DNA of 64,000 nucleotides from Pseudomonas viridiflava (lineage in GTDB: Bacteria; Pseudomonadota; Gammaproteobacteria; Pseudomonadales; Pseudomonadaceae), in contig NZ_UPSE01000533.1 in assembly GCF_900573885.1 (NCBI RefSeq), positions 62,001-126,000 of the forward strand. Reading direction: 5' to 3'. Every line of letters begins with the position of its first letter. The first letter of the stretch is position 1. The notes below the pieces were generated by a model. The model was not told the DNA's origin, searched no databases, and worked only from the letters and a program-made list of their open reading frames with translations. This document shows, in pieces, positions 1 through 64,000 of this stretch. The position numbers and the translations under genes are program-made.

Positions 1-1
1 G

Positions 2-391
2 GGCGTGGGCGTGCTGGGTTCGGTGTCGATGCCGATTGGTTCGACCGATGATTCGCTGGTGAAAGTGGCCAGCGAAACGGTGTCGTCGGCGAAATTTTAC
101 GAGCGTTTTTTCGCCCTGGTGGAAGTGTTTTTGCCGCCGCCAGCGAAAGCGGCCGAGCCCGCCCCTGAGCCCGCTCCCGTGCCGCAACAGCTCGGGGTTC
201 CGGAACCCCAGGCCGCTGCGCCTGCCGAAGCGCCGGTTATTCAGGAAGTGATAACGCCGGTAATCGAACCGCCTGCCGCGCCGGCACTTGAACCGCTGGA
301 CGAGCCGCCGCTGGAGCCGATGATCATTCTGCGACCGAAAACCGAAGCGCCAGCGAATACAAGCGAACCCGGCTCTACGCCGCAGCCGTGA
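2..391 (+). CDS. C-terminal part of an unidentified protein
   Basis: The reading frame is open from the left edge and stops with TGA at 389-391, so only the C-terminus is present. The first 45 or so residues look like the end of a folded domain (VLGSVSMPIGSTDDSLVKV). The remaining 80 residues are a low-complexity tail rich in Pro, Ala and Glu, probably disordered. I do not recognise the family. It converges on sixA, with an inverted repeat between the two genes. In-frame GTG codons near the edge could make it look like a complete small gene, but no ribosome binding site is visible for them. Confidence 0.6.
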   Translation, partial: GVGVLGSVSMPIGSTDDSLVKVASETVSSAKFYERFFALVEVFLPPPAKAAEPAPEPAPVPQQLGVPEPQAAAPAEAPVIQEVITPVIEPPAAPALEPLDEPPLEPMIILRPKTEAPANTSEPGSTPQP

Positions 392-478
392 CCTGTTGGG
401 CTTCGCTGTGCTCAACCCAACCTACGGAAGTCGTAGGACCGGTCCGCGCTTGGTGAGCGCAGCGAAGCACAGCAGGTC
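390..478. repeat. Inverted repeat between convergent genes
   Basis: An imperfect inverted repeat has one arm reading GACCTGTTGGGCTTCGCT at 390-407 and the complementary arm near 461-478. Inside it lies a CAACCCAACCTAC motif at 413-425 that recurs in the repeat at 18948-19033. It sits between two convergent genes and probably works as a transcription barrier or is a REP-like element. Confidence 0.6.
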
Positions 479-479
479 G

Positions 480-938
480 TCACTCCGGATGGTTCAGCGA
501 CACCAGTGCCATCAACCCCGCCGCCGCAAAATCCCCCTCCAGCTCTACCAAGCTCGCGGTGCGCAAGGCCACTGGCTGTTGGCGATGGCCGTGGATCAAC
601 AGGCCGGCCAGCTCGCCGAGAAACGGGTTGTGGCTGACGAGCAGAATCTCGCTTTCTTCCCGCTCATCCAGATAGACCAATGCTTCGCGCAGGCTGCTTT
701 CCGGGGTCGCCCACGGCGCCGTGCCGATTGCGCTGCGAAAGCCGATGGCCTGGCGCACCAACTCGGCGCTCTGCTGGGCGCGCAGATAGGGACTGGCGAG
801 AATGGCGCTGATGGGCCGCCCTTTCAGGTGCTCGGCGCTACTGAGCACCTCGTCGCGGCCGTTCGGCGTCAACGGCCGCTCGGCATCGGTGGGGGCTTGG
901 GGAAAGGCCTCACCGTGGCGCAGTAACCACAGGCGCAT
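480..938 (-). CDS. sixA: SixA-type phosphohistidine phosphatase
   Basis: A 152-residue protein of the histidine phosphatase branch of the phosphoglycerate mutase superfamily. It begins MRLWLLRHGEA, placing the catalytic His at residue 8 in the RHG motif, with the second-half LVSHNP motif near residue 103. Length and motifs fit SixA, which removes phosphate from phosphohistidine in HPt domains and, in enteric bacteria, from the nitrogen-related phosphotransferase system. Its ATG overlaps the stop of the DUF4389 gene by one base (TGATG), implying translational coupling in a gpsA-DUF4389-sixA operon. The cytoplasmic targets in this organism are unknown. Confidence 0.88.
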   Translation of the reverse strand: MRLWLLRHGEAFPQAPTDAERPLTPNGRDEVLSSAEHLKGRPISAILASPYLRAQQSAELVRQAIGFRSAIGTAPWATPESSLREALVYLDEREESEILLVSHNPFLGELAGLLIHGHRQQPVALRTASLVELEGDFAAAGLMALVSLNHPE

Positions 939-1288
939 CAGAGCTTCGGCTCTTCGTCACGCACAGGGTGCGGGGCCGGCGGAATGCTGTGCGCCGCTTC
1001 ACCGTCCGGGGTGCGCGCGGCGGGCCAGTCGGCAAACGGCCAGGGTTTTTCTTCGGTGTTGAAGGTGCCGAAGCGGCCGATTTGCGCCAGGTACTGGCTC
1101 ACGCTGTCGCCAAAGGCCAGCATGCTGGCATTCGGTGCGCCGTAAAACAGGCGATAGCACAATTGCAGCAGCACAACGAAGCCCAGCAGGGTGGCCGCTA
1201 CCTGCCAGCACAGGGCGAACACCAGCATCCAGACAATGCGCAAGCCGATGGACTCGCGCTCGAGGTTCTTGTTGGGGGTGTCGCTCAT
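938..1288 (-). CDS. DUF4389 membrane protein
   Basis: A 116-residue protein whose N-terminal half carries two close hydrophobic segments (about 19-48) followed by YRLFYGAPN, the pattern of DUF4389 proteins. The C-terminal 40 residues are polar and proline-rich (SIPPAPHPVRDEEP), probably cytoplasmic. It lies between gpsA (24 bp gap) and sixA (one-base overlap), an arrangement common in Pseudomonas. No biochemical role is known to me. A link to membrane lipid supply is only suggested by co-transcription with gpsA. Confidence 0.8.
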   Translation of the reverse strand: MSDTPNKNLERESIGLRIVWMLVFALCWQVAATLLGFVVLLQLCYRLFYGAPNASMLAFGDSVSQYLAQIGRFGTFNTEEKPWPFADWPAARTPDGEAAHSIPPAPHPVRDEEPKL

Positions 1289-1312
1289 GGCATGTTCCTT
1301 TTCAAGAAGCGG

Positions 1313-2350
1313 TCAGAAACCGGTGGTGGAAATAAAGTCGACGTCGGTTTTCGGCTCGGCCAGCATCAGCCGCTCGATCACCTGCGCCAGGGTACGACCC
1401 TCGAAGAGGATGGCGTGCAAACCGGTTACCAGTGGCATGTAGGTCTGCAACTCTTCGGATTTCACCTTGAGCACTTTAAGCGTGTTCACACCTTCTGCCA
1501 CTTCGCCCAGGCGAGTCACAGCGTCTTCCAGGGTCAGGCCTTCGCCCAAGGCGTAGCCCACCTGAAAGTTGCGGCTTTTCGGCGACGAGCAGGTGACGAT
1601 CAGGTCGCCAACGCCGGCCAGACCGAGAAAGGTCATGGGGTTGGCGCCGAGCTTCACGGCGAAGCGGGTCATTTCGGCGAGCGCGCGGGTAATCAGCATG
1701 CTCTTGGTGTTCTCGCCCATCTCCAGCGCGGCAGCCATGCCGGCGATGATGGCGTAGACGTTTTTCAGCGCACCGCCCAGTTCCACGCCAAACCGGTCGC
1801 CACTGGCGTATACGCGGAAGGTGCGACCGTGCAGCGCACTTTGCACGCGCTGGCAGAGCTCTTCGTCTTCGCTGGCGACTACCGTAGCGGTCAGTTCATG
1901 GCCGGCAATTTCCTTCGCCAGATTCGGCCCGGACAACACGCCGATACGCGCCTGCGGGGCGATTTCTTCGATGATCTGGCTCATCAGCTTGAAGGTCTGC
2001 GCCTCGATGCCTTTGGTCAGACTCACCAGCATTTTGCCGGCCAGCACTTGGGCAAATGGCTGAAGGACCGCGCGCAGTGCGCTGGAAGGCAGTGCGACGA
2101 ATATCAGTTGGCAGGCCTCCAGCGTGGCGGCCAGGTCGGTGACCGGCGCCACGTTGGGGTGAATCTTCACGCCCTTGAGATAGCGCGGATTTTCCCGGTT
2201 GCTGCGCATGGCTTCGGCCTGCTCGGGGTCGCGCATCCATTGGTGCACCGGGTTGCCGTTCTCGGCCAGCAAGTTGGCAATGGCGGTGCCGAAGCTGCCG
2301 CCGCCCAGAACGGCAATGGGGGGTACTGCAACGGGGTGCTGATCTGTCAT
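1313..2350 (-). CDS. gpsA: Glycerol-3-phosphate dehydrogenase [NAD(P)+]
   Basis: This enzyme reduces dihydroxyacetone phosphate to sn-glycerol-3-phosphate, the backbone precursor of phospholipids. The N-terminal Rossmann motif [19 protein letters not shown] is followed by [15 protein letters not shown] and the catalytic-domain segment [10 protein letters not shown] (Lys of the active site). I start it at the ATG at 2350, giving 345 residues, close to the usual 340. An in-frame start 19 codons upstream adds residues that do not fit the family. It is the first gene of the leftward gpsA-DUF4389-sixA group and divergent from the hybrid sensor kinase. Confidence 0.95.
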
Positions 2351-2628
2351 AACCAATCCATAGAGAGCCATCGAGCGTGGCGGGCTGCAGGCATTATTAC
2401 GGAGCAACCGGGCCGCGACCAGTGTTGCACGCTACCCTTGGACAAGCCTTGGGCAAAAACCGCTATTGCCGCGCAAAAGGCGCCGCGCCGACAGCGGTTT
2501 GAACAGGTAGACTTGCCGACTTTCAAAGAACGCCCCCGCAGCACTAGGCACACACAGATTCAAACGGGGCGTTGCGCCAGTTCCGGCGACGCAGGACCGA
2601 GCGCAGTAAAAAGGAGAGTTTCGATCCC

Positions 2629-4560
2629 ATGAACCTTCGCCGAGGCTGGGACATCCACACGCGTACACAGCTGATCAGCGTAGGCCCTGCCCTGCTGCTG
2701 ACCTTGCTGCTGACCGGCTTTTTTACCTTCGTGCGCCTGCAGGACCTTCGCCAGGAACTGAACCACACCGGCCAGCTGATCGCTAACCAGCTGGCGCCGG
2801 CGACCGAATACGGCGTCATCGCCGGCAATATTCAAGTGCTCAACACCCTGCTTAAAGCCACACTCGACACGCCTCACGTGCGCTTTATCGAAGTGCGCGA
2901 CCGCCAGGACAATATCCTCGCCTACGAAGAACAGGCATCGCCGCAAGACAAAAGCGCCACGCAGGTGGAAATTTTCCACGCGCCTATCCATCTGCAACGT
3001 CTGGCGCTGAGCAAAGCCATGCCCTATTCCGCCGGAACCGGCGACAACCGTCTGGACAACGACTACCTGGGGCGTGTGGTGGTGGGCATGTCCAACGATG
3101 CCTTCAACAGCCAGCAACAGGCGATTCTGCTCAAAGCCACCGTGCTTGCCTTGTTCGCCCTGCTGCTGACCTTTTTTGTGGCGCGGCGCCTGGCGCGGCG
3201 GTTGTCGCAGCCCATCAGCACCATGGCCGATGCGGTGAAGGCGATTCAGGCCGGCAACTACCGCACCGCCCTGCCGGAGGTGGACGACAACGAGCTCGGC
3301 GGCCTGGCGCGGCATATCAACAACCTCGCCAGCGCGCTGGAGCAAGCCAGTACCGAGCAGCAACGAAGCATCGCTCAGCTGGTGAAGGCGCGCGAAGAAT
3401 CGGAGCAGGCCAACCGCGCCAAATCGGACTTTCTGGCAATGATGAGCCACGAGTTGCGCACGCCCATGAACGGCGTTCTGGGCATGTTGCAGTTACTCGA
3501 AACAACTGAAATGACCGATGAACAGGCCGAATATGCGGCGCTGGCTACGGAGTCGACGGAGCACTTGCTCAAGGTCATTAACGACATTCTCGACTTCTCC
3601 CGCATCGAGCGTGGCGCCCTGGAGCTGGAGCGCATTTCCTTCAATTTGCTGGAGCTGATTCAGAGCTCGGCGCAGGTGTTCCAGCACAGCGCCAGTCAGC
3701 GCGGCCTGACGCTCAATCTGGACACGCAGGCCGGCCTGGATGAGTTGGTCGTCAAAGGCGACCCCACGCGCATCCGCCAGATTCTGGTCAACCTGCTGGG
3801 CAATGCGCTGAAGTTTACCGAGGAAGGCACGATTCGCATCGAGACGCGCTGGCAGGCGCTGGATAACGAAGTGCTGTGGTTCAGCTGCGCGGTTCACGAC
3901 AGCGGCATCGGCATTTCCCAGGAGCGTCTGGAACATATGTTCGACGCCTTCCAGCAAGCCGACACGTCCATTTCCCGACGGTATGGCGGCACCGGGCTTG
4001 GCCTGCCAATCGCGCGCACCCTGGCAGAGCGCATGGGCGGCACGCTGAATGCGCAGAGCGAGGAAGGCCGCGGTTCAGTATTCACGCTGGAAATTCCCCT
4101 GCCCTTCGCGCGCCACAGCGAGCGGCCCGCCGAACAAAGCATCGACGAGGCCAGTTCCGGGGCCGGCCATAAAGTGCTGTTGGTGGAAGACAATCCGGTT
4201 AATCAGACGGTCATCGAAGCCATGCTGCGCAGCCTGGGTTATCAGGTCAGCCTGGTGGGCGACGGTGCCCAGGCGCTCAGCACTGTGGAACGCCACGAAT
4301 TTGCCGCCGTGCTGATGGATTGCCGCCTGCCGGTAATGGACGGCTATGAGGCCACCCGGCAGATTCGTCGGCTGGCCGACCGCGCCGATCTGCCCATCAT
4401 CGCGCTCACTGCCAACGCCCTGCAGGGCGACCGCGAAGCCTGCCTGCAGGCGGGCATGAACGATTACCTGGCCAAACCGTTCAAACGCGCCGATCTGCAA
4501 CGCATTCTTCACGCCTGGGTGGCACCCCGACCTTTGGCGAGTAGCCAGAGCAACTCTTGA
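2629..4560 (+). CDS. Membrane hybrid sensor histidine kinase, PA1611-like
   Basis: 643 residues from the ATG at 2629, preceded by AGGAGAG ten bases upstream. A TTG 19 codons earlier is also open but lacks such a site. Order of domains: transmembrane helix about 17-37, periplasmic segment, second helix about 165-185, HAMP, HisKA with SHELRTP (His274), HATPase with LVNLLGNALKF, DSGIGIS and GGTGLGL, and a receiver domain (VLLVEDNPVNQ) with phospho-acceptor Asp564 in LMDCRLP. Position between gpsA and fabA matches P. aeruginosa PA1611, which is known to bind RetS and so affect GacS/GacA-RsmA control. That role here is inferred from synteny. Confidence 0.85.
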   Translation: MNLRRGWDIHTRTQLISVGPALLLTLLLTGFFTFVRLQDLRQELNHTGQLIANQLAPATEYGVIAGNIQVLNTLLKATLDTPHVRFIEVRDRQDNILAYEEQASPQDKSATQVEIFHAPIHLQRLALSKAMPYSAGTGDNRLDNDYLGRVVVGMSNDAFNSQQQAILLKATVLALFALLLTFFVARRLARRLSQPISTMADAVKAIQAGNYRTALPEVDDNELGGLARHINNLASALEQASTEQQRSIAQLVKAREESEQANRAKSDFLAMMSHELRTPMNGVLGMLQLLETTEMTDEQAEYAALATESTEHLLKVINDILDFSRIERGALELERISFNLLELIQSSAQVFQHSASQRGLTLNLDTQAGLDELVVKGDPTRIRQILVNLLGNALKFTEEGTIRIETRWQALDNEVLWFSCAVHDSGIGISQERLEHMFDAFQQADTSISRRYGGTGLGLPIARTLAERMGGTLNAQSEEGRGSVFTLEIPLPFARHSERPAEQSIDEASSGAGHKVLLVEDNPVNQTVIEAMLRSLGYQVSLVGDGAQALSTVERHEFAAVLMDCRLPVMDGYEATRQIRRLADRADLPIIALTANALQGDREACLQAGMNDYLAKPFKRADLQRILHAWVAPRPLASSQSNS

Positions 4561-4865
4561 AAACGGAACATGCCGGGCTGTCACATACTCGTAATAGCGT
4601 TACAACATTGTGCGTAACGGGGTGAAACCCAGCCGGTGTAGACAGTGGTAGAGTGCGTCGGGCACGTTGTGGGCCATGGCTTGCCGGGCCAAATGGAACA
4701 TTCGGTGTACAACTGTGCTCAGAGCCTGTGACTTTCATTTCAACGCAACAGTCTATGACTACGCTGGTAGCGACGAAGCCCTACAAAATGGGTAAGCAGT
4801 GAACGTTCGCACCGGCCTAGATGATTCGCTTAGCCCTGCCGCACGGGGATTATTGAGGAGCTCGC
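4561..4865. other. Intergenic region upstream of fabA
   Basis: About 305 bases with no credible gene. It holds a small inverted repeat (CGTTAC and GTAACG at 4598-4619), an 8-base palindrome GAACGTTC at 4801-4808, and the fabA ribosome binding site GAGGAG just before 4866. No clear sigma-70 promoter could be assigned by eye. Confidence 0.6.
4798..4811. promoter_or_regulatory. Candidate operator upstream of fabA
   Basis: AGTGAACGTTCGCA contains the perfect palindrome GAACGTTC about 58 bases before the fabA start. fabAB transcription in proteobacteria is controlled by TetR-type repressors (FabR, DesT) that bind palindromes of related look. The match is suggestive only. Confidence 0.3.
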
Positions 4866-5381
4866 ATGTCCAAACAGAACGCTTACACTCGGGAAGATCT
4901 GCTGCGCTGCAGTCGTGGCGAGCTTTTCGGCCCAGGTAACGCGCAACTGCCCGCCCCCAACATGCTGATGGTCGATCGCATCACGCATATCAGCGACACC
5001 GGCGGTAAATACGGCAAAGGCGAGTTGGTCGCCGAACTCGATATCAACCCGGACCTGTGGTTTTTCGCCTGCCACTTCGAAGGTGACCCGGTGATGCCAG
5101 GCTGCCTGGGCCTGGATGCCATGTGGCAGCTGGTGGGTTTCTACCTCGGCTGGCAGGGCAACCCCGGCCGCGGCCGCGCCCTGGGTTCGGGCGAAGTGAA
5201 ATTTTTTGGTCAGGTGTTGCCCACCGCCAAAAAAGTCACCTACAACATTCATATCAAACGCACCATCAACCGCTCGCTGGTGCTGGCCATTGCTGACGGC
5301 ACCGTGAGTGTCGATGGCCGCGAGATCTACAGTGCCGAAGGTTTGCGTGTCGGTCTGTTCACTTCCACTGACAATTTTTAA
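4866..5381 (+). CDS. fabA: 3-hydroxydecanoyl-ACP dehydratase/isomerase
   Basis: 171 residues, the standard length. FabA dehydrates 3-hydroxydecanoyl-ACP and isomerises the trans-2 product to cis-3-decenoyl-ACP, the branch point to unsaturated fatty acids. The active site residues are visible: His70 in [15 protein letters not shown] and Asp84 in GLDAMWQ. A GAGGAG ribosome binding site precedes the ATG. fabB follows after 11 bases, so the two enzymes of the anaerobic unsaturated fatty acid route are made from one message. Confidence 0.98.
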
Positions 5382-5392
5382 GGGTTATCCGC

Positions 5393-6613
5393 ATGCGTCG
5401 CGTCGTGATCACCGGTCTGGGTATCGTCTCCTGCCTGGGCAATGATAAAGACACCGTCTCCGCCAACCTGCGTGCTGGCCGTGCCGGTATCCGCCACAAC
5501 TCGTCCTACGCTGAAATGGGGCTTCGCAGCCACGTTTCCGGCTCTGTTGACCTGAACCTCGAAGAGCTGATCGACCGCAAGGTGTTCCGCTTCATGGGCG
5601 ACGCTGCCGCCTACGCTTATCTGTCGATGGAACAGGCGATCAAAGATTCGGGCCTGACCCCGGAACAGATTTCCAACCCGCGCACCGGCCTTATCGCCGG
5701 TTCCGGTGGCGCCTCCACCATCAACCAGATGGAAGCCATCGACACCCTGCGCGAAAAAGGTGTCAAACGTGTTGGCCCGTACCGCGTAACCCGCACCATG
5801 GGCAGCACCGTGTCGGCGTGCCTGGCCACACCGTTCCAGATCAAAGGCGTGAACTTCTCCATTTCCTCGGCCTGCGCCACCAGCGCGCACTGCATTGGCC
5901 AGGCGATGGAGCAAATTCAGCTGGGCAAACAGGACGTCGTGTTTGCCGGCGGTGGCGAAGAAGAACACTGGAGCCAAAGCTGCCTGTTCGACGCCATGGG
6001 CGCCCTTTCCACCCAGTACAACGACACCCCGGAAAAAGCCTCCCGTGCTTACGACGCCAAGCGTGACGGCTTCGTGATCGCTGGCGGTGGCGGCATGGTG
6101 GTGGTTGAAGAGCTGGAACACGCTCTGGCTCGCGGCGCCAAGATTTACGCCGAGATCGTTGGCTACGGCGCAACCTCCGACGGCTACGACATGGTCGCCC
6201 CAAGCGGCGAAGGCGCAATCCGCTGCATGCAGCTGGCGCTGTCCACCGTCGACGGCCCGATTGACTACCTCAACACCCACGGCACTTCGACGCCAGTGGG
6301 CGATGTGGCAGAAATCAAAGGCGTGCGCGCGGTGTTTGGCGACAAAGCGCCGCCGATCAGCTCGACCAAAAGCCTGTCTGGTCACTCCCTGGGCGCCGCC
6401 GGCGTGCATGAAGCGATCTACTGCATGCTGATGATGGAAGGCAACTTCATTGCCGGCTCGGCCAACGTCGACGAGCTGGACCCGGAAGTGGCCGACATGC
6501 CAATCGCCACCAAAACCCAGGAAAACGTCACGCTGAATCGTGTGATGAGCAACAGCTTCGGCTTTGGCGGCACCAACGCCACGCTGGTGATGAAGCGCTG
6601 GGCGGGTCAGTGA
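5393..6613 (+). CDS. fabB: 3-oxoacyl-ACP synthase I
   Basis: 406 residues, typical of FabB. It elongates cis-3-decenoyl-ACP and other acyl-ACPs by condensation with malonyl-ACP. The catalytic triad is present: Cys161 in SSACATSAH, His in NTHGTSTP and His in [11 protein letters not shown]. It is the second gene of fabAB and ends before a strong bidirectional terminator. A methyl-accepting or other downstream gene on the same strand is absent; the next gene, rluB, is convergent. Confidence 0.98.
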
Positions 6614-6636
6614 TCTGATTTAGCGATCACACAAAA

Positions 6637-6690
6637 TCGAGGCTGACGCCTCTCCCGTTCGGTTTCATGTGGGAGAGGCTTTAGCCTCGA
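6637..6690. repeat. REP-type inverted pair
   Basis: Two 20-base arms in inverted orientation: TCGAGGCTGACGCCTCTCCC at 6637-6656 and the matching GGGAGAGGCTTTAGCCTCGA at 6671-6690. Each arm is itself a small imperfect palindrome. The form fits a REPIN (paired REP sequences). Related GAGGCT-AAGCCTC copies occur at 29759, 47421 and 48207. Confidence 0.75.
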
Positions 6691-6711
6691 TGCTTTTAAA
6701 GGCATAAAAAA

Positions 6712-6742
6712 ACGGGGCTCACAGTGTGGGCCCCGTTTTTTT
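6712..6742. terminator. Bidirectional terminator between fabB and rluB
   Basis: The stem pairs ACGGGGC at 6712-6718 with GCCCCGT around 6730-6736, extended inward by CACA/TGTG. An A-run lies on the left and eight T on the right, so it can stop both the fabAB and the rluB transcripts. Confidence 0.9.
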
Positions 6743-6763
6743 TATGCGTGTAATTCAAAAAGC

Positions 6764-6820
6764 ATCGCCGCTGAAGCCGCTCCTACAGACCGTGTTTAGT
6801 CTGCAGGAGCGGCTTAAGCC
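6764..6820. repeat. REP-type inverted pair next to rluB stop
   Basis: Two inverted copies of the GCCGCTGAAGCCGCTCCT type element flank a 17-base spacer. The second copy runs directly into the rluB stop codon at 6821-6823. The unit (AGGAGCGGCTTAAGCC) is the common Pseudomonas REP core and recurs near 42296. Confidence 0.75.
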
Positions 6821-8122
6821 TTACTTTGGCTTGCGACCGAACCCCGGACGCTGACCCGAACCGCTCGCCGGCCCGCTGCGCTTTGGCGCTGGCTTGCGGG
6901 CGGGACGATCGGCCAGTTCGATACCGACACGCACCGGCTTGCCGGCCGGACGTTTCTTGTTGGTGTCGCTTGGACGCTCCGCTACCGGCGTACCACGGCC
7001 ACGCGGGGCTGAATCCGGACGTGGGCCGCTACGCTGCGGACGCTCGGCATTTTCCGAACGAGGCGTACGAACCGGACGCTCAGCGCCGTCACCACGAGGT
7101 GTACGGGCCGGACGCTCTGCACCCTCGCCACGCGGCGTACGGGTTGGACGTTCAGCGCCTTCACCGCGCGGCGTACGAACCGGACGGTCTGCACCCTCGC
7201 CACGCGGTGCACGGGCCGGACGCTCAGGGCCGCCGTCCAGTGCAGGACGCAAGGTGCGCTGTGGACGCTCGCCACGGCCAACCGGCTTGGCCGATTTACG
7301 CTGCAAGCGGTCGAGTTTTTCTTTGGTCTTGAGCTTCATGCCCTGCTGCTGCACGGACGCCAGGCCCACTTCAGCGGCGAGAATGTCCACTTCGCTCTGG
7401 CTCATTTCGCGCCAGCGACCCATGGTCAGGTCGGAGGTGAGAAACACCGGGCCGAAACGCACGCGCTTCAAGCGGCTGACCACCAGACCCTGGGACTCCC
7501 ACAAACGGCGAACCTCACGGTTGCGGCCTTCCATCACCACGCAGTGGTACCAATGGTTAAAACCTTCACCGCCAGGCGCTTCCTGAATATCGGTGAAACG
7601 CGCCGGGCCATCTTCGAGCATCACGCCGGTCTTCAGGCGTTCGATCATTTCCTCGTCCACTTCGCCACGCACGCGCACCGCGTACTCGCGGTCCATCTGA
7701 TACGAAGGGTGCATCAAGCGGTTGGCCAGCTCACCGTCGGTGGTGAACATCAAGAGACCGGTGGTGTTGATGTCGAGGCGACCGATATTGATCCAGCGGC
7801 CATCTTTGGGCCGTGGCAAACGGTCGAAAACGGTGGGACGCCCTTCCGGGTCGTCGCGGGTGCAGATCTCGCCGTCAGGCTTGTTGTAGATCAGCACGCG
7901 GCGGGTTTCTTCGCTGACTTCTTCGCGTTTGAGCAAACGCCCATCAACGGCGATGGCGTCGTGCAGGTCAACGCGTTGACCCAAAGTGGCGACATTGCCG
8001 TTCACTTTGACCCGACCTTCGGCAATCCAGGCTTCAACGTCACGACGCGAACCCATGCCAATGCGTGCCAGGACTTTCTGCAGCTTTTCCCCTGCTGGGC
8101 TGTATTCTTCCGACTCACTCAT
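6821..8122 (-). CDS. rluB: 23S rRNA pseudouridine synthase B with repetitive tail
   Basis: 433 residues from the ATG at 8122, which has GGGAGG eight bases upstream; a GTG three codons earlier overlaps that site and is less likely. An S4 RNA-binding domain ([20 protein letters not shown]) is followed by the RsuA-type catalytic domain with the active Asp in [11 protein letters not shown]. RluB makes pseudouridine 2605 of 23S rRNA in E. coli. After residue 255 the protein continues as a basic tail holding about six copies of a 12-residue unit, GEGAERPxRTPR. The enteric enzyme is about 290 residues, so the tail is an added disordered region. Confidence 0.92.
7036..7229. repeat. 36-bp tandem repeats in rluB
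   Basis: About five to six imperfect copies of a 36-base unit encode the GEGAERPxRTPR repeats of the RluB tail. Codons between copies are largely conserved, pointing to recent duplication or slippage. Copy number may vary between strains. Confidence 0.8.
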
Positions 8123-8260
8123 TCTGGGCACCTCCCGGTGTAGGTAACAATTCGCCGCCAGCGAGGACTCGCCAGCGGGCGCGCATCATACGCTGCGCCG
8201 CCTTTCAAGCCTAGCGCAGGATGTCGAGGGCGTAGGGCCTTTCGGATAATTCCGCGCGGA

Positions 8261-8809
8261 TTACGGCCAGGCCTGCACAAACTCATCAATAGCGATGTCT
8301 TGCGGTGTACGCAGTTCCCGCTCCGGGGTACCCAGATAAAGGAAGGCGATGATCTGCTCGTTGTCCGCCAACCCCAGCCCCTTGGCTACCCTGGCGTTGT
8401 AGGCCATGTCGCCGGTTCGCCATACCGCGCCAATGCCCTGGGCATGGGCCGCAAGCAGAATGCCGTGGGTCGCGCAGCCAGCCGCCAGGACCTGTTCCTG
8501 AGCAGGCACCTTGGCGCTTTCCTGCACACGGGCAATCACAATCACCATCAGCGGCGCGCGCAGCGGCATGGCCAGCGCTTTGGCCAACGCCTCGGGCGGC
8601 ACATCGGCGCCCAGCGCAGAGGCGAACAGTTCCCCCAGTCGATTGCGTGCGCTGCCTTCCACGGTGAGAAAACGCCACGGCCGCAGTTGGCCGTGATCCG
8701 GCGCGCGCAGCGCAGCACGAAACAGCACCTGGCGCTGCAATTGATCGGGCGCGGGTTCGGTCAGTCGGGGGGCGGAAACACGGTTGAGCAGAGCGTCAAG
8801 CGCATCCAT
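8261..8809 (-). CDS. ydjA: YdjA-type FMN nitroreductase
   Basis: 182 residues from the ATG at 8809, with CAGGAG nine bases upstream; an in-frame extension of 33 codons has no such site. The start (MDALDALLNRVSAPRLTEPAP) and RAPDHGQLRPWRF match the E. coli YdjA branch of small homodimeric nitroreductases. These bind FMN and use NAD(P)H to reduce nitro or quinone compounds in vitro. The physiological substrate is unknown. It stands alone between rluB (same strand, about 140 bp away) and the divergent trkH. Confidence 0.85.
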   Translation of the reverse strand: MDALDALLNRVSAPRLTEPAPDQLQRQVLFRAALRAPDHGQLRPWRFLTVEGSARNRLGELFASALGADVPPEALAKALAMPLRAPLMVIVIARVQESAKVPAQEQVLAAGCATHGILLAAHAQGIGAVWRTGDMAYNARVAKGLGLADNEQIIAFLYLGTPERELRTPQDIAIDEFVQAWP

Positions 8810-8968
8810 GGGGCCATCTCCTGAATTGAGTACAGCGGGCATTCTAGTGGGGTAAACGGAAAATAACCGGGCGGATTTACCAGCCGCCCACGCCAGAGCA
8901 GAAAGCACGCGCCTTGGCGCCCGTGATATCGCTAGAATGTGCGACTGTCCTTTCCAGAGCCTGTCTGC

Positions 8969-10423
8969 ATGGTCTCACCAACGCTGCGCACCATCGGTTT
9001 CATCATCGGCATTTTCCTTATCACCCTGGCCATCAGCATGGTGGTGCCGGTGGTGACGCTGTTGGTATTTGACCGCGCGGCGGAGATCAATACCTTTCTC
9101 TGGTCCAGCCTGATCACCTTTCTTGCCGGCCTCGCGCTGGTGTTGCCCGGCAAGCCCGAGCACGTGCATCTGCGCCCGCGCGACATGTACATGCTCACCG
9201 TCAGTAGCTGGCTTGCCGTATGCGTATTCGCTGCGCTGCCGTTTCTGCTGACCCAGCACATCAGCTACACCGATTCGTTTTTCGAAAGCATGTCCGGCAT
9301 CACCGCCACCGGCTCCACGGTACTGAGCGGGCTCGACACCATTTCCCCCGGCATTCTGATCTGGCGCTCGTTGTTGCACTGGCTCGGCGGTATCGGCTTT
9401 ATCGGTATGGCGGTGGCGATTCTGCCGCTGCTGCGTATCGGTGGTATGCGCCTGTTCCAGACTGAATCCTCCGACCGTTCAGAAAAAGTCATGCCGCGCT
9501 CGCACATGGTGGCCAAGTACATCGCGCTGGCGTACACCGGCATCACCATGCTCGGCACGCTGGCCTTCTGGCTGGCCGGCATGAGCCTGTTCGATGCGCT
9601 GAACCATGCGATGTCAGCCATTTCCACTGGCGGTTTTTCCACCTCTGACCAGTCCCTGGCCCACTGGGCTGAACCGGCCGTGCACTGGGTGGCCGTGGTC
9701 ATGATGATTCTCGGCAGCCTGCCCTTCGCCCTGTACGTGGCCACGATGCGCGGCAATCGCCGGGCCTTGCTGCGCGATGAACAAGTGCGCGGCTTCTTCG
9801 GATTGCTGTTCGCCACCTGGCTGGTGATGACGCTCTGGTACTGGCTGACCACCGACCTGCCCTGGTACGAAGCCCTGCGCCATGTGGCCGTGAACGTAAC
9901 GTCCGTGGTGACCACCACCGGTTTTGCCCTGGGCGATTACAGCCTGTGGGGCAACTTCTCGCTGATGATCTTTTTCTACCTGGGTTTTATCGGCGGCTGT
10001 TCCGGCTCAACGGCGGGCGGCATCAAGATTTTCCGCTTTCAGGTGGCCTACATTCTGCTGCGCGCCAACCTGCACCAACTCATTCACCCGCGGGCTGTGA
10101 TCAAACAGAACTACAACGGCCACCGCCTCGACGAAGACGTGGTGCGCTCGATTCTGACTTTCTCGTTTTTCTTCGCCATCACCATCTGCGCCATGGCCCT
10201 GGGCCTGTCGCTGATGGGCCTGGACTGGATGACCGCGCTGACGGGCGCCGCCAGCACCGTATCGGGCGTGGGCCCAGGCCTGGGGCAGATCATCGGCCCG
10301 GCGGGCAACTTCGCCAGCTTGCCAGATGGCGCCAAGTGGCTGCTGTCGTTTGGCATGCTGCTGGGGCGACTGGAAATCATCACCGTGCTGGTGTTGCTGG
10401 TTCCCGCGTTCTGGCGGCATTGA
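8969..10423 (+). CDS. trkH: Potassium uptake protein TrkH
   Basis: 484 residues, close to E. coli TrkH (483). It is the ion-conducting membrane subunit of the low-affinity Trk potassium uptake system, working with cytoplasmic TrkA, which is not in this window. The sequence is a multi-helix membrane protein with the four filter loops of the family, including GITATGSTVL, AISTGGFST and VTTTGFALG. I prefer the ATG at 8969 over a GTG ten codons earlier because the helix begins at once after it. Ribosome binding is weak (CCAGAG). Confidence 0.93.
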   Translation: MVSPTLRTIGFIIGIFLITLAISMVVPVVTLLVFDRAAEINTFLWSSLITFLAGLALVLPGKPEHVHLRPRDMYMLTVSSWLAVCVFAALPFLLTQHISYTDSFFESMSGITATGSTVLSGLDTISPGILIWRSLLHWLGGIGFIGMAVAILPLLRIGGMRLFQTESSDRSEKVMPRSHMVAKYIALAYTGITMLGTLAFWLAGMSLFDALNHAMSAISTGGFSTSDQSLAHWAEPAVHWVAVVMMILGSLPFALYVATMRGNRRALLRDEQVRGFFGLLFATWLVMTLWYWLTTDLPWYEALRHVAVNVTSVVTTTGFALGDYSLWGNFSLMIFFYLGFIGGCSGSTAGGIKIFRFQVAYILLRANLHQLIHPRAVIKQNYNGHRLDEDVVRSILTFSFFFAITICAMALGLSLMGLDWMTALTGAASTVSGVGPGLGQIIGPAGNFASLPDGAKWLLSFGMLLGRLEIITVLVLLVPAFWRH

Positions 10424-10434
10424 TGGTCGAGCGC

Positions 10435-10456
10435 CATCGCGGCTGAAGCCGCGATG
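10435..10456. repeat. REP-like hairpin between trkH and AraC gene
   Basis: A perfect 10-base stem, CATCGCGGCT and AGCCGCGATG, with a two-base loop lies between convergent genes. It has the core of the Pseudomonas REP family and no T-run. Confidence 0.7.
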
Positions 10457-10458
10457 CC

Positions 10459-11460
10459 CTACATCTGCGCCCGGTACTCGCCCGGCGTACTGTCAAACCA
10501 GCGCCTGAACGCCCGAAAGAAATTGCTCGGGTCGGCAAAGCCCAGCAGGTAGGCAATTTCCAGCAATGTCAGCTCCGGCTGCGCCAGATACTGCACCGCC
10601 AGCTCGCGGCGGGTGTCGTCGAGCAGCTGCTGGAAACTCGTGCCCTCCTCCTGCAAACGCCGCTGCAAGGTGCGCTGCGACAGGTGCAGGGCCTGGGCAA
10701 CGGTGTCGCGCTTGGGCTCGCCTTGGGGCAATAAACGGCACAACAACTGGCGCGCCTGATGGGTCATGCGGCTTTCGGAAAACCGCGCCAGATACTCGCC
10801 CGCAAAACGATCATGCAGCTGCGCCAGTGCCGGGTTGGCGCTGGGAATCGGCGCATCGAGGTCGGCCCGCTCGAACACCAGGGCGTAGTGCTCGGCATTG
10901 AACTGCAGCGGCGCCTGGAACACCTGCTTATAGGGCGCCAGATCGGCCGGCGGTTCGCCCTGGAAACACACCTTGAGCGGGCGCAATTCCTTGCCGGTAA
11001 TCCAGCGACAAAACGACAAGGTGTAAGCCAGCGACGCTTCGGCGCTCTGCCGTGCCGGAATCAGGCGGTCGCCGTGAATCGCCAGGGTCAGCGCATAGCC
11101 GTCGGGCGTCGGGCGAAAGTTGAGGTCGGCGCCTTCGGCGATGATTCGCTGAAAGCGCACCAGACGGGTGAACGCTTCCTTGAGCGTGCGGCTGGACATG
11201 CACGCATAACCCACCACATGAAACGACGCCGGGCGCACCACCTTGGCCAGGTTCAGGCCAATAGCCGGATTGCCCGACAACTGCACGGCGCGCCCCCACA
11301 CGCGGGTCATGCCGTCTTGAGAAAAACGCGCGTCAGGGTCGGTCAGTGCCTGGTAATCGAGGCCCAGCTCGGAAAACAGCTGCCGGCAATCGACCCCACC
11401 CATTTCCAGCCCATTGACAATGGCCAGTACCCAGCTCGAAGAAGTCGTACGTTCGCTCAT
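10459..11460 (-). CDS. AraC-family regulator
   Basis: 333 residues from the ATG at 11460. The N-terminal two thirds are an arabinose-binding-like sensor domain of the OruR/ArgR type (QALTDPDARFSQDGM, FHVVGYACMSS). The C-terminus has two helix-turn-helix motifs (VAQALHLSQRTLQRRLQEEG, LLEIAYLLGFADPSNFFRAF). It is divergent from the Mpo1-like gene with about 165 bases between the starts, so it most probably controls the Mpo1/HD pair and itself. The effector is unknown; a fatty acid derivative would fit the neighbours, but that is inference. Confidence 0.85.
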   Translation of the reverse strand: MSERTTSSSWVLAIVNGLEMGGVDCRQLFSELGLDYQALTDPDARFSQDGMTRVWGRAVQLSGNPAIGLNLAKVVRPASFHVVGYACMSSRTLKEAFTRLVRFQRIIAEGADLNFRPTPDGYALTLAIHGDRLIPARQSAEASLAYTLSFCRWITGKELRPLKVCFQGEPPADLAPYKQVFQAPLQFNAEHYALVFERADLDAPIPSANPALAQLHDRFAGEYLARFSESRMTHQARQLLCRLLPQGEPKRDTVAQALHLSQRTLQRRLQEEGTSFQQLLDDTRRELAVQYLAQPELTLLEIAYLLGFADPSNFFRAFRRWFDSTPGEYRAQM

Positions 11461-11624
11461 GCAAGAGTTCTTGTTCCAGTCACGGGAGCCGCGCAAAGGC
11501 GGAACGAGCGCAAGGATACTAAAGTGGCGCTGATTGTCACTGGCCCACGAAGACACTCGACCTACACTTCAATCCACCGTGCCCTACATACGGCCATACA
11601 TAAGAGAACAACAGGAGGTGTGCC

Positions 11625-11942
11625 ATGAGCACGCAAACCGCCGAACGTTTCACCAGCTTCGCGCAGTTCTACCCCTACTACCTGCAAGAACACAGCAACC
11701 CCATTTGCCGCCGTCTGCATTACGTGGGCAGTTTGCTGGTGCTGAGCATTCTCGGGTATGCGCTCTTTACCCAGCAGTGGTTGTGGTTGCTGGCCATGCC
11801 GCTTGCGGGCTATGGGTTCGCGTGGGTGGGGCACTTTATTTTCGAGAAGAATCGGCCCGCTACTTTTGATTACCCCCTGTGGAGCCTCGCCGGGGACTGG
11901 GTGATGCTGAAAGATGCCTTCACCGGCCGAATTCCCTTCTAA
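11625..11942 (+). CDS. Mpo1-like (DUF962) membrane protein
   Basis: 105 residues. The motifs QEHSNPICRRLHYVGS and GHFIFEKNRPATFDYP match Mpo1/YGL010w proteins. Yeast Mpo1 is an Fe(II)-dependent dioxygenase in alpha-oxidation of 2-hydroxy fatty acids from phytosphingosine, and the histidines it needs (EHSNP, LHYVG, VGHFI) are kept here. Two hydrophobic segments (about 33-53 and 57-75) place it in the inner membrane. CAGGAGGTG precedes the ATG. It is followed by an HD-domain gene and is divergent from an AraC regulator. The bacterial substrate is unknown. Confidence 0.85.
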   Translation: MSTQTAERFTSFAQFYPYYLQEHSNPICRRLHYVGSLLVLSILGYALFTQQWLWLLAMPLAGYGFAWVGHFIFEKNRPATFDYPLWSLAGDWVMLKDAFTGRIPF

Positions 11943-12075
11943 ACGCGCCGGATCTTCGGCCAGGCTGCGTTAAAAACAGGATTCGCAATGCTCATTGGCT
12001 ACAGCCAACTGCGCTTGCTCACCTGTTTTTGCCTTGCCTGACCTTTGCTCCGACACGTTAAGAAGGGAATTAATC

Positions 12076-12693
12076 GTGACCAAAACAAAAACAATCGCGG
12101 AGAACCTGATGAACGCTCACGCCCGTTTCACCCATATGCAAGACGGTACCGCCGAGGACTGGGCGATCATTGCTCAGGATTTCATGGCCTTTGCCAAGCT
12201 GTTGCCCGACCGGGTGATGACTCACCTGAAATTGCTGGACGGCGACTTCGGTGGCTTTCCGGTGGACCGTCTGACCCACTCCCTGCAAACCGCCACCCGT
12301 GCCCACCGTGATGGCCGCGATGAGGAATACGTGGTGTGCGCGCTGCTGCATGACATTGGCGACACCCTTGGCACGTTCAACCATCCGGATATCGCCGCGG
12401 CCATGCTCAAGCCGTTTGTGAGCGAGGAAAACCTGTGGATGGTGGAGAAGCACGGCATCTTCCAGGGCTACTACTTCTTCCACCACCTGGGCATGGACCG
12501 GCTGCTGCGCGAGCAATTCAAGGATCACCCGCAGTACCTGCGCACTATCGAGTTCTGCGCTAAGTACGACGCGGCCGCCTTCGACCCGGCCTACGAGCAC
12601 CTGCCGCTGGAGTTCTTCGAGCCCATGCTGCGGCGCCTGTTTTCCCAGCCCAAAAACTCGGTTTATAAGGCCGCCACCGAGCAGGCAATCTGA
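12076..12693 (+). CDS. HD-domain protein, possible di-iron oxygenase
   Basis: 205 residues from GTG at 12076 (GAAGGGA seven bases upstream); an ATG at 12109 with GGAG is a possible alternative. It contains HSLQTATRAHRDGRDEE and ALLHDIGD, the metal-binding core of HD proteins, then HPDIAAAMLKPFVSEE and VEKHGIFQGYYFFHH with further histidines. The compact single-domain shape recalls mixed-valent di-iron oxygenases such as PhnZ and TmpB as much as phosphohydrolases. It follows the Mpo1-like gene by about 130 bases and probably shares its transcript. No specific reaction can be assigned. Confidence 0.75.
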   Translation: MTKTKTIAENLMNAHARFTHMQDGTAEDWAIIAQDFMAFAKLLPDRVMTHLKLLDGDFGGFPVDRLTHSLQTATRAHRDGRDEEYVVCALLHDIGDTLGTFNHPDIAAAMLKPFVSEENLWMVEKHGIFQGYYFFHHLGMDRLLREQFKDHPQYLRTIEFCAKYDAAAFDPAYEHLPLEFFEPMLRRLFSQPKNSVYKAATEQAI

Positions 12694-12873
12694 AACCATA
12701 GTGCCATCACCGACCGCTGAAGCCCCTGGCTCCAGCCTTTCGGCGGGCGCTATTGGCGCTCCAACTTTTGCTGGTTATGATCCCGCACCAACCAAAAGCA
12801 TGGCCTCTGTTTTGCAGAGAGCGAAGACGTCCTACAGAGACGTCAGAAAACCAGCAGGGATCGTGTCAACGCC

Positions 12874-14262
12874 ATGAAGTCAGCCAGTATCGATCGTCCG
12901 ATTGACTTACCTTCTTTACCTTTGCGCGAGTATTACTCGCGGGTTCTGGCTTATATCGCCATGGCGGCCAGCATCGCGGCCGGCACCTTTGTGCAGTATT
13001 TCGGCTACAACATCCTCTGGATGGTGCCCTACGCCCTGCTCTATCCCCATCTTGCCCATCACCTGAGCCAGCGCTTCAAACGCGAACACGCGCGCGAAAC
13101 CGATCTGGTCCTGCTGTTTATCGACTCACTGCATTGCGGCGCCGCCATTGCCCTGCTGGGCTTTTCCGTGGTGCCGAGCCTGATGATCGTGCTGACCCTG
13201 GTGTTCAGCGCCTTGATCATTGGCGGCCTGCGTTACCTCGGCCTGGCGCTGCTGATTACCGTCAGCGGCGTGGTGCTGACCAGCGTGATCGTGCAGCCGG
13301 AAGTCAAAGCCACTACGCCGACACTGGTGTCGCTGATCAGCGTTGTGTTCAGCACGCTCTACATCTGCATCACCGCCTATTTCGTGCACCAACAAGGGCT
13401 GCGCCTGGATGTGGCGCGCAACGAAATCAAGCGTGAGCAGGAAAAGGCGGCGCGTCTGGCCCGAAACCTGGCCAAATACCTGTCGCCGCAGGTGTGGGAA
13501 TCCATCTTCAGTGGCAAGAAAAGCGTGCGACTGGAAACCCAGCGCAAAAAGCTCACGGTGTTTTTCTCCGACATCAAGGGCTTCACCGAGCTGTCGGAAG
13601 AGCTCGAAGCCGAAGCGCTCACCGACCTGCTCAACACCTACCTCAATGAAATGTCGAAGATCACCCTGAAATACGGCGGCACCATCGACAAGTTCATCGG
13701 TGACTGCGTGATGGTGTTCTTCGGCGACCCGTCCAGCCAGGGCGCGAAAAAAGACGCGGTGAACGCGGTGTCCATGGCCATTGCCATGCGCAAGCACATG
13801 AAAGTGCTGCGTCAGCAATGGCGGGCGCAGGGCATTACCAAACCGCTGGAAATCCGCATGGGCTTGAACACCGGATATTGCACCGTGGGCAACTTCGGCG
13901 CCGACACGCGCATGGACTACACCATCATCGGCCGCGACGTGAACCTGGCCAGCCGCCTGGAAAGCGCCGCCGAATCAGGCGAAATTCTGATTTCCCACGA
14001 GACCTACTCGCTGATCAAAGACGTGATCATGTGCCGCGACAAAGGCCAGATCACCGTCAAAGGCTTCACCCGCCCGGTGCAGATTTACCAGGTAGTGGAT
14101 TTCCGCCGCGACCTGGGCGCCGCCTCCAGCTATGTAGAGCATGAACTGCCGGGCTTCTCCATGTACCTGGATACCAATGGCATTCAGAACTACGACAAAG
14201 AGCGCGTGATTCAGGCATTGAACCTGGCGGCGGAGAAGTTGCGCGACAAGGTGATTGTTTAA
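12874..14262 (+). CDS. cyaB: Class III adenylate cyclase with MASE2 sensor
   Basis: 462 residues, matching P. aeruginosa CyaB. The N-terminal half has about six hydrophobic segments (MASE2 membrane sensor). The C-terminal half is a class III cyclase domain with metal-binding Asp233 in FFSDIKGFTE and Asp277 in DKFIGDCVMVFF, the Lys of DKFIGD as base-selecting residue, and DYTIIGRDVNLASRLE carrying the transition-state Asn and Arg. In P. aeruginosa it makes the cAMP that activates Vfr. It converges on agt, with a REP cluster between. Ribosome binding is weak. Confidence 0.92.
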   Translation: MKSASIDRPIDLPSLPLREYYSRVLAYIAMAASIAAGTFVQYFGYNILWMVPYALLYPHLAHHLSQRFKREHARETDLVLLFIDSLHCGAAIALLGFSVVPSLMIVLTLVFSALIIGGLRYLGLALLITVSGVVLTSVIVQPEVKATTPTLVSLISVVFSTLYICITAYFVHQQGLRLDVARNEIKREQEKAARLARNLAKYLSPQVWESIFSGKKSVRLETQRKKLTVFFSDIKGFTELSEELEAEALTDLLNTYLNEMSKITLKYGGTIDKFIGDCVMVFFGDPSSQGAKKDAVNAVSMAIAMRKHMKVLRQQWRAQGITKPLEIRMGLNTGYCTVGNFGADTRMDYTIIGRDVNLASRLESAAESGEILISHETYSLIKDVIMCRDKGQITVKGFTRPVQIYQVVDFRRDLGAASSYVEHELPGFSMYLDTNGIQNYDKERVIQALNLAAEKLRDKVIV

Positions 14263-14285
14263 GTAGAAATCGGCGTTTACCGCCG

Positions 14286-14385
14286 CCCTCTCCCCCGGCC
14301 CCTCTCCCGCAAGCGGGCGAGGGGAGACAATCCAAACGGCGATCAGCCCCCTCGCCCGCTTGCGGGAGAGGGTTGGGGAGAGGGG
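14286..14385. repeat. CCCTCTCC-type repeat, copy 1
   Basis: A long inverted structure: CCCTCTCCCCCGGCCCCTCT with CCCGCAAGCGGG followed after 35 bases by its complement ending GGGTTGGGGAGAGGGG. The same element occurs at 27364 and 39730. It lies between convergent cyaB and agt and may stop transcription from both sides. Confidence 0.85.
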
Positions 14386-14388
14386 AAC

Positions 14389-15414
14389 TTACGCGATGAC
14401 CTTAATCTCAAGCTCAACCACTTCCCCGTCCATCAACGGCTGCTGCGCCAGAAACTCCAGCGCCGACACCCGCCACGATTGTTTTTGCGCCGCCTGTGCA
14501 CAGCGCTGCCGGTCCAGGCTCAACGCGGCCAGGCACGCGCGACGCAGGTCGTCGTCCATCACGCCGCTAACGCCCTCTTCCAGCACGTCCAGCGGACCCG
14601 GCACGGGAAACGCCGCCACCGGCGTGCCGCAGGCCAGCGCTTCGAGCATTACCAGCCCGTAAGTATCGGTACGCGAGGGAAACACCAGTACGCTCGCGCT
14701 GGCATACGCCTGGGCCAACGCGGCGCCGTGTTGGTAGCCGTGAAAACGCACCTGCGGGTAGCAGCTTTGCAGCTCGGCACGCTGCGGGCCGTCGCCGACG
14801 ACGTGTTTCTCGCCGGGAAGCTCCAGGCGCAAGAACGCGTCCAGGTTTTTCTCGGGCGCAACGCGCCCTACGTACAAAAACACCAGCGTGCCCGGGGTCT
14901 GCAGGGTCGGTGTAAAGCGCGCCAGGTCTACGCCTTTGCGCCACAACCGCAGGCGTTGCAGGCCCCAACTGGCGAACTCGCCACGCAGGCGCTCGGTGGT
15001 TACCAGCACCGCCTGACTTGGCCGATGAAACCGGCGCAGGTAGGCGTAGCCCCAGGCCAGCGGAATGCGTGGCCAGCGCGTGTGCACATATTCGGGAAAG
15101 CGCGTGTGAATGGCGCTGGAGAACGCCAGCCCGCGTTTGCTCAACCAGCGCCGTGCGGTCCAGCCCAGCGGGCCTTCGGTGGCGAGGTGAACACAGTCGG
15201 GGCGAAAGTCGCGTATGGCCGGGCCGACTCGCCACAGGTCCCACACCAGCGGAATCTCCGGGTAAGTGGGACACGGTACGTGGCGAAAATCTGCCGGCGA
15301 CAGCAGCTTGACCCAATGGCCCAGCCCGCGCAGTTCGGCAATGAGCGCCTGCAGGCTGGTGACCACGCCGTTGACCTGCGGCGTCCAGGCGTCGGTGACG
15401 ATCAGAATCCTCAT
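14389..15414 (-). CDS. agt: Glycolipid glycosyltransferase Agt-like (GT4)
   Basis: 341 residues with the GT-B fold of family 4. The N-terminal domain has VNGVVTSLQALIAEL and a central EYVHTRWPRIP region; the donor-binding C-terminal domain has YVGRVAPEKNLD, VVGDGPQR and SRTDTYGLVMLEALACG, the D/E-x7-E retaining motif. Its ATG overlaps the plcP stop (ATGA). This plcP-agt pair is the phosphate-starvation lipid remodelling module: the transferase adds sugar to the diacylglycerol released by PlcP. In P. aeruginosa the homologous pair is PA3219-PA3218, as I recall. The sugar donor cannot be read from sequence. Confidence 0.85.
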   Translation of the reverse strand: MRILIVTDAWTPQVNGVVTSLQALIAELRGLGHWVKLLSPADFRHVPCPTYPEIPLVWDLWRVGPAIRDFRPDCVHLATEGPLGWTARRWLSKRGLAFSSAIHTRFPEYVHTRWPRIPLAWGYAYLRRFHRPSQAVLVTTERLRGEFASWGLQRLRLWRKGVDLARFTPTLQTPGTLVFLYVGRVAPEKNLDAFLRLELPGEKHVVGDGPQRAELQSCYPQVRFHGYQHGAALAQAYASASVLVFPSRTDTYGLVMLEALACGTPVAAFPVPGPLDVLEEGVSGVMDDDLRRACLAALSLDRQRCAQAAQKQSWRVSALEFLAQQPLMDGEVVELEIKVIA

Positions 15415-16310
15415 GCAGTGGTTTCGCGCGCAACCGCGTCGGCAACCACAGGCGCAGGCGGCGTCGCCATGACGGCACCCAGGGCGGCGGTGGCGACATC
15501 GCCTGCCGCTTGCTCCTGCGCCGCTTGCTGGGCCTGGCGCGCGTGGTCATCAGCCAGACGGTAAAGCTCGATGCTGCCGTCCAGGTGTTCGATCAGCGCG
15601 GTGCAGCTTTCCACCCAGTCGCCGCAGTTCATGTATTCCACGTCGCCCATCTGGCGAATTTCGGCGTGGTGAATGTGGCCGCACACCACGCCGTTAAAGC
15701 CGCGCTTGTTGCATTCGTGGGCGATGGCTTCTTCAAAATCGCTGATGAAGTTCACCGCCGATTTGACCTTGTGCTTCAGGTACGCCGAGAGCGACCAGTA
15801 GCCGTAGCCGTACTTGCGCCGCCAGTGGTTGAGCCAGCGGTTCAGCGTAAGGGTGAATTCGTAGGCCGAGTCGCCGAGGAAGGCCAGCCAGCGGTGGTAG
15901 CGGGTGATGACGTCGAACTGGTCGCCGTGGATCACCAGCAGGCGACGGCCGTCTGCGGTGATGTGCTCGGCTTCGTCCACCAACTGGATATTGCCAAGAA
16001 TCAGCTTGGAATAACGACGCAGAAACTCGTCGTGGTTGCCGGTGACGTACACCACTTCAGTGCCGCGCTTGCTCATGGTCAGCAGCCGGCGAATGACGTT
16101 GGTGTGGGCCTGGGGCCAGAAGATGCCGCTGCGCAGGCGCCAGCCGTCGATGATGTCGCCTACCAGGTAAACCTTGTCGGCCTGATAGCGTTTGAGAAAC
16201 TGCGACAGGTGTTCGGCCTGACAATCGCGCGTGCCCAGGTGCACGTCGGAGATCCACAGGGTACGTACACGTTGCTTACGGCTGGGTTTTACGAGCTGAG
16301 CGCTGCTCAT
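15411..16310 (-). CDS. plcP: PlcP-like phospholipase C metallophosphoesterase
   Basis: 299 residues from the ATG at 16310; the open frame extends 47 codons further but across the PhoB-type repeats. Calcineurin-like metal motifs are complete: SDVHLG, GDIIDGW, GNHDE, HGDQFD and GHIHHAEI. The family (COG2908) was first named for LpxH-like hydrolases, but this branch next to a GT4 gene is PlcP, which cleaves phosphoglycerolipids to diacylglycerol when phosphate is short. The last 50 residues are an Ala-rich tail. Four PhoB-type half-sites lie 44 to 83 bases upstream. It overlaps agt by four bases. Confidence 0.88.
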   Translation of the reverse strand: MSSAQLVKPSRKQRVRTLWISDVHLGTRDCQAEHLSQFLKRYQADKVYLVGDIIDGWRLRSGIFWPQAHTNVIRRLLTMSKRGTEVVYVTGNHDEFLRRYSKLILGNIQLVDEAEHITADGRRLLVIHGDQFDVITRYHRWLAFLGDSAYEFTLTLNRWLNHWRRKYGYGYWSLSAYLKHKVKSAVNFISDFEEAIAHECNKRGFNGVVCGHIHHAEIRQMGDVEYMNCGDWVESCTALIEHLDGSIELYRLADDHARQAQQAAQEQAAGDVATAALGAVMATPPAPVVADAVARETTA

Positions 16311-16353
16311 GGGGCGGCCTCCGGCAGGGTTTAATGGAGGTTGAGGCCTGCGG

Positions 16354-16393
16354 GTGACCTGCGTGTGACACGGGCAAGACAAACTGATGACAA
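16354..16393 (-). promoter_or_regulatory. Four-repeat PhoB box array upstream of plcP
   Basis: Read on the minus strand, four 7-base half-sites sit at an exact 11-base period: TTGTCAT (16387-16393), TTGTCTT (16376-16382), GTGTCAC (16365-16371) and AGGTCAC (16354-16360). The Pho box consensus is CTGTCAT repeated every 11 bases, so this is two boxes in tandem. A CATTAA at a further 17 bases toward plcP could serve as the -10 element of a PhoB-dependent promoter. Confidence 0.85.
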
Positions 16394-16449
16394 CGCTTTC
16401 CCGGCGAGTGCAGCGCGGTAAACTGCGCCTCTGTGCTGAGGAGCCCGCC

Positions 16450-17199
16450 ATGCACTCGATTTTGTCCCTGCGCCATTACAGCGATGAGCTGATCGCCCAT
16501 AGCCACAGCCACGCGCAAATCGTCTTCGGCCTGAATGGCCGGCTGGAATTTGAAGTGGAAGGCCACGGCAGCCTGCTGCGCGGCCAGCAACTGTTGGTGA
16601 TTCCCAGCGGCTCCCACCACGCCTGCGAAAGCCGCGAAGGCAGCGATTGCATGGTGTTCGACGTACCCGACAGCGACTGGCTGCGCAGCCGCCTCGGCGC
16701 CCACGCCGACAACGGCCAGCGCCTGCTCGACAGTCCAAAAACCCTGAACCTGGGCGGCGCTCAGCAGCAACTGGTGAACTGGCTGATCAACAGCCCGATT
16801 GCCGATCCGGTCATCGCTCAGCAAGGCGCGGCATTGTTACTGGCAAGCCTGGCGAGCGCGCCCGCCGCCGCGCCTGTGCATCGCGAGCTGCCGCTGGCGA
16901 GCCTCGACCGCTATATCGACCAGCACGCGGCTCACCCCATGCAGGTGGCAGACCTGGCGCGCCTCAGCGGCCTGTCGGCGGCGCGCTTTCACGCCAGGTT
17001 TCTTCAACAAACCGGTCAAACGCCGATGGACTACGTTCGCCAGCGCCGCCTGCAACAGGGCCTGCACCTGCTGCGTGAAACCGCGCTGGCGGTTGGCGAG
17101 ATTGCCCAGCGCGTCGGCTACGCCTCGCAGAGCGCCTTCACCGCCGCCCTCGCCCGCCAGTTCAACACCACGCCACGGCAAGTGCGACGCGACACCTGA
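16450..17199 (+). CDS. AraC-family regulator with cupin domain
   Basis: 249 residues from the ATG at 16450 (GAGGAG upstream). The N-terminal cupin half has HSHSHAQIVFGL, with the metal or ligand histidines of small AraC regulators, and GSHHACES. The C-terminal half has the two HTH motifs (QVADLARLSGLSAARFHARF, VGEIAQRVGYASQSAFTAAL). It is divergent from plcP, and the PhoB array lies in the shared upstream region, though oriented to plcP. CsaA-like and EamA genes follow, the same order as in P. aeruginosa (PA3220 to PA3222 in memory). The effector is unknown. Confidence 0.85.
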   Translation: MHSILSLRHYSDELIAHSHSHAQIVFGLNGRLEFEVEGHGSLLRGQQLLVIPSGSHHACESREGSDCMVFDVPDSDWLRSRLGAHADNGQRLLDSPKTLNLGGAQQQLVNWLINSPIADPVIAQQGAALLLASLASAPAAAPVHRELPLASLDRYIDQHAAHPMQVADLARLSGLSAARFHARFLQQTGQTPMDYVRQRRLQQGLHLLRETALAVGEIAQRVGYASQSAFTAALARQFNTTPRQVRRDT

Positions 17200-17292
17200 G
17201 CGGCGAGAGTCTGGCGACAATGCCTGCGAGTCTTGCGACAGACACGCCTGCGGGCCCTCCCTACACTGCCCTGATCATCTTGGGGAGCCGCT

Positions 17293-17628
17293 ATGAACAC
17301 CATCGAATGGCAAGACTTTGAGCGCGTGGAATTGCGCGTCGGCACCATCCGCCACGCCGAACCCAACGCCAAGGCGCGCAAGCCTGCCTATGTGCTGCAA
17401 ATCGACCTGGGCCCCTTGGGCATGAAAACGTCGAGTGCGCAGATTACCGACCATTACAGCGCCGAAAGCCTGATCGGCAAGCAGGTGCTGTGCGTCTGCA
17501 ATTTCGCGCCGAAATCCATTGCTGGCGTGCGCTCGGAGGTGTTGGTCACCGGCGCGTATGACGGGGAAAATCGGGTAGTCTTGGCCAGCTTTGAGCATGC
17601 CCTGCCGGATGGTGCGCGGTTGGCGTAG
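17293..17628 (+). CDS. csaA: CsaA-like tRNA-binding-domain protein
   Basis: 111 residues consisting only of an OB-fold tRNA-binding domain (FERVELRVGTIRHAEPN, CNFAPKSIAGVRSEVLV). This is the length and sequence of bacterial CsaA, a dimeric protein with chaperone-like activity and export-related effects in Bacillus; related domains end MetRS and PheRS. GGGGAG precedes the ATG. It follows the AraC regulator by about 90 bases and precedes the EamA transporter; the link between these neighbours is not understood. Confidence 0.87.
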   Translation: MNTIEWQDFERVELRVGTIRHAEPNAKARKPAYVLQIDLGPLGMKTSSAQITDHYSAESLIGKQVLCVCNFAPKSIAGVRSEVLVTGAYDGENRVVLASFEHALPDGARLA

Positions 17629-17708
17629 GTCCACGCGATCCTGTAGGAGCGGTTGGGCGACTTTTTCCGAGCAGCCGCGATGCTTTTGAATCAAATTTAA
17701 GGACGCCC
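17629..17708. repeat. Degenerate REP-like sequence
   Basis: GATCCTGTAGGAGCGGTTGG followed by GCAGCCGCGATGCTTTTGAA is a decayed copy of the GTAGGAGCGG REP type between csaA and the EamA gene. Confidence 0.4.
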
Positions 17709-18602
17709 ATGAACCACCGCTCCGCCCTCACCGCCCTGCACTGCGGCGCACTGATGTTTGGCTTCACTGGCGTGCTGGGCAAACTGGCGACCACCACGCC
17801 AGGCATGATCGTGTTCGGTCGCGCGCTGTTTGCGGTGCTGGCCTTGGCGGTGTTCGCGGCGCTGATTGCACGCATTCCGTGGCAGCGTTTGCGCGCCAGT
17901 GACTGGGCGCGGCTGACGCTGGGCGGCGTGTTGCTGGCCGGGCATTGGGTGAGCTTTTTTATCTCGGTGAAGGTGGCCGGCGTCGCCATCGCCACCCTGG
18001 GTTTCACCAGCTTTCCGGCGCTGACGGTAATTCTCGAAGGGCTGATTTTCCGCGAGCGCATTCGCCGCAACGAGATTGTGCTGGTGTGCCTGGTCAGCAT
18101 CGGTCTGGTGCTGGTCACGCCGGAGTTCAACCTGGCCAGCGGCGCCACTACCGGCCTGTTGTGGGGCGTGCTGTCGGGCCTGCTGTTCGCCCTGCTGTCG
18201 CTGGTCAACCGCGCCGGCTCCGGCAAGGTCGGGCCGGTGCAGTCGGCGCTGTGTCAGAACCTGGTGGTTGCGCTGTGCCTGTTGCCGTTTGCCGCACCCG
18301 AGCTGGCGAGCGTGTCGGCCATGAACTGGCTGTGGATTGCCCTGCTTGGCGTGTTTTGCACGGGCGTGGCCCATAGCCTGTTCGTGGCGAGTCTGGACGT
18401 ACTCAAAGCACGCACCGCCGCCGTGGTGTTTGCCTTGGAGCCGGTGTACGGCATTACCTTCGCCTGGCTGATCTTCTCCGAAACACCGACCCTGCGCATG
18501 ATTGGCGGCGGCGCATTGATCATCTTTGCGATTTTCCTCTCCGCGCGCATGGGCGACGGCAAGCCGGTGGAACCGGTAGACGCGCAAACAGCTCGGCCCT
18601 AG
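17709..18602 (+). CDS. EamA/DMT-family transporter
   Basis: 297 residues with about ten predicted transmembrane helices arranged as two EamA repeats (for example LCGALMFGFTGVLGKLATTT in the first, and VFALEPVYGITFAWLIFSE in the second). The drug/metabolite transporter superfamily exports or imports small metabolites, and substrates cannot be read from sequence. AAGGA precedes the ATG. The gene ends four bases from the stop of the convergent SelW-like gene. Confidence 0.87.
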   Translation: MNHRSALTALHCGALMFGFTGVLGKLATTTPGMIVFGRALFAVLALAVFAALIARIPWQRLRASDWARLTLGGVLLAGHWVSFFISVKVAGVAIATLGFTSFPALTVILEGLIFRERIRRNEIVLVCLVSIGLVLVTPEFNLASGATTGLLWGVLSGLLFALLSLVNRAGSGKVGPVQSALCQNLVVALCLLPFAAPELASVSAMNWLWIALLGVFCTGVAHSLFVASLDVLKARTAAVVFALEPVYGITFAWLIFSETPTLRMIGGGALIIFAIFLSARMGDGKPVEPVDAQTARP

Positions 18603-18605
18603 CCA

Positions 18606-18902
18606 TTACTCCGCCAGTGAGGCGACCCGGTCGTTATGGCCGAGGTCGCGCTCGGGGTCGATCACATCGCGCACCCGCTGTTTGAGCACCTTGGCTTCCG
18701 GGAAGCCGCCATCGGCCTTGCGCTCCCAGATCTGAACGTCGCCGCAGGTAATGCGAAACACGCCGCCGGTGCCCGGCTCCAGGCTGACCTTGGCCAGGTC
18801 CTGGCCAAAGGTGGACAACAACTCCTGCGCCAGCCACGCGGCGCGCAGCAACCACTGGCATTGCGTGCAATAGGTGATGGTGACTTCTGCTTTGGCCGTC
18901 AT
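18606..18902 (-). CDS. SelT/SelW/SelH family thioredoxin-fold protein
   Basis: 98 residues from the ATG at 18902. ITYCTQCQWLLRAAWLAQEL carries the redox CxxC of the Rdx (SelW) family near the N-terminus, here with both cysteines and no selenocysteine. GGVFRITCGDVQIWERKADGGFPEAK is the family signature in the C-terminal half. These small cytoplasmic proteins are thought to act in thiol redox reactions; targets in bacteria are not defined. It is convergent with the EamA gene. Confidence 0.9.
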   Translation of the reverse strand: MTAKAEVTITYCTQCQWLLRAAWLAQELLSTFGQDLAKVSLEPGTGGVFRITCGDVQIWERKADGGFPEAKVLKQRVRDVIDPERDLGHNDRVASLAE

Positions 18903-18947
18903 GGCAATACTCCAAACCTGTTTCAGGATTAGACGTTTAAAAACACA

Positions 18948-19033
18948 CGTAGGTTGGGTTGAGCCGCAGGCGAAGCCCAACGTAATTGCGCGTCGCCAAT
19001 GTTGGGCTTCGCCTGCGCAAACCCAACCTACAA
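18948..19033. repeat. Long inverted repeat of the GTAGGTTGGG type
   Basis: TAGGTTGGGTTGAGCCGCAG with GCGAAGCCCAACG is mirrored by TTGGGCTTCGCCTGCGCAAA and CCCAACCTA. The arms are about 30 bases each. The same motif appears near 413-425. It lies upstream of the SelW-like gene. Confidence 0.75.
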
Positions 19034-19048
19034 GAGCAACGGAAAGCA

Positions 19049-19080
19049 AAAAGCCCGCGAGCCTTCACTCGCGGGCTTTC
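19049..19080 (-). terminator. Terminator of fimV
   Basis: On the minus strand AAAGCCCGCGAG pairs with CTCGCGGGCTTT over a six-base loop, and the T-run follows toward 19049. It lies 15 bases past the fimV stop codon. Confidence 0.9.
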
Positions 19081-19094
19081 TCATTCGGCGCCAG

Positions 19095-21263
19095 TTAAGC
19101 GATTTTCGCCAACAGCCGGGACGCCTCGCGCTTCTGCTCTTCGTCGCCCTCGTTGATCAGCTCATTGAGGATGTCGCAGGCGCTTTCCAGATGACCTTGC
19201 TCGATATACGCCAGGGCCTGATTGAACTTGCTCAGGTTGCCTTCGCGCGAGTCGAGATGGTCAAGATCGCCCAGCGTGTCATCTTCTTCAACCAGCGGCT
19301 GGCTGAGGTATTCACCGTCGTCCAGGCTCTTGCCGAACCAGCCCTCGTCGTGGGTTTCTTCAACCACCATCGACGATTCCGTGAACGGGCTGCTCAAGTC
19401 GATTCTATCCAGCTCCGGCGCCGGATCGTTGCTCGCTTTCTGCGCGGCCTCGGCTTTGCTGCGGGCATTGGCCGAGAACGGGCTGATGAGGTCCCAGTCG
19501 GGGTCGAGAGAAAAATCGTCCAGGTTGAACTGGTCCTCCTCGGCCGCCGGCTGGCTCGCCAATGGCGGCGACTCGTCCAGGTCCAGCACCGCATCGTCGA
19601 ACACATCGGCGGCCGGTTCTTCGGCCAACGGACGCTCGAACATTTCCGGGTGGCGTGCTTTGAGCTGAGCAATGGGCGCATCCGGATAACCGGCATCCAG
19701 CAGAATTTCTTCCTCACGCTGGAAGCCACGCGCATCGCCCAGTTGCGCCAGCACTTCGAGCAGGCGGAAACGGATATCGCTGCGCTGCGGCTCGGCATCC
19801 AGAGCGCGGCGCAGGCTGCCAGCGGCCTCGCTGAAACGGCCATAGGCGATGTAAATATTGGCACCTTCCAGGGTGTCGGTCGGGCTGGCCGGGCGTGACT
19901 CGGCAGCGGCAACCGGGGCGCGCGGCTTCACGGCTACCGGCGCGGTTACAACCGGTGTGGCGTCGTAATCGTCCAGGTCGAAGTCGTCATCGTCCTCGGC
20001 CGCAGCGCTTGCCGGAGTCACCACGATAACCGGCTGCGGCTCGGGCTCCTGACGGTTGCGGCGCCAGAACAACAGGCCGATCAGGCCGAGCAGCAACAAG
20101 CCCAGCAGGCCCCAGATGGCGCTGAACCAGTTGCCGGTTTCGGCGGCCGGCTGCGCAGTGGCGGGAACGCTTGCCGGCGATGGATTCGCCGCGTCGCTGC
20201 CGGTAGCCGGTGCACCTGGCGGCTGGGCACTGAGTTGTGCCTTGAGCTCGGCGAGCTGTTTGTCTTTGGCGGCGGACTGTTCCATCAACTGCTGCACTTG
20301 CAGCGTCAGTTCCGCCAGGCTCTGTTGCAGCTTGGTGTTCTCGTCGGCGCGCTGGGCCAGCTCGTTGTCGAGGCGGCGCTGCATCTGCACGATCATCTCG
20401 GCCTGCGGGTCCAGCGGCGCCGTCGGTAACGGCAGCGGCTCGTCATCAGGCGATACCACGCTAAGGGTCGGCGGCGGCTCGACATCGCTGGCCGCACCGG
20501 CAGCGGCGCGAGTGCTCGCCGCAGTGGCCGTAGCAGGCGGCGTGGCGGAAGCCGGCGCTGCGTCGGGCAGTAACAGGCTGTCGCCCACGCTCAGACGGCT
20601 GGTGTCGTTGTCGGGAAATATCTGCGGGTTCAGCGCATGAATGTCGTCCATCAACTGCTGCTGCGAAGCCTTGCTGCCCTGGGCGCGCAGGCGGGCGGCG
20701 ATGGTCCACAGGTTGTCACCACCGGCCACCACATAGCGTTTGCCCAGGGTCGCGGGCGGCGGCGCGGCTTTCGCTTTCGCAGCAGCCGGCGCGGCGGCGT
20801 TGCGGGCGCCGGGCTTGCTCGCGGCAGCAGCGGCTGGCGTGGCGGCTACGGCGTTATAGGCGGAGGAGTTAGGCGGATCGAGCAGCAAGGTGTATTCGCG
20901 GTAGAGCTGGCCATTGGGCCGCGCCAGCTCAACGATAAAATTCAGATAGGGCTCGCGAACCGGTTTGCTCGACACCACGCGAATAACGCTTTTGCCGCCG
21001 CGCAGCAGCGGCGTGAAGCGCAGGTCGTTAAGAAAGTAGATGCGGTCGACACCCGAGCGGGCGAACACGGCATCGGAGGCCAGGCGCACCTTCATGTCAG
21101 AGGCGCTGAGATCGCCCACTTCGAGCAGTTCGATATCGGCTTCAAGGGGCTGGTTGAGCGCTGAATGCAACGTGACATCGCCCAGCCCCAAGGCCGACGC
21201 CAATCCTGAATACAAAACCGAGCCGGAGGCCAAGCCTAGTAATAAATGTCGAACCTGCACCAT
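19095..21263 (-). CDS. fimV: FimV/HubP-type polar landmark protein
   Basis: 722 residues with GGGAGG before the ATG. In order: signal or N-terminal export region ending near SALGLGDVTLHSALNQPLEA, a conserved FimV N-terminal domain, a LysM peptidoglycan-binding domain (about 175-233, VVAGGDNLWTIA), a Gln/Glu-rich coiled coil (about 285-345), one membrane helix (about 380-402), an acidic cytoplasmic region with a TPR-like unit (ANIYIAYGRFSEAAGSLRRA), and the FimV C-terminal domain (FNQALAYIEQGHLESACDIL). FimV organises type IV pili and polar proteins. It is not next to truA or asd as in P. aeruginosa and is shorter than the 919-residue protein there. Confidence 0.88.
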   Translation of the reverse strand: MVQVRHLLLGLASGSVLYSGLASALGLGDVTLHSALNQPLEADIELLEVGDLSASDMKVRLASDAVFARSGVDRIYFLNDLRFTPLLRGGKSVIRVVSSKPVREPYLNFIVELARPNGQLYREYTLLLDPPNSSAYNAVAATPAAAAASKPGARNAAAPAAAKAKAAPPPATLGKRYVVAGGDNLWTIAARLRAQGSKASQQQLMDDIHALNPQIFPDNDTSRLSVGDSLLLPDAAPASATPPATATAASTRAAAGAASDVEPPPTLSVVSPDDEPLPLPTAPLDPQAEMIVQMQRRLDNELAQRADENTKLQQSLAELTLQVQQLMEQSAAKDKQLAELKAQLSAQPPGAPATGSDAANPSPASVPATAQPAAETGNWFSAIWGLLGLLLLGLIGLLFWRRNRQEPEPQPVIVVTPASAAAEDDDDFDLDDYDATPVVTAPVAVKPRAPVAAAESRPASPTDTLEGANIYIAYGRFSEAAGSLRRALDAEPQRSDIRFRLLEVLAQLGDARGFQREEEILLDAGYPDAPIAQLKARHPEMFERPLAEEPAADVFDDAVLDLDESPPLASQPAAEEDQFNLDDFSLDPDWDLISPFSANARSKAEAAQKASNDPAPELDRIDLSSPFTESSMVVEETHDEGWFGKSLDDGEYLSQPLVEEDDTLGDLDHLDSREGNLSKFNQALAYIEQGHLESACDILNELINEGDEEQKREASRLLAKIA

Positions 21264-21595
21264 CGACGCCTCCCGGAAAGTACTGCTCCATGTTCACACC
21301 ACCGCGCAGTATCCGCGCACTTTCAACTGTGTGGTGCTAGCAAAAGGTTTAGCAAAAGACTGAATAACGGGAGACATCCATGTAAGCCCTAGCCTAAGAG
21401 TATGGTCACGATTCCCAAATTTGTGACGCAGTTATCCGGCATTTGGCCATGATACGCAAAAGCATAGAAAAACAGTCAAACAAATGGCAAAGAAAAGATG
21501 CACTTAGCGACGTGAGACGCCAGTGTCAAAAACTATGCGGGGTGTCTGCAGAATATAAGGGAGGCACGAATGGCCTCCCGGATAGTCGACAACAA
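21264..21595. other. Intergenic region between fimV and the SlyA-like gene
   Basis: About 330 bases of lower GC content with no supported gene. It should hold the fimV promoter (reading left) and contains the terminator of the SlyA-like gene at its right end. Several short open frames here have no ribosome binding site. Confidence 0.6.
21553..21579 (-). terminator. Terminator of the SlyA-like gene
   Basis: GGGAGGC at 21559-21565 pairs with GCCTCCC at 21573-21579; on the minus strand the stem is followed by TTATATT. Confidence 0.75.
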
Positions 21596-22033
21596 TTAAC
21601 GCTTCTCGAGATTGCTGAGAATGCGTGCATGAACCAACTGACAGCGGCGCAATTCTTCCTCGTCGATGCCATCAAACAACTCTTTGCGCAGTTGCGTGGA
21701 TATCGCCTCAATCTGTTCGATAAGCGGCCGGGCGGAATCGTCCAGGCTGATCTTTTTCGCGCGACGGTCTTCTACTACGGCCTGACGCCGGACCAGGCCC
21801 TGGGTTTCCAGGCTGTCGAGCAGGCGGGCCAGGGTGGGCCCTTCCACGCCTACGCTTTGCGCCAGTTCGCGCTGGGTCGGCAATTCATCGCGAAACCGCG
21901 CCAGGTGCAAGAGCACCAGCCAGCGCGCTTGAGATAAACCCAGTCCCGCCAGACGACGGTCCAGTTCCGCGCGCCACGAGCGCGACAGCTGGGCCAGCTG
22001 CATACCAAAACGGTGTTGATCAGTGTGGGGCAT
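21596..22033 (-). CDS. SlyA/MarR-family regulator
   Basis: 145 residues from the ATG at 22033. The winged helix is seen as LSQARWLVLLHLARF, QRELAQSVGVEGPTLARLLD and LVRRQAVVEDRRAKKISLDD, a good fit to SlyA. Such dimeric regulators respond to small aromatic or phenolic ligands and oxidants, and often oppose H-NS-like silencing. It has its own terminator. The neighbouring DUF2804 gene is on the same strand upstream, about 115 bases away. The regulated genes are unknown. Confidence 0.85.
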   Translation of the reverse strand: MPHTDQHRFGMQLAQLSRSWRAELDRRLAGLGLSQARWLVLLHLARFRDELPTQRELAQSVGVEGPTLARLLDSLETQGLVRRQAVVEDRRAKKISLDDSARPLIEQIEAISTQLRKELFDGIDEEELRRCQLVHARILSNLEKR

Positions 22034-22149
22034 AAAAAACTCGTAATCACAGCTAAAGCTAATGATTAGCGAGCTAACCATAACCGCCGACAAAGTGGAA
22101 GAATTGAGTTGTAAGACTTAGTCGCATTTAGCCTGCGAAATTGTCGCAG

Positions 22150-23169
22150 CTACCATTTCACATACTGGTCTTCGACAAAGCCCCACACGCCGTCGATCAC
22201 CATCACTGGCCGCCCTTTCGGCCGAAGCTCACCGCGAAACTGGCCGAAAATCTGTTTGAAATTACTGGCGATAAATCCCAGATTGAGCCGTTCCTTGTGC
22301 AAGCCGCGGGCTTCGAAGTGAAGGTCAACCTGCCCGTCGAACGACTCGATACGCCAGGCGCTCATCGGGTTCTGGCGGTCGAAGGTAAAGCCCACGGTGT
22401 CTACTTTGATCAGCTCGCCATCGAGCCAGAAGCAGTTTTCAGTAAAGCTGGTTTCGTTTACCCCGCACGACAGATTCAACCCGACGCGCTGCGCTCCCGC
22501 CTGCCCCGACAGGCACGCCCAATTCCAAAAGGTTTCCGGGCGCATATAGCCCGCCGACCAATCGTGATGGGCGAATGCGTCGATGGTGCCCAGCTCGAAA
22601 TCGCCCAGGGCACTGTGCACGCTGCCCTCGCAGCGCACCCCGGCCACTTTCTGCGCGTATACCCAGCCGTTCGCCGCCGTCGGCGTGTTCAGGCACATCG
22701 GCTGAAAGGCCGACTCGGCTTCGTTGAAGCGAGCATCGATGCGCGTACAGTCGTCCAGCTCGACCCACAGGCGTTTTTCACTGCCCTGGTTCTCCAGGCG
22801 CAACAGGTTCTTGCCGCTGTGCAGCTCGCAGACGCCGTCGTTGGGGTGTTGGGAGAACTGGCTACCGATGCCCAGCGGCAGCTTGAACTGGCGCTCGATC
22901 ATGCGTCCGCTGGCTGGGTGGAACAGGTACACAAAGCCGATGCCGGCGAGGCTCAGATTGGCCAGCGCGCAGCCGCCAATCAGCTGCTCGCTGATCAGAC
23001 CGAAGTATTGGAATTGGTGAAAGCGCCGCCACTTGGCGAGGGCGCCAAGGCGGCGGCCCATGGGCGAACGGAAGTCGAAGTCGCGGTAGTTAACCTCACC
23101 GACCGCGCGGGGAAAAATGCCGTAGTGCGCTTGGCCGTTGGCCTGAATCAGACGGTCCATCGAATGCAT
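22150..23169 (-). CDS. DUF2804 family protein
   Basis: 339 residues. The sequence (MGRRLGALAKWRRFHQFQYF, DWSAGYMRPETFWNWACLSG, GVNETSFTENCFWLDG) matches DUF2804, soluble proteins built from lipocalin-like beta domains and distantly related to carotenoid-binding or hydroxyneurosporene synthase-type folds. No enzyme activity is established. GGGGAG lies only two bases from the first ATG and eleven from the ATG at 23160, so the true start may be the second. Confidence 0.8.
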   Translation of the reverse strand: MHSMDRLIQANGQAHYGIFPRAVGEVNYRDFDFRSPMGRRLGALAKWRRFHQFQYFGLISEQLIGGCALANLSLAGIGFVYLFHPASGRMIERQFKLPLGIGSQFSQHPNDGVCELHSGKNLLRLENQGSEKRLWVELDDCTRIDARFNEAESAFQPMCLNTPTAANGWVYAQKVAGVRCEGSVHSALGDFELGTIDAFAHHDWSAGYMRPETFWNWACLSGQAGAQRVGLNLSCGVNETSFTENCFWLDGELIKVDTVGFTFDRQNPMSAWRIESFDGQVDLHFEARGLHKERLNLGFIASNFKQIFGQFRGELRPKGRPVMVIDGVWGFVEDQYVKW

Positions 23170-23301
23170 TGCTCCCCGGAAATGTCCGAGGATGCTAGCA
23201 CCGGCCCGAAAGCCCTGGAGTCACCAAATGCGCCACGGCGGGCGACATAATCGGCCAGCCTGATTAGCAAGTAATCAGGCCAGTGAGCGCGTCGGCGGAA
23301 C

Positions 23302-23433
23302 TTAACGCCGGCGTCGTTGCGCAGCCATGCGGCGTTGCTGTTCTTCCGTCGGAATCGGGATAGGTTGCAAGCGGGTTGTGCCCAACAGAACGGACAGTTT
23401 CCAGGCCAAAGTACGCAGCCACATTTTCATCAT
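23302..23433 (-). CDS. Small basic protein, 43 residues
   Basis: A short gene starts ATGATG at 23433 with AGAGAGGAAC five bases upstream and ends TAA at 23302-23304. The product begins MMKMWLRTLAWKLSVLLG, a short amphipathic or membrane-binding helix, and ends QQRRMAAQRRRR, a strongly basic tail. There is no signal peptidase site. It lies between the DUF2804 gene and alkC. I do not recognise a family. Codon use and the good ribosome site favour a real gene. Confidence 0.6.
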   Translation of the reverse strand: MMKMWLRTLAWKLSVLLGTTRLQPIPIPTEEQQRRMAAQRRRR

Positions 23434-23799
23434 TTGTTCCTCTCTAAACAGCGAGTGGGCGGTTGTCTGTTAAATGCAGCCGTCTCCTCGGAACTCAAGC
23501 CTTAACGGTTACGTTGGCTTACCAGAACCTGTTTCAAAACTTATTCAAACTTCGGAATCTGCTTACGTTTATAGCAGTCTATCCCGATGAAAGTCCGTTC
23601 CGATTGATCCCTGGCAACGTCACGTTACTCTTTTGCGGTCCGCCACACTGGCCGGGCTACACGCTGAGAGTGGCACTAAGACTGGCACCGCGCCACTTTC
23701 AAAAGCGCGCCAAACAGCAAAAACCGGCGCTTTGCCGATATACGGTATGTCTTACGCAATCAGTAGACTTGCCCTACAGCCCTTCGCACCAGGACGCCC
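23434..23799. other. Intergenic region upstream of alkC
   Basis: About 365 bases of mixed composition. It must hold the alkC promoter and that of the small basic protein gene. A long open frame on the plus strand crosses it and alkC in another frame but has no start signals and no family resemblance. No Ada box could be assigned by eye. Confidence 0.55.
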
Positions 23800-24906
23800 A
23801 TGAGCAGCACGCAAACCAGCGCCCCCGCCCTCAAAGAAATTTTCAACCGCGACCGCCTGCGCCATATCGCCGAAGAAACCGCAGCGGTGTACCCGGCGTT
23901 TGCCCATACACGTTTCCTCGCGCTGGCCACTGCCGGCCTCGACGACTTGTCGGTCATGCAGCGTATGGCGCGGGTCAGCGAATGCCTGCACGCCACACTG
24001 CCCGCCGATTTCGCTACGGCGCTAGGCGTTCTCAAAGACCTGGCGCCGCGCCTGAACAGCGGTTTCGTGAGCATGTGTCTGCCGCATTACGTGGCCCTGT
24101 ATGGGCGCGAACATTTCGAGCTGTCGATGGAGGCGCTGAAATACTTCACCTGCTTCGGTTCCTCCGAATTCGCCATCCGCCACTTTCTGCTGCAAGACTT
24201 CGAGCGCAGCCTGGCGTTGATGAACGACTGGGCGTTCAGCGACAACGAACACGTGCGCCGCCTCGCCAGCGAAGGCAGCCGCCCTCGTCTGCCCTGGTCG
24301 TTTCGCCTGCCGCACATGCAGGCCGAACCGTGGCGCGCCTGGCCCATTCTGCAGGCGCTGAACGACGACCCCAGCCTGTATGTGCGCAAGTCGGTGGCCA
24401 ACCATTTGAACGACATCAGCAAGGACCACGCCGACACCTTGCTCGACCAGCTCGAAACCTGGCCGCTGCACCAGCCGCGCACCGCCTGGATCGTCCGGCA
24501 TGCCCTGCGCACGCTGATCAAGGCCGGCGACCGCCGCGCCCTGGCACTGCTCGGTGCTGGCGAACCGGCGCAGGTGACCATGACGGCGCTCGGCGTCACC
24601 CCTCACACCGTGCCGCTGGGCCACAGCATGACGCTGGCCTTCACGCTCACCTCCACCAGCGCGCATGCCCAGCGGCTGGTGGTGGATTACGCCATCGACT
24701 ACGTAAAGGCCTCCGGCAAAACCGCCAGCAAGGTGTTCAAGCTGAAGACCTTCGACTTGCCCGCTGGCGCGAGCGTGGTGCTGTCCCGTGCTCAGCAGAT
24801 GCGCGAGCTGACCACCCGCAAGCACTACTTCGGGCATCACGCCGTACACGTACTGGTAAACGGTGAGCGCCTGGGCAGCACGGGGTTCGATCTGGTGCCG
24901 GCTTAG
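23800..24906 (+). CDS. alkC: AlkC-type DNA alkylation repair glycosylase
   Basis: 368 residues. The main part is an array of helical HEAT-like repeats with LNDDPSLYVRKSVANHLNDI and TAWIVRHALRTLIKAGDRRA, typical of the AlkC/AlkD glycosylases that remove 3-methyladenine and related alkylated bases without flipping. From about residue 265 the protein continues as a beta-rich domain (VPLGHSMTLAFTLTSTSAHA), the Ig-like C-terminal domain found in longer AlkC forms. It is monocistronic and its stop codon overlaps that of convergent pxpC. Confidence 0.88.
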   Translation: MSSTQTSAPALKEIFNRDRLRHIAEETAAVYPAFAHTRFLALATAGLDDLSVMQRMARVSECLHATLPADFATALGVLKDLAPRLNSGFVSMCLPHYVALYGREHFELSMEALKYFTCFGSSEFAIRHFLLQDFERSLALMNDWAFSDNEHVRRLASEGSRPRLPWSFRLPHMQAEPWRAWPILQALNDDPSLYVRKSVANHLNDISKDHADTLLDQLETWPLHQPRTAWIVRHALRTLIKAGDRRALALLGAGEPAQVTMTALGVTPHTVPLGHSMTLAFTLTSTSAHAQRLVVDYAIDYVKASGKTASKVFKLKTFDLPAGASVVLSRAQQMRELTTRKHYFGHHAVHVLVNGERLGSTGFDLVPA

Positions 24907-25829
24907 GTCGCGTCGCGCCAGCGTTTCAACAGCTGCACGTAATCGCGCTCGGCGGCGTATTGCACCACTGGCTTGAAGCGCAGGCTGTCGCCCGGCTGCG
25001 CTTGCGCCAGACGCGCCAGCGCCAGCGGTGTCAGTGCGCCGACACGGGGATAACCACCGATGGTTTGCCGATCGTTGAGCAGCACGATCGGCTGGCCGTC
25101 TGGGGGCACCTGAATGGCACCGAGCGGAATGCCTTCAGAGATCAAAGGCTCGCCGGTGTAATGCAACGCCGGGCCCAGCAAACGCATGCCCATGCGGTCG
25201 GCGCGGGTGTCGAGCTGCCAGTGCGAGTTGAACAGGTCGAACAGCGCCTGCCCGCTGAAATCGCCCGCTTGCGCGCCGAGTATCAGCTCCAGCGGTTGCT
25301 GCAGGCTCAGCGCGGGAATGTCTCGTTCAGGCACCTGCCGCGCCGCGACGGGTGAGCCGCGCCAGCTCAAGGTGTCGCCACTGAGCAGCGCCTGACCATC
25401 ACCGTGCAAACCACCGAATCCCTCGCGGCTCACCGTGCTGACACTGCCCAGCGTCGGCAGGCAATCAAAGCCGCCCGGCGCCGCCAGATACGCGCGTATG
25501 CCCTGCTTCGGGGTATCGAATTGCAAACGTTGACCGGCGCGCACGGCGAAGCTTCGCCAGGGGTGTAGCGGCTCGCCATCCAGCCTGGCACCGAGGTTGG
25601 CACCGGTCACGGCGAGGCAACTGTCGTGCTCGATAAGCACGGCAAATCCACCCAGGGTGATTTCCACCACCGTGGCGTTGAGGTCGTTGCCCAGCAGCCA
25701 GTTGGCCCAGCCCATCGACAGCCAGTCCGCCGCCCCGCCCTGTGTTACGCCCAGATGGCAGACGCCGAAGCGGCCGCCGTCCTGGAGCTGCACCAGCGGC
25801 GTGCTCCGCTCTACCCGCAAGCGGTTCAT
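24903..25829 (-). CDS. pxpC: 5-oxoprolinase subunit PxpC
   Basis: 308 residues of the biotin-dependent carboxyltransferase-like domain (KipA/AHS2) type: LQDGGRFGVCHLGVTQGGAA at the start, EITLGGFAVLI, and GYPRVGALTPLALARLAQAQ near the end. With PxpA and PxpB it forms the prokaryotic ATP-dependent 5-oxoprolinase, which opens 5-oxoproline to glutamate. Its start overlaps the pxpB stop (ATGA). The TAA and the alkC TAG overlap on opposite strands. Confidence 0.93.
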   Translation of the reverse strand: MNRLRVERSTPLVQLQDGGRFGVCHLGVTQGGAADWLSMGWANWLLGNDLNATVVEITLGGFAVLIEHDSCLAVTGANLGARLDGEPLHPWRSFAVRAGQRLQFDTPKQGIRAYLAAPGGFDCLPTLGSVSTVSREGFGGLHGDGQALLSGDTLSWRGSPVAARQVPERDIPALSLQQPLELILGAQAGDFSGQALFDLFNSHWQLDTRADRMGMRLLGPALHYTGEPLISEGIPLGAIQVPPDGQPIVLLNDRQTIGGYPRVGALTPLALARLAQAQPGDSLRFKPVVQYAAERDYVQLLKRWRDAT

Positions 25830-26530
25830 GGGAAGGCCTCCAGCGCTGTGTCGTCCCCGCCCAGGCGCACGAACTCGGCGTGATCAATCGGCACAAAGCG
25901 CACCCGATCACCCGGCTGCAACAGGCTGTAGCCGTCCAAGGCGCGATCAAACAACGCCACCGGCGTACGACCCAGCACATTCCAGCCGCCGGGCGACACC
26001 TGCGGATACGTCGCCGTCTGCCGCTCCGCCAGCGCAACGCTGCCACGGGGAACCCGTTGGCGCGGGGTGACGAGACGGGGCGCCGTCAGTTGCGGATCGA
26101 CCAGGCCCATATAGGCGAAACCGGGTGCAAAGCCGAGGGCGAACACGCGGTAGTCGTGGTTGCTGTGCAAGGCAATCACCTGGCTGACCGACAAGCCGCT
26201 GCGCCGCGCCAGAAGCGCCAACTCCGGGCCCACCTGCGGGTCGTACCACACCGGCAGCGCATGGCTGCGCCCGCTTTTTTCGTCAGCCGGTTGCAGGTCG
26301 CGCAGGGCTTCGGTGATCAGCGTGCGCGCCTGAGCCGAGTCGATACGCAGCAGGTCGTACTGCAGCATTACCGTGGTGTAAGACGGCACCAGCTCGACCA
26401 ACGCATCGGCAAACAGCGCGCGCAACCGCTCGGTGGCGGCGAGCAGCCAAGGCATATGGGCTTCGTCGATGTGGTCGAACAGCCGCAGCATCAGGCAATC
26501 CACGGCCACCACTTCAACCCGCACCTTCAC
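25826..26530 (-). CDS. pxpB: 5-oxoprolinase subunit PxpB
   Basis: 234 residues of the KipI/AHS1 type ([14 protein letters not shown] near 60-75, [30 protein letters not shown]). It is one of the two subunits thought to bind and phosphorylate 5-oxoproline together with PxpC. It starts at a GTG that overlaps the pxpA stop (GTGA), so all three subunits are translationally coupled. Confidence 0.93.
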
Positions 26531-27273
26531 GCCGATTGCAGCCCATCAAGTGCCCGGCGAATAGCCTGCACGGCAGCCACCGAGGCGGCGTTGTCGCCGT
26601 GCACGCACAGCGTGTCCACGCGCAGCTGCAAGGCGCTGCCGTCGCTGGCCATCAGAGGTTTGCCCTGCGCCAGATCAAGCGCCTGGGCCACGATGCGCTC
26701 GGGCTCGTGGTGCACCGCCCCCGGCAGATTTCGTGAAAGCAGATTGCCGGCGCCGTCATAGGCACGGTCGCTGAACGCCTCGAACCACAGCGGCACGTCA
26801 AACTCGGCCGCCAATGCCTCAGCCGGCGCGTTATCGGCGCGCGCCATCAGCATCAGGCGCAGGCCATCGCCATAGTTGGCCACTGCCTGGAATACGGCCC
26901 GCAACAGATCGGGGTTTTTCATCATGTCGTTGTACAGCGCGCCGTGGGGTTTCACGTATTCCACTTGAGCACCTTGCGCCCGACAGATGCCGGCGAGCGC
27001 GCCGATCTGGTAGTGCAGCAGGTCGATGACTTCTTGCGGGGAACAGGCCATGGAACGGCGGCCGAAGCCGACCAGATCCGGGTACGCCGGGTGGGCGCCT
27101 ATGCGAACCTTGTGTTGCAGCGCCAGGGCCACGGTGGCGCGCATGGTGCCGGGGTCGCCGGCGTGGTAGCCGCAGGCGATGTTGGCGCAGTCGATAAAGG
27201 GCATGACGTCGGCGTCAAGGCCCATGGACCAGGCGCCGAAGCTTTCGCCCATGTCGCAGTTGAGTAGGACCAC
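26527..27273 (-). CDS. pxpA: 5-oxoprolinase subunit PxpA
   Basis: 248 residues of the LamB/YcsF family: [12 protein letters not shown] at the start, [27 protein letters not shown] and [11 protein letters not shown] contain the conserved Asp, His and Glu residues of the active site. It carries out the hydrolytic step of 5-oxoproline cleavage. The start is a GTG at 27273 with only a weak GGA upstream. It is the first gene of pxpABC. A transporter or regulator, often found with these genes, is absent. Confidence 0.93.
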
Positions 27274-27363
27274 GGTTGTTTTCCGGGCGGGATGGGGAAG
27301 GTGGAAGCGTCGCTTAGTGGGGGCGCTGGATCAAGGGGTGCTGGATATTTGCTGAGGCCTCGG

Positions 27364-27474
27364 CCCTCTCCCCCGGCCCCTCTCCCGCAAGCGGGCGAGG
27401 GGTGCAAAACACAATAGAGCCCCACCGCAGACCAGTCCCCTCTCCCGCTTGCGGGAGAGGGTTAGGGAGAGGGA
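27364..27474. repeat. CCCTCTCC-type repeat, copy 2
   Basis: The same inverted structure as at 14286, with CTCCCGCAAGCGGGCGAGGG on the left and CTCTCCCGCTTGCGGGAGAG on the right. It separates pxpA from the downstream end of the PotF-like gene. Confidence 0.85.
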
Positions 27475-27495
27475 GCGCTTTCAAACCGGACGCCC

Positions 27496-28593
27496 CTACT
27501 TCCCCGTCTTGACCCTCGTCCACGTCCGCGTCCTCAACCGCTCCAACGCCGGCGGCAGCATCTCCAAGCTGTACAACTTCGCCTGCATCTGCGCCGACGG
27601 ATACACGTTGGGGTTATTGCGCAACGCCGGGCTGATCAAGTCGTCTGCGGCCTTGTTGGGATTGGCATACGCCACGTAATCAGAAATCGGCGCGACCACC
27701 TCTGGGCGCAGCAGGTAATTGATAAAGGCGTGTACCTCGTCGACGTTCTGCGCGTCACGGGGGATGGCGAGTACGTCGAACCAGGCGGCAGTGCCTTCTT
27801 TGGGGATGCGGTATTCGATCTTGATGCCGTTCTTCGCCTCCTCCGCCCGCGCCGCCGCCTGCATGGCGCCGCCGGACCAGGCCAGTGCCACGCAGATGTC
27901 ACCATTGGCCAGGTCGGCGACAAATTTCGACGAGTTGAAATAGGTGATCGACGGGCGCAGTTTGTTCAGGTGCGCTTCGGCCTTTTTGTAGTCGTCAGGG
28001 TTGTGGCTGTTGGGCGACAGACCGAGGTATTGCAGCACCTCGGGAATGACCTCGGTCGGCGCATCCAGATACGCCACGCCGCACTGTTTGAGCTTGGCGA
28101 GAATCTCCGGGTTGAACAGCAGGTCCCACGAGTCCAGCGGTGCATCGTCGCCGAGAATGGCTTTGACCTTGTCGACGTTGTAGGCGATGCCGTTGGTGCC
28201 CCACATGTAAGGCACCACGTACTGGTTGCCGGGGTCTTTGCCGGCCAGAACCTTGAGTAGTTCCGGGTTGAGGTTCTTCCAGTTCGGCAGCTTGCTCTTG
28301 TCGAGCTTCTGGAACACCTGGGCCTTCATGTAGTTGGGCAGAAAGCTGTCGCTGGGCACCACCAGGTCGTAGCCCGAATGGCCGGAAAGCAGTTTCGCTT
28401 CGAGCACTTCGTTGCTGTCGTACACGTCGTACTTGGGCTCGATGCCGGTTTCCTGTTTGAAGCCTTTGAGGGTGTCCGGGCCGATGTAGTCGAACCAGTT
28501 GTAGATGCGCACCACCGGTTCGGCTGCCATCACCGTCGCGCTGGCGAGCAGGCTGGCACTGGCGACCAGGCTGAGAATCTTATGCCGACGCAT
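27496..28593 (-). CDS. Periplasmic polyamine-binding protein, PotF/SpuD-like
   Basis: 365 residues from the ATG at 28593, preceded by GGAGGT. A signal peptide (HKILSLVASASLLASATVMA) is followed by PVVRIYNWFDYIGPDTLKGF and YDVYDSNEVLEAKLLSGHSG, the hallmark of PotF/SpuD/SpuE spermidine or putrescine receptors. The Trp and Asp/Glu residues of the ligand pocket are seen in NWFDYIG and VPYMWGTNGIAYN. Its start lies inside the end of the acetylpolyamine amidohydrolase gene (14-base overlap), so both are translated together. No ABC permease genes are present, so it must use a transporter encoded elsewhere. Confidence 0.9.
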   Translation of the reverse strand: MRRHKILSLVASASLLASATVMAAEPVVRIYNWFDYIGPDTLKGFKQETGIEPKYDVYDSNEVLEAKLLSGHSGYDLVVPSDSFLPNYMKAQVFQKLDKSKLPNWKNLNPELLKVLAGKDPGNQYVVPYMWGTNGIAYNVDKVKAILGDDAPLDSWDLLFNPEILAKLKQCGVAYLDAPTEVIPEVLQYLGLSPNSHNPDDYKKAEAHLNKLRPSITYFNSSKFVADLANGDICVALAWSGGAMQAAARAEEAKNGIKIEYRIPKEGTAAWFDVLAIPRDAQNVDEVHAFINYLLRPEVVAPISDYVAYANPNKAADDLISPALRNNPNVYPSAQMQAKLYSLEMLPPALERLRTRTWTRVKTGK

Positions 28594-29632
28594 GGGCGAC
28601 CTCCGCTTCATAGCCCTGCAGCACGTTGACGGCGTTTACGCCGATGGCTTCCACGGCATAGCCGCCTTCCATCACAAACAAGGTCGGCAGGCCGAGGGCG
28701 GCGATGCGCTTGCCCATGCTCAGGTAGTCCGGCGAGTCGAGTTTGAACTGGGAAATGGGGTCGTCTTTGTAGGTGTCTACGCCCAAAGACACCACCAGCA
28801 CGTCCGGCGCATACGCGGCAATTTTGTCGCAGGCGTCATTCAGCGCCGTGCTCCATTGCGCCCAGCCACTGCCGAGCGCCAGCGGGTAGTTGAAATTGCA
28901 GCCCGCGCCCTCGCCTCTGCCGGTTTCGTCGGCGTTGCCGAGAAAGTACGGGTATTCGTCCAGCGGGTCGCCGTGAATGGAGGCGAACAGTACATCGCCA
29001 CGTCCGTAGAAAATTTCCTGGGTGCCGTTGCCGTGGTGGTAATCGACGTCAAGGATCGCCACGCGTTTCGCGCCCTGGTCGAGGAACGCCTGGCTGGCGA
29101 TGGCGACGTTATTGAGGAAGCAGTAGCCGCCCATAAAGTCGCTGCCGGCGTGATGGCCCGGCGGCCGGCACAGTGCAAAGGCGGTGCGCGCGCCCTGGCG
29201 CATGTGGTCCTGGGCGGTGAGCGCAACTTGTGCAGCGCTGTAGATGGCTTGCCAGGTGCCGGCGGTAATCGGCGCCTCGGTATCAAAACAGTAATGCCCC
29301 AACTCGCCGATCAGGGCGCGGGGAATTGGTCCGTCGCGGCGCAGGCGACGACCGGGAAAGGTCGAGGGCAACAGGTCGCAGCTGTGCCCTTCTGCCGCCC
29401 AGCGTGCCCAGGCGTTTTGCAGAAAGGTCAGGTAAGCCGAGTCGTGCACGCGGGCGATCGGCGCCAGGCCGAAATCCTTCGGTTCGATCACCTCACCGAG
29501 GTTTTGTTGACGCACCCGCGCCAGCACCGTGTCGGCGCGGCTGGGCATCTCGAAACAGGGCTGCAGCTGGCCATCGACCAGTTCCGACTGGCCATGGTGA
29601 AGACGGTGATCGTCGCTGTACACAGTCAACAT
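28580..29632 (-). CDS. aphA: Acetylpolyamine amidohydrolase
   Basis: 350 residues from the ATG at 29632 (GAGGT upstream). It is a class II histone deacetylase homologue with the zinc and charge-relay motifs RPPGHHAGSD, DVDYHHGNGTQ, GVDTYKDDP and MEGGYAVEAIG. The family removes acetyl groups from acetylputrescine, acetylcadaverine or acetylspermidine, giving free polyamines. Order aphA then a polyamine-binding protein matches PA1409-PA1410 of P. aeruginosa. A REP element separates it from the AraC gene upstream. Confidence 0.92.
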   Translation of the reverse strand: MLTVYSDDHRLHHGQSELVDGQLQPCFEMPSRADTVLARVRQQNLGEVIEPKDFGLAPIARVHDSAYLTFLQNAWARWAAEGHSCDLLPSTFPGRRLRRDGPIPRALIGELGHYCFDTEAPITAGTWQAIYSAAQVALTAQDHMRQGARTAFALCRPPGHHAGSDFMGGYCFLNNVAIASQAFLDQGAKRVAILDVDYHHGNGTQEIFYGRGDVLFASIHGDPLDEYPYFLGNADETGRGEGAGCNFNYPLALGSGWAQWSTALNDACDKIAAYAPDVLVVSLGVDTYKDDPISQFKLDSPDYLSMGKRIAALGLPTLFVMEGGYAVEAIGVNAVNVLQGYEAEVAHASA

Positions 29633-29758
29633 GGGCACTACCTCATCAATGTTCTTGTGCCGGCATTGTGGACACGCAACCGCGCTGGCGAGAACGCTGG
29701 CAATGGCCAAAAGGGGATCGAAATGGCCAATCTGGTTGGCCGAATAAAGATCACAAGC

Positions 29759-29821
29759 TCGAGGCTAAAGCCTCTCCTACAGGACGGCTTCGGTTCCCTG
29801 TGGCAGCGGCTGCAGCCTCGA
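29759..29821. repeat. REP-type element upstream of aphA
   Basis: TCGAGGCTAAAGCCTCTCCT on the left and GGCTGCAGCCTCGA on the right form a decayed inverted pair of the GAGGCT family. It lies between aphA and the AraC gene. Confidence 0.65.
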
Positions 29822-29845
29822 TTCCTGCAAACGGGAGACTCGAAT

Positions 29846-30865
29846 CTAAACGCGAAAATAACTCGGCGGTTGCCCGCTCCAGCGCTGAAAAGCGTGGCGC
29901 AGGCCAGCGGTTTCGCTGAAGCCAAGCAGCTCGGCGATGCGGTAGATGGGCAGGTCGCCCTGTTGCAGCAACTCTTTGGCGCGGCTGAAACGCAATTCGT
30001 CGAGCAACTGCTGGTAGCTGGTGTGTTGCTGCTGCAAATAACGCCGCAGGCTGCGCGCCGAGCAGTTCATTTGGCGAGCCAGTTCGTCGAGCCCGGGCGG
30101 TTGCTGCAAGCGCTCGGCCAGCAGCCCGCGCACGCGCTCCAGCCAGGCGCGATTGGCGGCCAGTTCGGCGTTTTGCCGGCGGCATTGGTCGAGCATTTCC
30201 TGATGGGTGATCGGGTCGGCCAGCGGCAGCGGCTGGTCGAGCCAATGGGCAGCGAAACCAATGGCGTTGCGGGGCTGGTTGAAGTGCAGCGCGCAGGCAA
30301 ACCCGTCGCGGTAGGCCTGACGCCGCTCAGGGGTTTCGCTGTAGTCGAAATGCGCCGCCAGCAGGGGCAAGGGCTGGCCGAGCAGGTCAGCGCACACCAC
30401 CTTCAGCGAGGCCAGGCACAGCTCGACGTTGAATGGCCGCAGCGCTTCGTCTTCGCCATAGCCGGTGGCCACCAGCCAGGCAGTGTCGCCTTCGATACTC
30501 AAATTGAGGTTGAAGTAGGTGCCAAGCAGCACCGGGTAGCTCAGACCAATGCGCAGCGCTTGGCCAAAGCTCGGCGCCGAGAGCAGCGCGTAGCCGAGCA
30601 GACCGTAGGCCGAAATTCGCGTACGCACGCCTAATTGCAAGCCTAGCGCCGGCTGTGCGCTCAGGCGCACGGCGTTGGCGAACACCTGCTGTTCCTGGCC
30701 GGGGCCGATCAGACGCTTCATGCCGCGCAGGTCGTCGATGGAAATGCCGCTGCCTTCCAGCACCGCCTCGGCCGGGTGGCCGCTGGCTTGCAGCAGGCTC
30801 ACGGTAAGCGTCGACATATGCAGCGAGTTAAGCCACGACGAACGGGAAAACAGCGGCTCCGCCAT
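29846..30865 (-). CDS. AraC-family regulator near aphA
   Basis: 339 residues, OruR/ArgR-like arabinose-binding domain (RISAYGLLGYALLSAPSFGQ) and C-terminal HTH pair (LDELARQMNCSARSLRRYLQ, IYRIAELLGFSETAGLRHAF). It starts six bases past the aceK stop codon and so may be read from the aceK transcript, although its position upstream of aphA suggests it controls the polyamine genes. The inducer is unknown; acetylated polyamines or their precursors are possible. Confidence 0.85.
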   Translation of the reverse strand: MAEPLFSRSSWLNSLHMSTLTVSLLQASGHPAEAVLEGSGISIDDLRGMKRLIGPGQEQQVFANAVRLSAQPALGLQLGVRTRISAYGLLGYALLSAPSFGQALRIGLSYPVLLGTYFNLNLSIEGDTAWLVATGYGEDEALRPFNVELCLASLKVVCADLLGQPLPLLAAHFDYSETPERRQAYRDGFACALHFNQPRNAIGFAAHWLDQPLPLADPITHQEMLDQCRRQNAELAANRAWLERVRGLLAERLQQPPGLDELARQMNCSARSLRRYLQQQHTSYQQLLDELRFSRAKELLQQGDLPIYRIAELLGFSETAGLRHAFQRWSGQPPSYFRV

Positions 30866-30871
30866 GGGCCG

Positions 30872-32593
30872 TCAGTTCAGCTGTTCTTTGCGCCGATACG
30901 GGAACACGTCGATGACCTTGCCGTCGCGAATCGCGTCTTGAAGGCTTTTCCAATAGTCGGCTTTGTAGAGGTCGCCATGCAACTCGCTGAAGAGCTTGCG
31001 CTGACGCATGTCGGCGAACAGGAACGGCGGGAATTCCTCGGGGAATACATCCAGCGGCCCGATGGAATACCACGGCTCGGAGGACATTTCGTCCTCCGGA
31101 TAACGCGCCGGCGGAATCACGCGGAAGTTGGCTTCGGTGAGCGCGCAGATTTCGTCGTAGTCGTAAAACACCACGCGGCCGTGACGGGTGACGCCAAAGT
31201 TTTTCAGCAGCATGTCGCCGGGGAAAATATTCGCCGCCGCCAGTTGCTTGATGGCCAGGCCGTAGTCTTCCAGCGCTTCGAGCACCTGCGCTTCGTTGGC
31301 GTGTTCGAGGTAGATGTTCAGCGGCGTCATGCGCCGTTCGGTCCAGCAGTGGCGCACCAGCACGGTGTCGCCTTCCAGCTCCACGGTAGAGGGCGCCACT
31401 TCCAGCAGTTCGGCCAGGCACTCGGGGTCGAATTTGGCTTTGGGGAAACGGAAGTCGGCGAACTCCTGAGTGTCGGCCATGCGCCCTACCCGGTCGACGC
31501 TTTTCACCATGCGGTACTTCTCGATCACCGTGGCGCGGTCGACGTTTTTCGACGGCGAGAACTTGTCTTTGATGATTTTGAATACGGTGTTGAAGCCGGG
31601 CAGCGTAAACACGCTCATGACCATGCCGCGCACACCGGGCGCCATGATGAAGCGGTCATCGGTGTTGGCCAGGTGGTTGATCAACGCGCGATAAAACTCG
31701 GATTTGCCGTGCTTGTAAAAGCCGATCGAGGTGTACAGCTCGGCGACGTGCTTGCCCGGCAGAATGCGCTTGAGAAAGCCGACAAACTCCGCCGGAATCG
31801 CCACATCAACCATGAAGTACGAACGGGTGAACGAGAAGATGATCGACACTTCCGCTTCGTCGGTAATCAGTGCATCAATCTGGATGCCTCGCTCTTCACG
31901 GTGCAGCAACGGAATCACCAGCGGCCACTGTTCGTCGCGGGTGTAGATGCGCCCCACCAGATAGGCGCCTTTGTTGCGGTACAGCACCGAGGAAAACAGC
32001 TCGATGCACAGCGCCGGGTCTTTGCACACCCAGTCCGGCAGGTTGGCGCGCAGCTGGCCTTCCAGGCGCGCAAGGTCACGCGGCAGGTCTTCGTACGGCA
32101 CGCTGAACTGATAGTCGGTGAACACCTGCTCGAGCATGCCGGCCAGGTTCACTTGCGGCATGTACGTGCGGGTTTGCGCGCCGCGTTCGTGGCTGCGCAA
32201 GGAAGGCCGCGTGGTGTGAATGAACATGCAGCCGTCGCTGATCAGGTCGTGGCTGAACAGGCCGCAGAAAATCGAGTTGAACCAGGTTTCCGCCAGTTCG
32301 TCGTCGAAGCGGCTGTCGATCAGGTTGATGTACGCGCTTTTAACCAGCGGCCAGAGGTGCACGTCGAGCAGCACGTCATCGGCGTGAGCCTGGCGCAAAC
32401 GCAGGCTGACCTCGTGAACTTTCTCTTCATACAGATTGATGCGCGCGGCCGAGGCCTGCTGAATTTCCTGCCACTGCGCCTGCTCGAAGCGGGCGCGGGC
32501 GCCGTCGGTGATCTGTTTGAAATGCTCGCGATAGTCGTCGAAGCCGTCGAGGATCAACCGGGCGATATCGGCGGCGGGCCATTGCTGGGGCAT
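30872..32593 (-). CDS. aceK: Isocitrate dehydrogenase kinase/phosphatase
   Basis: 573 residues from the ATG at 32593. AceK phosphorylates and inactivates isocitrate dehydrogenase during growth on acetate or fatty acids, sending isocitrate to the glyoxylate shunt, and reverses it. Family blocks are seen throughout: [54 protein letters not shown] (Lys of the kinase ATP site), [20 protein letters not shown] and [12 protein letters not shown] (metal-binding Asp). Not in an aceBA operon here, as usual in Pseudomonas. Confidence 0.97.
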
Positions 32594-32760
32594 AGAAAAC
32601 TCTCGGCAGTGAAGGTCGGCAGGTAAAGGTCGGCCGGTGAAGGAAAGCGGCAACAGACGCCGAGCTTAGCCAGATGCCGCGCCAAGAGAAAGCGGCGCGG
32701 CAAGAAAGTCATTTGTAGGAAAGAGAGAATATTGGGCAAACACAATTCATACGAGACAAA

Positions 32761-32775
32761 TGCTAACAATTCTCG
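32761..32775. promoter_or_regulatory. Candidate Fur box upstream of fecI-like gene
   Basis: TGCTAACAATTCTCG matches the 7-1-7 Fur consensus (TGATAATnATTATCA) at 10 of 14 positions. It lies about 47 bases before the sigma factor start, in an AT-rich stretch. A Fur-controlled start would be usual for an iron surface-signalling system. Confidence 0.45.
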
Positions 32776-32821
32776 ATAACATCGCCGCGCCCTGCTCCAC
32801 CGGTTAGCCAAAAGGACGCCC

Positions 32822-33373
32822 ATGTCTCGCCGTAAACCCGACCCCGAAGAAGCGCAAACCTATCGCGGCTTCTATGCGGACATCCTGCATTACCTGCGCA
32901 AACGCACGGATAACGCCAGCGATGCGGCCGACATGACCCAGGATGTGTTCACCCAATGGCTGGGCTATCGCGACCAGGCCAGCGTGGAACAGCCCCGCGC
33001 GTTTCTGTTCCAGATGGCGCGCAACTTGCTGCGTGACCACTGGCGCAAGCAAAAGGTGCGGCACTCGGTATTTGCCGAGCACCTGGCGCAACCCAGCGAC
33101 GTCGAGGTGCATGTGACGCCCTTACACAGCAACGAGCCGCTTGCCCGCGCCCAGCAACAACAGCACCTGGAACGCCTGAGCGAGGTGCTCGACGAACTAT
33201 CGCCGCGCCGTCGCGAAGCCCTTATGCTGCACCGCTTTGATGGCCTCAGTCAGGCGCAGATCGCCGACCGCATGGGAATTTCCGTAAGCATGGTGGAAAA
33301 ACACATCGCCTTCGCCCTGCTGCATTGCAAGCGCCGGCTGGAGCAGGATCACGGCAAGGAGCCGGGGCAATGA
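32822..33373 (+). CDS. FecI-type ECF sigma factor
   Basis: 183 residues. Region 2 is seen as YRGFYADILHYLRKRTDNAS and ADMTQDVFTQWLGYRDQ with QPRAFLFQMARNLLRDHWRK; region 4 as RRREALMLHRFDGLSQAQIADRMGISVSMVEKHI. The Iron-starvation type sigma factor directs RNA polymerase to the receptor promoter when FecR transmits the signal. AAGGA precedes the ATG. Its TGA overlaps the ATG of the FecR-like gene. The order sigma, antisigma, receptor is that of HxuI-HxuR-HxuA and Fec systems. Confidence 0.93.
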   Translation: MSRRKPDPEEAQTYRGFYADILHYLRKRTDNASDAADMTQDVFTQWLGYRDQASVEQPRAFLFQMARNLLRDHWRKQKVRHSVFAEHLAQPSDVEVHVTPLHSNEPLARAQQQQHLERLSEVLDELSPRRREALMLHRFDGLSQAQIADRMGISVSMVEKHIAFALLHCKRRLEQDHGKEPGQ

Positions 33374-34308
33374 ACGCGCCAGTGGAACCCATGCGCGACG
33401 ACAGCGTCGACGCCCAGGCCGCCGAGTGGTTCAGCCGCAACCGCGGCGCCAACCCCGACCCGCACGCCTTCGCCCAATGGCTGGCCGAGCCTGCACACGC
33501 CCGGGCCTATGCCGAGTTCGAAGCGTTGTGGGCAGAACTGGGCGTGTTGCGTAGCGCCGCGGCGCCCGCTCGCCGTTCACGGGGCTGGCGACCGGCATTG
33601 GCTGTGGCCGCCGCCCTGCTGTGCGCCTTGCTGGCAATGAACCTGGGCGCGCCGCAAACCCTGTTTAACCAACAGATTGCCGCGCAGGCCAAAGGCGTGC
33701 GTGACATCCAGCTGCCCGACGGCAGCACGCTCTACGTCAACGCCAACACCCGCCTGCGCGTGGACTTCACAGCGCACCGGCGCGACATTCACCTGCTGCA
33801 AGGCCAACTCTACATCGACGTGGCGCCCGACAAGGAACGGCCGCTGTGGGTGCATTCCGGCGAGGCGCAGGTGCGTGTGGTCGGCACCGGTTTCGACGTG
33901 CGTCGCGGCCAGCGGCAACTGGTGGTCACGGTTGCCCATGGTCAGGTGGCGCTGATTCCGACACCCGACGCAGCGCCCACCCTGCTGACTGCCCAGCAAC
34001 GCGCCAGCTTCGACTACCGCAGCGGCCGCCTGCAGCAAAGCCAACTGGATGCCGCACAGGTGGCCGATTGGCGCAGCGGACATTTGTCATTTCGCAACCG
34101 GGACCTCGCCAGCCTGGTGGATGAATTGGCGCTCTACCGCAATCAGCCGGTGCAGTTGAGCGATCCGGCACTGGCCAGCTACACGGTTTCCGGCAGCCTC
34201 GACGTGAACGACCCTGATGCCTTGCTGCGCGCGCTGCCTGCGCTGCTTCCCGTTAGAACGGTGATTCTTGGCGACGGACGCGCCAGGATCGAACCACGCA
34301 AAAAATAA
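33370..34308 (+). CDS. FecR-type antisigma/signal transducer
   Basis: 312 residues from the ATG at 33370. The N-terminal DUF4880 cytoplasmic domain (AAEWFSRNRGANPDPHAFAQWLAEP) binds the sigma factor. A single membrane helix follows (about 77-97, PALAVAAALLCALLAMNLGA), then the FecR periplasmic domain (GVRDIQLPDGSTLYVNANTR) and the STN-like C-terminus that contacts the receptor. The gene is translationally coupled to the sigma factor by ATGA. Confidence 0.93.
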   Translation: MNAPVEPMRDDSVDAQAAEWFSRNRGANPDPHAFAQWLAEPAHARAYAEFEALWAELGVLRSAAAPARRSRGWRPALAVAAALLCALLAMNLGAPQTLFNQQIAAQAKGVRDIQLPDGSTLYVNANTRLRVDFTAHRRDIHLLQGQLYIDVAPDKERPLWVHSGEAQVRVVGTGFDVRRGQRQLVVTVAHGQVALIPTPDAAPTLLTAQQRASFDYRSGRLQQSQLDAAQVADWRSGHLSFRNRDLASLVDELALYRNQPVQLSDPALASYTVSGSLDVNDPDALLRALPALLPVRTVILGDGRARIEPRKK

Positions 34309-34331
34309 ATGCGAATATTTGTTATTCGCAT
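34309..34331. promoter_or_regulatory. Palindrome between fecR and receptor gene
   Basis: ATGCGAATA and TATTCGCAT form a perfect 9-base inverted repeat around TTTGT, directly after the fecR stop. It could be a weak stem-loop that reduces read-through, or an operator for the separate receptor promoter. The stem lacks a T-run. Confidence 0.5.
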
Positions 34332-34419
34332 ATGAGGGTTTTCTCCCGTGCCGCGTCTTCCTCCCGTCTGCATTGTCCGTGCAGGCCAATTTTTGGCATT
34401 TGCCACATTGGGGGAATTC

Positions 34420-36942
34420 ATGTTTCGCGTGCACCACTACGTCCAAAGCCGCTACGCCCGCCCATCGCTGCTCGCGCTGTGCGTGGCGTTCAGCATGCAG
34501 GCTCAGGCGCAAAGCTTCAGCCTGAACCTGCCGGCGCAGCCCTTGGCCACTTCGCTGAGCCAGGTGGCGCAACAAACCCAGGTGCAGCTGCTGTTCGACG
34601 AAACCCTGCTGCGCAACGTGCAAGCCCCCGCCCTCACCGGCCAGTTCAGCCCGGACGACGCCATTCGCCACCTGCTGAGCGGCAGCGCGTTCACGCTGGT
34701 GAAAGTCGATAACACCTTTGTCGTGCGCGCCAGCGAAGTGTCCGCGACCGAACAGGGCATCAACCTCAGTGCGTTGAGTATTGTCGGGGATGGGGCGCAG
34801 GTGGATTCCACCAGCGTGGGCCGCTCAACACTGAGTCAAGTCGAGATTGACCGGCGCCAGCCCAACAACATCGGCAGCCTGCTTTCGACTCTGCCAGGCG
34901 TTACCGCTGGCGGCTCCCCGAAACCAGGCGGGCAGACCCTGAATATCTGGGGCATGGGCGATGCCGAAGACGTGCCGTTAACCCTCAATGGCGCACCCAA
35001 ATCCGGCTTCGAGCGCTATCAGCAAGGCACTATCTTTATCGAGCCCGAGTTGATCAAAAGCATTGAGGTTGAAAAAGGGCCGCACTCGCCTTTCACCGGT
35101 AATGGTGGCTTTGGCGGCACCGTGAACATGATCACCAAAGACGCCCCTGACCTGCTTGAACAAGGCCGTGACACAGGCGCCATGCTCAAATACGGCTACA
35201 GCAGCAACGACCATCAGCAGATCTACACCGGCGCCACCTACGGCCGCACCGAAGACGGCATGATCGATGCGCTGGTGTATTACACCAAGCGCGACGGCGG
35301 CGACCTCAAACTCGCCGAGCAACGTCCCGACCCGGACAACCGATATCCAATCAACCCCAAGCGCCTGCCCAACTCCGCGCAAGACCTGGACGCCGAGCTG
35401 TTCAAACTCAACCTGCATCCAAACGACGAACACAGTCTGGGGCTTTCCTACACCCGCTCGAACAGCGAGCGCATGACGCCGTTCTCATCCAACAGCTATC
35501 CCACGCCGCCAACCGCCACGAGCATTCGTCAGTACGGGTACGAAGGCGCCCTGCGGCGCCTGCTCGCCGATCGCACCACCGTGGATACAACGTGGTCGGC
35601 CAAGTACCAATACCAGCCGCTGGACAACCCGCTGGTGGACATGGAACTCAGCTACTCGCACTCCAAAACCGAGCAGACCGACGAGCGCGGTGAAGGCGCC
35701 TTCTACCAGCCCGCTACCGGCGGCAGGAAGATGGATACCTCGTACCGCGATGATGTGATCGAACTGCGCAACACCAGCCTGTTCGACACTGGCCCGCTGG
35801 CCCATGCCCTCACCGTTGGCAGCCAGTTGCGCAAACACAAGCGCGACACCTTGATGTACATGCCAGGCAGCACCTACAACCGCCCGCAGTACAACTACGG
35901 TTACTACCAGCCGGGCTTTATGCCGCGCGGCAAAGTGGACAGCCAGGGCTACTACATCAAGGACGCCATCACGTTGGGCGATCTGACTATCACGCCGTCG
36001 CTGCGCTTTGACGAGGTTCGCAACGACGGCAAGAAAAACCTGGCGCCGCTCTACAACACACCGGGCGTGCACGACTACAGCAGCCAGACGTACAGCGGTT
36101 GGTCTCCACGCCTGTCGCTGTTCTGGGCGCCGCTGCCGCAGCTCGGCTTCTTTGCCGACTACAGCAAAACCTGGCGCGCGCCAGTGATCGATGAACAGTA
36201 CGAAGTACAAAGCGCAACCAGCACCCGCAACCGCACCAGCCGCGACCTTGACCCCGAACGTATTACCGCCCTGCGCGCCGGTACGATTCTGTCGTTCGAC
36301 ATTGGCCGCAACGACAACTTGCAAGTGCGCACCACCGTGTTCCGAAACGAAATCAAGGACGAGATCTTTAAAAATCTCGGCATCGACTGCGAAAACCAAG
36401 CTATTAATGGCGGCAGCATCATCCCCCTTTGCGGCGCCGGCAATCGACCTATCTACCGCAACCTCGAAGGCTCGACCATCAAGGGTTTCGAAGTGGAAAG
36501 CTTCTACGACTCCAAGTGGGTATTCGGCTCGCTGAGCTATTCGTGGATGACGGGCAAACATGAAGGTGCCTACCTGAACCCATGGGGTCCGGATGTGTGG
36601 GCGCGCGACATCCCCTCGCCAAAGTGGAATGGCACCATCGGCGCGAAAATCGTGCCCCTCGATATGCAAGTGGGCTGGCAAGCCGAGTACGTGCGCAAAA
36701 CCGAACGTGTGCCAAGCGACGACTGGGCCAACGACTACCCCTACGACGAAGCCCAGAACGACAACTACGCCGTGTTCGGTTTCTTCGCCAATTGGAAGCC
36801 GCGCCAGCGCGGGTTGAAAGGCACCGAAGTGAACCTGACAGTCGATAACGTCTTCAACAAAGGCTACATACCGCAACTCAGCGGCGACGGCGTTCGCAGC
36901 CAGGGCCGCAACGCCAAAGTCAGCGTTACCCGCTTCTTCTAA
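34420..36942 (+). CDS. TonB-dependent receptor/transducer, heme-receptor-like
   Basis: 840 residues from the ATG at 34420 (GGGGGAA upstream). Signal peptide to about residue 28, then an STN signalling domain (LPAQPLATSLSQVAQQTQVQ), which contacts FecR, plug domain (RRQPNNIGSLLSTLPGVTAG, GPHSPFTGNGGFGGTVNMIT) and a 22-strand barrel ending in Phe. The sequence resembles heme receptors of the HxuA/HasR class: WRAP at 585-588 and DLDPER near 610 stand where FRAP and NPNL stand. No His lies between them, unlike many heme receptors, so the substrate should be left open. The stop overlaps the convergent LysR gene. Confidence 0.83.
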   Translation: MFRVHHYVQSRYARPSLLALCVAFSMQAQAQSFSLNLPAQPLATSLSQVAQQTQVQLLFDETLLRNVQAPALTGQFSPDDAIRHLLSGSAFTLVKVDNTFVVRASEVSATEQGINLSALSIVGDGAQVDSTSVGRSTLSQVEIDRRQPNNIGSLLSTLPGVTAGGSPKPGGQTLNIWGMGDAEDVPLTLNGAPKSGFERYQQGTIFIEPELIKSIEVEKGPHSPFTGNGGFGGTVNMITKDAPDLLEQGRDTGAMLKYGYSSNDHQQIYTGATYGRTEDGMIDALVYYTKRDGGDLKLAEQRPDPDNRYPINPKRLPNSAQDLDAELFKLNLHPNDEHSLGLSYTRSNSERMTPFSSNSYPTPPTATSIRQYGYEGALRRLLADRTTVDTTWSAKYQYQPLDNPLVDMELSYSHSKTEQTDERGEGAFYQPATGGRKMDTSYRDDVIELRNTSLFDTGPLAHALTVGSQLRKHKRDTLMYMPGSTYNRPQYNYGYYQPGFMPRGKVDSQGYYIKDAITLGDLTITPSLRFDEVRNDGKKNLAPLYNTPGVHDYSSQTYSGWSPRLSLFWAPLPQLGFFADYSKTWRAPVIDEQYEVQSATSTRNRTSRDLDPERITALRAGTILSFDIGRNDNLQVRTTVFRNEIKDEIFKNLGIDCENQAINGGSIIPLCGAGNRPIYRNLEGSTIKGFEVESFYDSKWVFGSLSYSWMTGKHEGAYLNPWGPDVWARDIPSPKWNGTIGAKIVPLDMQVGWQAEYVRKTERVPSDDWANDYPYDEAQNDNYAVFGFFANWKPRQRGLKGTEVNLTVDNVFNKGYIPQLSGDGVRSQGRNAKVSVTRFF

Positions 36943-37865
36943 ACCACCCCATCCAGCCCGCGCCGGGCAAGGAATGCGGCCAGAAAATCGATAAAAGCCT
37001 GCACCTTGCCCGTGGCCCGGCGGTGGCTGGGGTACACCGCCAGAATGTGCGGGCCAAAGGCGTCGGGGTCGATGTCGTAGTCCGCCATCACGCGCACCAG
37101 GCGGCCATCGGCCAGGTACGGCACCACGCTCCATTCCGGCGTATGCAGCAGGCCGACGCCAGCCAGTGCGCTGGCTAACAGCAGGTCGTAATTGTCGCTG
37201 CGCACGCGGGTATTGGCCGGGTGCGCGAGGGTCAGGCGCTGGCCGTCGCGCTCGACAAACCACTGGTGCTTATCCAGCGCCGGGTGCTGATAAACCAGCC
37301 ACTGGTGCGCGTTGACGCTACCCGGCGTCAACGGCTCGGGATGCCGTTGCAGATACGCCGCACTGGCGCATATGAAGATGCGATTGCGCCCCACGCGCCG
37401 CGCGATCAGGCCGGGAAAATCACTGTGGCCTTCACGCAGCGCCAGGTCATAGCCGCTCTCCACCACGTCGACAAACGCATCGCACAAGTCGATATGCAGC
37501 GTCAGTTGCGGATAGGCCGCTAGAAACCCGGCACACACTTCATCCAGAAACGCCCGGCCAAACGCCAGCGGCGCGGTGATGCGCAAGTTGCCGTGCAAGC
37601 CATGTTGCAGCTGGCCAATTTCCTCGCCCACTTCGTGCAGGCGCTGCAGTACCTGTCGCGCTGTTTCCAGATACAGCCGCCCCGCTTCGGTGAGCACCGT
37701 GCGCCGAGTGCTGCGCTCGAACAGGCGACTGCCCAGCTCGGCTTCCAGATGGCTGACGGCCTTGGTCAACGCGGAAGGTGTTTTCCCCAACTGCTCCGCC
37801 GCGCGACTGAAACTGCCGTGTTCGGCGGTGGCCACAAACATGCCGAGGGCGCTGAGCTTGTCCAT
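36939..37865 (-). CDS. LysR-family regulator
   Basis: 308 residues from the ATG at 37865 (AGGA eight bases upstream). The N-terminal winged HTH is clear (SFSRAAEQLGKTPSALTKAV, LEAELGSRLFERSTRRTVLT), followed by the two-lobe effector-binding domain of the CrgA/aromatic-degradation type (LRITAPLAFGRAFLDEVCAG). It is divergent from the secreted amidohydrolase gene, about 105 bases between the starts, and probably controls it. Its TAG overlaps the receptor stop. Confidence 0.88.
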   Translation of the reverse strand: MDKLSALGMFVATAEHGSFSRAAEQLGKTPSALTKAVSHLEAELGSRLFERSTRRTVLTEAGRLYLETARQVLQRLHEVGEEIGQLQHGLHGNLRITAPLAFGRAFLDEVCAGFLAAYPQLTLHIDLCDAFVDVVESGYDLALREGHSDFPGLIARRVGRNRIFICASAAYLQRHPEPLTPGSVNAHQWLVYQHPALDKHQWFVERDGQRLTLAHPANTRVRSDNYDLLLASALAGVGLLHTPEWSVVPYLADGRLVRVMADYDIDPDAFGPHILAVYPSHRRATGKVQAFIDFLAAFLARRGLDGVV

Positions 37866-37971
37866 GCAGTTTTTCCTGTCAGGCAAAAGGGTTTTGCGCG
37901 GCGCAGCCGTTCTGCCGCCTGAGCGCAGCCGCTAGTCTCGCCACCAGACCAATAAATACAAGGGGTTTTCC

Positions 37972-39714
37972 ATGAAAAGGTTCATTCCGAACCTGTTGGC
38001 ACTGGCGGTGGCTTTTTCCTCGATGGAATCGATGGCGGCTGCTGATCTGGTGTTGTTCAACGGCAAGGTCTTCACCGCCGAAAGCAGCGCGCCCAAGGCG
38101 CAAGCCGTGGCGGTGGAGAACGGCAAAATCCTGCAAGTGGGCAGCGACGCCGCCATCAAGGCGCTGGCCGACAGCAGCACCACCGTTATCGACCTCGCCG
38201 GCAAAGCGCTGATGCCGGGCATGATCGACGCCCACTCCCACGCGGTGTTCGGTGGCCTGGAAATGGCCTCGGCGAATATGGCCGACGAAGTCGTGCCCCT
38301 TGAAGAACTGGAAAAACGCCTGCAAGCCTGGCGCGCTGAGGGCAAAGCCGGGCATGGCGCGGTACTTATCGTAGCCGGGATGAACTCGGCGTACTGGGCC
38401 CAGGCCGAAGACTTGCGCAAACGCTTCAACGTCGGCGAATGGGCCGACCAGCCCATCGCCTTTATGGGCAGCGACCACCACACCGGCTGGATCAACGCCG
38501 CCATGCTCAAGCGCGCCGGCATTGACGCCGCGCTGATCAACAAGCTGCCGGCCGCCGAAGCCGACACCGTGGGCAAACGCGCCAACGGCGAGCCCAACGG
38601 CTTCCTGGTAGATGCCGGCTGGGACCGTGCCGCCGCCGTACTGCCCCCGCCCAGCGAAGCGGTAATGTACAAAGCCGGGCAAACCGCCGTTGCCTACAAC
38701 AACAGCCTGGGCATTACCGCCTGGATGGACCCCGCCGCCAACGCTGCGCCGGGCGAAGCGGTGTTCGCCATGAAGCCCACGGAAAAATCCGTTGGTGTGC
38801 TGCCGGTGTACAAAGCCCTGGCCGAAAAAGGCGAGCTAACGGCCCACGTCGCCGCATTGCTGGTCGCCAACGGCAAGAGCCGCCCCAGCGACCTGGATGT
38901 GCTGGCAAAAGTGCGCGACCAGTTCCAGAACGTGCCCAACCTGACGCTACCGGGCATCAAGATTTTCGCCGACGGCGTGCTCGAGTACCCGGCGCAAAGT
39001 GCGGCTTTGATAGACCCGTACAACAACTCGCAAAAACGTGGCGAGCTGCTGATCGACCCCGCGCATTTTGGCGAGCTGGTTAGCGCCATCGACGCCCGAG
39101 GCTGGCTGGTGCACATCCACGCCATCGGCGACCGCGCCGTACGCGAATCGCTGAACGGCATCGAGCAAGCGCGCAAAGACCGGCAAAGCGGCGTCACCCA
39201 TTCGATTACGCATTTGCAGTTGGTCAACCCGAAAGAATTCGCCCGCTTCAAACCGCTAAACGTGATCGCCGCCATGCAGCTGCTGTGGGCCGCGGGTGAT
39301 GAATACACCGTCAACATGGTCAAGCCCTACGTCAGCGCATTCGCCTTCCGCTACCAATACCCGGCGCACTCGCTGCTCCAACAAGGCGCCACCATCGCCG
39401 GTGCGAGCGACTGGCCGGTATCGAGCCCCAGCCCGTGGCTGGCCACCGCCCAGGCCATCAGCCGCGAAGGCGTAGAAGGCGTGCTCAACGCCGATGAACG
39501 CATCGACCGCGACACCATGTTCTACGCCTACACCATCAACGCAGCGCGAGCCATCGGCCTGGACAAGCAGATTGGCTCGCTGAAAGCCGGCAAGGCCGCC
39601 GACTTCGTCATCCTCGACCGTGACGTATTCACCGTCGATGCCAAAAGCCTTGGCGAAACCCAGGTGCTTGCGACGTATTTCGCTGGCAAGCAGGTGTATG
39701 CCGCGGAGCAATAA
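37972..39714 (+). CDS. Exported YtcJ-type amidohydrolase
   Basis: 580 residues. A signal peptide (KRFIPNLLALAVAFSSMESM AAA cut) is followed by the amidohydrolase family 3 fold: LVLFNGKVFTAES, metal ligands in MIDAHSHAVFGG, the carboxylate-lysine region, HIHAIGDRAVRESLNGIE and GASDWPVSSPSPW. YtcJ-type enzymes hydrolyse amide or ester bonds in small molecules such as N-formyl or cyclic compounds; the substrate here is unknown. It is divergent from LysR and followed by a TorF-type porin after a REP cluster, suggesting use of an imported compound in the periplasm. Confidence 0.85.
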   Translation: MKRFIPNLLALAVAFSSMESMAAADLVLFNGKVFTAESSAPKAQAVAVENGKILQVGSDAAIKALADSSTTVIDLAGKALMPGMIDAHSHAVFGGLEMASANMADEVVPLEELEKRLQAWRAEGKAGHGAVLIVAGMNSAYWAQAEDLRKRFNVGEWADQPIAFMGSDHHTGWINAAMLKRAGIDAALINKLPAAEADTVGKRANGEPNGFLVDAGWDRAAAVLPPPSEAVMYKAGQTAVAYNNSLGITAWMDPAANAAPGEAVFAMKPTEKSVGVLPVYKALAEKGELTAHVAALLVANGKSRPSDLDVLAKVRDQFQNVPNLTLPGIKIFADGVLEYPAQSAALIDPYNNSQKRGELLIDPAHFGELVSAIDARGWLVHIHAIGDRAVRESLNGIEQARKDRQSGVTHSITHLQLVNPKEFARFKPLNVIAAMQLLWAAGDEYTVNMVKPYVSAFAFRYQYPAHSLLQQGATIAGASDWPVSSPSPWLATAQAISREGVEGVLNADERIDRDTMFYAYTINAARAIGLDKQIGSLKAGKAADFVILDRDVFTVDAKSLGETQVLATYFAGKQVYAAEQ

Positions 39715-39729
39715 CCGTGCGCAGCCTTG

Positions 39730-39839
39730 CCCTCTCCCCCGGCCCCTCTCCCGCGCGCGGGCGAGGGGAGACCAGCGCAAACTTCAAGCACCGCGATCGT
39801 CCCCTCTCCCGCCTGCGGGAGAGGGCTAGGGAGAGGGAG
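39730..39839. repeat. CCCTCTCC-type repeat, copy 3
   Basis: CCTCTCCCCCGGCCCCTCTC with CCGCGCGCGGGCGAGGGG on the left and CCCCTCTCCCGCCTGCGGGA on the right. It separates the amidohydrolase gene from the porin gene. Confidence 0.85.
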
Positions 39840-39906
39840 AGCTGCGCGCACGGCCTACCTGACCACTCGCCCTGCCCCATAAAAACCACAACATCGGGAT
39901 CCCACC

Positions 39907-40641
39907 ATGAAGCACGTTTTGCTCGCAGGCCTCGCCCTGTTTCCGCTCCTCAGCCACGCCGCCATTGCGTTGAACGACGACTTCGCCGTGCAGGTCGATC
40001 TGACTGTCGCCAGCGACTACCGAACCCGTGGCATTTCGCAGACCCAGAACGACCCCGCCGCCCAGGCTGGCGCCACGTTGCTGCACAGCAGCGGCCTGTA
40101 CGCCGGCGCCTGGACTTCGAACGTGGATTTCGGTTTCGGCCTGAAAACCCGTCAGGAAGTGGACTACTACGCCGGCTGGTTCTGGCAGGCAACCGACGAC
40201 GTGAGCCTGGATCTGGGCTACCTCAAATACGCCTACCCCAAAGAAGGCCAGTTCAACCAGAGCGAGGTCTACGGCATCCTCAGCGCCTACGGCTTCAAGG
40301 CCGCGGCGTACTACTCCAACGACGCGCCCAACGTCGTCGGCAAAGACCAGGACACCCTCTATAGCTACGTCGGTTACGAGACCACCCTGCCCGCCGACGT
40401 CGGCTTGCTGCTGCGCTACGGACGGATGGATTTCAAAGACCCGCTCTACTGGTCGCAGAACGGCACCGGCACCGACTCGTACCGCGAGAGGGAAGCCAAA
40501 CTCAGTTATGAATTGTTCGAGGTGCAATGGGGCCTGAGCTACATCGACACCGACCTCTCCGACGACCAGTGCGCGAGCAATTACGGCTTCACCGACACCT
40601 GCGGCTCAACCGTGGTGGCGAGCGTCAGCAAGTCGTTTTGA
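39907..40641 (+). CDS. TorF-family putative porin
   Basis: 244 residues. A signal peptide (KHVLLAGLALFPLLSHA) precedes the family opening VDLTVASDYRTRGISQTQND. The remainder is alternating beta strands ending in Phe, typical of an outer membrane barrel (Gcw_chp/TorF family). Two Cys near the C-terminus (QCASN, DTCGS) could form a disulfide. Members are suggested to pass nutrients; substrate unknown. It lies downstream of the amidohydrolase on the same strand. Confidence 0.85.
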   Translation: MKHVLLAGLALFPLLSHAAIALNDDFAVQVDLTVASDYRTRGISQTQNDPAAQAGATLLHSSGLYAGAWTSNVDFGFGLKTRQEVDYYAGWFWQATDDVSLDLGYLKYAYPKEGQFNQSEVYGILSAYGFKAAAYYSNDAPNVVGKDQDTLYSYVGYETTLPADVGLLLRYGRMDFKDPLYWSQNGTGTDSYREREAKLSYELFEVQWGLSYIDTDLSDDQCASNYGFTDTCGSTVVASVSKSF

Positions 40642-40759
40642 CCGGCCCGTTTCCGCCTCAGCTCTAAGGGGCAAAGGCGGAAGCGTCTGTCACTTTCTTG
40701 CAACCTTTCCGACTTATTCTCCGGGCACTTTCCACCGCTCTAGAATAAGGTCCTGCCGC

Positions 40760-42142
40760 ATGCCGCGCGCCCCTGCTGTAACCGAACGTGATACTTGGAT
40801 TCGTACCGTCACCTTCCTGGTTCTGGGTTTTATCTGCTACGCCTTGCCGTGGTCTGTGTTCGCCGCCCTGCCCGCCTCGTCGGGCGACACGCCGGCGCTG
40901 CGCATCCAGGGTTCCAACACCATCGGCGCCAAACTGGGTCCGGCATTGGTTAAAGGTTTGCTGGAACAGCAAGGCCTGAAAAACCTGCGCGCCGAACCCA
41001 CCGGCAACCCCAACGAACAGCGCCTGAGCGGCCAGAATGCCAAGGGCCAGAACGTGGTGATCATCGTCGCCGCCCATGGCTCGGGCACCGGCTTTGTCGC
41101 CCTGAAAGACGGCAGCGCCGATCTGGCCGCTTCGTCGCGTCCGATCAAAGACAGCGAACACACCGACCTCGCCGGTTTGGGTGACCTTAAAGGCCGTGGC
41201 GCCGAACACATCATCGCCATCGACGGCCTGGCAATCATCCTGCACCCCAGCAATCCCCTCAGCGCCTTGAGCACCGAGCAACTGGCGCAAATATTCTCCG
41301 GCGACGCGAAAACCTGGGAAGCGCTGGGCGGCCGTGGCGGCCCGATTCACCTGTACGCCCGCGACGACAACTCCGGCACCTATGACACCTTTAAAGAGCT
41401 GGTGCTGACCAGCCACGGCAAAACCCTGAGTGCCGGCGCCAAACGCTTTGAATCGAGCGAGCAGTTGTCTGACGAAGTGGCACAAGACCCGGCCGGCATC
41501 GGCTTTATCGGCCTGCCCTACATCCGCCAGGCCAAGGCCGTAGCCATCGCCGACGGCGAGTCGCAAGCCATGCCGCCGTCCACCAGCCTGATTGCCACCG
41601 AAGACTACCCACTGTCGCGCCGGCTGTTTTTCTACATGCCACCGCAAGCGAAAAACCCCTGGGCCGACGCCCTGGTGAAGTTCGCGCAAAGCCCGGAAGG
41701 CCAGGCCATCGTGGCCAAAACCGGGTTTATCGCGCAGACCGTGCAAGCCATCAAAGTGGCGCCCACACCCGACATGCCGAAAAACTACCAAGACCTCGCC
41801 CGCGACGCGCAACGCCTTTCCGTGAACTTCCGTTTTCAGGAAGGCAGCGCCAACCTCGACAACAAATCGCACTACGACCTGCAGCGGGTAATGGACTACC
41901 TGCGAGACAACAACAAACTCAACCGTCAGGTGGTATTGCTCGGCTTTGGCGACCCCAAAGCCGACCCCTCGCGCGCCGCACTGCTGTCGAAACTGCGCGC
42001 CATGACCGTGCGCCGCGAACTGGCCAAACAGGGCGTGATGTTTCGCGACATCGACGGCCTTGGCGATGAGCTTCCCGTAGCCGCCAACAACGGCGAAAAC
42101 GGCCGGATCAAAAACCGTCGCGTGGAAGTGTGGGTGTACTGA
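40760..42142 (+). CDS. PstS-like binding domain fused to OmpA domain
   Basis: 460 residues. A signal anchor at about 16-36 leads to a PstS-type binding domain (about 44-320) with LRIQGSNTIGAKLGP, LAASSRPIKDSE, DDNSGTYDTFKELVL and QDPAGIGFIGLPY, the loops that hold phosphate in PstS. After a linker the C-terminus (about 345-460) is an OmpA-type peptidoglycan-binding domain (LSVNFRFQEGSANLDNKSHY, NRRVEVWVY). So a phosphate or phosphate-like ligand protein is anchored to the cell wall. A single CTGTCAC half-site lies about 70 bases upstream, too little to claim a Pho box. Confidence 0.85.
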   Translation: MPRAPAVTERDTWIRTVTFLVLGFICYALPWSVFAALPASSGDTPALRIQGSNTIGAKLGPALVKGLLEQQGLKNLRAEPTGNPNEQRLSGQNAKGQNVVIIVAAHGSGTGFVALKDGSADLAASSRPIKDSEHTDLAGLGDLKGRGAEHIIAIDGLAIILHPSNPLSALSTEQLAQIFSGDAKTWEALGGRGGPIHLYARDDNSGTYDTFKELVLTSHGKTLSAGAKRFESSEQLSDEVAQDPAGIGFIGLPYIRQAKAVAIADGESQAMPPSTSLIATEDYPLSRRLFFYMPPQAKNPWADALVKFAQSPEGQAIVAKTGFIAQTVQAIKVAPTPDMPKNYQDLARDAQRLSVNFRFQEGSANLDNKSHYDLQRVMDYLRDNNKLNRQVVLLGFGDPKADPSRAALLSKLRAMTVRRELAKQGVMFRDIDGLGDELPVAANNGENGRIKNRRVEVWVY

Positions 42143-42170
42143 CCGGCAGTAAGGTTCGGCGTGTGCAGGA

Positions 42171-42320
42171 ATCGCGGCTGAAGCCCACAAATAATGCGCT
42201 GCACCTGTAGGAGCCAGCTTGCTGGCGAACGCTGCCAACGCCGGTGTCCGCTGTGCCATCGCTTCGCGACGGAGGTCGCTCCTACAGAATCAAAAGATCG
42301 CGGCTAAAGCCGCTCCTACG
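42171..42320. repeat. Cluster of REP elements
   Basis: At least four REP-like pieces occur in tandem: TCGCGGCTGAAGCC (42172), CTGTAGGAGCCAGCTTGCTG (42205), ATCGCTTCGCGACGGAGGTC and GCTCCTACAG (42258-42287), and GATCGCGGCTAAAGCCGCTC (42296). They are mixed types in both orientations. The whole stretch from 42143 to 42475 has no gene apart from these repeats. Confidence 0.8.
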
Positions 42321-42475
42321 CACGCTTACATTGCTGTATTGTCCGCGACCTGCGCATCGCTTTTAGCGTCGTCGCCTTGCCGCCTGGCTACCACCACCCT
42401 TAGCGCAATTGCGAGCCCGCATCTGCCCCGTTACTCTTCGCGCTCGGCGCCGTGGGCCGTGAACAGGGAGCAGTG

Positions 42476-42661
42476 ATGAACAACGTGCATGTCGAGTATG
42501 TGAAGCTGCGCGGGCAGCACTGCTGGCGCGTGCGCATCGGCTATCGGGGGGTGACGTTTCAGGAAGAACTGGCCGCCCGTACCTTCGCCGCGCAATTGCA
42601 TCAGCGCCTCACCTGGCTACGTGCCAGGCAGGCCGATCAGGGTGATCCAGACCACGACTAG
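42476..42661 (+). CDS. Small hypothetical protein, 61 residues
   Basis: A small gene from the ATG at 42476 with GGGAG seven bases before it. The product (NNVHVEYVKLRGQHCWRVRI, then AARTFAAQLHQRLTWLRARQ) is basic and aromatic, without signal peptide or membrane helix; the pattern suggests one beta hairpin and a helix. It lies between REP elements and the convergent glgP. I do not recognise a family. Confidence 0.6.
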   Translation: MNNVHVEYVKLRGQHCWRVRIGYRGVTFQEELAARTFAAQLHQRLTWLRARQADQGDPDHD

Positions 42662-42729
42662 CGCAGCACAGTCAAGCGCATGCGCCATGGGGCGAAAGCC
42701 CACCTAAGGCAATACGCAAAGTAGAGCGA

Positions 42730-42756
42730 GCGGCCGGGCAGCATGGCTCCGGCCGC
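42730..42756. terminator. Hairpin after glgP
   Basis: GCGGCCGG at 42730-42737 and CCGGCCGC at 42749-42756 form an 8-base GC stem 13 bases past the glgP stop. No T-run follows on either strand, so it is at best a weak or factor-dependent stop. Confidence 0.4.
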
Positions 42757-42769
42757 AACGCTTCAAGGC

Positions 42770-45298
42770 CTACTTCTTGGGCGGCATCGCCTTCCAAATA
42801 TCTTCCGCATATTCCCGAATGGTCCGGTCCGACGAGAACCACCCCGTCCGCGCGGTGTTCAGCACTGCCGACCGCCACCACTGGTTAGGCTGCTGCCACA
42901 ACTCATCCACTTTGCGCTGGGCATCCCAGTACGAGTCAAAGTCCGCGCAGAGCATGTAGCGGTCGTGGTGCACCAGCCCGTCAATCAGGCCGACGTAGCG
43001 CTCAGGATCGTCCGGCGAGAACACGCCTTTGCTGATGGCCTCCAGCGCGGCATTCAACCGTTCGGATTGCTGAATGACGTGGATGGTGTCGAAGTCGCCG
43101 TTGCTCATCCGCGCCTTCACTTCCTGGGCGGTCATGCCAAAGATGAACATGTGCTCCTGGCCGATCAGTTGGCTCATTTCCACGTTGGCGCCGTCCAGCG
43201 TGCCAATGGTCAGCGCGCCGTTAAGGGCGAATTTCATGTTGCTGGTGCCCGACGCTTCCATGCCGGCGGTGGAGATCTGTTCCGACAGGTCAGCCGCAGG
43301 AATGATGGTTTCCGCCAGGCTGACGTTGTAGTTAGGGATAAACACCACTTTGAGCAGGCCGCGTACGGTCGGGTCGTCGTTGATGGTGCGGCTGATGTCG
43401 TTGGCCAGCTTGATGATCAGCTTGGCCTGGTGATAACTGGCCGCCGCCTTGCCGGCGAATATCTTCACGCGCGGCACCCAGTGGGTCGTGGGGTCGTTAC
43501 GGATGGCCTGGTACAGCGCCACCGTGTGCAGCAAGTTCAGCAACTGGCGCTTGTATTCGTGAATCCGTTTGACCTGCACATCGAAAATCGCCTCGGTGTT
43601 GAGGTCGATGTTCAGCCGTTCTTTCACCAGCCGCGCCAGAGCCGCTTTGCTGTGCTGGCGCTGGGCGATGAATTGTTTGCGGAAGGCGGGTTTGTCGGCA
43701 AACGGCTCAAGCTCGATCAATGAAGTTTCCGGGCTGTCGAGCACGCCGTCGCCAATGTTCTCCCTGAGCAGTTGGGTGAGCTGCGGGTTTACTTGGTAAA
43801 GCCAGCGACGGAAGGTAACGCCGTTGGTTTTGTTGCGGATGCGGTCGGGGTACAGGTTGTGCAAATCACGGAACACGGTTTCGCGCATCAGGTCAGTGTG
43901 CAGTGCCGATACGCCGTTGATGCTGTGCGAACCCAGAAACGCCAGGTTGCCCATGCGCACGCGACGACCGTGTTCTTCCTCAATCAACGACACCGAGCGC
44001 AACAGGTCGAAGTCGTGGATGTCTTTGGCGCGCAGCGAATCGATGTGGTGGGCATTGATCAGGTAGATGATTTGCATGTGTCGCGGCAGCAGGCGCTCCA
44101 TCAGCGACACCGGCCAAGATTCCAGCGCTTCGGGCAGCAAGGTGTGGTTGGTGTACGACAAGGTCGCCACCGACAAGTCCCACGCTGCAAACCATTCGAT
44201 GCGGTATACGTCGACAAGCTGGCGCATCAACTCGGCCACGGCGATGGCCGGGTGGGTGTCGTTGAGCTGGATGGCGACTTTTTCCGGCAGCGAGTGAATG
44301 TCGCCGTGCAATCGCATATGGCGGTGCAGCAGGTCTTGCAGCGAGGCCGAAACAAAGAAAAATTCCTGGCGCAGACGCAGTTCCTGGCCGGCCTCGGTGC
44401 TGTCGGCCGGATACAGCACGCGGGAAATACTTTCGGCGCGCACCACATCCGCCACGGCGCCCAAGTGGTCACCGGCGTTGAAGCGTTCCAGTTGCAGGTC
44501 TTCCAGCGCCCTCGCCCGCCATAGCCGCAAGGTGCTGACGCCGGTGCGACGCCAGCCGACTACCGGGGTGTCGTAGGCAATGGCGCGGATAATTTCGGTG
44601 GGCTGCCAGTGTTGGCGCGGCACGTCGTTGCGTTCGGTGACGGTATTGACGCTGCCGCCGAAGCCGACGTTGTAGCTCACTTCCGGACGTTCGAATTCCC
44701 AAGGGTTGCCGAAGTCGAGCCAGGTTTCGGTGTGTTCGTGCTGCCAGCCGTCGCTGATCACCTGCTTGAACAGGCCGTGCTCGTAGCGAATGCCGTAGCC
44801 GTGGCCGGCGATGTTCAGCGTGGCCATGCTTTCGATAAAGCACGCAGCCAGGCGGCCGAGGCCACCGTTGCCGAGCGCAGCGTCCGGTTCCACTTCGCGG
44901 ATTCGTTCGATGTCCACGTCCAGCTCGGCCAGGGCCTCGCGGGCGGTTTCCAGCAGGCCGAGGTTGCTCAGGCAGTCGACGAGCAAACGGCCGATAAGAA
45001 ACTCCAGCGAGAGGTAGTACACACGCTTTTGCGGCTTGCGGTCGATGCGCGCTTCGGACTCTTCCCAGTTATCCACCAGGTGATCGCGCGCGGCCAGGGC
45101 AATGGCTTCGAACCAGTCGTGGATATAGGCGTTGGCGGGGTCTTTACCAACTGCGTATTTGAGCTTGGCAAGAATGCTTTGCTTGAATGCCTGCACGTCT
45201 GCGCCGGAAGTGGCGCCTGCGTTGGGATTGCTGGCAGTGTCATTGGCGTTGGAAGGAGTGGACGTGGCCTCGTCTTGCGACTTGCGTTCGGCGGACAT
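42770..45298 (-). CDS. glgP: Glycogen phosphorylase
   Basis: 842 residues from the ATG at 45298 (GAGG upstream). It releases glucose 1-phosphate from glycogen or maltodextrin ends. Family 35 glycosyltransferase blocks are complete: RVYYLSLEFLIGRLL, LGNGGLGRLAACFIESMATL, QLNDTHPAIAVAELMR, VKRIHEYKRQLLN and the pyridoxal-phosphate Lys in EASGTSNMKFALNGALTIGT. The N-terminal 40 residues are a Ser/Thr/Asn/Ala-rich extension (DEATSTPSNANDTASNPNAG), unlike the E. coli enzyme. Other glycogen genes are not in the window. Confidence 0.96.
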   Translation of the reverse strand: MSAERKSQDEATSTPSNANDTASNPNAGATSGADVQAFKQSILAKLKYAVGKDPANAYIHDWFEAIALAARDHLVDNWEESEARIDRKPQKRVYYLSLEFLIGRLLVDCLSNLGLLETAREALAELDVDIERIREVEPDAALGNGGLGRLAACFIESMATLNIAGHGYGIRYEHGLFKQVISDGWQHEHTETWLDFGNPWEFERPEVSYNVGFGGSVNTVTERNDVPRQHWQPTEIIRAIAYDTPVVGWRRTGVSTLRLWRARALEDLQLERFNAGDHLGAVADVVRAESISRVLYPADSTEAGQELRLRQEFFFVSASLQDLLHRHMRLHGDIHSLPEKVAIQLNDTHPAIAVAELMRQLVDVYRIEWFAAWDLSVATLSYTNHTLLPEALESWPVSLMERLLPRHMQIIYLINAHHIDSLRAKDIHDFDLLRSVSLIEEEHGRRVRMGNLAFLGSHSINGVSALHTDLMRETVFRDLHNLYPDRIRNKTNGVTFRRWLYQVNPQLTQLLRENIGDGVLDSPETSLIELEPFADKPAFRKQFIAQRQHSKAALARLVKERLNIDLNTEAIFDVQVKRIHEYKRQLLNLLHTVALYQAIRNDPTTHWVPRVKIFAGKAAASYHQAKLIIKLANDISRTINDDPTVRGLLKVVFIPNYNVSLAETIIPAADLSEQISTAGMEASGTSNMKFALNGALTIGTLDGANVEMSQLIGQEHMFIFGMTAQEVKARMSNGDFDTIHVIQQSERLNAALEAISKGVFSPDDPERYVGLIDGLVHHDRYMLCADFDSYWDAQRKVDELWQQPNQWWRSAVLNTARTGWFSSDRTIREYAEDIWKAMPPKK

Positions 45299-45396
45299 GG
45301 GCGTGCCTCGGTCAGCTGGGTTGAGCGCGAGTGAATGCAGCAGCCAATCGGCAGGCAAAAGCTGCCGACGCTACCAGGTGATCAGCTGTTGCCGTG

Positions 45397-45798
45397 TTAA
45401 TTAAAGACGGCGTCGTTCTGCGCGTGGCGCGAAACATTAAAAGAGCTGCCACTGTCGCTGGGGTAAAGCGCCATGGTCGACTTCAGCGCGTCGATGGTGA
45501 TGCCGCCGAGGTGCTCGGTGAGGAAGGCTTTTTTGACCATCCACAGATTTTCATCACGGATCAGGTCGAGCAGATCGTGCCCGGTGAGGGTCAGCGATTT
45601 GCCAATACGCACCAGCTCGCCGCTCAGCGGACGGTGCTCGGCGCATTCGACCAGGCCAGCCTGCTCGAGCAGGTGCAGGTGATAGCTCACGCTGTCGCTT
45701 GAATGCCCGTCGATACGGTGGGGAAAGAAATGGTGACCCTTTTGCAGGCTCTCGATTTCCAGCAGCATTTCCCGAACCAGCTCCCAATCTCTTTTCAT
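45397..45798 (-). CDS. DUF2513 family protein
   Basis: 133 residues from the ATG at 45798 (GAGGAG upstream). The start KRDWELVREMLLEIESLQKG and YHLHLLEQAGLVECAEHRPL with LTLTGHDLLDLIRDENLWMV match DUF2513, a small winged-helix-like family often seen in phages and mobile DNA but also standing alone on chromosomes. No phage genes are adjacent. Function unknown; a DNA-binding role is possible from the fold. Confidence 0.82.
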   Translation of the reverse strand: MKRDWELVREMLLEIESLQKGHHFFPHRIDGHSSDSVSYHLHLLEQAGLVECAEHRPLSGELVRIGKSLTLTGHDLLDLIRDENLWMVKKAFLTEHLGGITIDALKSTMALYPSDSGSSFNVSRHAQNDAVFN

Positions 45799-46117
45799 GT
45801 TCCTACGCTCCTCGTCCCCGTTTCCTGGTGTCCTTTTCCCGCTCCATGACGATTGCAGCAGGAGGAATTTGCAGGGGACCGTTACCAATGGCCGAAGCCA
45901 GTCGACCATCAGGCTGCGCGCAAGAACTCTTGCTTGAGCGACTGGCAGACCGGGCCCCTACAGAATAGGTATGCGTTTGCCCGCGAGAGTTCAACAATTT
46001 TGCCCGTGCCGGACCGCTCAGCGAACCGTTCGCGGAAAAAGCTGAACTCCCGGCGAAGGCCCTGGCTCAGAACCTGTAACGGGCTTGCTACAGCCCCGCT
46101 TCATGAGGAGAGCGATC
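45799..46117. other. Intergenic region
   Basis: About 320 bases with no gene. It is the upstream region of both the DUF2513 gene (leftward) and the Rho-N/SAP-like gene (rightward). No repeat or clear operator was seen. Confidence 0.55.
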
Positions 46118-46495
46118 ATGCCGCGCGGAAGTAAAGACAAGTACACGGCCGAGCAAAAGCGCAAGGCCGAGCACATTGAAGAAAGCTACGAGGCCAAAGG
46201 CGTTTCCAAGGGTGAAGCCGAAGGCCGGGCCTGGGCCACGGTGAACAAGCAGTCCGGTGGTGGCGAAAAGGCTGGCGGCTCGGGTCAGCGCAAAGCGCCG
46301 GGGGCGAAGAGCGCTGCGCGAAAATCGTCGGCGCGTCAGGCTGTAGCCACCAAGCACGGCGCTCCTCGTCCCGGGCAGAAGCTTGAAGACCAGAGCAAGG
46401 CCGATTTGATGATGCGGGCGCGGGACAAAGACATCCCTGGCCGCTCAACCATGCGCAAAGCCGAGCTGGTGTCGGCCTTGAAGAAAGCATCCTGA
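46118..46495 (+). CDS. Basic protein with Rho-N/SAP-like end
   Basis: 125 residues from the ATG at 46118 (GAGGAG upstream). The first 50 residues (YTAEQKRKAEHIEESYEAKG, EAEGRAWATVNKQSGG) resemble short stress-associated proteins annotated in Pseudomonas as plasmid stabilization proteins. A Lys/Ser/Ala-rich middle follows, and the C-terminus (KADLMMRARDKDIPGRSTMR KAELVSAL) looks like a Rho N-terminal or SAP nucleic-acid-binding helix pair. Very basic; may coat DNA or RNA. Followed after 11 bases by a small membrane protein gene. Confidence 0.72.
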   Translation: MPRGSKDKYTAEQKRKAEHIEESYEAKGVSKGEAEGRAWATVNKQSGGGEKAGGSGQRKAPGAKSAARKSSARQAVATKHGAPRPGQKLEDQSKADLMMRARDKDIPGRSTMRKAELVSALKKAS

Positions 46496-46506
46496 GGAGT
46501 ACCCGC

Positions 46507-46818
46507 ATGGCCAATCCTGGTTATCTCGAACGTTTGCTGGCGGTGGCAGGTGGCGCCCTGCTGATTCGCAAAGGCATGTCCATCAAAGGTGTGCTGGGCG
46601 CCGCAGATATCGTGCTGGGCGCCGTGGCTATCTATCGCGGCCTGGGCCGGGCGCGCCACGAATTGCCGCCCTCCTACCAGCTCAAGCACCTGCCCGAAGT
46701 CGCCCAGCGCGTCCCTCGCAAGCCGGTGCGCCGCGGCTATCAACCGCAAACGTTTGTAGCGGACGAAAACGGGCCTGATGTACCGGTGAAAACGCCTTTT
46801 CAGCAGCCCTACAGCTGA
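46507..46818 (+). CDS. Small membrane protein, DUF2892-like
   Basis: 103 residues; AGGAG precedes the ATG. NPGYLERLLAVAGGALLIRK and VLGAADIVLGAVAIYRGLGR are two weakly hydrophobic helices with glycine packing, as in DUF2892/YgaP membrane tails. The C-terminal 50 residues are polar, basic and Pro-rich. It is probably co-transcribed with the basic protein gene upstream. Function unknown. Confidence 0.65.
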   Translation: MANPGYLERLLAVAGGALLIRKGMSIKGVLGAADIVLGAVAIYRGLGRARHELPPSYQLKHLPEVAQRVPRKPVRRGYQPQTFVADENGPDVPVKTPFQQPYS

Positions 46819-46835
46819 CGCGTACAAGGCTGAAA

Positions 46836-46880
46836 GTGCACTTTGCAAGATCGGGTTTTGCCCGATCATGCAAAGTGCAC
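46836..46880. repeat. 20-base inverted repeat
   Basis: GTGCACTTTGCAAGATCGGG at 46836-46855 and its complement at 46861-46880 differ at a single position; the loop is five bases. It follows the small membrane protein gene by 17 bases but has no T-run. It could be a strong stem-loop at the 3' end of that transcript or a small non-autonomous element. Confidence 0.75.
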
Positions 46881-47002
46881 GACCGTTGCGCTCGGAAAAT
46901 TCTCTAACTCTTTGTTTTTATTGAATATTATCCGCAGGAATTTTCTGGCATGGCATCTGCTGTATTCCCTCCATCTGCAAAAGAATCAATGGAGTACATG
47001 GA

Positions 47003-47368
47003 ATGCAACTGGCCATCAAAGAATTCTTCGACGCGTTTCCTCAACACACCGTTGCCATCAAACCTCGCCCAGACGGTTCTCTGCTGCTGTCCCTCGTGGG
47101 TCAGAACGGCAAGCCGCTGTGCAAGGCAATCAAAAGCGAAGAGCTGCTGAGCCAGGCGCGCATGCAAACGCTGATTCGCGAGCTGCACCGGGAAATCAAA
47201 ATTGAAGCGGGTCTGCTGCGCTGGCGCGGCGACGAAGCGGCCTGGGTAGAGCGCGAATTGCCGACCTACGTCGAAGGCCCGATTCACGTGACCAAAGCCA
47301 AAACCCTGGCTCGCCGCTCGAATCAGGAACTGCGTCAGCGCCGCGTGCAGAAAGCGGTGGCGTGCTAA
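47003..47368 (+). CDS. DUF3509-like protein
   Basis: 121 residues with GGAG nine bases before the ATG. The start (FFDAFPQHTVAIKPRPDGSL LLSLVGQNGK) and the following helix SQARMQTLIRELHREIKIEA match the Pseudomonas DUF3509 pattern. The C-terminal 35 residues (LARRSNQELRQRRVQKAVAC) are basic and exceed the usual length of about 95. Function unknown. It stands alone between the long inverted repeat and a REP element. Confidence 0.6.
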   Translation: MQLAIKEFFDAFPQHTVAIKPRPDGSLLLSLVGQNGKPLCKAIKSEELLSQARMQTLIRELHREIKIEAGLLRWRGDEAAWVERELPTYVEGPIHVTKAKTLARRSNQELRQRRVQKAVAC

Positions 47369-47420
47369 ACGCCGTCTGATTTGCCCTCTATGGAAAGAGA
47401 AAGCCGGACAGCGTCCGCAA

Positions 47421-47484
47421 CGAGGCTGAAGCCTCTCCCCATAGCCTGGCGACAGGTCAAAAAACGGGAGACGCTTCAGCCTTG
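47421..47484. repeat. REP-type inverted pair
   Basis: CGAGGCTGAAGCCTCTCCCC on the left and GGGAGACGCTTCAGCCTTG on the right, the GAGGCT family, between convergent genes. Confidence 0.7.
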
Positions 47485-47754
47485 TAGTGTCTGGACCCCA
47501 GCATTGGGGTCCTCCGCATCAGCTTTGCGTTCGCGGCTGTTACGGCGCAGCAGAATCACATCGGTGATATCCACGCCGCACGCCCTCACCCAGTCCAGCA
47601 CGGGCTGCCCGGCAATTTTCGCCACGGGCGGCTTCTCGCCAAACACCTCGGTCACAGCCCGAAATGCGATGACCTGAATATTCGGCACGGTGCGGGCCTG
47701 CAACTGCAGCTGACGCTCAACGTCTTTATATTTATAGGTGACGAGCCAGTCCAT
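47476..47754 (-). CDS. Hypothetical protein, 92 residues
   Basis: A small gene from the ATG at 47754 with GAGG nine bases upstream. The product (DWLVTYKYKDVERQLQLQAR, VPNIQVIAFRAVTEVFGEKP, VDITDVILLRRNSRERKADA) looks like a compact alpha-beta protein with a polar tail and no export signal. Its 3' end runs into a REP element. I do not recognise a family. Confidence 0.6.
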   Translation of the reverse strand: MDWLVTYKYKDVERQLQLQARTVPNIQVIAFRAVTEVFGEKPPVAKIAGQPVLDWVRACGVDITDVILLRRNSRERKADAEDPNAGVQTLQG

Positions 47755-47823
47755 AAAACGGGCCTCATGTATCTCGGCAGTAAGTCTTGACTATAGCTGC
47801 TGAAAAACTCTGCCGATTGGCGG

Positions 47824-48069
47824 TTACTGCTGTGTGACTGTGTCGGCATTTTTCTTCAGGCCCCGGCAGTTCATGGCACACAGGCAGAACTGCAGCAGGA
47901 TCAGCGCATACGCGTGGGTGTACAGCCCCCAAACCACCCACAGCACATTGCTCAGAATAAATACCCAGAACCCCATCATTCTTCGGCGCGCACTTCTGGC
48001 GCCAATCAACCAGGCGGCCAACACCGTTACGGCCATGGCCGGCCACTGCAAAAGATCGAGATAGTCCAT
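47824..48069 (-). CDS. Small inner-membrane protein, 81 residues
   Basis: Three hydrophobic stretches (AMAVTVLAAWLIGAR, FWVFILSNVLWVVWGLY, YALILLQFCLCAMNC) fill most of the protein. The FILSNVLWVVWGLYTHAYAL pattern is common in small PnuC- or SWEET-like membrane proteins, but the resemblance is weak. GGAGG lies 13 bases from the ATG, further than usual. Function unknown. Confidence 0.55.
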   Translation of the reverse strand: MDYLDLLQWPAMAVTVLAAWLIGARSARRRMMGFWVFILSNVLWVVWGLYTHAYALILLQFCLCAMNCRGLKKNADTVTQQ

Positions 48070-48206
48070 CGTGCTGCATCATCCTCCGGTCTTGAACGGC
48101 GACGGCAACGAAACGCCGCGCTTAATTTTGTGACCGTAGCGAGGAAAAAATGAGCGGGCTTTTTGATGGCTGGTACGGCGGAGATGTTAGACGGGCGCTA
48201 ACTGCT

Positions 48207-48260
48207 TGAGGCTGAAGCCTCTCCCACACACCTGATAAGCCTGTGGGAAAGGCGTTCGCG
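48207..48260. repeat. REP-type inverted pair
   Basis: TGAGGCTGAAGCCTCTCCCA and the decayed mate CTGTGGGAAAGGCGTTCGCG, just after the amidotransferase gene. Confidence 0.65.
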
Positions 48261-48268
48261 CTGGTCTA

Positions 48269-48997
48269 TCAGGCTGGCACGGCGGCTTTGTCTTGCGCGA
48301 CGAAACGCATCATCCACTCGGCGACTGCAGCGCCCTGGTGGTCGTGTTGCAGGCTGTCGATGCCGGATTTGTAGATCTTCTCGCCCAGGTGCTGCTGGCG
48401 AATTTCCAGCAAGGCGCGGGAATAGTCGTGAATGAACTCCGGATGGCCCTGGAAGCACAGCACCTGATCGTTGATGCGGTAGGCGGCGATCGGGCAAAAC
48501 TCGCTGGAAGCAATCACGGTGGCGTCTTTGGGCAATGCCGTAACCTGGTCCTGGTGACTGATGAGCAGGGTCAACTCGTTCATCGCCGGGCTCATCCAGC
48601 CTGGCTGCTCAGCCACCTGGTAGCGGTGGGTACCGACGCCCCAGCCTTGGTGGGCGCGCTCACTCTTGCCACCCAGCAGCAGTGCCAGCAACTGGTGACC
48701 GAAGCAGATCCCCAGAAGCCTGTCGCCACGCTGATAGCGGTCGAGCAAGTAGGTTCTGAGGGTTTCGATCCACGGGTCGGTGCCAAACGAATCGGCCTTG
48801 CTGCCGGTCACCAGATAGGCGTCGAAGCGTTCGTCGTCTGCGGGATAGTTGCCTTCCACCACGTTGTACGTCACAAACTCGGCGGCGATTGGCTGGCGGG
48901 CAAAGAGCTGCTCGAACATCCGGCCATAGCTCTGATATTGGTCAACCAGTTCCGGACGCAGAATGTCTGTTTCCAGAATGCAGATACGTAACGACAT
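48269..48997 (-). CDS. Class I glutamine amidotransferase
   Basis: 242 residues. The glutaminase triad is complete: nucleophile Cys in LGICFGHQLLA, and His and Glu in CFQGHPEFIHDY. AGGAAA precedes the ATG. Stand-alone members of this type (GMP synthase-like domain) hydrolyse gamma-glutamyl amides or supply ammonia to unknown partners. No synthetase partner is adjacent. The gene is single, flanked by REP sequence at the 3' end. Confidence 0.88.
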   Translation of the reverse strand: MSLRICILETDILRPELVDQYQSYGRMFEQLFARQPIAAEFVTYNVVEGNYPADDERFDAYLVTGSKADSFGTDPWIETLRTYLLDRYQRGDRLLGICFGHQLLALLLGGKSERAHQGWGVGTHRYQVAEQPGWMSPAMNELTLLISHQDQVTALPKDATVIASSEFCPIAAYRINDQVLCFQGHPEFIHDYSRALLEIRQQHLGEKIYKSGIDSLQHDHQGAAVAEWMMRFVAQDKAAVPA

Positions 48998-49343
48998 AAG
49001 GGATTTCCTGAAGCGATGTAGGTAATGGCCAGCTGTTTGTTTTATTTAACATAGCGGCGCGCGCAAAGAAACCCATAAACCACGGCTTGTCTTGCTTTCG
49101 CGGTTTTAAATGCGAATTCGCAGCGGGAAACGCCACCGGCGCGCACGTCAATAAAATTTTACGAAATGACCCGTTTTCCTGAGCAAAGCCGCGTCCTCAT
49201 ACCGCCCGCTTGATAGCGCCGCTGCGCTCTATCACTGGCTTCGATAGTCACCATCGTGACCATTCACTTCTGGCCCCCGCCTCGCTCGGCAATCATGCGA
49301 CCCATCGGGCAACACCGCCCCCATCAGCATGAGGAACACCGCC
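48998..49343. other. Intergenic region
   Basis: About 345 bases between divergent genes, AT-richer than its surroundings around 49140-49170. It must hold the promoters of the amidotransferase gene and the small secreted peptide gene. No repeat or recognised operator was seen. Confidence 0.55.
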
Positions 49344-49478
49344 ATGAACAAATTCGGAGCCATTGCCAGCCTTGTAGCCGCCTCGGCCTTTGCCAGCCAC
49401 TTGAACGCCGAACTGTATCGCCACAGCGACAAAAACCCGGCCCCCGCCAAAACCGAACAGAAACCCGCACGCCACTAA
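49344..49478 (+). CDS. Small exported peptide, 44 residues
   Basis: ATG at 49344 with GAGGA eight bases upstream, TAA at 49476-49478. The product starts NKFGAIASLVAASAFASHLN, which looks like a short signal peptide or membrane anchor, then a polar, Lys/Pro-rich end (SDKNPAPAKTEQKPARH). It is followed by another small gene after 28 bases, perhaps one operon. No family recognised. Confidence 0.6.
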   Translation: MNKFGAIASLVAASAFASHLNAELYRHSDKNPAPAKTEQKPARH

Positions 49479-49506
49479 ATGCACCGTAACCAAAAGGGAG
49501 AACGCC

Positions 49507-49707
49507 ATGGGCAGCATGTTCAGCGAAACCGGTAAAAACGCCTATGGCGTCACCTACGCCACACTTGATAAAAGCGGCCTGCACTTTGAAACCGAACTGG
49601 CGATTCAGTTGATGGATGGCCACCTGGTCACATTGAAAATGCCCACTCAGCTCAGCGAGCGAGAGGCGATCAGTCAGTTGGTGTTTCGGGAAGATGCAGC
49701 CCAATAA
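49507..49707 (+). CDS. Hypothetical protein, 66 residues
   Basis: AGGGAGA precedes the ATG. The product (FSETGKNAYGVTYATLDKSG, LHFETELAIQLMDGHLVTLK) suggests a small beta-rich domain and a C-terminal helix (SEREAISQLVFRE). No signal peptide. Likely co-transcribed with the exported peptide gene upstream. No family recognised. Confidence 0.55.
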   Translation: MGSMFSETGKNAYGVTYATLDKSGLHFETELAIQLMDGHLVTLKMPTQLSEREAISQLVFREDAAQ

Positions 49708-49864
49708 GGCTTGCGGAAAACCCCCACAATGTTCTCGCAGCGCCGGGAATTTTAACCGCTTAAGTAATCGTCATGACAAACCATAGGGATTTTCGCTACG
49801 CAGCTTAAGAAGGGTCCTATTTCTTAGCTCCGATATTTATCCGATATCTGAACAGCGTTCCAGA

Positions 49865-49891
49865 GCGCTACAGACGCAACGTCTGCTGCGC
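49865..49891. promoter_or_regulatory. Palindrome upstream of the bacteriocin gene
   Basis: CAGACG-CAA-CGTCTG is a perfect 6-base inverted repeat extended outward by GCGC on both sides, 48 to 74 bases before the bacteriocin start. It is not a LexA box (CTGT-N8-ACAG) nor a clear PrtN P-box. It could be a new operator or an RNA stem in the leader. Confidence 0.45.
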
Positions 49892-49938
49892 GCCGAAGCA
49901 GGAATGTTTTCAGAGAATGGATACAAGGAGCTCAACAT

Positions 49939-51648
49939 ATGATCGAACTTCGAGGCCACATCGAATTACCGCCAACTATTATTACTCCCGATTTCCCGAC
50001 ACCCCCGAGCCGCCCCCCTGCCCCGATATTTCAGGGTTGGAATCAACCCATACTGAGCCCGGATGCGTTTGGCAATTTTCCATTTGACTCTTTCGATGAC
50101 AGATACACCTATACGGTAGTTGTTGTACTACTCGATAGTATTAAAGCGATGCAACATGCTTACGCGCAGGCGCAAGCTGCGCTGCTTCCTTCCGTAATGG
50201 CCGGCCTGACGGAATCCGGATTCAAGGAAGAGTTTGAACAGAGCAGTCTTGCCGAACTTGAAAAAAGCCTAAAGCTTCTAGATGAATTAATTAACACAAC
50301 CCTGACGCAAATCCCCTTGGAGAACGCCAGGGCACGGGCTTTCTTTGGTGGCCGAAACCCCCACGATTTCACCGGTGTAAAAGCCTTTGATTACATGTAC
50401 AAACAGTTGGTGCCACGTGGTGCCGTTAATAAAGTCTACAAGGCGTGGATTGATTCTTACCAAGCGCAATACAGGGCTCAATTACTTGAACAACAGCTCA
50501 CCCATTTGAGCAGGCAGCGAGAGTTTCTGGAGTTCTTTAAAACCAAAGCCGAAAACCAGCCGCCGCCGCCTACCCCACCGCGTCCACAGCCTCAAAAAAC
50601 CGTACCCATGGCATTGGGCGCACTCGCCGTGCCGGCGAGCGCTGGAATTTCGCTTCGTGCAGCTCTGAGCACAGCGGTAACCCGCGTAGTAACGGCAGGC
50701 GCAGCGACGGGCGCGGCGGCAATTGGCAGCACCGTGGCAATAGTTGCTGGCGTTCTGGCATTCCCTACCACGCTTGGCGACGGCACTCGATTTCCCGCGA
50801 CCCTGCCGCTGAATGATCTGCATACGCCCGACGACGATTTACAGGACCTGGCCGCACGCGAGGGATCCGTCAGCCTGCCCGTGCGCATGGGCCTAATGGG
50901 TGAAAACGAGCACGTTCAACTCTATGTAACCAACACCAAGAATGGCGTGCCGGACAATGTTCGAGTGCGCCAAGCCCGCTTTGACGCCACTCAAGGCATC
51001 TACAGCTTCACCACCGCCGACACACCGCCGCGCACACTCATCTGGACACCTGTCGCATCTCCCGGCGACTCATCCACTGTTTCACCACCCTCAGACATTC
51101 CAAAACCCGACTACAACGGCCCGGTGCTGGTACCGGTCGACCCGTATATAGAGGAGTTTCCGAGCGTAGCGGAAGGCGGGTTCGATGATTACATCATCAT
51201 CTTCCCCGCGGATTCGGGGCTTGAACCTGTTTATGTCATGTTCAGGGATCCTCGGGATGAACCGGGGGTAGCCAGTGGTGAGGGAGTTCGAATTGAAGGA
51301 GCTTGGCTGCCGAGTGCCGCTAATGAAGGTGCGCGGATACCGGAGAGTATTGCGAGCCAGTTAGTGGGGAAAGAATTTACTAGTTTTAATGAATTCAGGA
51401 AAAGCTTTTGGCGTGCGGTGAGTGAGGATTCTGCACTCGTCGGCCAGCTTACCGCTTCGCAAATAGCAGCGGTAAGCAAAGGCAACTCACCTATTGCACC
51501 TAATTCTGGAATTGTTGGACGGCGAATAAGATATGAACTGCACCACATCACCTATATTTCCAAGAATGGCGAAGTGTACGACATCGATAATTTACGCATC
51601 ATGACGCCGCGCGCGCACATAGACCTTCATAGCGCTAAGGAGGAGTAA
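49939..51648 (+). CDS. S-type pyocin-like bacteriocin with HNH DNase domain
   Basis: 569 residues; AAGGAG precedes the ATG. The N-terminus (1-220) starts with a Pro-rich strip and continues as long helices, probably the receptor-binding part, of no recognised type. A hydrophobic Ala/Gly segment (about 225-275) leads to a Pyocin_S translocation domain (about 280-450). The C-terminal killing domain (IASQLVGKEFTSFNEFRKSF WRAV) ends in an HNH/His-Me nuclease with His535, His536, His560 and His564, spaced exactly as in colicin E9. It should cut DNA of related strains. The matching immunity gene follows after two bases. GC content is lower than that of neighbours. Confidence 0.9.
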   Translation: MIELRGHIELPPTIITPDFPTPPSRPPAPIFQGWNQPILSPDAFGNFPFDSFDDRYTYTVVVVLLDSIKAMQHAYAQAQAALLPSVMAGLTESGFKEEFEQSSLAELEKSLKLLDELINTTLTQIPLENARARAFFGGRNPHDFTGVKAFDYMYKQLVPRGAVNKVYKAWIDSYQAQYRAQLLEQQLTHLSRQREFLEFFKTKAENQPPPPTPPRPQPQKTVPMALGALAVPASAGISLRAALSTAVTRVVTAGAATGAAAIGSTVAIVAGVLAFPTTLGDGTRFPATLPLNDLHTPDDDLQDLAAREGSVSLPVRMGLMGENEHVQLYVTNTKNGVPDNVRVRQARFDATQGIYSFTTADTPPRTLIWTPVASPGDSSTVSPPSDIPKPDYNGPVLVPVDPYIEEFPSVAEGGFDDYIIIFPADSGLEPVYVMFRDPRDEPGVASGEGVRIEGAWLPSAANEGARIPESIASQLVGKEFTSFNEFRKSFWRAVSEDSALVGQLTASQIAAVSKGNSPIAPNSGIVGRRIRYELHHITYISKNGEVYDIDNLRIMTPRAHIDLHSAKEE

Positions 51649-51650
51649 AA

Positions 51651-51908
51651 ATGGACAAAACAACCTTTGAAGAATTTACTGAAACGGAATTTCTTGAATT
51701 CGTACGAAAAATTTTTCACTGCGAATACGAAACCGAGCAGCAACAAGACGAGGCCATTTTTGAATTCGATCGGTTGGTCCAGCATCCTTCGCGCTGGGAT
51801 TTGATTTTCCACCCTGATCCGTCTAGACCTGACACTCCTGAAGCTGTAGTGGACGAGATAAAAGCCTGGCGCGCCGCAAACGGTAAACCGGGCTTTAAAC
51901 AACCATAG
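51651..51908 (+). CDS. Im9-type bacteriocin immunity protein
   Basis: 85 residues with a strong AAGGAGGAG inside the end of the bacteriocin gene. FTETEFLEFVRKIFHCEYET at the N-terminus and HPSRWDLIFHP with IKAWRAANGKPGFKQP at the C-terminus match the four-helix Im proteins of E-type colicins and pyocins S1, S2 and AP41. The conserved Tyr-Tyr of helix III is seen as Phe-His here. It binds the DNase exosite to protect the producer; specificity is set by helix II. Confidence 0.93.
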   Translation: MDKTTFEEFTETEFLEFVRKIFHCEYETEQQQDEAIFEFDRLVQHPSRWDLIFHPDPSRPDTPEAVVDEIKAWRAANGKPGFKQP

Positions 51909-51934
51909 CGTTGGCGAGAACTTGTTAACCCATA

Positions 51935-51956
51935 GGCGAGCCCAACCCGGCTCGCC
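51935..51956 (+). terminator. Terminator after immunity gene
   Basis: GGCGAGCC at 51935-51942 pairs with GGCTCGCC at 51949-51956 over a six-base loop, followed by CTTGATTA, a weak T-tract. Confidence 0.6.
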
Positions 51957-52037
51957 CTTGATTACCACTCTTGTTTCATCTCTGGCCCGCTCTAAGGCGA
52001 TAATGCCTCCCGCATTCGCCCCGGAGCCCGCCCCGTC

Positions 52038-52572
52038 ATGTTTGAAATCCAGCCCTTCGACCCCGCCACCTACCGCCAGCAAACCCGCCGCAGCACGCTG
52101 ATTGTGGCGGTGATTTTTGTGGCGATGGCCATGCTGCTGTCCAGCCTGGCTGTAATGCTGTTTGGCACGCCGGGGGGCGATAATTTTCGCTGGAATGCCG
52201 GCGGCGTGGTGCTGGCGGTGGTGCTGTGCGCAGCCTTGTTCAAGGTCAAGCTGTGGTCGCAACCGTGGATGGCAGCGGCGGTGTATGGCTGGCAGCTGAA
52301 GCGCGCGCTGATGAGCGTGACCAACGTGATGCACGACGTTGAAGCAGGCGTGAAGGCCCATAACCCCCGACGCCATGAAGCTGTTGCGCTTCTATCACCA
52401 GGGCCTGAGCCAGATGTATGCGCTGGAGGCCAATACCAGCTCGCTGAGCCAGATGACGGCCGAGATCGAGGCGCATAAAGAAGCCATGCAACGTCTCGCG
52501 CTGGAAACCGACCAGCCGCGCCTGAATCCACAGTGGCTGGTGGCAGTACGCGGGTCTGCCAAGGCAAAATAG
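52038..52572 (+). pseudogene. Frameshifted DUF3087 membrane protein gene
   Basis: Two overlapping frames together make one DUF3087 protein of about 178 residues. The first frame (from ATG 52038) has two membrane helices (IVAVIFVAMAMLLSSLAVML, GGVVLAVVLCAALF) and runs correctly to VTNVMHDVEAGVKAHNP. The family continues with DAMKLLRFYHQGLSQMY, which is in the next frame from 52375. A run of five C at 52364-52368 has one C too many. This is either a real frameshift or a sequencing error in a homopolymer; the rest of the gene is undamaged, so the mutation is recent. Confidence 0.8.
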
Positions 52573-52687
52573 CCGCCAATCGCCTCGCTGAATATTTCTC
52601 GAACCATTATTCGCACCCGCCGCTCTGAATTGGGCCAAGCCGTATTGCCTGCCCATTCATCGTGGCTCTGGTCTGAAAGGATGCACC

Positions 52688-54958
52688 ATGAACACCCCTG
52701 TCCCTGATTCGCTGACCGACGCCGTAGCGCGCTGTGCCGACGAACCGATCCACATTCCTGGCGGCATCCAGCCCCACGGATTCATGATCGTGGTTGCGGC
52801 GGCAGATCTTACGGTGCAGCAAGTCAGCGAAAATGTCCGGCAATGGCTGGGGCTCGAGCCACAGAGCCTGCTGGGCGCCCCGCTCGCCTCCTTATTGAAT
52901 GAACCGGATCTTCCCGCGCGGCTGGCCGGTTTGTCTGACGAAGACCGCAACCCGTTTCACCTCGGCGACGTGCGCTTTACGCAGGGAACGGCACAAAACT
53001 CCACGTTCGCGTTGATGGGCCATCGCAACGACGAACAGCTGATTCTCGAGTTCGAGCAGGCGAGCAATGCCGGCGAGGCTTACGGCGTTCTCTATCCGCT
53101 GATGCGCACCTTTGTGGCCGAGCTGCATGCGGCGGACACCATCGAAGCGATCTGCCAGTTGGCGGTCAATGAGTTGAGCCGCATTACCGGCTTTGGCCGC
53201 GTGAAGGCGTACCGCTTCGATGAAGCCGGAAATGGCGAAGTGCTGGCCGAGCGTGCCGAGCCGGGTTACGCCAGTTATCTGGGCCATCAGTTTCCCGCGT
53301 CGGATATTCCAGCCCAGGCCCGCGCCCTCTATTGCAAGAACCTGATCCGGCTGATTCCCGATGCCAATTACACCCCGTCGCCGCTGATTCCCGCTTTCAA
53401 TCCGGTCAGCCAGCAGCCGCTGGACCTGGGCTTCGCCTCGCTGCGCAGCGTCTCGCCGGTGCACCTGCAATACATGCGCAACATGGGCACCCTGGCGTCG
53501 ATGTCGCTGTCGATTGTGGTACGTGATCGCCTGTGGGGCTTGATCTCGTGCCATGACAGCGAGCCGCGCCTGCTTAGCCATAAGACCCGCACCACCTGCG
53601 AACTCCTGGCGCGAATTCTGGCGTTGCAGATAGATGCGAGCGAAGCGGCTGAACTGGCGCACCGCAAGCTGGAGCTGCGCCATCTGGTCGTGCGGCTGCT
53701 GGCCGGCATGGCTGATTACGACAGCGTCACCGAAGGCTTCCAGCGTTTACCCGATGTGGTGCTGGCGTTTGCCCAGGCGCAAGGCGCGGCAGTCGTCACT
53801 GCCGACACCTGCGTCACCGTCGGCAATGCGCCGGCCGATGGGCAGATCATCGAACTGGCTACCTTTCTGGGCAACCAGGATGGCGGCCCGCTGTTCAGCA
53901 GCGACAACCTGGGCCGCGACGTGCCGCATCTGCCAGAACTGGCAGCGCACAGTGCCGGCGTGCTGGCGGTCTCGATTTCCAAGCTGCATGCCCATTACCT
54001 GATGTGGTTCCGTCAGGAGCGCGTGCAGACGGTGAAGTGGGCTGGTCAGCCGAAGAAGACGCTGGACGAAACCAGCGGTGCCCTCTCCCCGCGCAACAGT
54101 TTCGATACCTGGCGTGAAGAGCTGCGCGGCTACTCTGCGCCGTGGGAGGCTGCCGAATGCGAGGGCGCCATGGAGCTGCGCAACGCCGTGCTCGGCATCG
54201 TGCTGCGCAAGGCGGAAGAAATGGCGATGCTGGCTGGCGAGTTACGCCAGAGCAATAAAGAGCTGGAGTCGTTCTCGTACAGCGTGTCCCACGATTTACG
54301 CGCGCCGCTGCGTCATATCGCCGGTTACACCGAGTTGCTGGGCGAGCTGGAAGGCCAGCAGCTGAGCGAGCGCGGCAAGCGTTTTCTGCTCAATATCAGC
54401 GACGCAGCCCGTTTCGCCGGCGTACTGGTCGACAACCTGCTGAGTTTCTCGCAAATGGGCCGCGCGGCGCTACACATGACCGACGTCGACCTGGGCGCGC
54501 TGGTCAGCTCCATCCGCGAGGAAATGCGTCCGGACTACGAGCAACGCGATGTGGAGTGGCGCATCCAGCCGCTGCCGGTCGTGGTGGCCGACGCCTCCTT
54601 TATTCATATGGTGCTGCGCAACCTCGTCAGCAACGCCCTCAAGTACACCGGCCGACGCGACAAAGCGGTTATCGAGATGGGCGCCGAACAACGCCCCAAT
54701 GAAATCGTGGTGTTTATTCGCGACAACGGCGTCGGCTTCGACATGCAGTACGCCAACAAGCTGTTTGGCGTGTTCCAGCGCCTGCACCGCATGGAAGAGT
54801 TCGAAGGCACCGGCATCGGCCTGGCCAGCGTGCGCCGCATCATCGAACGCCACGGCGGCCACGTGTGGGCTGAAGGTCGTATCGACCACGGCGCCACCTT
54901 TTATTTCGCACTACCCCGACTGACTTACACCACTCCACTTGATGACCGGAAAGACTGA
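52688..54958 (+). CDS. bphP: Bacteriophytochrome histidine kinase
   Basis: 756 residues with GAAAGGA before the ATG. PAS domain with biliverdin-binding Cys16 in ARCADEPIHIPGG, GAF domain with PASDIPAQAR (Asp206 of the DIP motif) and PVHLQYMRNMGTLASMSLSI, PHY domain with tongue motif SPRNSFDTW, then HisKA with YSVSHDLRAPLRHI (His535) and HATPase (LVSNALKYTG, DNGVGFDM, GTGIGLAS). It senses red and far-red light through biliverdin. The response regulator gene overlaps its stop by the ATGA type, and bphO, which makes biliverdin, is the fourth gene of this operon. Confidence 0.96.
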   Translation: MNTPVPDSLTDAVARCADEPIHIPGGIQPHGFMIVVAAADLTVQQVSENVRQWLGLEPQSLLGAPLASLLNEPDLPARLAGLSDEDRNPFHLGDVRFTQGTAQNSTFALMGHRNDEQLILEFEQASNAGEAYGVLYPLMRTFVAELHAADTIEAICQLAVNELSRITGFGRVKAYRFDEAGNGEVLAERAEPGYASYLGHQFPASDIPAQARALYCKNLIRLIPDANYTPSPLIPAFNPVSQQPLDLGFASLRSVSPVHLQYMRNMGTLASMSLSIVVRDRLWGLISCHDSEPRLLSHKTRTTCELLARILALQIDASEAAELAHRKLELRHLVVRLLAGMADYDSVTEGFQRLPDVVLAFAQAQGAAVVTADTCVTVGNAPADGQIIELATFLGNQDGGPLFSSDNLGRDVPHLPELAAHSAGVLAVSISKLHAHYLMWFRQERVQTVKWAGQPKKTLDETSGALSPRNSFDTWREELRGYSAPWEAAECEGAMELRNAVLGIVLRKAEEMAMLAGELRQSNKELESFSYSVSHDLRAPLRHIAGYTELLGELEGQQLSERGKRFLLNISDAARFAGVLVDNLLSFSQMGRAALHMTDVDLGALVSSIREEMRPDYEQRDVEWRIQPLPVVVADASFIHMVLRNLVSNALKYTGRRDKAVIEMGAEQRPNEIVVFIRDNGVGFDMQYANKLFGVFQRLHRMEEFEGTGIGLASVRRIIERHGGHVWAEGRIDHGATFYFALPRLTYTTPLDDRKD

Positions 54959-55434
54959 TGCTCAAACCCATCCTTCTCGTTGAAGACAACCCCAACGATC
55001 TGGAACTGACTCTGGTCGCGCTGGAGCGCAGCCAGTTGGCGAACGATGTCGTGATTAAACGCGACGGCGCCGAAGCGCTTGATTACCTGCTGCGACGTGG
55101 TGACTACGAAGACAGGGCAGACGGCAACCCGGCCGTGCTGCTGCTCGACTTGAAGCTTCCCAAGGTCGACGGCCTGGAAGTGCTGAAAACCGTGCGCGAA
55201 ACCCCTGCCCTGCGCAGCATTCCGGTGGTCATGCTGACTTCGTCCCGTGAAGAGCCGGACCTGATGCGCGCCTACGAAATGGGCGTGAATGCCTATGTGG
55301 TCAAGCCCGTGGAGTTCAAGGACTTCGTAGCGGCGATTTCCGATCTGGGCATTTTCTGGGCCGTACTCAATGAACCGCCACCAGGTTCGCTGCGTCTGAA
55401 GCGCACACGCAAGCACGACGACCAGCACGACTGA
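54958..55434 (+). CDS. Single-domain response regulator, Rcp1-like
   Basis: 158 residues made of one receiver domain: ILLVEDNPNDLELT, phospho-acceptor Asp64 in LLLDLKLPKVDGLEVL, VVMLTSSREEPD and AYVVKPVEF. The extended C-terminus and sequence type are those of the Rcp1 regulators that pair with phytochromes. There is no output domain, so it either relays phosphate or sequesters the kinase. Its start overlaps the bphP stop. Confidence 0.92.
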   Translation: MLKPILLVEDNPNDLELTLVALERSQLANDVVIKRDGAEALDYLLRRGDYEDRADGNPAVLLLDLKLPKVDGLEVLKTVRETPALRSIPVVMLTSSREEPDLMRAYEMGVNAYVVKPVEFKDFVAAISDLGIFWAVLNEPPPGSLRLKRTRKHDDQHD

Positions 55435-55447
55435 CTTAGGAACATTG

Positions 55448-57850
55448 ATGCCCGCGTCAACACACATCCGTATTTTGTTGATTGAAGACAGCCCGCACGA
55501 TGCGGAACTGGCTCAGTTGGCACTGGAGCGTAGCGGTTACACACTCGACGTCGAGCTGGTCTACGACCAGGTCGGCGTGGTGGAAGCCCTGGAGCGGCGC
55601 GAGTTTGACCTGATTCTGGCCGACTTCATTCTGCCGGGCTTCTCCGGCAGCCTGGCCCTGCAGGAAGCGCGGCGCCTGGCCCCGCAAACCCCGTTTATTT
55701 TTCTTTCCGGTGTTTATGGCGAAGAAAACGCCGTGAACATGATGCGCGCCGGCGCGGTCGATTACGTTCTCAAGCAAAACCTCTCGCTGCTGCCCAAAGC
55801 AGTCAACCGCGCCCTGGCGGAAGTCAACGAACGCCGACGCCGGCAACAGGCCGAGCAAGCGTTGCAGGAAGTGGGCGTGCGCGCCCGACTGGCGGTGGAA
55901 GCGGCCGGGCTGGGCATGTGGGATTACGAACCGAGCAGCGGCGAGCTGCGCTGTGACGAGCGCTACCGCGCGATGTGCGGCCTGGACGGCGATGAAGTGC
56001 TGGACATGAGCGTGTTCGAGCGCCTGTGCCATCCCGATGACCTTCCTGGCCTGCGGTCCAGCATCCAGGCGGTGACGAGCGACCCCCATCACCCCGACTT
56101 TGCCACGCCTTACCGCATTCACTTGCCTGACGGCCGCGTGCGCTGGCTGGAAATGCGCGGCCAGGCGTTTTTCGACCGCGGCACCTGCATCCGCTTCGTT
56201 GGCGTGGTGATGGACATCACCGAACAGCGCGCGGCCACCGAAGCGCTGAAACAGATGAACGAAACCCTCGGCGAGCGCGTGCAGGAGCGTACCCGCGAGC
56301 GTGACCGTACCTGGGAATTGTCCCGCGATCTGCTCGCCGTCACCGGCTTCGACTCGACGACGCTCGCGGTCAACCCGGCCTGGCAGAACATTCTGGGCTG
56401 GCGTCAGGATGAACTGCTTGGCATGCCGCTCGTTGCCCTCACCCACCCCGACGACCTGCGCAGCAGCCGCGTCGCCATGGCCACGGTACGCCGCGGAAAA
56501 GTGGCGGACCGCTTCGTCAACCGTCTGCGCCACCGCGATGGCGGCTATCGCTGGATTTCCTGGAGCGCCGTGCCCGATGGCGGCCGCGCTTACGTGGCTG
56601 GGCGCGACATCAGCAACGAAATCGCCAACATCGACAAACTGGCCGATGCCAACGCCGCGCTGCGCAAGCAGATTCAGGAGCGCGAGAAGGTCGAAGCGAC
56701 CCTGCGACAGATGCAACGCCTGGAAGCGGTCGGTCAGCTCACGGCGGGCGTCGCCCACGACTTCAATAATTTGCTGACGGTGATTCTGACCAGCGCCACG
56801 TTTTTGCAGCGCGATCTTGAGCGCGGCGTGCCGGCCGAGACGAGCTTGCGTCGGGTCAACCACATCCGCACTGCTGGCGAACGCGGCGCCACGCTGACCA
56901 GCCAGTTACTGGCATTTGCCCGCCGCCAGCAACTGGCGCCCGCGCCACTGAACCTGAATGAAACCCTGAACAACCTGCACACGCTGCTCAAGAGCACGCT
57001 GGGCGGGCGCATCAGCGTGGCCATTCAGGCGCAATCCGATTTGTGGCACGCGCTGGTCGATCCCACGCAGATCGACATGATCATCCTCAACCTGGCCATC
57101 AATGCCCGCGATGCGATGAAAGACGGCGGCCAGCTGGTGCTTGCCACCGCCAATGTCTCCATCAGCCAGCCTGCACAGAGCGCCGAGGAACCGGGGCCCG
57201 GCGACTACGTGATGCTTTCGGTATCCGACACCGGTACCGGCATGAGCCAGGAAGTGCTGCAAAAAGCGTTTGAGCCGTTTTTTACCACCAAGGAAGTGGG
57301 CAAAGGCTCGGGCCTCGGCCTGGCGCAGGTGTTTGGTTTTGCCAAGCAATCTGGCGGCGGCGCGCGAATTTTCACCGAAGTGGACGTGGGCACTACGGTG
57401 CAGGTTTATCTGCCGCGCACCGAGCCGGCGGCGAACCGCGCCCTGCCCGAGCACACCGACACCAGCACCGAATTGCTGAGCGGCGACCATCATATTTTGC
57501 TGGTTGATGATGACGCGTCGGTACGTGACGTGACCGCGCAAATGCTGAGGCGCCTAGGCTTTCGCGTCACCGAAGCGGCGTCGGGCGCCCATGCGCTGCA
57601 GTTGCTGGTTACGGTGGAAGTGGACCTGCTGCTCGCCGACTTCGCCATGCCGGGCATGAACGGCGGGGAGCTGGCGCGTGTGGTGGCCGTGCAGCAGCCC
57701 GAGTTACCCATTGTGTTTATCAGCGGTTATGCCGAACTCGACTCGGTTGGCCTCGGCGACAGCCCGGTGATTCAGAAACCGTTCAGCGAAGAGCAGTTGG
57801 TGCGCAAGATTATCCACGCCCTGCGCGCCTCGGGCTCCAAGCATGACTAG
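55448..57850 (+). CDS. REC-PAS-PAS hybrid histidine kinase
   Basis: 800 residues from the ATG at 55448 (AGGAAC upstream). Receiver with Asp59 in LILADFILPGFSG; PAS (about 148-255, DITEQRAATEALKQMNETLG ends it); coiled coil; a second PAS (about 293-400); HisKA with LTAGVAHDFNNLLTVI (His437); HATPase with LNLAINARDAMKDGGQ, DTGTGMS and GSGLGLAQVFGF; and a final receiver with Asp731 in LLADFAMPGMNGGEL. Cytoplasmic. Position inside the phytochrome operon suggests that the single-domain regulator or BphP feeds its first receiver. Overlaps bphO by eight bases. Confidence 0.92.
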   Translation: MPASTHIRILLIEDSPHDAELAQLALERSGYTLDVELVYDQVGVVEALERREFDLILADFILPGFSGSLALQEARRLAPQTPFIFLSGVYGEENAVNMMRAGAVDYVLKQNLSLLPKAVNRALAEVNERRRRQQAEQALQEVGVRARLAVEAAGLGMWDYEPSSGELRCDERYRAMCGLDGDEVLDMSVFERLCHPDDLPGLRSSIQAVTSDPHHPDFATPYRIHLPDGRVRWLEMRGQAFFDRGTCIRFVGVVMDITEQRAATEALKQMNETLGERVQERTRERDRTWELSRDLLAVTGFDSTTLAVNPAWQNILGWRQDELLGMPLVALTHPDDLRSSRVAMATVRRGKVADRFVNRLRHRDGGYRWISWSAVPDGGRAYVAGRDISNEIANIDKLADANAALRKQIQEREKVEATLRQMQRLEAVGQLTAGVAHDFNNLLTVILTSATFLQRDLERGVPAETSLRRVNHIRTAGERGATLTSQLLAFARRQQLAPAPLNLNETLNNLHTLLKSTLGGRISVAIQAQSDLWHALVDPTQIDMIILNLAINARDAMKDGGQLVLATANVSISQPAQSAEEPGPGDYVMLSVSDTGTGMSQEVLQKAFEPFFTTKEVGKGSGLGLAQVFGFAKQSGGGARIFTEVDVGTTVQVYLPRTEPAANRALPEHTDTSTELLSGDHHILLVDDDASVRDVTAQMLRRLGFRVTEAASGAHALQLLVTVEVDLLLADFAMPGMNGGELARVVAVQQPELPIVFISGYAELDSVGLGDSPVIQKPFSEEQLVRKIIHALRASGSKHD

Positions 57851-58394
57851 CCTGCGGCAGCGGTTACGCGAGTTCGGCGCGGACCTGCATCAAGAAGTGG
57901 ACGACGCCTTTTCTGCGCTCTCCCTGGAAAGCGCGGAAGGCTATCGCCGCTTTCTAAGAGCCCACGCCGCCGCCCTCTTCAGCCTGGAAAAAACGCTGGA
58001 ACAGAACGGCATTGCTCAGCTTCTCAACGACTGGCCGCAGCGCCGCCGCAGCGAAGCACTGCGCGCCGACCTGTTGGCACTGGGCTGTGCTCCGGTCTCG
58101 CCGCTGACCTCGCGTGCCACTGCAAGTGCGGCATGGTGCTGGGGCGCCGCCTATGTGCTTGAAGGCTCGCGCCTGGGCAGCCAAGTGCTCGCCCGTCGCC
58201 TGCAAGCCGCGCAACCCGGCGCTCCGATGAATTATCTCGGCCATGCCACCGTCGCCGGCCTGTGGCCTGCCTTTCTACAGCAGTTGGAAACACAGGCGCA
58301 GGACTGCGACGAACAAGAGCTGCAGCGCGGGGTACAGGAGGCGTTTTCATTGTTTTTGAGGGCGGCGCAGGGACAATCGACTGCCGCTGCATAA
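57843..58394 (+). CDS. bphO: Biliverdin-producing heme oxygenase
   Basis: 183 residues of the HemO/BphO family. The proximal heme His is in YRRFLRAHAAALFSLE and the distal-helix glycine region in WGAAYVLEGSRLGSQVLARR. It opens heme to biliverdin, the chromophore of BphP. In many Pseudomonas it lies upstream of bphP; here it is the last gene, after the two other signalling genes. It has no good ribosome binding site of its own and starts inside the hybrid kinase gene. Confidence 0.93.
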   Translation: MTSLRQRLREFGADLHQEVDDAFSALSLESAEGYRRFLRAHAAALFSLEKTLEQNGIAQLLNDWPQRRRSEALRADLLALGCAPVSPLTSRATASAAWCWGAAYVLEGSRLGSQVLARRLQAAQPGAPMNYLGHATVAGLWPAFLQQLETQAQDCDEQELQRGVQEAFSLFLRAAQGQSTAAA

Positions 58395-58465
58395 GCGCAA
58401 CGGTCGGGCTGGCGCTGGACTAAACTACTGTCACTTGGGTCAATCCCGTTTAAGCGAGAACTGCC

Positions 58466-58924
58466 ATGTTCACATCACGCAAGCTGGTCGCCCTGCTTAC
58501 CTGCCTGACACTCGCCTTGGGCTCTGCCTCGGCAATGGCCGATCCGGGAAACGGCAAGGGCAAAAACAACGGCAACGGCCACAGCAATGATCACGCTCAA
58601 GGTGGCAAAGGTAAGGGCAACGACGGCGGAGGCAACGACTGGCATGGCGGCGGTCCCAGCGTCGACCGCAACTCCATATATGGATTGCTGGGTGGGCATC
58701 GCGACTATTGGAGCCCAGGCCCTGCGCTGCCACCTGGCATTCAGAAAAACCTCGCGCGGGGCAAACCGCTTCCCCCGGGCATCGCCAAGAAACTGGATGG
58801 CCGCCTTCTCGGCCAGCTGCCTCGCTATGACGGCTACGAATGGCAGCAGGTGGGCACGGATCTGATCCTGGTGGCCATCGCCACCGGAATCATTTACGAA
58901 GTGCTTAATGGCGCGTTCGATTGA
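58466..58924 (+). CDS. CigR-like exported protein
   Basis: 152 residues. Signal peptide (KLVALLTCLTLALGSASAMA) then a Gly/Asn/Lys/His-rich strip (NGKGKNNGNGHSNDHAQGGK), then the conserved C-terminus PPGIQKNLARGKPLPPGIAK and YDGYEWQQVGTDLILVAIAT with a final hydrophobic segment. This C-terminal block matches CigR of Salmonella, described as an anti-virulence protein, and related RcnB-like proteins. Periplasmic or membrane-anchored. Its end overlaps the convergent LuxR gene by 31 bases. Confidence 0.83.
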   Translation: MFTSRKLVALLTCLTLALGSASAMADPGNGKGKNNGNGHSNDHAQGGKGKGNDGGGNDWHGGGPSVDRNSIYGLLGGHRDYWSPGPALPPGIQKNLARGKPLPPGIAKKLDGRLLGQLPRYDGYEWQQVGTDLILVAIATGIIYEVLNGAFD

Positions 58925-59571
58925 GCAGTTGCACCCGTAGAGTTGGAAATCAGGTTATTGCGCTTGGCCAGTTCGACCAGCTCAAGAATATTGCCGACCT
59001 GCAATTTGCTGATCAGCCGGCTTTTGTACGTGCTGACGGTCTTCTCGCTTAACAGGAGTTCGTCAGCGATATCCTTGATGCGGTGCCCGGTCGCCAGGCT
59101 GCGCAGCACCGTCATTTCGCGGTCGGACAAGGTTTCCAACAGCTCCTTTTCCGAAGCGAGCTGACCGCTACCGTCCACCGAGGAGTATTCGGTGACCGGG
59201 AACAGCTTGTAACCGGACATCACCGTTTGCACGGCGTTGGTCAACTGCTTCAGGTCGCTGTCTTTCGCCACAAAACCCGACGCCCCGGCCCGCGCACAGC
59301 GGACGGCGTAGCGGCTCGCGTCAAGGCCGGAGAATACGATTACTTTTGGCGGGTTCGGCTGGCCATGCACGCGCTGCAGCACAGCAAAGCCGTCCAGCTG
59401 CGGCATGTCCATATCCAGAATAATCAAATCAGGCGTAAGCGAGCGCAACAGACTCACTACCTCCACCCCGTTTCTGGCCTCGCCGATCACTTCGTGCCCA
59501 GCGGTCTCCAACATAATTCGTGTAGCCATGCGGATAACCTCATGGTCGTCAGCAATCAATACTCTAGCCAA
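58894..59571 (-). CDS. NarL/LuxR-type response regulator
   Basis: 225 residues from a TTG at 59571, with GAGGTG about five bases upstream; earlier in-frame ATG codons add 49 residues outside any domain. Receiver: VLIADDHEVIRMATRIMLET, phospho-acceptor Asp in LIILDMDMPQLDGFAVLQ and Lys in GFVAKDSD. LuxR HTH: LSDREMTVLRSLATGHRIKD IADELLLSEKTVSTYKSRLI. The C-terminal tail is Ser/Thr-rich. Closest in type to BvgA/EvgA. No partner kinase is adjacent, although the phytochrome kinases are 1 kb away. Confidence 0.87.
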   Translation of the reverse strand: MARVLIADDHEVIRMATRIMLETAGHEVIGEARNGVEVVSLLRSLTPDLIILDMDMPQLDGFAVLQRVHGQPNPPKVIVFSGLDASRYAVRCARAGASGFVAKDSDLKQLTNAVQTVMSGYKLFPVTEYSSVDGSGQLASEKELLETLSDREMTVLRSLATGHRIKDIADELLLSEKTVSTYKSRLISKLQVGNILELVELAKRNNLISNSTGATAQSNAPLSTS

Positions 59572-59795
59572 GCTGCACCTCGATCTGTAATGACAATGGC
59601 TATCGCGATTGAATGGCCATGGCGCTGATCGTAGTACCGTTACGAGGTTTTTGTAGGAAAAAGGGAAGCAAACCGGGCAATACCGGCCGAAATCACGGGA
59701 AAGGTTGAGCCACGTCAACGGAAACCCCGGGCCCGAAACACGCGAAGGCTTACACGGGTTGCTGCGGGCGGGTTCATGAACGCGCGGAATGGAGG

Positions 59796-60068
59796 TTAGG
59801 GCTGGCGCTCGCCGTAGTCGCTGCCATCCAAGTGGATCGGCAATACATGCTTTACCAAAGGCTGGCCGTGTTGCAGTCCCATGCGAGTCAGTAGCTCAAC
59901 CGGGGTTTTCTTATCGAACTCTACAAAGTGGCTGGTGATGAGGCCGTCATCGGTCAATTCCCGCTCATCCAGAATGCACCACTCATCCAGCTCCTCAGCT
60001 GTAATGCCCAGCTGATCAGCAATTGCCTGCTGGAAACGCTCTTCGAGCGTGTCGTCAAAATCCTGCAT
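59796..60068 (-). CDS. Hypothetical acidic protein, 90 residues
   Basis: Starts at the ATG at 60068 with GGAGGTG upstream; an earlier ATG 16 codons away has no such site. The product (FDDTLEERFQQAIADQLGIT AEELDEW, LITSHFVEFDKKTPVELLTR) is acidic and looks like one helical and one beta part, with no export signal. It lies downstream of the tRNA-Leu terminator on the same strand. No family recognised. Confidence 0.65.
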   Translation of the reverse strand: MQDFDDTLEERFQQAIADQLGITAEELDEWCILDERELTDDGLITSHFVEFDKKTPVELLTRMGLQHGQPLVKHVLPIHLDGSDYGERQP

Positions 60069-60131
60069 GGGCACCTCCACTGAATGGACCGCCACGTTAC
60101 CGCACCGCGCGGCCATCGCGGCGCGAAATGC

Positions 60132-60170
60132 AAAAAAAGGGCCTACGCCGCGTGCGGTCGTAAGCCCTTA
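60132..60170 (-). terminator. Terminator of tRNA-Leu
   Basis: On the minus strand AAGGGCTTACG pairs with CGTAGGCCCTT and is followed by seven T (the A-run at 60132-60138). It lies eight bases past the tRNA end. Confidence 0.88.
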
Positions 60171-60177
60171 TTTCATG

Positions 60178-60263
60178 TGGTGCCCGGAGCCGGGGTCGAA
60201 CCGGCACGTTCAAAGAACGAGAGATTTTAAGTCTCTTGCGTCTACCAATTTCGCCATCCGGGC
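60178..60263 (-). tRNA. tRNA-Leu (UAA)
   Basis: 86 bases with encoded CCA. The 7-base acceptor stem GCCCGGA pairs with TCCGGGC, the anticodon loop reads CTTAAAA with anticodon TAA in the stem AGAGA/TCTCT, a class II variable arm is present, and the T-loop is GGTTCGACCCC. Confidence 0.97.
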
Positions 60264-60379
60264 GATGGTTGTGGCAGCGGCCGGTGAAAAGGCTGCGGCA
60301 CAGAACGAGGGCGGAATATATACAGCCATCGAACATGAAGCAAGCTTCAAGGCCCGTAGGAAATGGTTAGCCCTGAAAA

Positions 60380-60413
60380 GAAAAAACCCCGTAGATCAAT
60401 GAGCTACGGGGTC
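60380..60413 (-). terminator. Terminator of tRNA-Cys
   Basis: On the minus strand ACCCCGTAG pairs with CTACGGGGT and is followed by a T-run (A-run at 60381-60386). It lies ten bases past the tRNA-Cys end. Confidence 0.88.
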
Positions 60414-60422
60414 TTTCTATAA

Positions 60423-60496
60423 TGGAGGCCGAGGTCGGAATCGAACCGGCGTAAGCGGATTTGCAATCCGCGGCATAACCATTTTGCTACTCGGCC
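60423..60496 (-). tRNA. tRNA-Cys (GCA)
   Basis: 74 bases with encoded CCA. Acceptor stem GGCCGAG/CTCGGCC, anticodon GCA in the loop TTGCAAA, and T-loop GGTTCGATTCC. Confidence 0.97.
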
Positions 60497-60506
60497 TCAA
60501 AACGAA

Positions 60507-60527
60507 GACGCCGCAAACTGCGGCGTC
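60507..60527 (-). terminator. Hairpin between tRNA-Gly and tRNA-Cys
   Basis: GACGCCGC and GCGGCGTC form a perfect 8-base stem over five bases, followed on the minus strand by TTCGTTTT. It may end part of the tRNA-Gly transcript or serve as a processing signal. Confidence 0.6.
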
Positions 60528-60540
60528 AACGTCAACAAAC

Positions 60541-60616
<76 letters not shown>

Positions 60617-60681
60617 GTCTTGGTGACGGGCGCCATTCTATAGAATCCAAACACCCCGTCAACCCCTTGATTCAAAAAACT

Positions 60682-61239
60682 TTATTTTTCCTGATTGGGG
60701 TTCAGGTGCGGCCAGGCGGCGATCAGGTAATGCACCATCGACCACAACGTCAGCCCCGCCGCGACGATCAACAGACCAAATCCAACCACTACGCGGAACG
60801 TTTCCGAAGGCGGACTCGCCAGCAGAATAACCAGCGCCAGCATCTGCGCGGCGGTCTTCCATTTGCCGAGGTTGGACACGGCAACATGGGCACGCGCGCC
60901 CAGTTCGGCCATCCATTCGCGCAATGCGGAAATCACAATCTCGCGACCAATGATGATCACGGCCGGCAACGTCAGCCAAATGGTGTGGTGCTCTTCAACC
61001 AACACCACCAGCGCCACGGCGACCATCAACTTGTCAGCAACGGGATCCAGAAAGGCGCCAAACGGGGTGCTCTGCTCCCATCTGCGAGCCAGATAACCGT
61101 CCAGCCAATCGGTCGCCGCCGCCACTGCAAATACCGCACTGGCCGCCAGATAGCTCCAGGAAAACGGCAAATAGAACAGCAACAGGAAGATCGGAATCAG
61201 CAGAACGCGCAGAACGGTAAGCAGGTTGGGGATGTTCAT
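60682..61239 (-). CDS. pgsA: Phosphatidylglycerophosphate synthase
   Basis: 185 residues from the ATG at 61239; a GTG two codons earlier is also open. The enzyme joins CDP-diacylglycerol and glycerol 3-phosphate, the first step to phosphatidylglycerol and cardiolipin. The CDP-alcohol phosphotransferase signature is complete: [12 protein letters not shown] with [13 protein letters not shown]. Four to five membrane helices. It follows uvrC by 33 bases in the gacA-uvrC-pgsA operon and uses the product of GpsA, encoded at the other end of the window. Confidence 0.96.
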
Positions 61240-61272
61240 CGGCACAACTAGGCTGCAAGGTGAGCGGGCATT

Positions 61273-63099
61273 CTACTCGCTGTGCAAGGCCGCATAAATC
61301 GACTCGGCGAGCTTTTTACTAATTCCAGGCGCTTTGGCAATCTCGTCGCTGCTGGCGCGCTTCAATTCCTGCAAACCACCAAAGTGGTTGAGCAACTCGC
61401 GGCGCCGTTTCGGCCCCACGCCCGGCACTTCTTCCAGATTCGACGTGCGCCGTGTCTTGCTCCGGCGGGCGCGGTGGCCAGTAATTGCAAAGCGGTGCGA
61501 TTCATCGCGAATCTGCTGAATCAGGTGCAACGCTGGCGAATTGCCAGGCAAGGTAAACTCATGGGCGGCGTCGTTGAGGTACAAGGTTTCCAGGCCAGGT
61601 TTGCGGGTAACGCCCTTGGCCACGCCGAGCAATATCAGGTCCGGCACAGCCAGTTCCTGCAGCACTTCACGCGCCATCGACAGTTGGCCCTTGCCGCCGT
61701 CCACTAACAAGATGTCGGGCAGCTTGCCCTCGCCGTCCTTGATCTTGCTGAAACGCCGCGTCAGCGCCTGGTGCATGGCTGCGTAGTCATCGCCACCGGT
61801 TACGCCTTCGATGTTGTAGCGACGGTAGTCGGACTTCAGCGGCCCCTCCGGCCCGAACACCACGCAAGACGCCACAGTCGCTTCGCCGCTGGAATGGCTG
61901 ATGTCGAAACATTCCATGCGCTGCGGAATTTCGTCCATGTTCAGCGCTTGCGCCAGGGCTTCGAAGCGCGCCGCGATGTGTTGTCGGTCGGCCAGGCGCG
62001 AAGCCAGCGCCAGCTCGGCATTGGTCACCGCCAGATGCTGCCACTTGGCCCGTGTACCGCGCACCTTGTAGCTGATAGCCAATTCGCGCCCGCGCAGGGA
62101 ATGAATCGCTTCGATCAGTACCGGGAAATCTTCGTGGTCGGTGTTCACGATCAGTTCACTGGGCAAATCGCGCTCATGGCTGCCCAGATAATATTGCGCA
62201 AGGAACGCAGCCAGTACGTCACCCACGCCCTCCTCGATCGCCACTTGCGGGTAGAAATTCTTGCTGCCCAGGACGCGACCGCCGCGCACGCTGATGAGGT
62301 GCACGCAGGCGCCGCCGGGGTTGACCATAGCGGCAATCACATCCACATCGCCATTGCCGCCTTCCATGCTTTGCTGGTCCTGAACACGGCGCAGCAGGCC
62401 GATCTGGTCGCGCAACTCGGCGGCCTTTTCAAACTGCAGGTCCATGGCCGCCTGCTCCATGCCGGCAGACAACTCATCGGTCAGCGCATTGCTGCGTCCC
62501 TCAAGGAACATCACCGAGTGACGCACGTCTTCGGCGTACTCTTCAGCCGTTACCAGCCCGGCTACGCAAGGCCCTTTGCAGCGCTTGATCTGATATTGCA
62601 GGCAAGGCCGCGTGCGGTTTTTGAAGTAGCTGTCTTCACACTGACGGACGAGAAAGGTCTTCTGCAGAAGGCTCAGACTTTCACGAATGGCCCCAGCGCT
62701 GGGGTACGGACCGAAATAGCGGCCTTTTAGCTTCTTCGCGCCACGGTGGATGCTCAGGCGCGGGAATTCGCCATCAGACAGAAACACGTACGGGTAGGAT
62801 TTATCGTCGCGCAACAGAATGTTGTACGGCGGCCGCCACTGTTTGATCAGCGTCTGCTCCAGCAGCAACGCCTCGGTTTCATTGGCGGTGATGGTGGTTT
62901 CGATCTGAGCGATCTTCCCCACCAGAGCGGCGGTTTTTGGCGCCAGGCCGGTTTTGCGGAAATAACTGGCCAGGCGTTTTTTCAGATTTTTGGCTTTGCC
63001 CACATACAGTAACTTCCCCTCGGCATCGAACATTCGATACACGCCGGGGCGGCCACTGCTGGTCGCCAGAAAGGCACTGGGGTCAAACGGTTCGCTCAT
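61273..63099 (-). CDS. uvrC: Excinuclease ABC subunit C
   Basis: 608 residues from the ATG at 63099, one base past the gacA stop. UvrC makes the two cuts beside DNA damage marked by UvrAB. GIY-YIG nuclease domain at the start ([27 protein letters not shown]), UVR motif near 205-240 ([15 protein letters not shown]), RNase H-like C-terminal nuclease ([33 protein letters not shown]) and a final helix-hairpin-helix domain ([18 protein letters not shown]). Co-transcription with gacA is the standard gammaproteobacterial arrangement. Confidence 0.97.
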
Positions 63100-63100
63100 T

Positions 63101-63745
63101 TCAACTGGTGGCATCGACCATCCCGTGACGCACCGCCAGCAAGGCCAGCTCTACGTCACTGGTGATTTCCAGCTTTTCGAAAATGCGATAGCGGTAAGTG
63201 TTCACTGTTTTCGGCGAGAGGCAGAGTTTGTCGGAGATGGTCTGTACTTTTTGGCAACCGGCAATCATCAGGGCAATCTGGATTTCCCGTTCCGACAGCA
63301 GGTCGAACGGCGAACCGCTGGTCTGCGGCTGGAACGATTTCAGCGCCAATTGCTGGGCAATCTGCGGGCTGATATAGCGCTGCCCGCCAAATACCATGCG
63401 AATGGCCTGGACCATTTCTTCCAGTGCCGCGCCCTTGGTCAGATAGCCCGCTGCGCCAGCCTGGAGCAGTCGCGTGGGGAAAGGGTCGTCTTCACACACG
63501 GTGACGGCGATGACTTTCATATCCGGATGACTGCGAAGAAGTTTGCGCGTGGCTTCAAGACCACCGATGCCCGGCATTTTGATGTCCATCAGGACAACAT
63601 CCGGCTTGACCTCACGCGCCTTCTTCAGCGATTCCTCCCCAGAATCAGCCTGACCGACAACCTGAAGGCCGTCGATGTCGGCGAGCATGCGCGTAATACC
63701 GGTTCTAACCAGATCGTGGTCATCGACCACTAGCACCCTAATCAA
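63101..63745 (-). CDS. gacA: Response regulator GacA
   Basis: 214 residues from the TTG at 63745 with AGAGGTG upstream, the same start codon and length as P. aeruginosa GacA. Receiver domain [18 protein letters not shown] with Asp54 in [20 protein letters not shown]; LuxR HTH with [14 protein letters not shown] and [20 protein letters not shown]. Phosphorylated by GacS, it activates the small RNAs that titrate RsmA and so controls secondary metabolism, biofilm and virulence. A PA1611-like sensor that can enter this pathway lies at 2.6 kb. Confidence 0.97.
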
Positions 63746-64000
63746 GCGACACCTCTTGCGCGTCAAAGCCGCTTGTTTAAGCGGTCTTATGGGAAGGCGG
63801 ACACCTTAACAAAAAGTCCTCGCATGGCCTAGCTTGGCGCATAACGGTCAAATAGCCAACGCCAGAATATTGAGCACGGCCGATGAGATGCAATGGAAAA
63901 ACCGGGCTGCGCTGCAGAGTGAGACATGGACGGTGGCGCCGCGCGCGAGATGACTTTAGGCTTCGGTTATGACTGACCAAGCGCCTACTCCGGAACCTGA
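63746..64000. other. Upstream region of gacA
   Basis: About 255 bases to the right edge without a supported gene. It should hold the gacA promoter. One open frame on the minus strand (63777-63980) has no ribosome binding site and no family look. A right-edge gene cannot be judged. Confidence 0.5.

Follow-up and report, generated by a model that had tools for sequence, protein, structure and literature searches.

Directly upstream of plcP, four TGTCA-type half-sites follow one another at a period of exactly 11 bases (16393-16350, minus strand) in the 64,000-nucleotide stretch of Pseudomonas viridiflava DNA that we analyzed as a whole (hereafter the window). It is highly probable that this array is the PhoB-dependent promoter of a plcP-agt1 operon, with half-sites 3 and 4 proposed as the activating site and half-sites 1 and 2 as strengthening it. 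The array is real and widely conserved, and adds one more case to a type of regulation already described in P. aeruginosa. As work on that species has already established the operon and the way it is regulated, the finding in itself is an ordinary one; what is added here are similar arrays at agt2, ugd and an olsB-like gene, the tie of the array to plcP, and CTTTCA pairs in the promoters of tctD.

The half-sites were read directly on the minus strand. Half-site 1 occupies 16383-16393 (TTGTCATCAGT, with TTGTCAT from 16393), half-site 2 16372-16382 (TTGTCTTGCCC, TTGTCTT from 16382), half-site 3 16361-16371 (GTGTCACACGC, GTGTCAC from 16371) and half-site 4 16350-16360 (AGGTCACCCGC, AGGTCAC from 16360, with G at position 3). 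Together they give 24 of 28 consensus matches in the tandem 11-base arrangement of a Pho box, and the four of them, spanning 44 bases before a co-regulated gene, also have the form of a quadripartite box, where co-regulation refers to the match with the P. aeruginosa operon by way of Table 1 of PMC4513871 and PMC8528852. Further along the same strand lie the hexamer CAACCT (16338-16343), a putative -10 element whose first base lies 17 bases beyond that of half-site 4, an AAA (16330-16332) as the proposed transcription start region, and GGAGG (16318-16322), the proposed ribosome-binding sequence of plcP, which was read directly and whose columns are conserved among relatives. The ATG of plcP is at 16310. 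The span first assigned to the feature, 15411-16393, corresponds to the array plus plcP, and agt1 extends to 14389.

Conservation in close relatives was the check that the sequence-only reading had put forward, and the 11-base repeats are kept at every genus locus. Among 119 genomes of the genus, plcP gave a strong match in 108, weak matches only in 4 and no match in 7 (in one locus, G034, the match was split in two and only the upstream region was used). The array precedes plcP in 108/108 loci, beginning 79-84 bases upstream of the start codon (79-85 when the family and named loci described below are included), with scores of 19-25 out of 28 and a mean of 22.3 compared with 15.4 for shuffles; a single one of 2160 dinucleotide shuffles of these loci attained its own observed score. 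The related genomes in these and the following counts are not independent samples. Conservation is uneven along the array, as all four half-sites reach at least 5 of 7 matches in 17 of the 108 loci and the first three do so in 87. Half-site 4 is usually a weak consensus match, and the C and A of TGTCA in half-site 3 are identical in all 108 relatives. In a sample of the family, plcP was found in 29 of 59 genomes and 8 of 19 genera at E 1e-60, and the array was above threshold in each of the 27 newly read plcP loci, of which 24 belong to seven further genera. The 80 named records were the top-ranked ones among 517; they overlap in part with the genus sample and include four labelled Pseudomonadaceae, Paucimonas, Devosia and Pantoea. 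In 79 of these records the array exceeded the threshold. The sole exception, P. reidholzensis, has lost half-sites 1 and 2 and kept half-sites 3 and 4 together with the hexamer. The fit used for the family and named records gave credit for A and T at the hexamer positions, as did the one behind the ugd and agt2 hexamer results given below; the phase-setting fit used for the genus did not.

When only the half-sites determine the phase, the distance from the start of half-site 4 to the start of CAnnnT is exactly 17 bases in 108/108 genus loci. The three columns of the AAA that follows hold A in 107, 108 and 108 of the 108 aligned plcP upstream regions, and in the same alignment the ribosome-binding sequence comes after them. 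CAACCT agrees with TATAAT at two positions only. The same spacing is found in E. coli phoA, where the second of two half-sites at 11 bases starts 17 bases before TATAGT, which we take to be the -10 element. This genome encodes PhoB (TIGR02154, 359.6 bits against a cut-off of 296.2), and its phoB gene is preceded by two half-sites placed like half-sites 3 and 4, 17 bases before TCTAAT. The pho box of E. coli is described as taking the place of the -35 region (PMC4971064), and the array at plcP likewise stands where it could replace a -35 element, at a fixed distance of 17 bases from the putative -10. Half-site 1 is lost in 13 of the 108 genus loci, and in 12 of these half-site 4 is a full consensus match. 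Because of the two-site layout at phoA and phoB and these losses of half-site 1, we favor half-sites 3 and 4 as the probable activating PhoB site.

The array would be occupied by phosphorylated PhoB at its 11-base half-sites when phosphate is low. A PhoB dimer on half-sites 3 and 4, at the place of the -35 region, would bring RNA polymerase to the weak -10 element CAnnnT, a second dimer on half-sites 1 and 2 would strengthen the first, and transcription would start approximately 20 bases upstream of plcP. We infer this order and place of dimer binding as well as the start site, and would expect the scheme to hold in this organism. By analogy with relatives, from which PhoB dependence, the enzyme activities and the lipids are known, PlcP would convert membrane phospholipids into diacylglycerol and a released phosphorylated head group, after which Agt1 would add glucose to the diacylglycerol to give a phosphate-free membrane lipid. 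Direct PhoB control had been called very likely from the sequence, and this view is supported by the conservation, the promoter geometry and what is published for relatives in PMC8528852, PMC5082522 and PMC4513871.

The only other four-unit TGTCA array of the genome at a limit of 3 mismatches lies directly upstream of ugd (L118:1501-1538, which is G000:C211:54388-54425, minus strand), a nucleotide-sugar dehydrogenase gene nearest to UDP-glucose 6-dehydrogenases. All 51 ugd orthologues of at least 70% identity among 398 genomes carry it, with scores of 19-25 at 73-86 bases before the start, and a few of them are without half-site 1. A search of 12 named genomes found the array-bearing type of ugd in 7, each with an array score of 23-24. 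The ugd hexamer, TGCAAT, lacks the A of the plcP hexamer; it lies at exactly 17 bases in 40 of the 51 orthologues and is shifted or different in the others. Three ugd paralogues (54-57% identity) were read, and their best array scores were 16-18. As a separate observation, the ugd paralogues L212, L213, L216, L220, L221 and L224 have a two-unit PhoB-like box approximately 96 bases before the start, for example ATGTCATTTTGCTGACAC, which does not fit the 17-base rule, and the two-unit box of paralogue L328 likewise falls outside it.

A weaker array with the same layout and the hexamer CACACT is located upstream of agt2, a homologue 38% identical to agt1 (L230:2473-2540, minus strand). In all 30 genus loci read (of 116 genomes with a match), the best fit shows xAnnnT at 17 bases, and the mean score of 22.97, compared with 15.36 in shuffles, was attained by none of 300 shuffles. 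In addition, a lower-quality array whose hexamer is TAGCCT is found 118 bases before the start of an olsB-like gene (PF13444; L363:1287-1342); this was read in one genome, where it scored 23.0 against 19.0 for the next best place on that strand. The PF13444 profile also gives a match in E. coli, and in P. aeruginosa PA4350-PA4351 are presumably olsBA. Taken together, these loci present one promoter layout that is legible from sequence for several lipid-remodelling genes at once.

Agt2 uses UDP-glucuronic acid (PMC8528852), from which we infer that ugd may feed Agt2 by supplying UDP-glucuronate. No statement of this link was recognized in the limited collection of literature searched, and PMC8528852 does not use the word dehydrogenase in its main text. 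If the link is right, the UDP-glucose dehydrogenase under PhoB control, described as somewhat unclear in its role in P. putida (PMC5082522), would gain a likely function. Co-occurrence of the array-bearing ugd and agt2 is uninformative, with agt2 being present in 116 of the 119 genus genomes. The array-bearing ugd type (17 of 119 genomes) and an agt1 beside plcP (20 loci) coincide in 14 genomes, a count that is uncorrected for kinship.

A serious alternative, against which we lean only slightly, is that the array is a two-regulator switch, in which PhoB activates and the tricarboxylate-responsive regulator TctD represses through the downstream half-sites, so that the operon would answer both phosphate and carbon source. 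This is how the quadripartite box of P. aeruginosa is described, where agt1 (grtA), ugd and PA4350 are up in a tctD mutant (PMC4513871). A TctD-like gene is present in our genome (best NCBIfam match TctD at 289.4 bits, short of its cut-off of 337), adjoining, by eye, sensor-kinase-like and OprD-type-porin-like genes, and TctD matches occur in 114 of the 119 genus genomes. All 41 tctD upstream regions read of these 114 (L361:784-1034 and L365-L404) contain two CTTTCA units 11 bases apart that together match at 11 or more of 12 positions; such a pair occurs in none of 2050 shuffles and in 1 of 108 plcP upstream regions. Given the TctD autoregulation reported in PMC4513871, these pairs are likely sites of TctD self-control. 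They differ by one base from the CTGTCA of PhoB, and at that base, position 3, the plcP arrays have G in units 1-3 (104, 106 and 106 of 108) and T in unit 4 in 91 of 108, as would fit a TctD bound downstream. The T at this place, together with the assignment of PhoB to the upstream part and TctD to the directly downstream part in PMC4513871, also speaks against half-sites 3 and 4 as the activating pair.

Several points weigh on the other side. At the locus studied here, all four half-sites have G at position 3 and look PhoB-type. Only 27 of 108 plcP arrays have a half-site 4 that agrees with TTTCA in at least 4 of its 5 bases, and the CTTTCA pair is nearly absent from plcP upstream regions. 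Furthermore, agt2 has the array and yet does not appear in the TctD table of PMC4513871. Five of the 119 genomes have no TctD match at E 1e-70, one of these being 93% complete, and the four of these that carry plcP all keep four half-sites and the T in half-site 4. A relation between the presence of TctD and the number of half-sites thus found no support in these four genomes, which are few and partly related.

We propose that competition of TctD with PhoB for half-sites 3 and 4 would reconcile the facts on the T in unit 4. A joint reading, which is possible but which we hold only tentatively, would have the layout of four half-sites and a hexamer at about 17 bases run a phosphate-saving lipid programme of plcP (with or without agt1), agt2, ugd and olsB in Pseudomonas, with PhoB activating from half-sites 3 and 4, TctD repressing by competition there rather than by binding next to PhoB, and position 3 of half-site 4 setting the strength of a carbon-source veto. 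If this were true, the veto would act more weakly in the species of the window, with its G at that position, than in most of its relatives, and the telling apart of PhoB and TctD sites would have a testable, one-base account.

plcP (15411-16310, minus strand) encodes a metallophosphoesterase of phospholipase C type of 299 aa, with Pfam Metallophos and Metallophos_2 above cut-off and metal-site motifs seen by eye. Its name is given by relation to P. aeruginosa PA3219 (PMC8528852), and a search of solved structures with PlcP returned weak relatives only, the best being UDP-2,3-diacylglucosamine hydrolases. agt1 (14389-15414, minus strand) encodes a GT4-type glycosyltransferase of 341 aa (Pfam Glyco_trans_1_4, Glyco_transf_4 and Glycos_transf_1 above cut-off), and its first four bases are the end of plcP, so that the ATGA overlap noted earlier is present at 15414-15411; with the 4-base overlap and these families, plcP followed by agt1 has the form of a PlcP-Agt operon. 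The pair was thus correctly seen to lie under the array here, but this is not the rule, as only 20 of the 107 genus loci that could be assessed have an agt1 match following plcP (18 of the 20 overlapping by 4 bases) while the array is constant; L099 has too little downstream sequence to be judged, and only agt1 genes adjacent to plcP were counted. The array therefore belongs to plcP. In other genera agt1 adjoins plcP in 20 of 24 loci, and the pair may be the older arrangement, since lost in much of the genus. Beyond agt1 we noted, by eye, a G+C-rich inverted repeat at 14285-14385 that looks like a two-way terminator or repeat element and separates agt1 from a convergent gene for a MASE2-domain adenylate/guanylate cyclase (12874-14262). 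The gene at 11995-12693, also near this phosphate-starvation locus, encodes an HD-domain protein that weakly resembles phosphonate-degrading HD oxygenases, at scores far below cut-off.

On the other side of the array lies the divergent AraC-family gene that the sequence-only reading had mentioned (16450-17199, plus strand), recognized by Pfam HTH_18 and HTH_AraC above cut-off on a longer open reading frame, 16387-17199. Its start is probably the ATG at 16450 rather than 16387, because homologues align from there and an ATG stands at that place in 71 of 85. It is very improbable that the array serves this gene or that the AraC protein is the main regulator of plcP, even though a divergent homologue is present in 85 of the 108 genus loci at a fairly constant distance from the array (46-57 bases for 71 of these homologues). 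Where no matching AraC gene is present, in 23 loci, the array and its distance to plcP are kept, which shows the array to be independent of AraC and leaves AraC unsupported as its owner. In addition, the hexamer, the AAA and the ribosome-binding sequence all lie between the array and plcP, and little is conserved over the 30 bases past half-site 1.

The array is also exceptional in number of matches. It takes the top place in the 64-kb window on both strands, and a score of at least 22 is reached only by the array and its own one-unit shift. With the same score at periods of 8, 9, 10, 12, 13 and 14 bases the window never exceeded 20, and when the 250 bases upstream were shuffled 2000 times with dinucleotides preserved, 24 was never attained. 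Four TGTCA units at an 11-base period with at most 3 mismatches occur at two places in the whole 5.5-Mb genome, and a reversed control pattern searched over the same 5.5 Mb with the same mismatch limit gave 0 matches. Scoring with a position matrix had been suggested as a check; a matrix trained on the 51 ugd promoters gives the plcP array 27.8 bits, its one-unit shifts 6.4 and 4.1 bits and the best unrelated place 2.4, and 98 of the 108 plcP arrays of relatives lie above 6.4 bits, with 10 below. Shuffle controls were limited to the plcP arrays of the window and the genus, to the plcP, ugd and agt2 fits and to tctD. Although scores of 18-19 occur at 22 other places in the window, the rarity of such arrays among shuffles (0/2000 here, 1/2160 over the orthologues), the other periods not exceeding 20, and the conservation throughout the genus and in seven further genera, with loss in close relatives looked for and not found, leave practically no room for the repeats being chance matches to a short common word.

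The control that we favor, PhoB acting on plcP, has close counterparts. The E. coli phoA promoter has two half-sites only, and its two upstream positions score 1 and 3 of 7. In P. putida BIRD-1, both PlcP and the UDP-glucose 6-dehydrogenase TuaD were missing in a phoBR mutant under phosphate limitation (Lidbury 2016, PMC5082522); the P. putida-group plcP promoters that we read, BIRD-1 not among them, are without half-site 1. For P. aeruginosa, the Pho box, operon, pathway, lipids, enzyme assays and mutants were reported by Jones 2021 (PMC8528852), where the lipid-remodelling pathway is placed in many Pseudomonas groups and the text gives the plcP-agt1 operon (PA3219-PA3218) a Pho box of two repeats, in contrast to the four half-sites found here. 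Further literature on the subject includes PMC9804370, PMC3348028 and PMC6194859. Similar in promoter form is the quadripartite PhoB-TctD box that Bielecki 2015 (PMC4513871) described in six promoters of P. aeruginosa, a PhoB box plus 22 bases making four parts, at which PhoB activates and TctD counteracts. Table 1 of that paper lists both motifs at seven promoters, only PA3910 having a longer spacer, and by elimination the agt1 (grtA) operon, ugd and PA4350 would be among the six; ugd was unchanged in RNA-seq of a PA14 phoB mutant and changed in RT-PCR with PAO1. The paper places the TctD site immediately after that of PhoB and reports that strong -10/-35 motifs are lacking. The tandem double PhoB box proposed from the sequence thus stands insofar as all four half-sites at our locus look PhoB-type, but its P. 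aeruginosa counterpart is read as PhoB upstream and an opposing TctD downstream, whereas here half-sites 3 and 4 would hold the activating position before a conserved hexamer.
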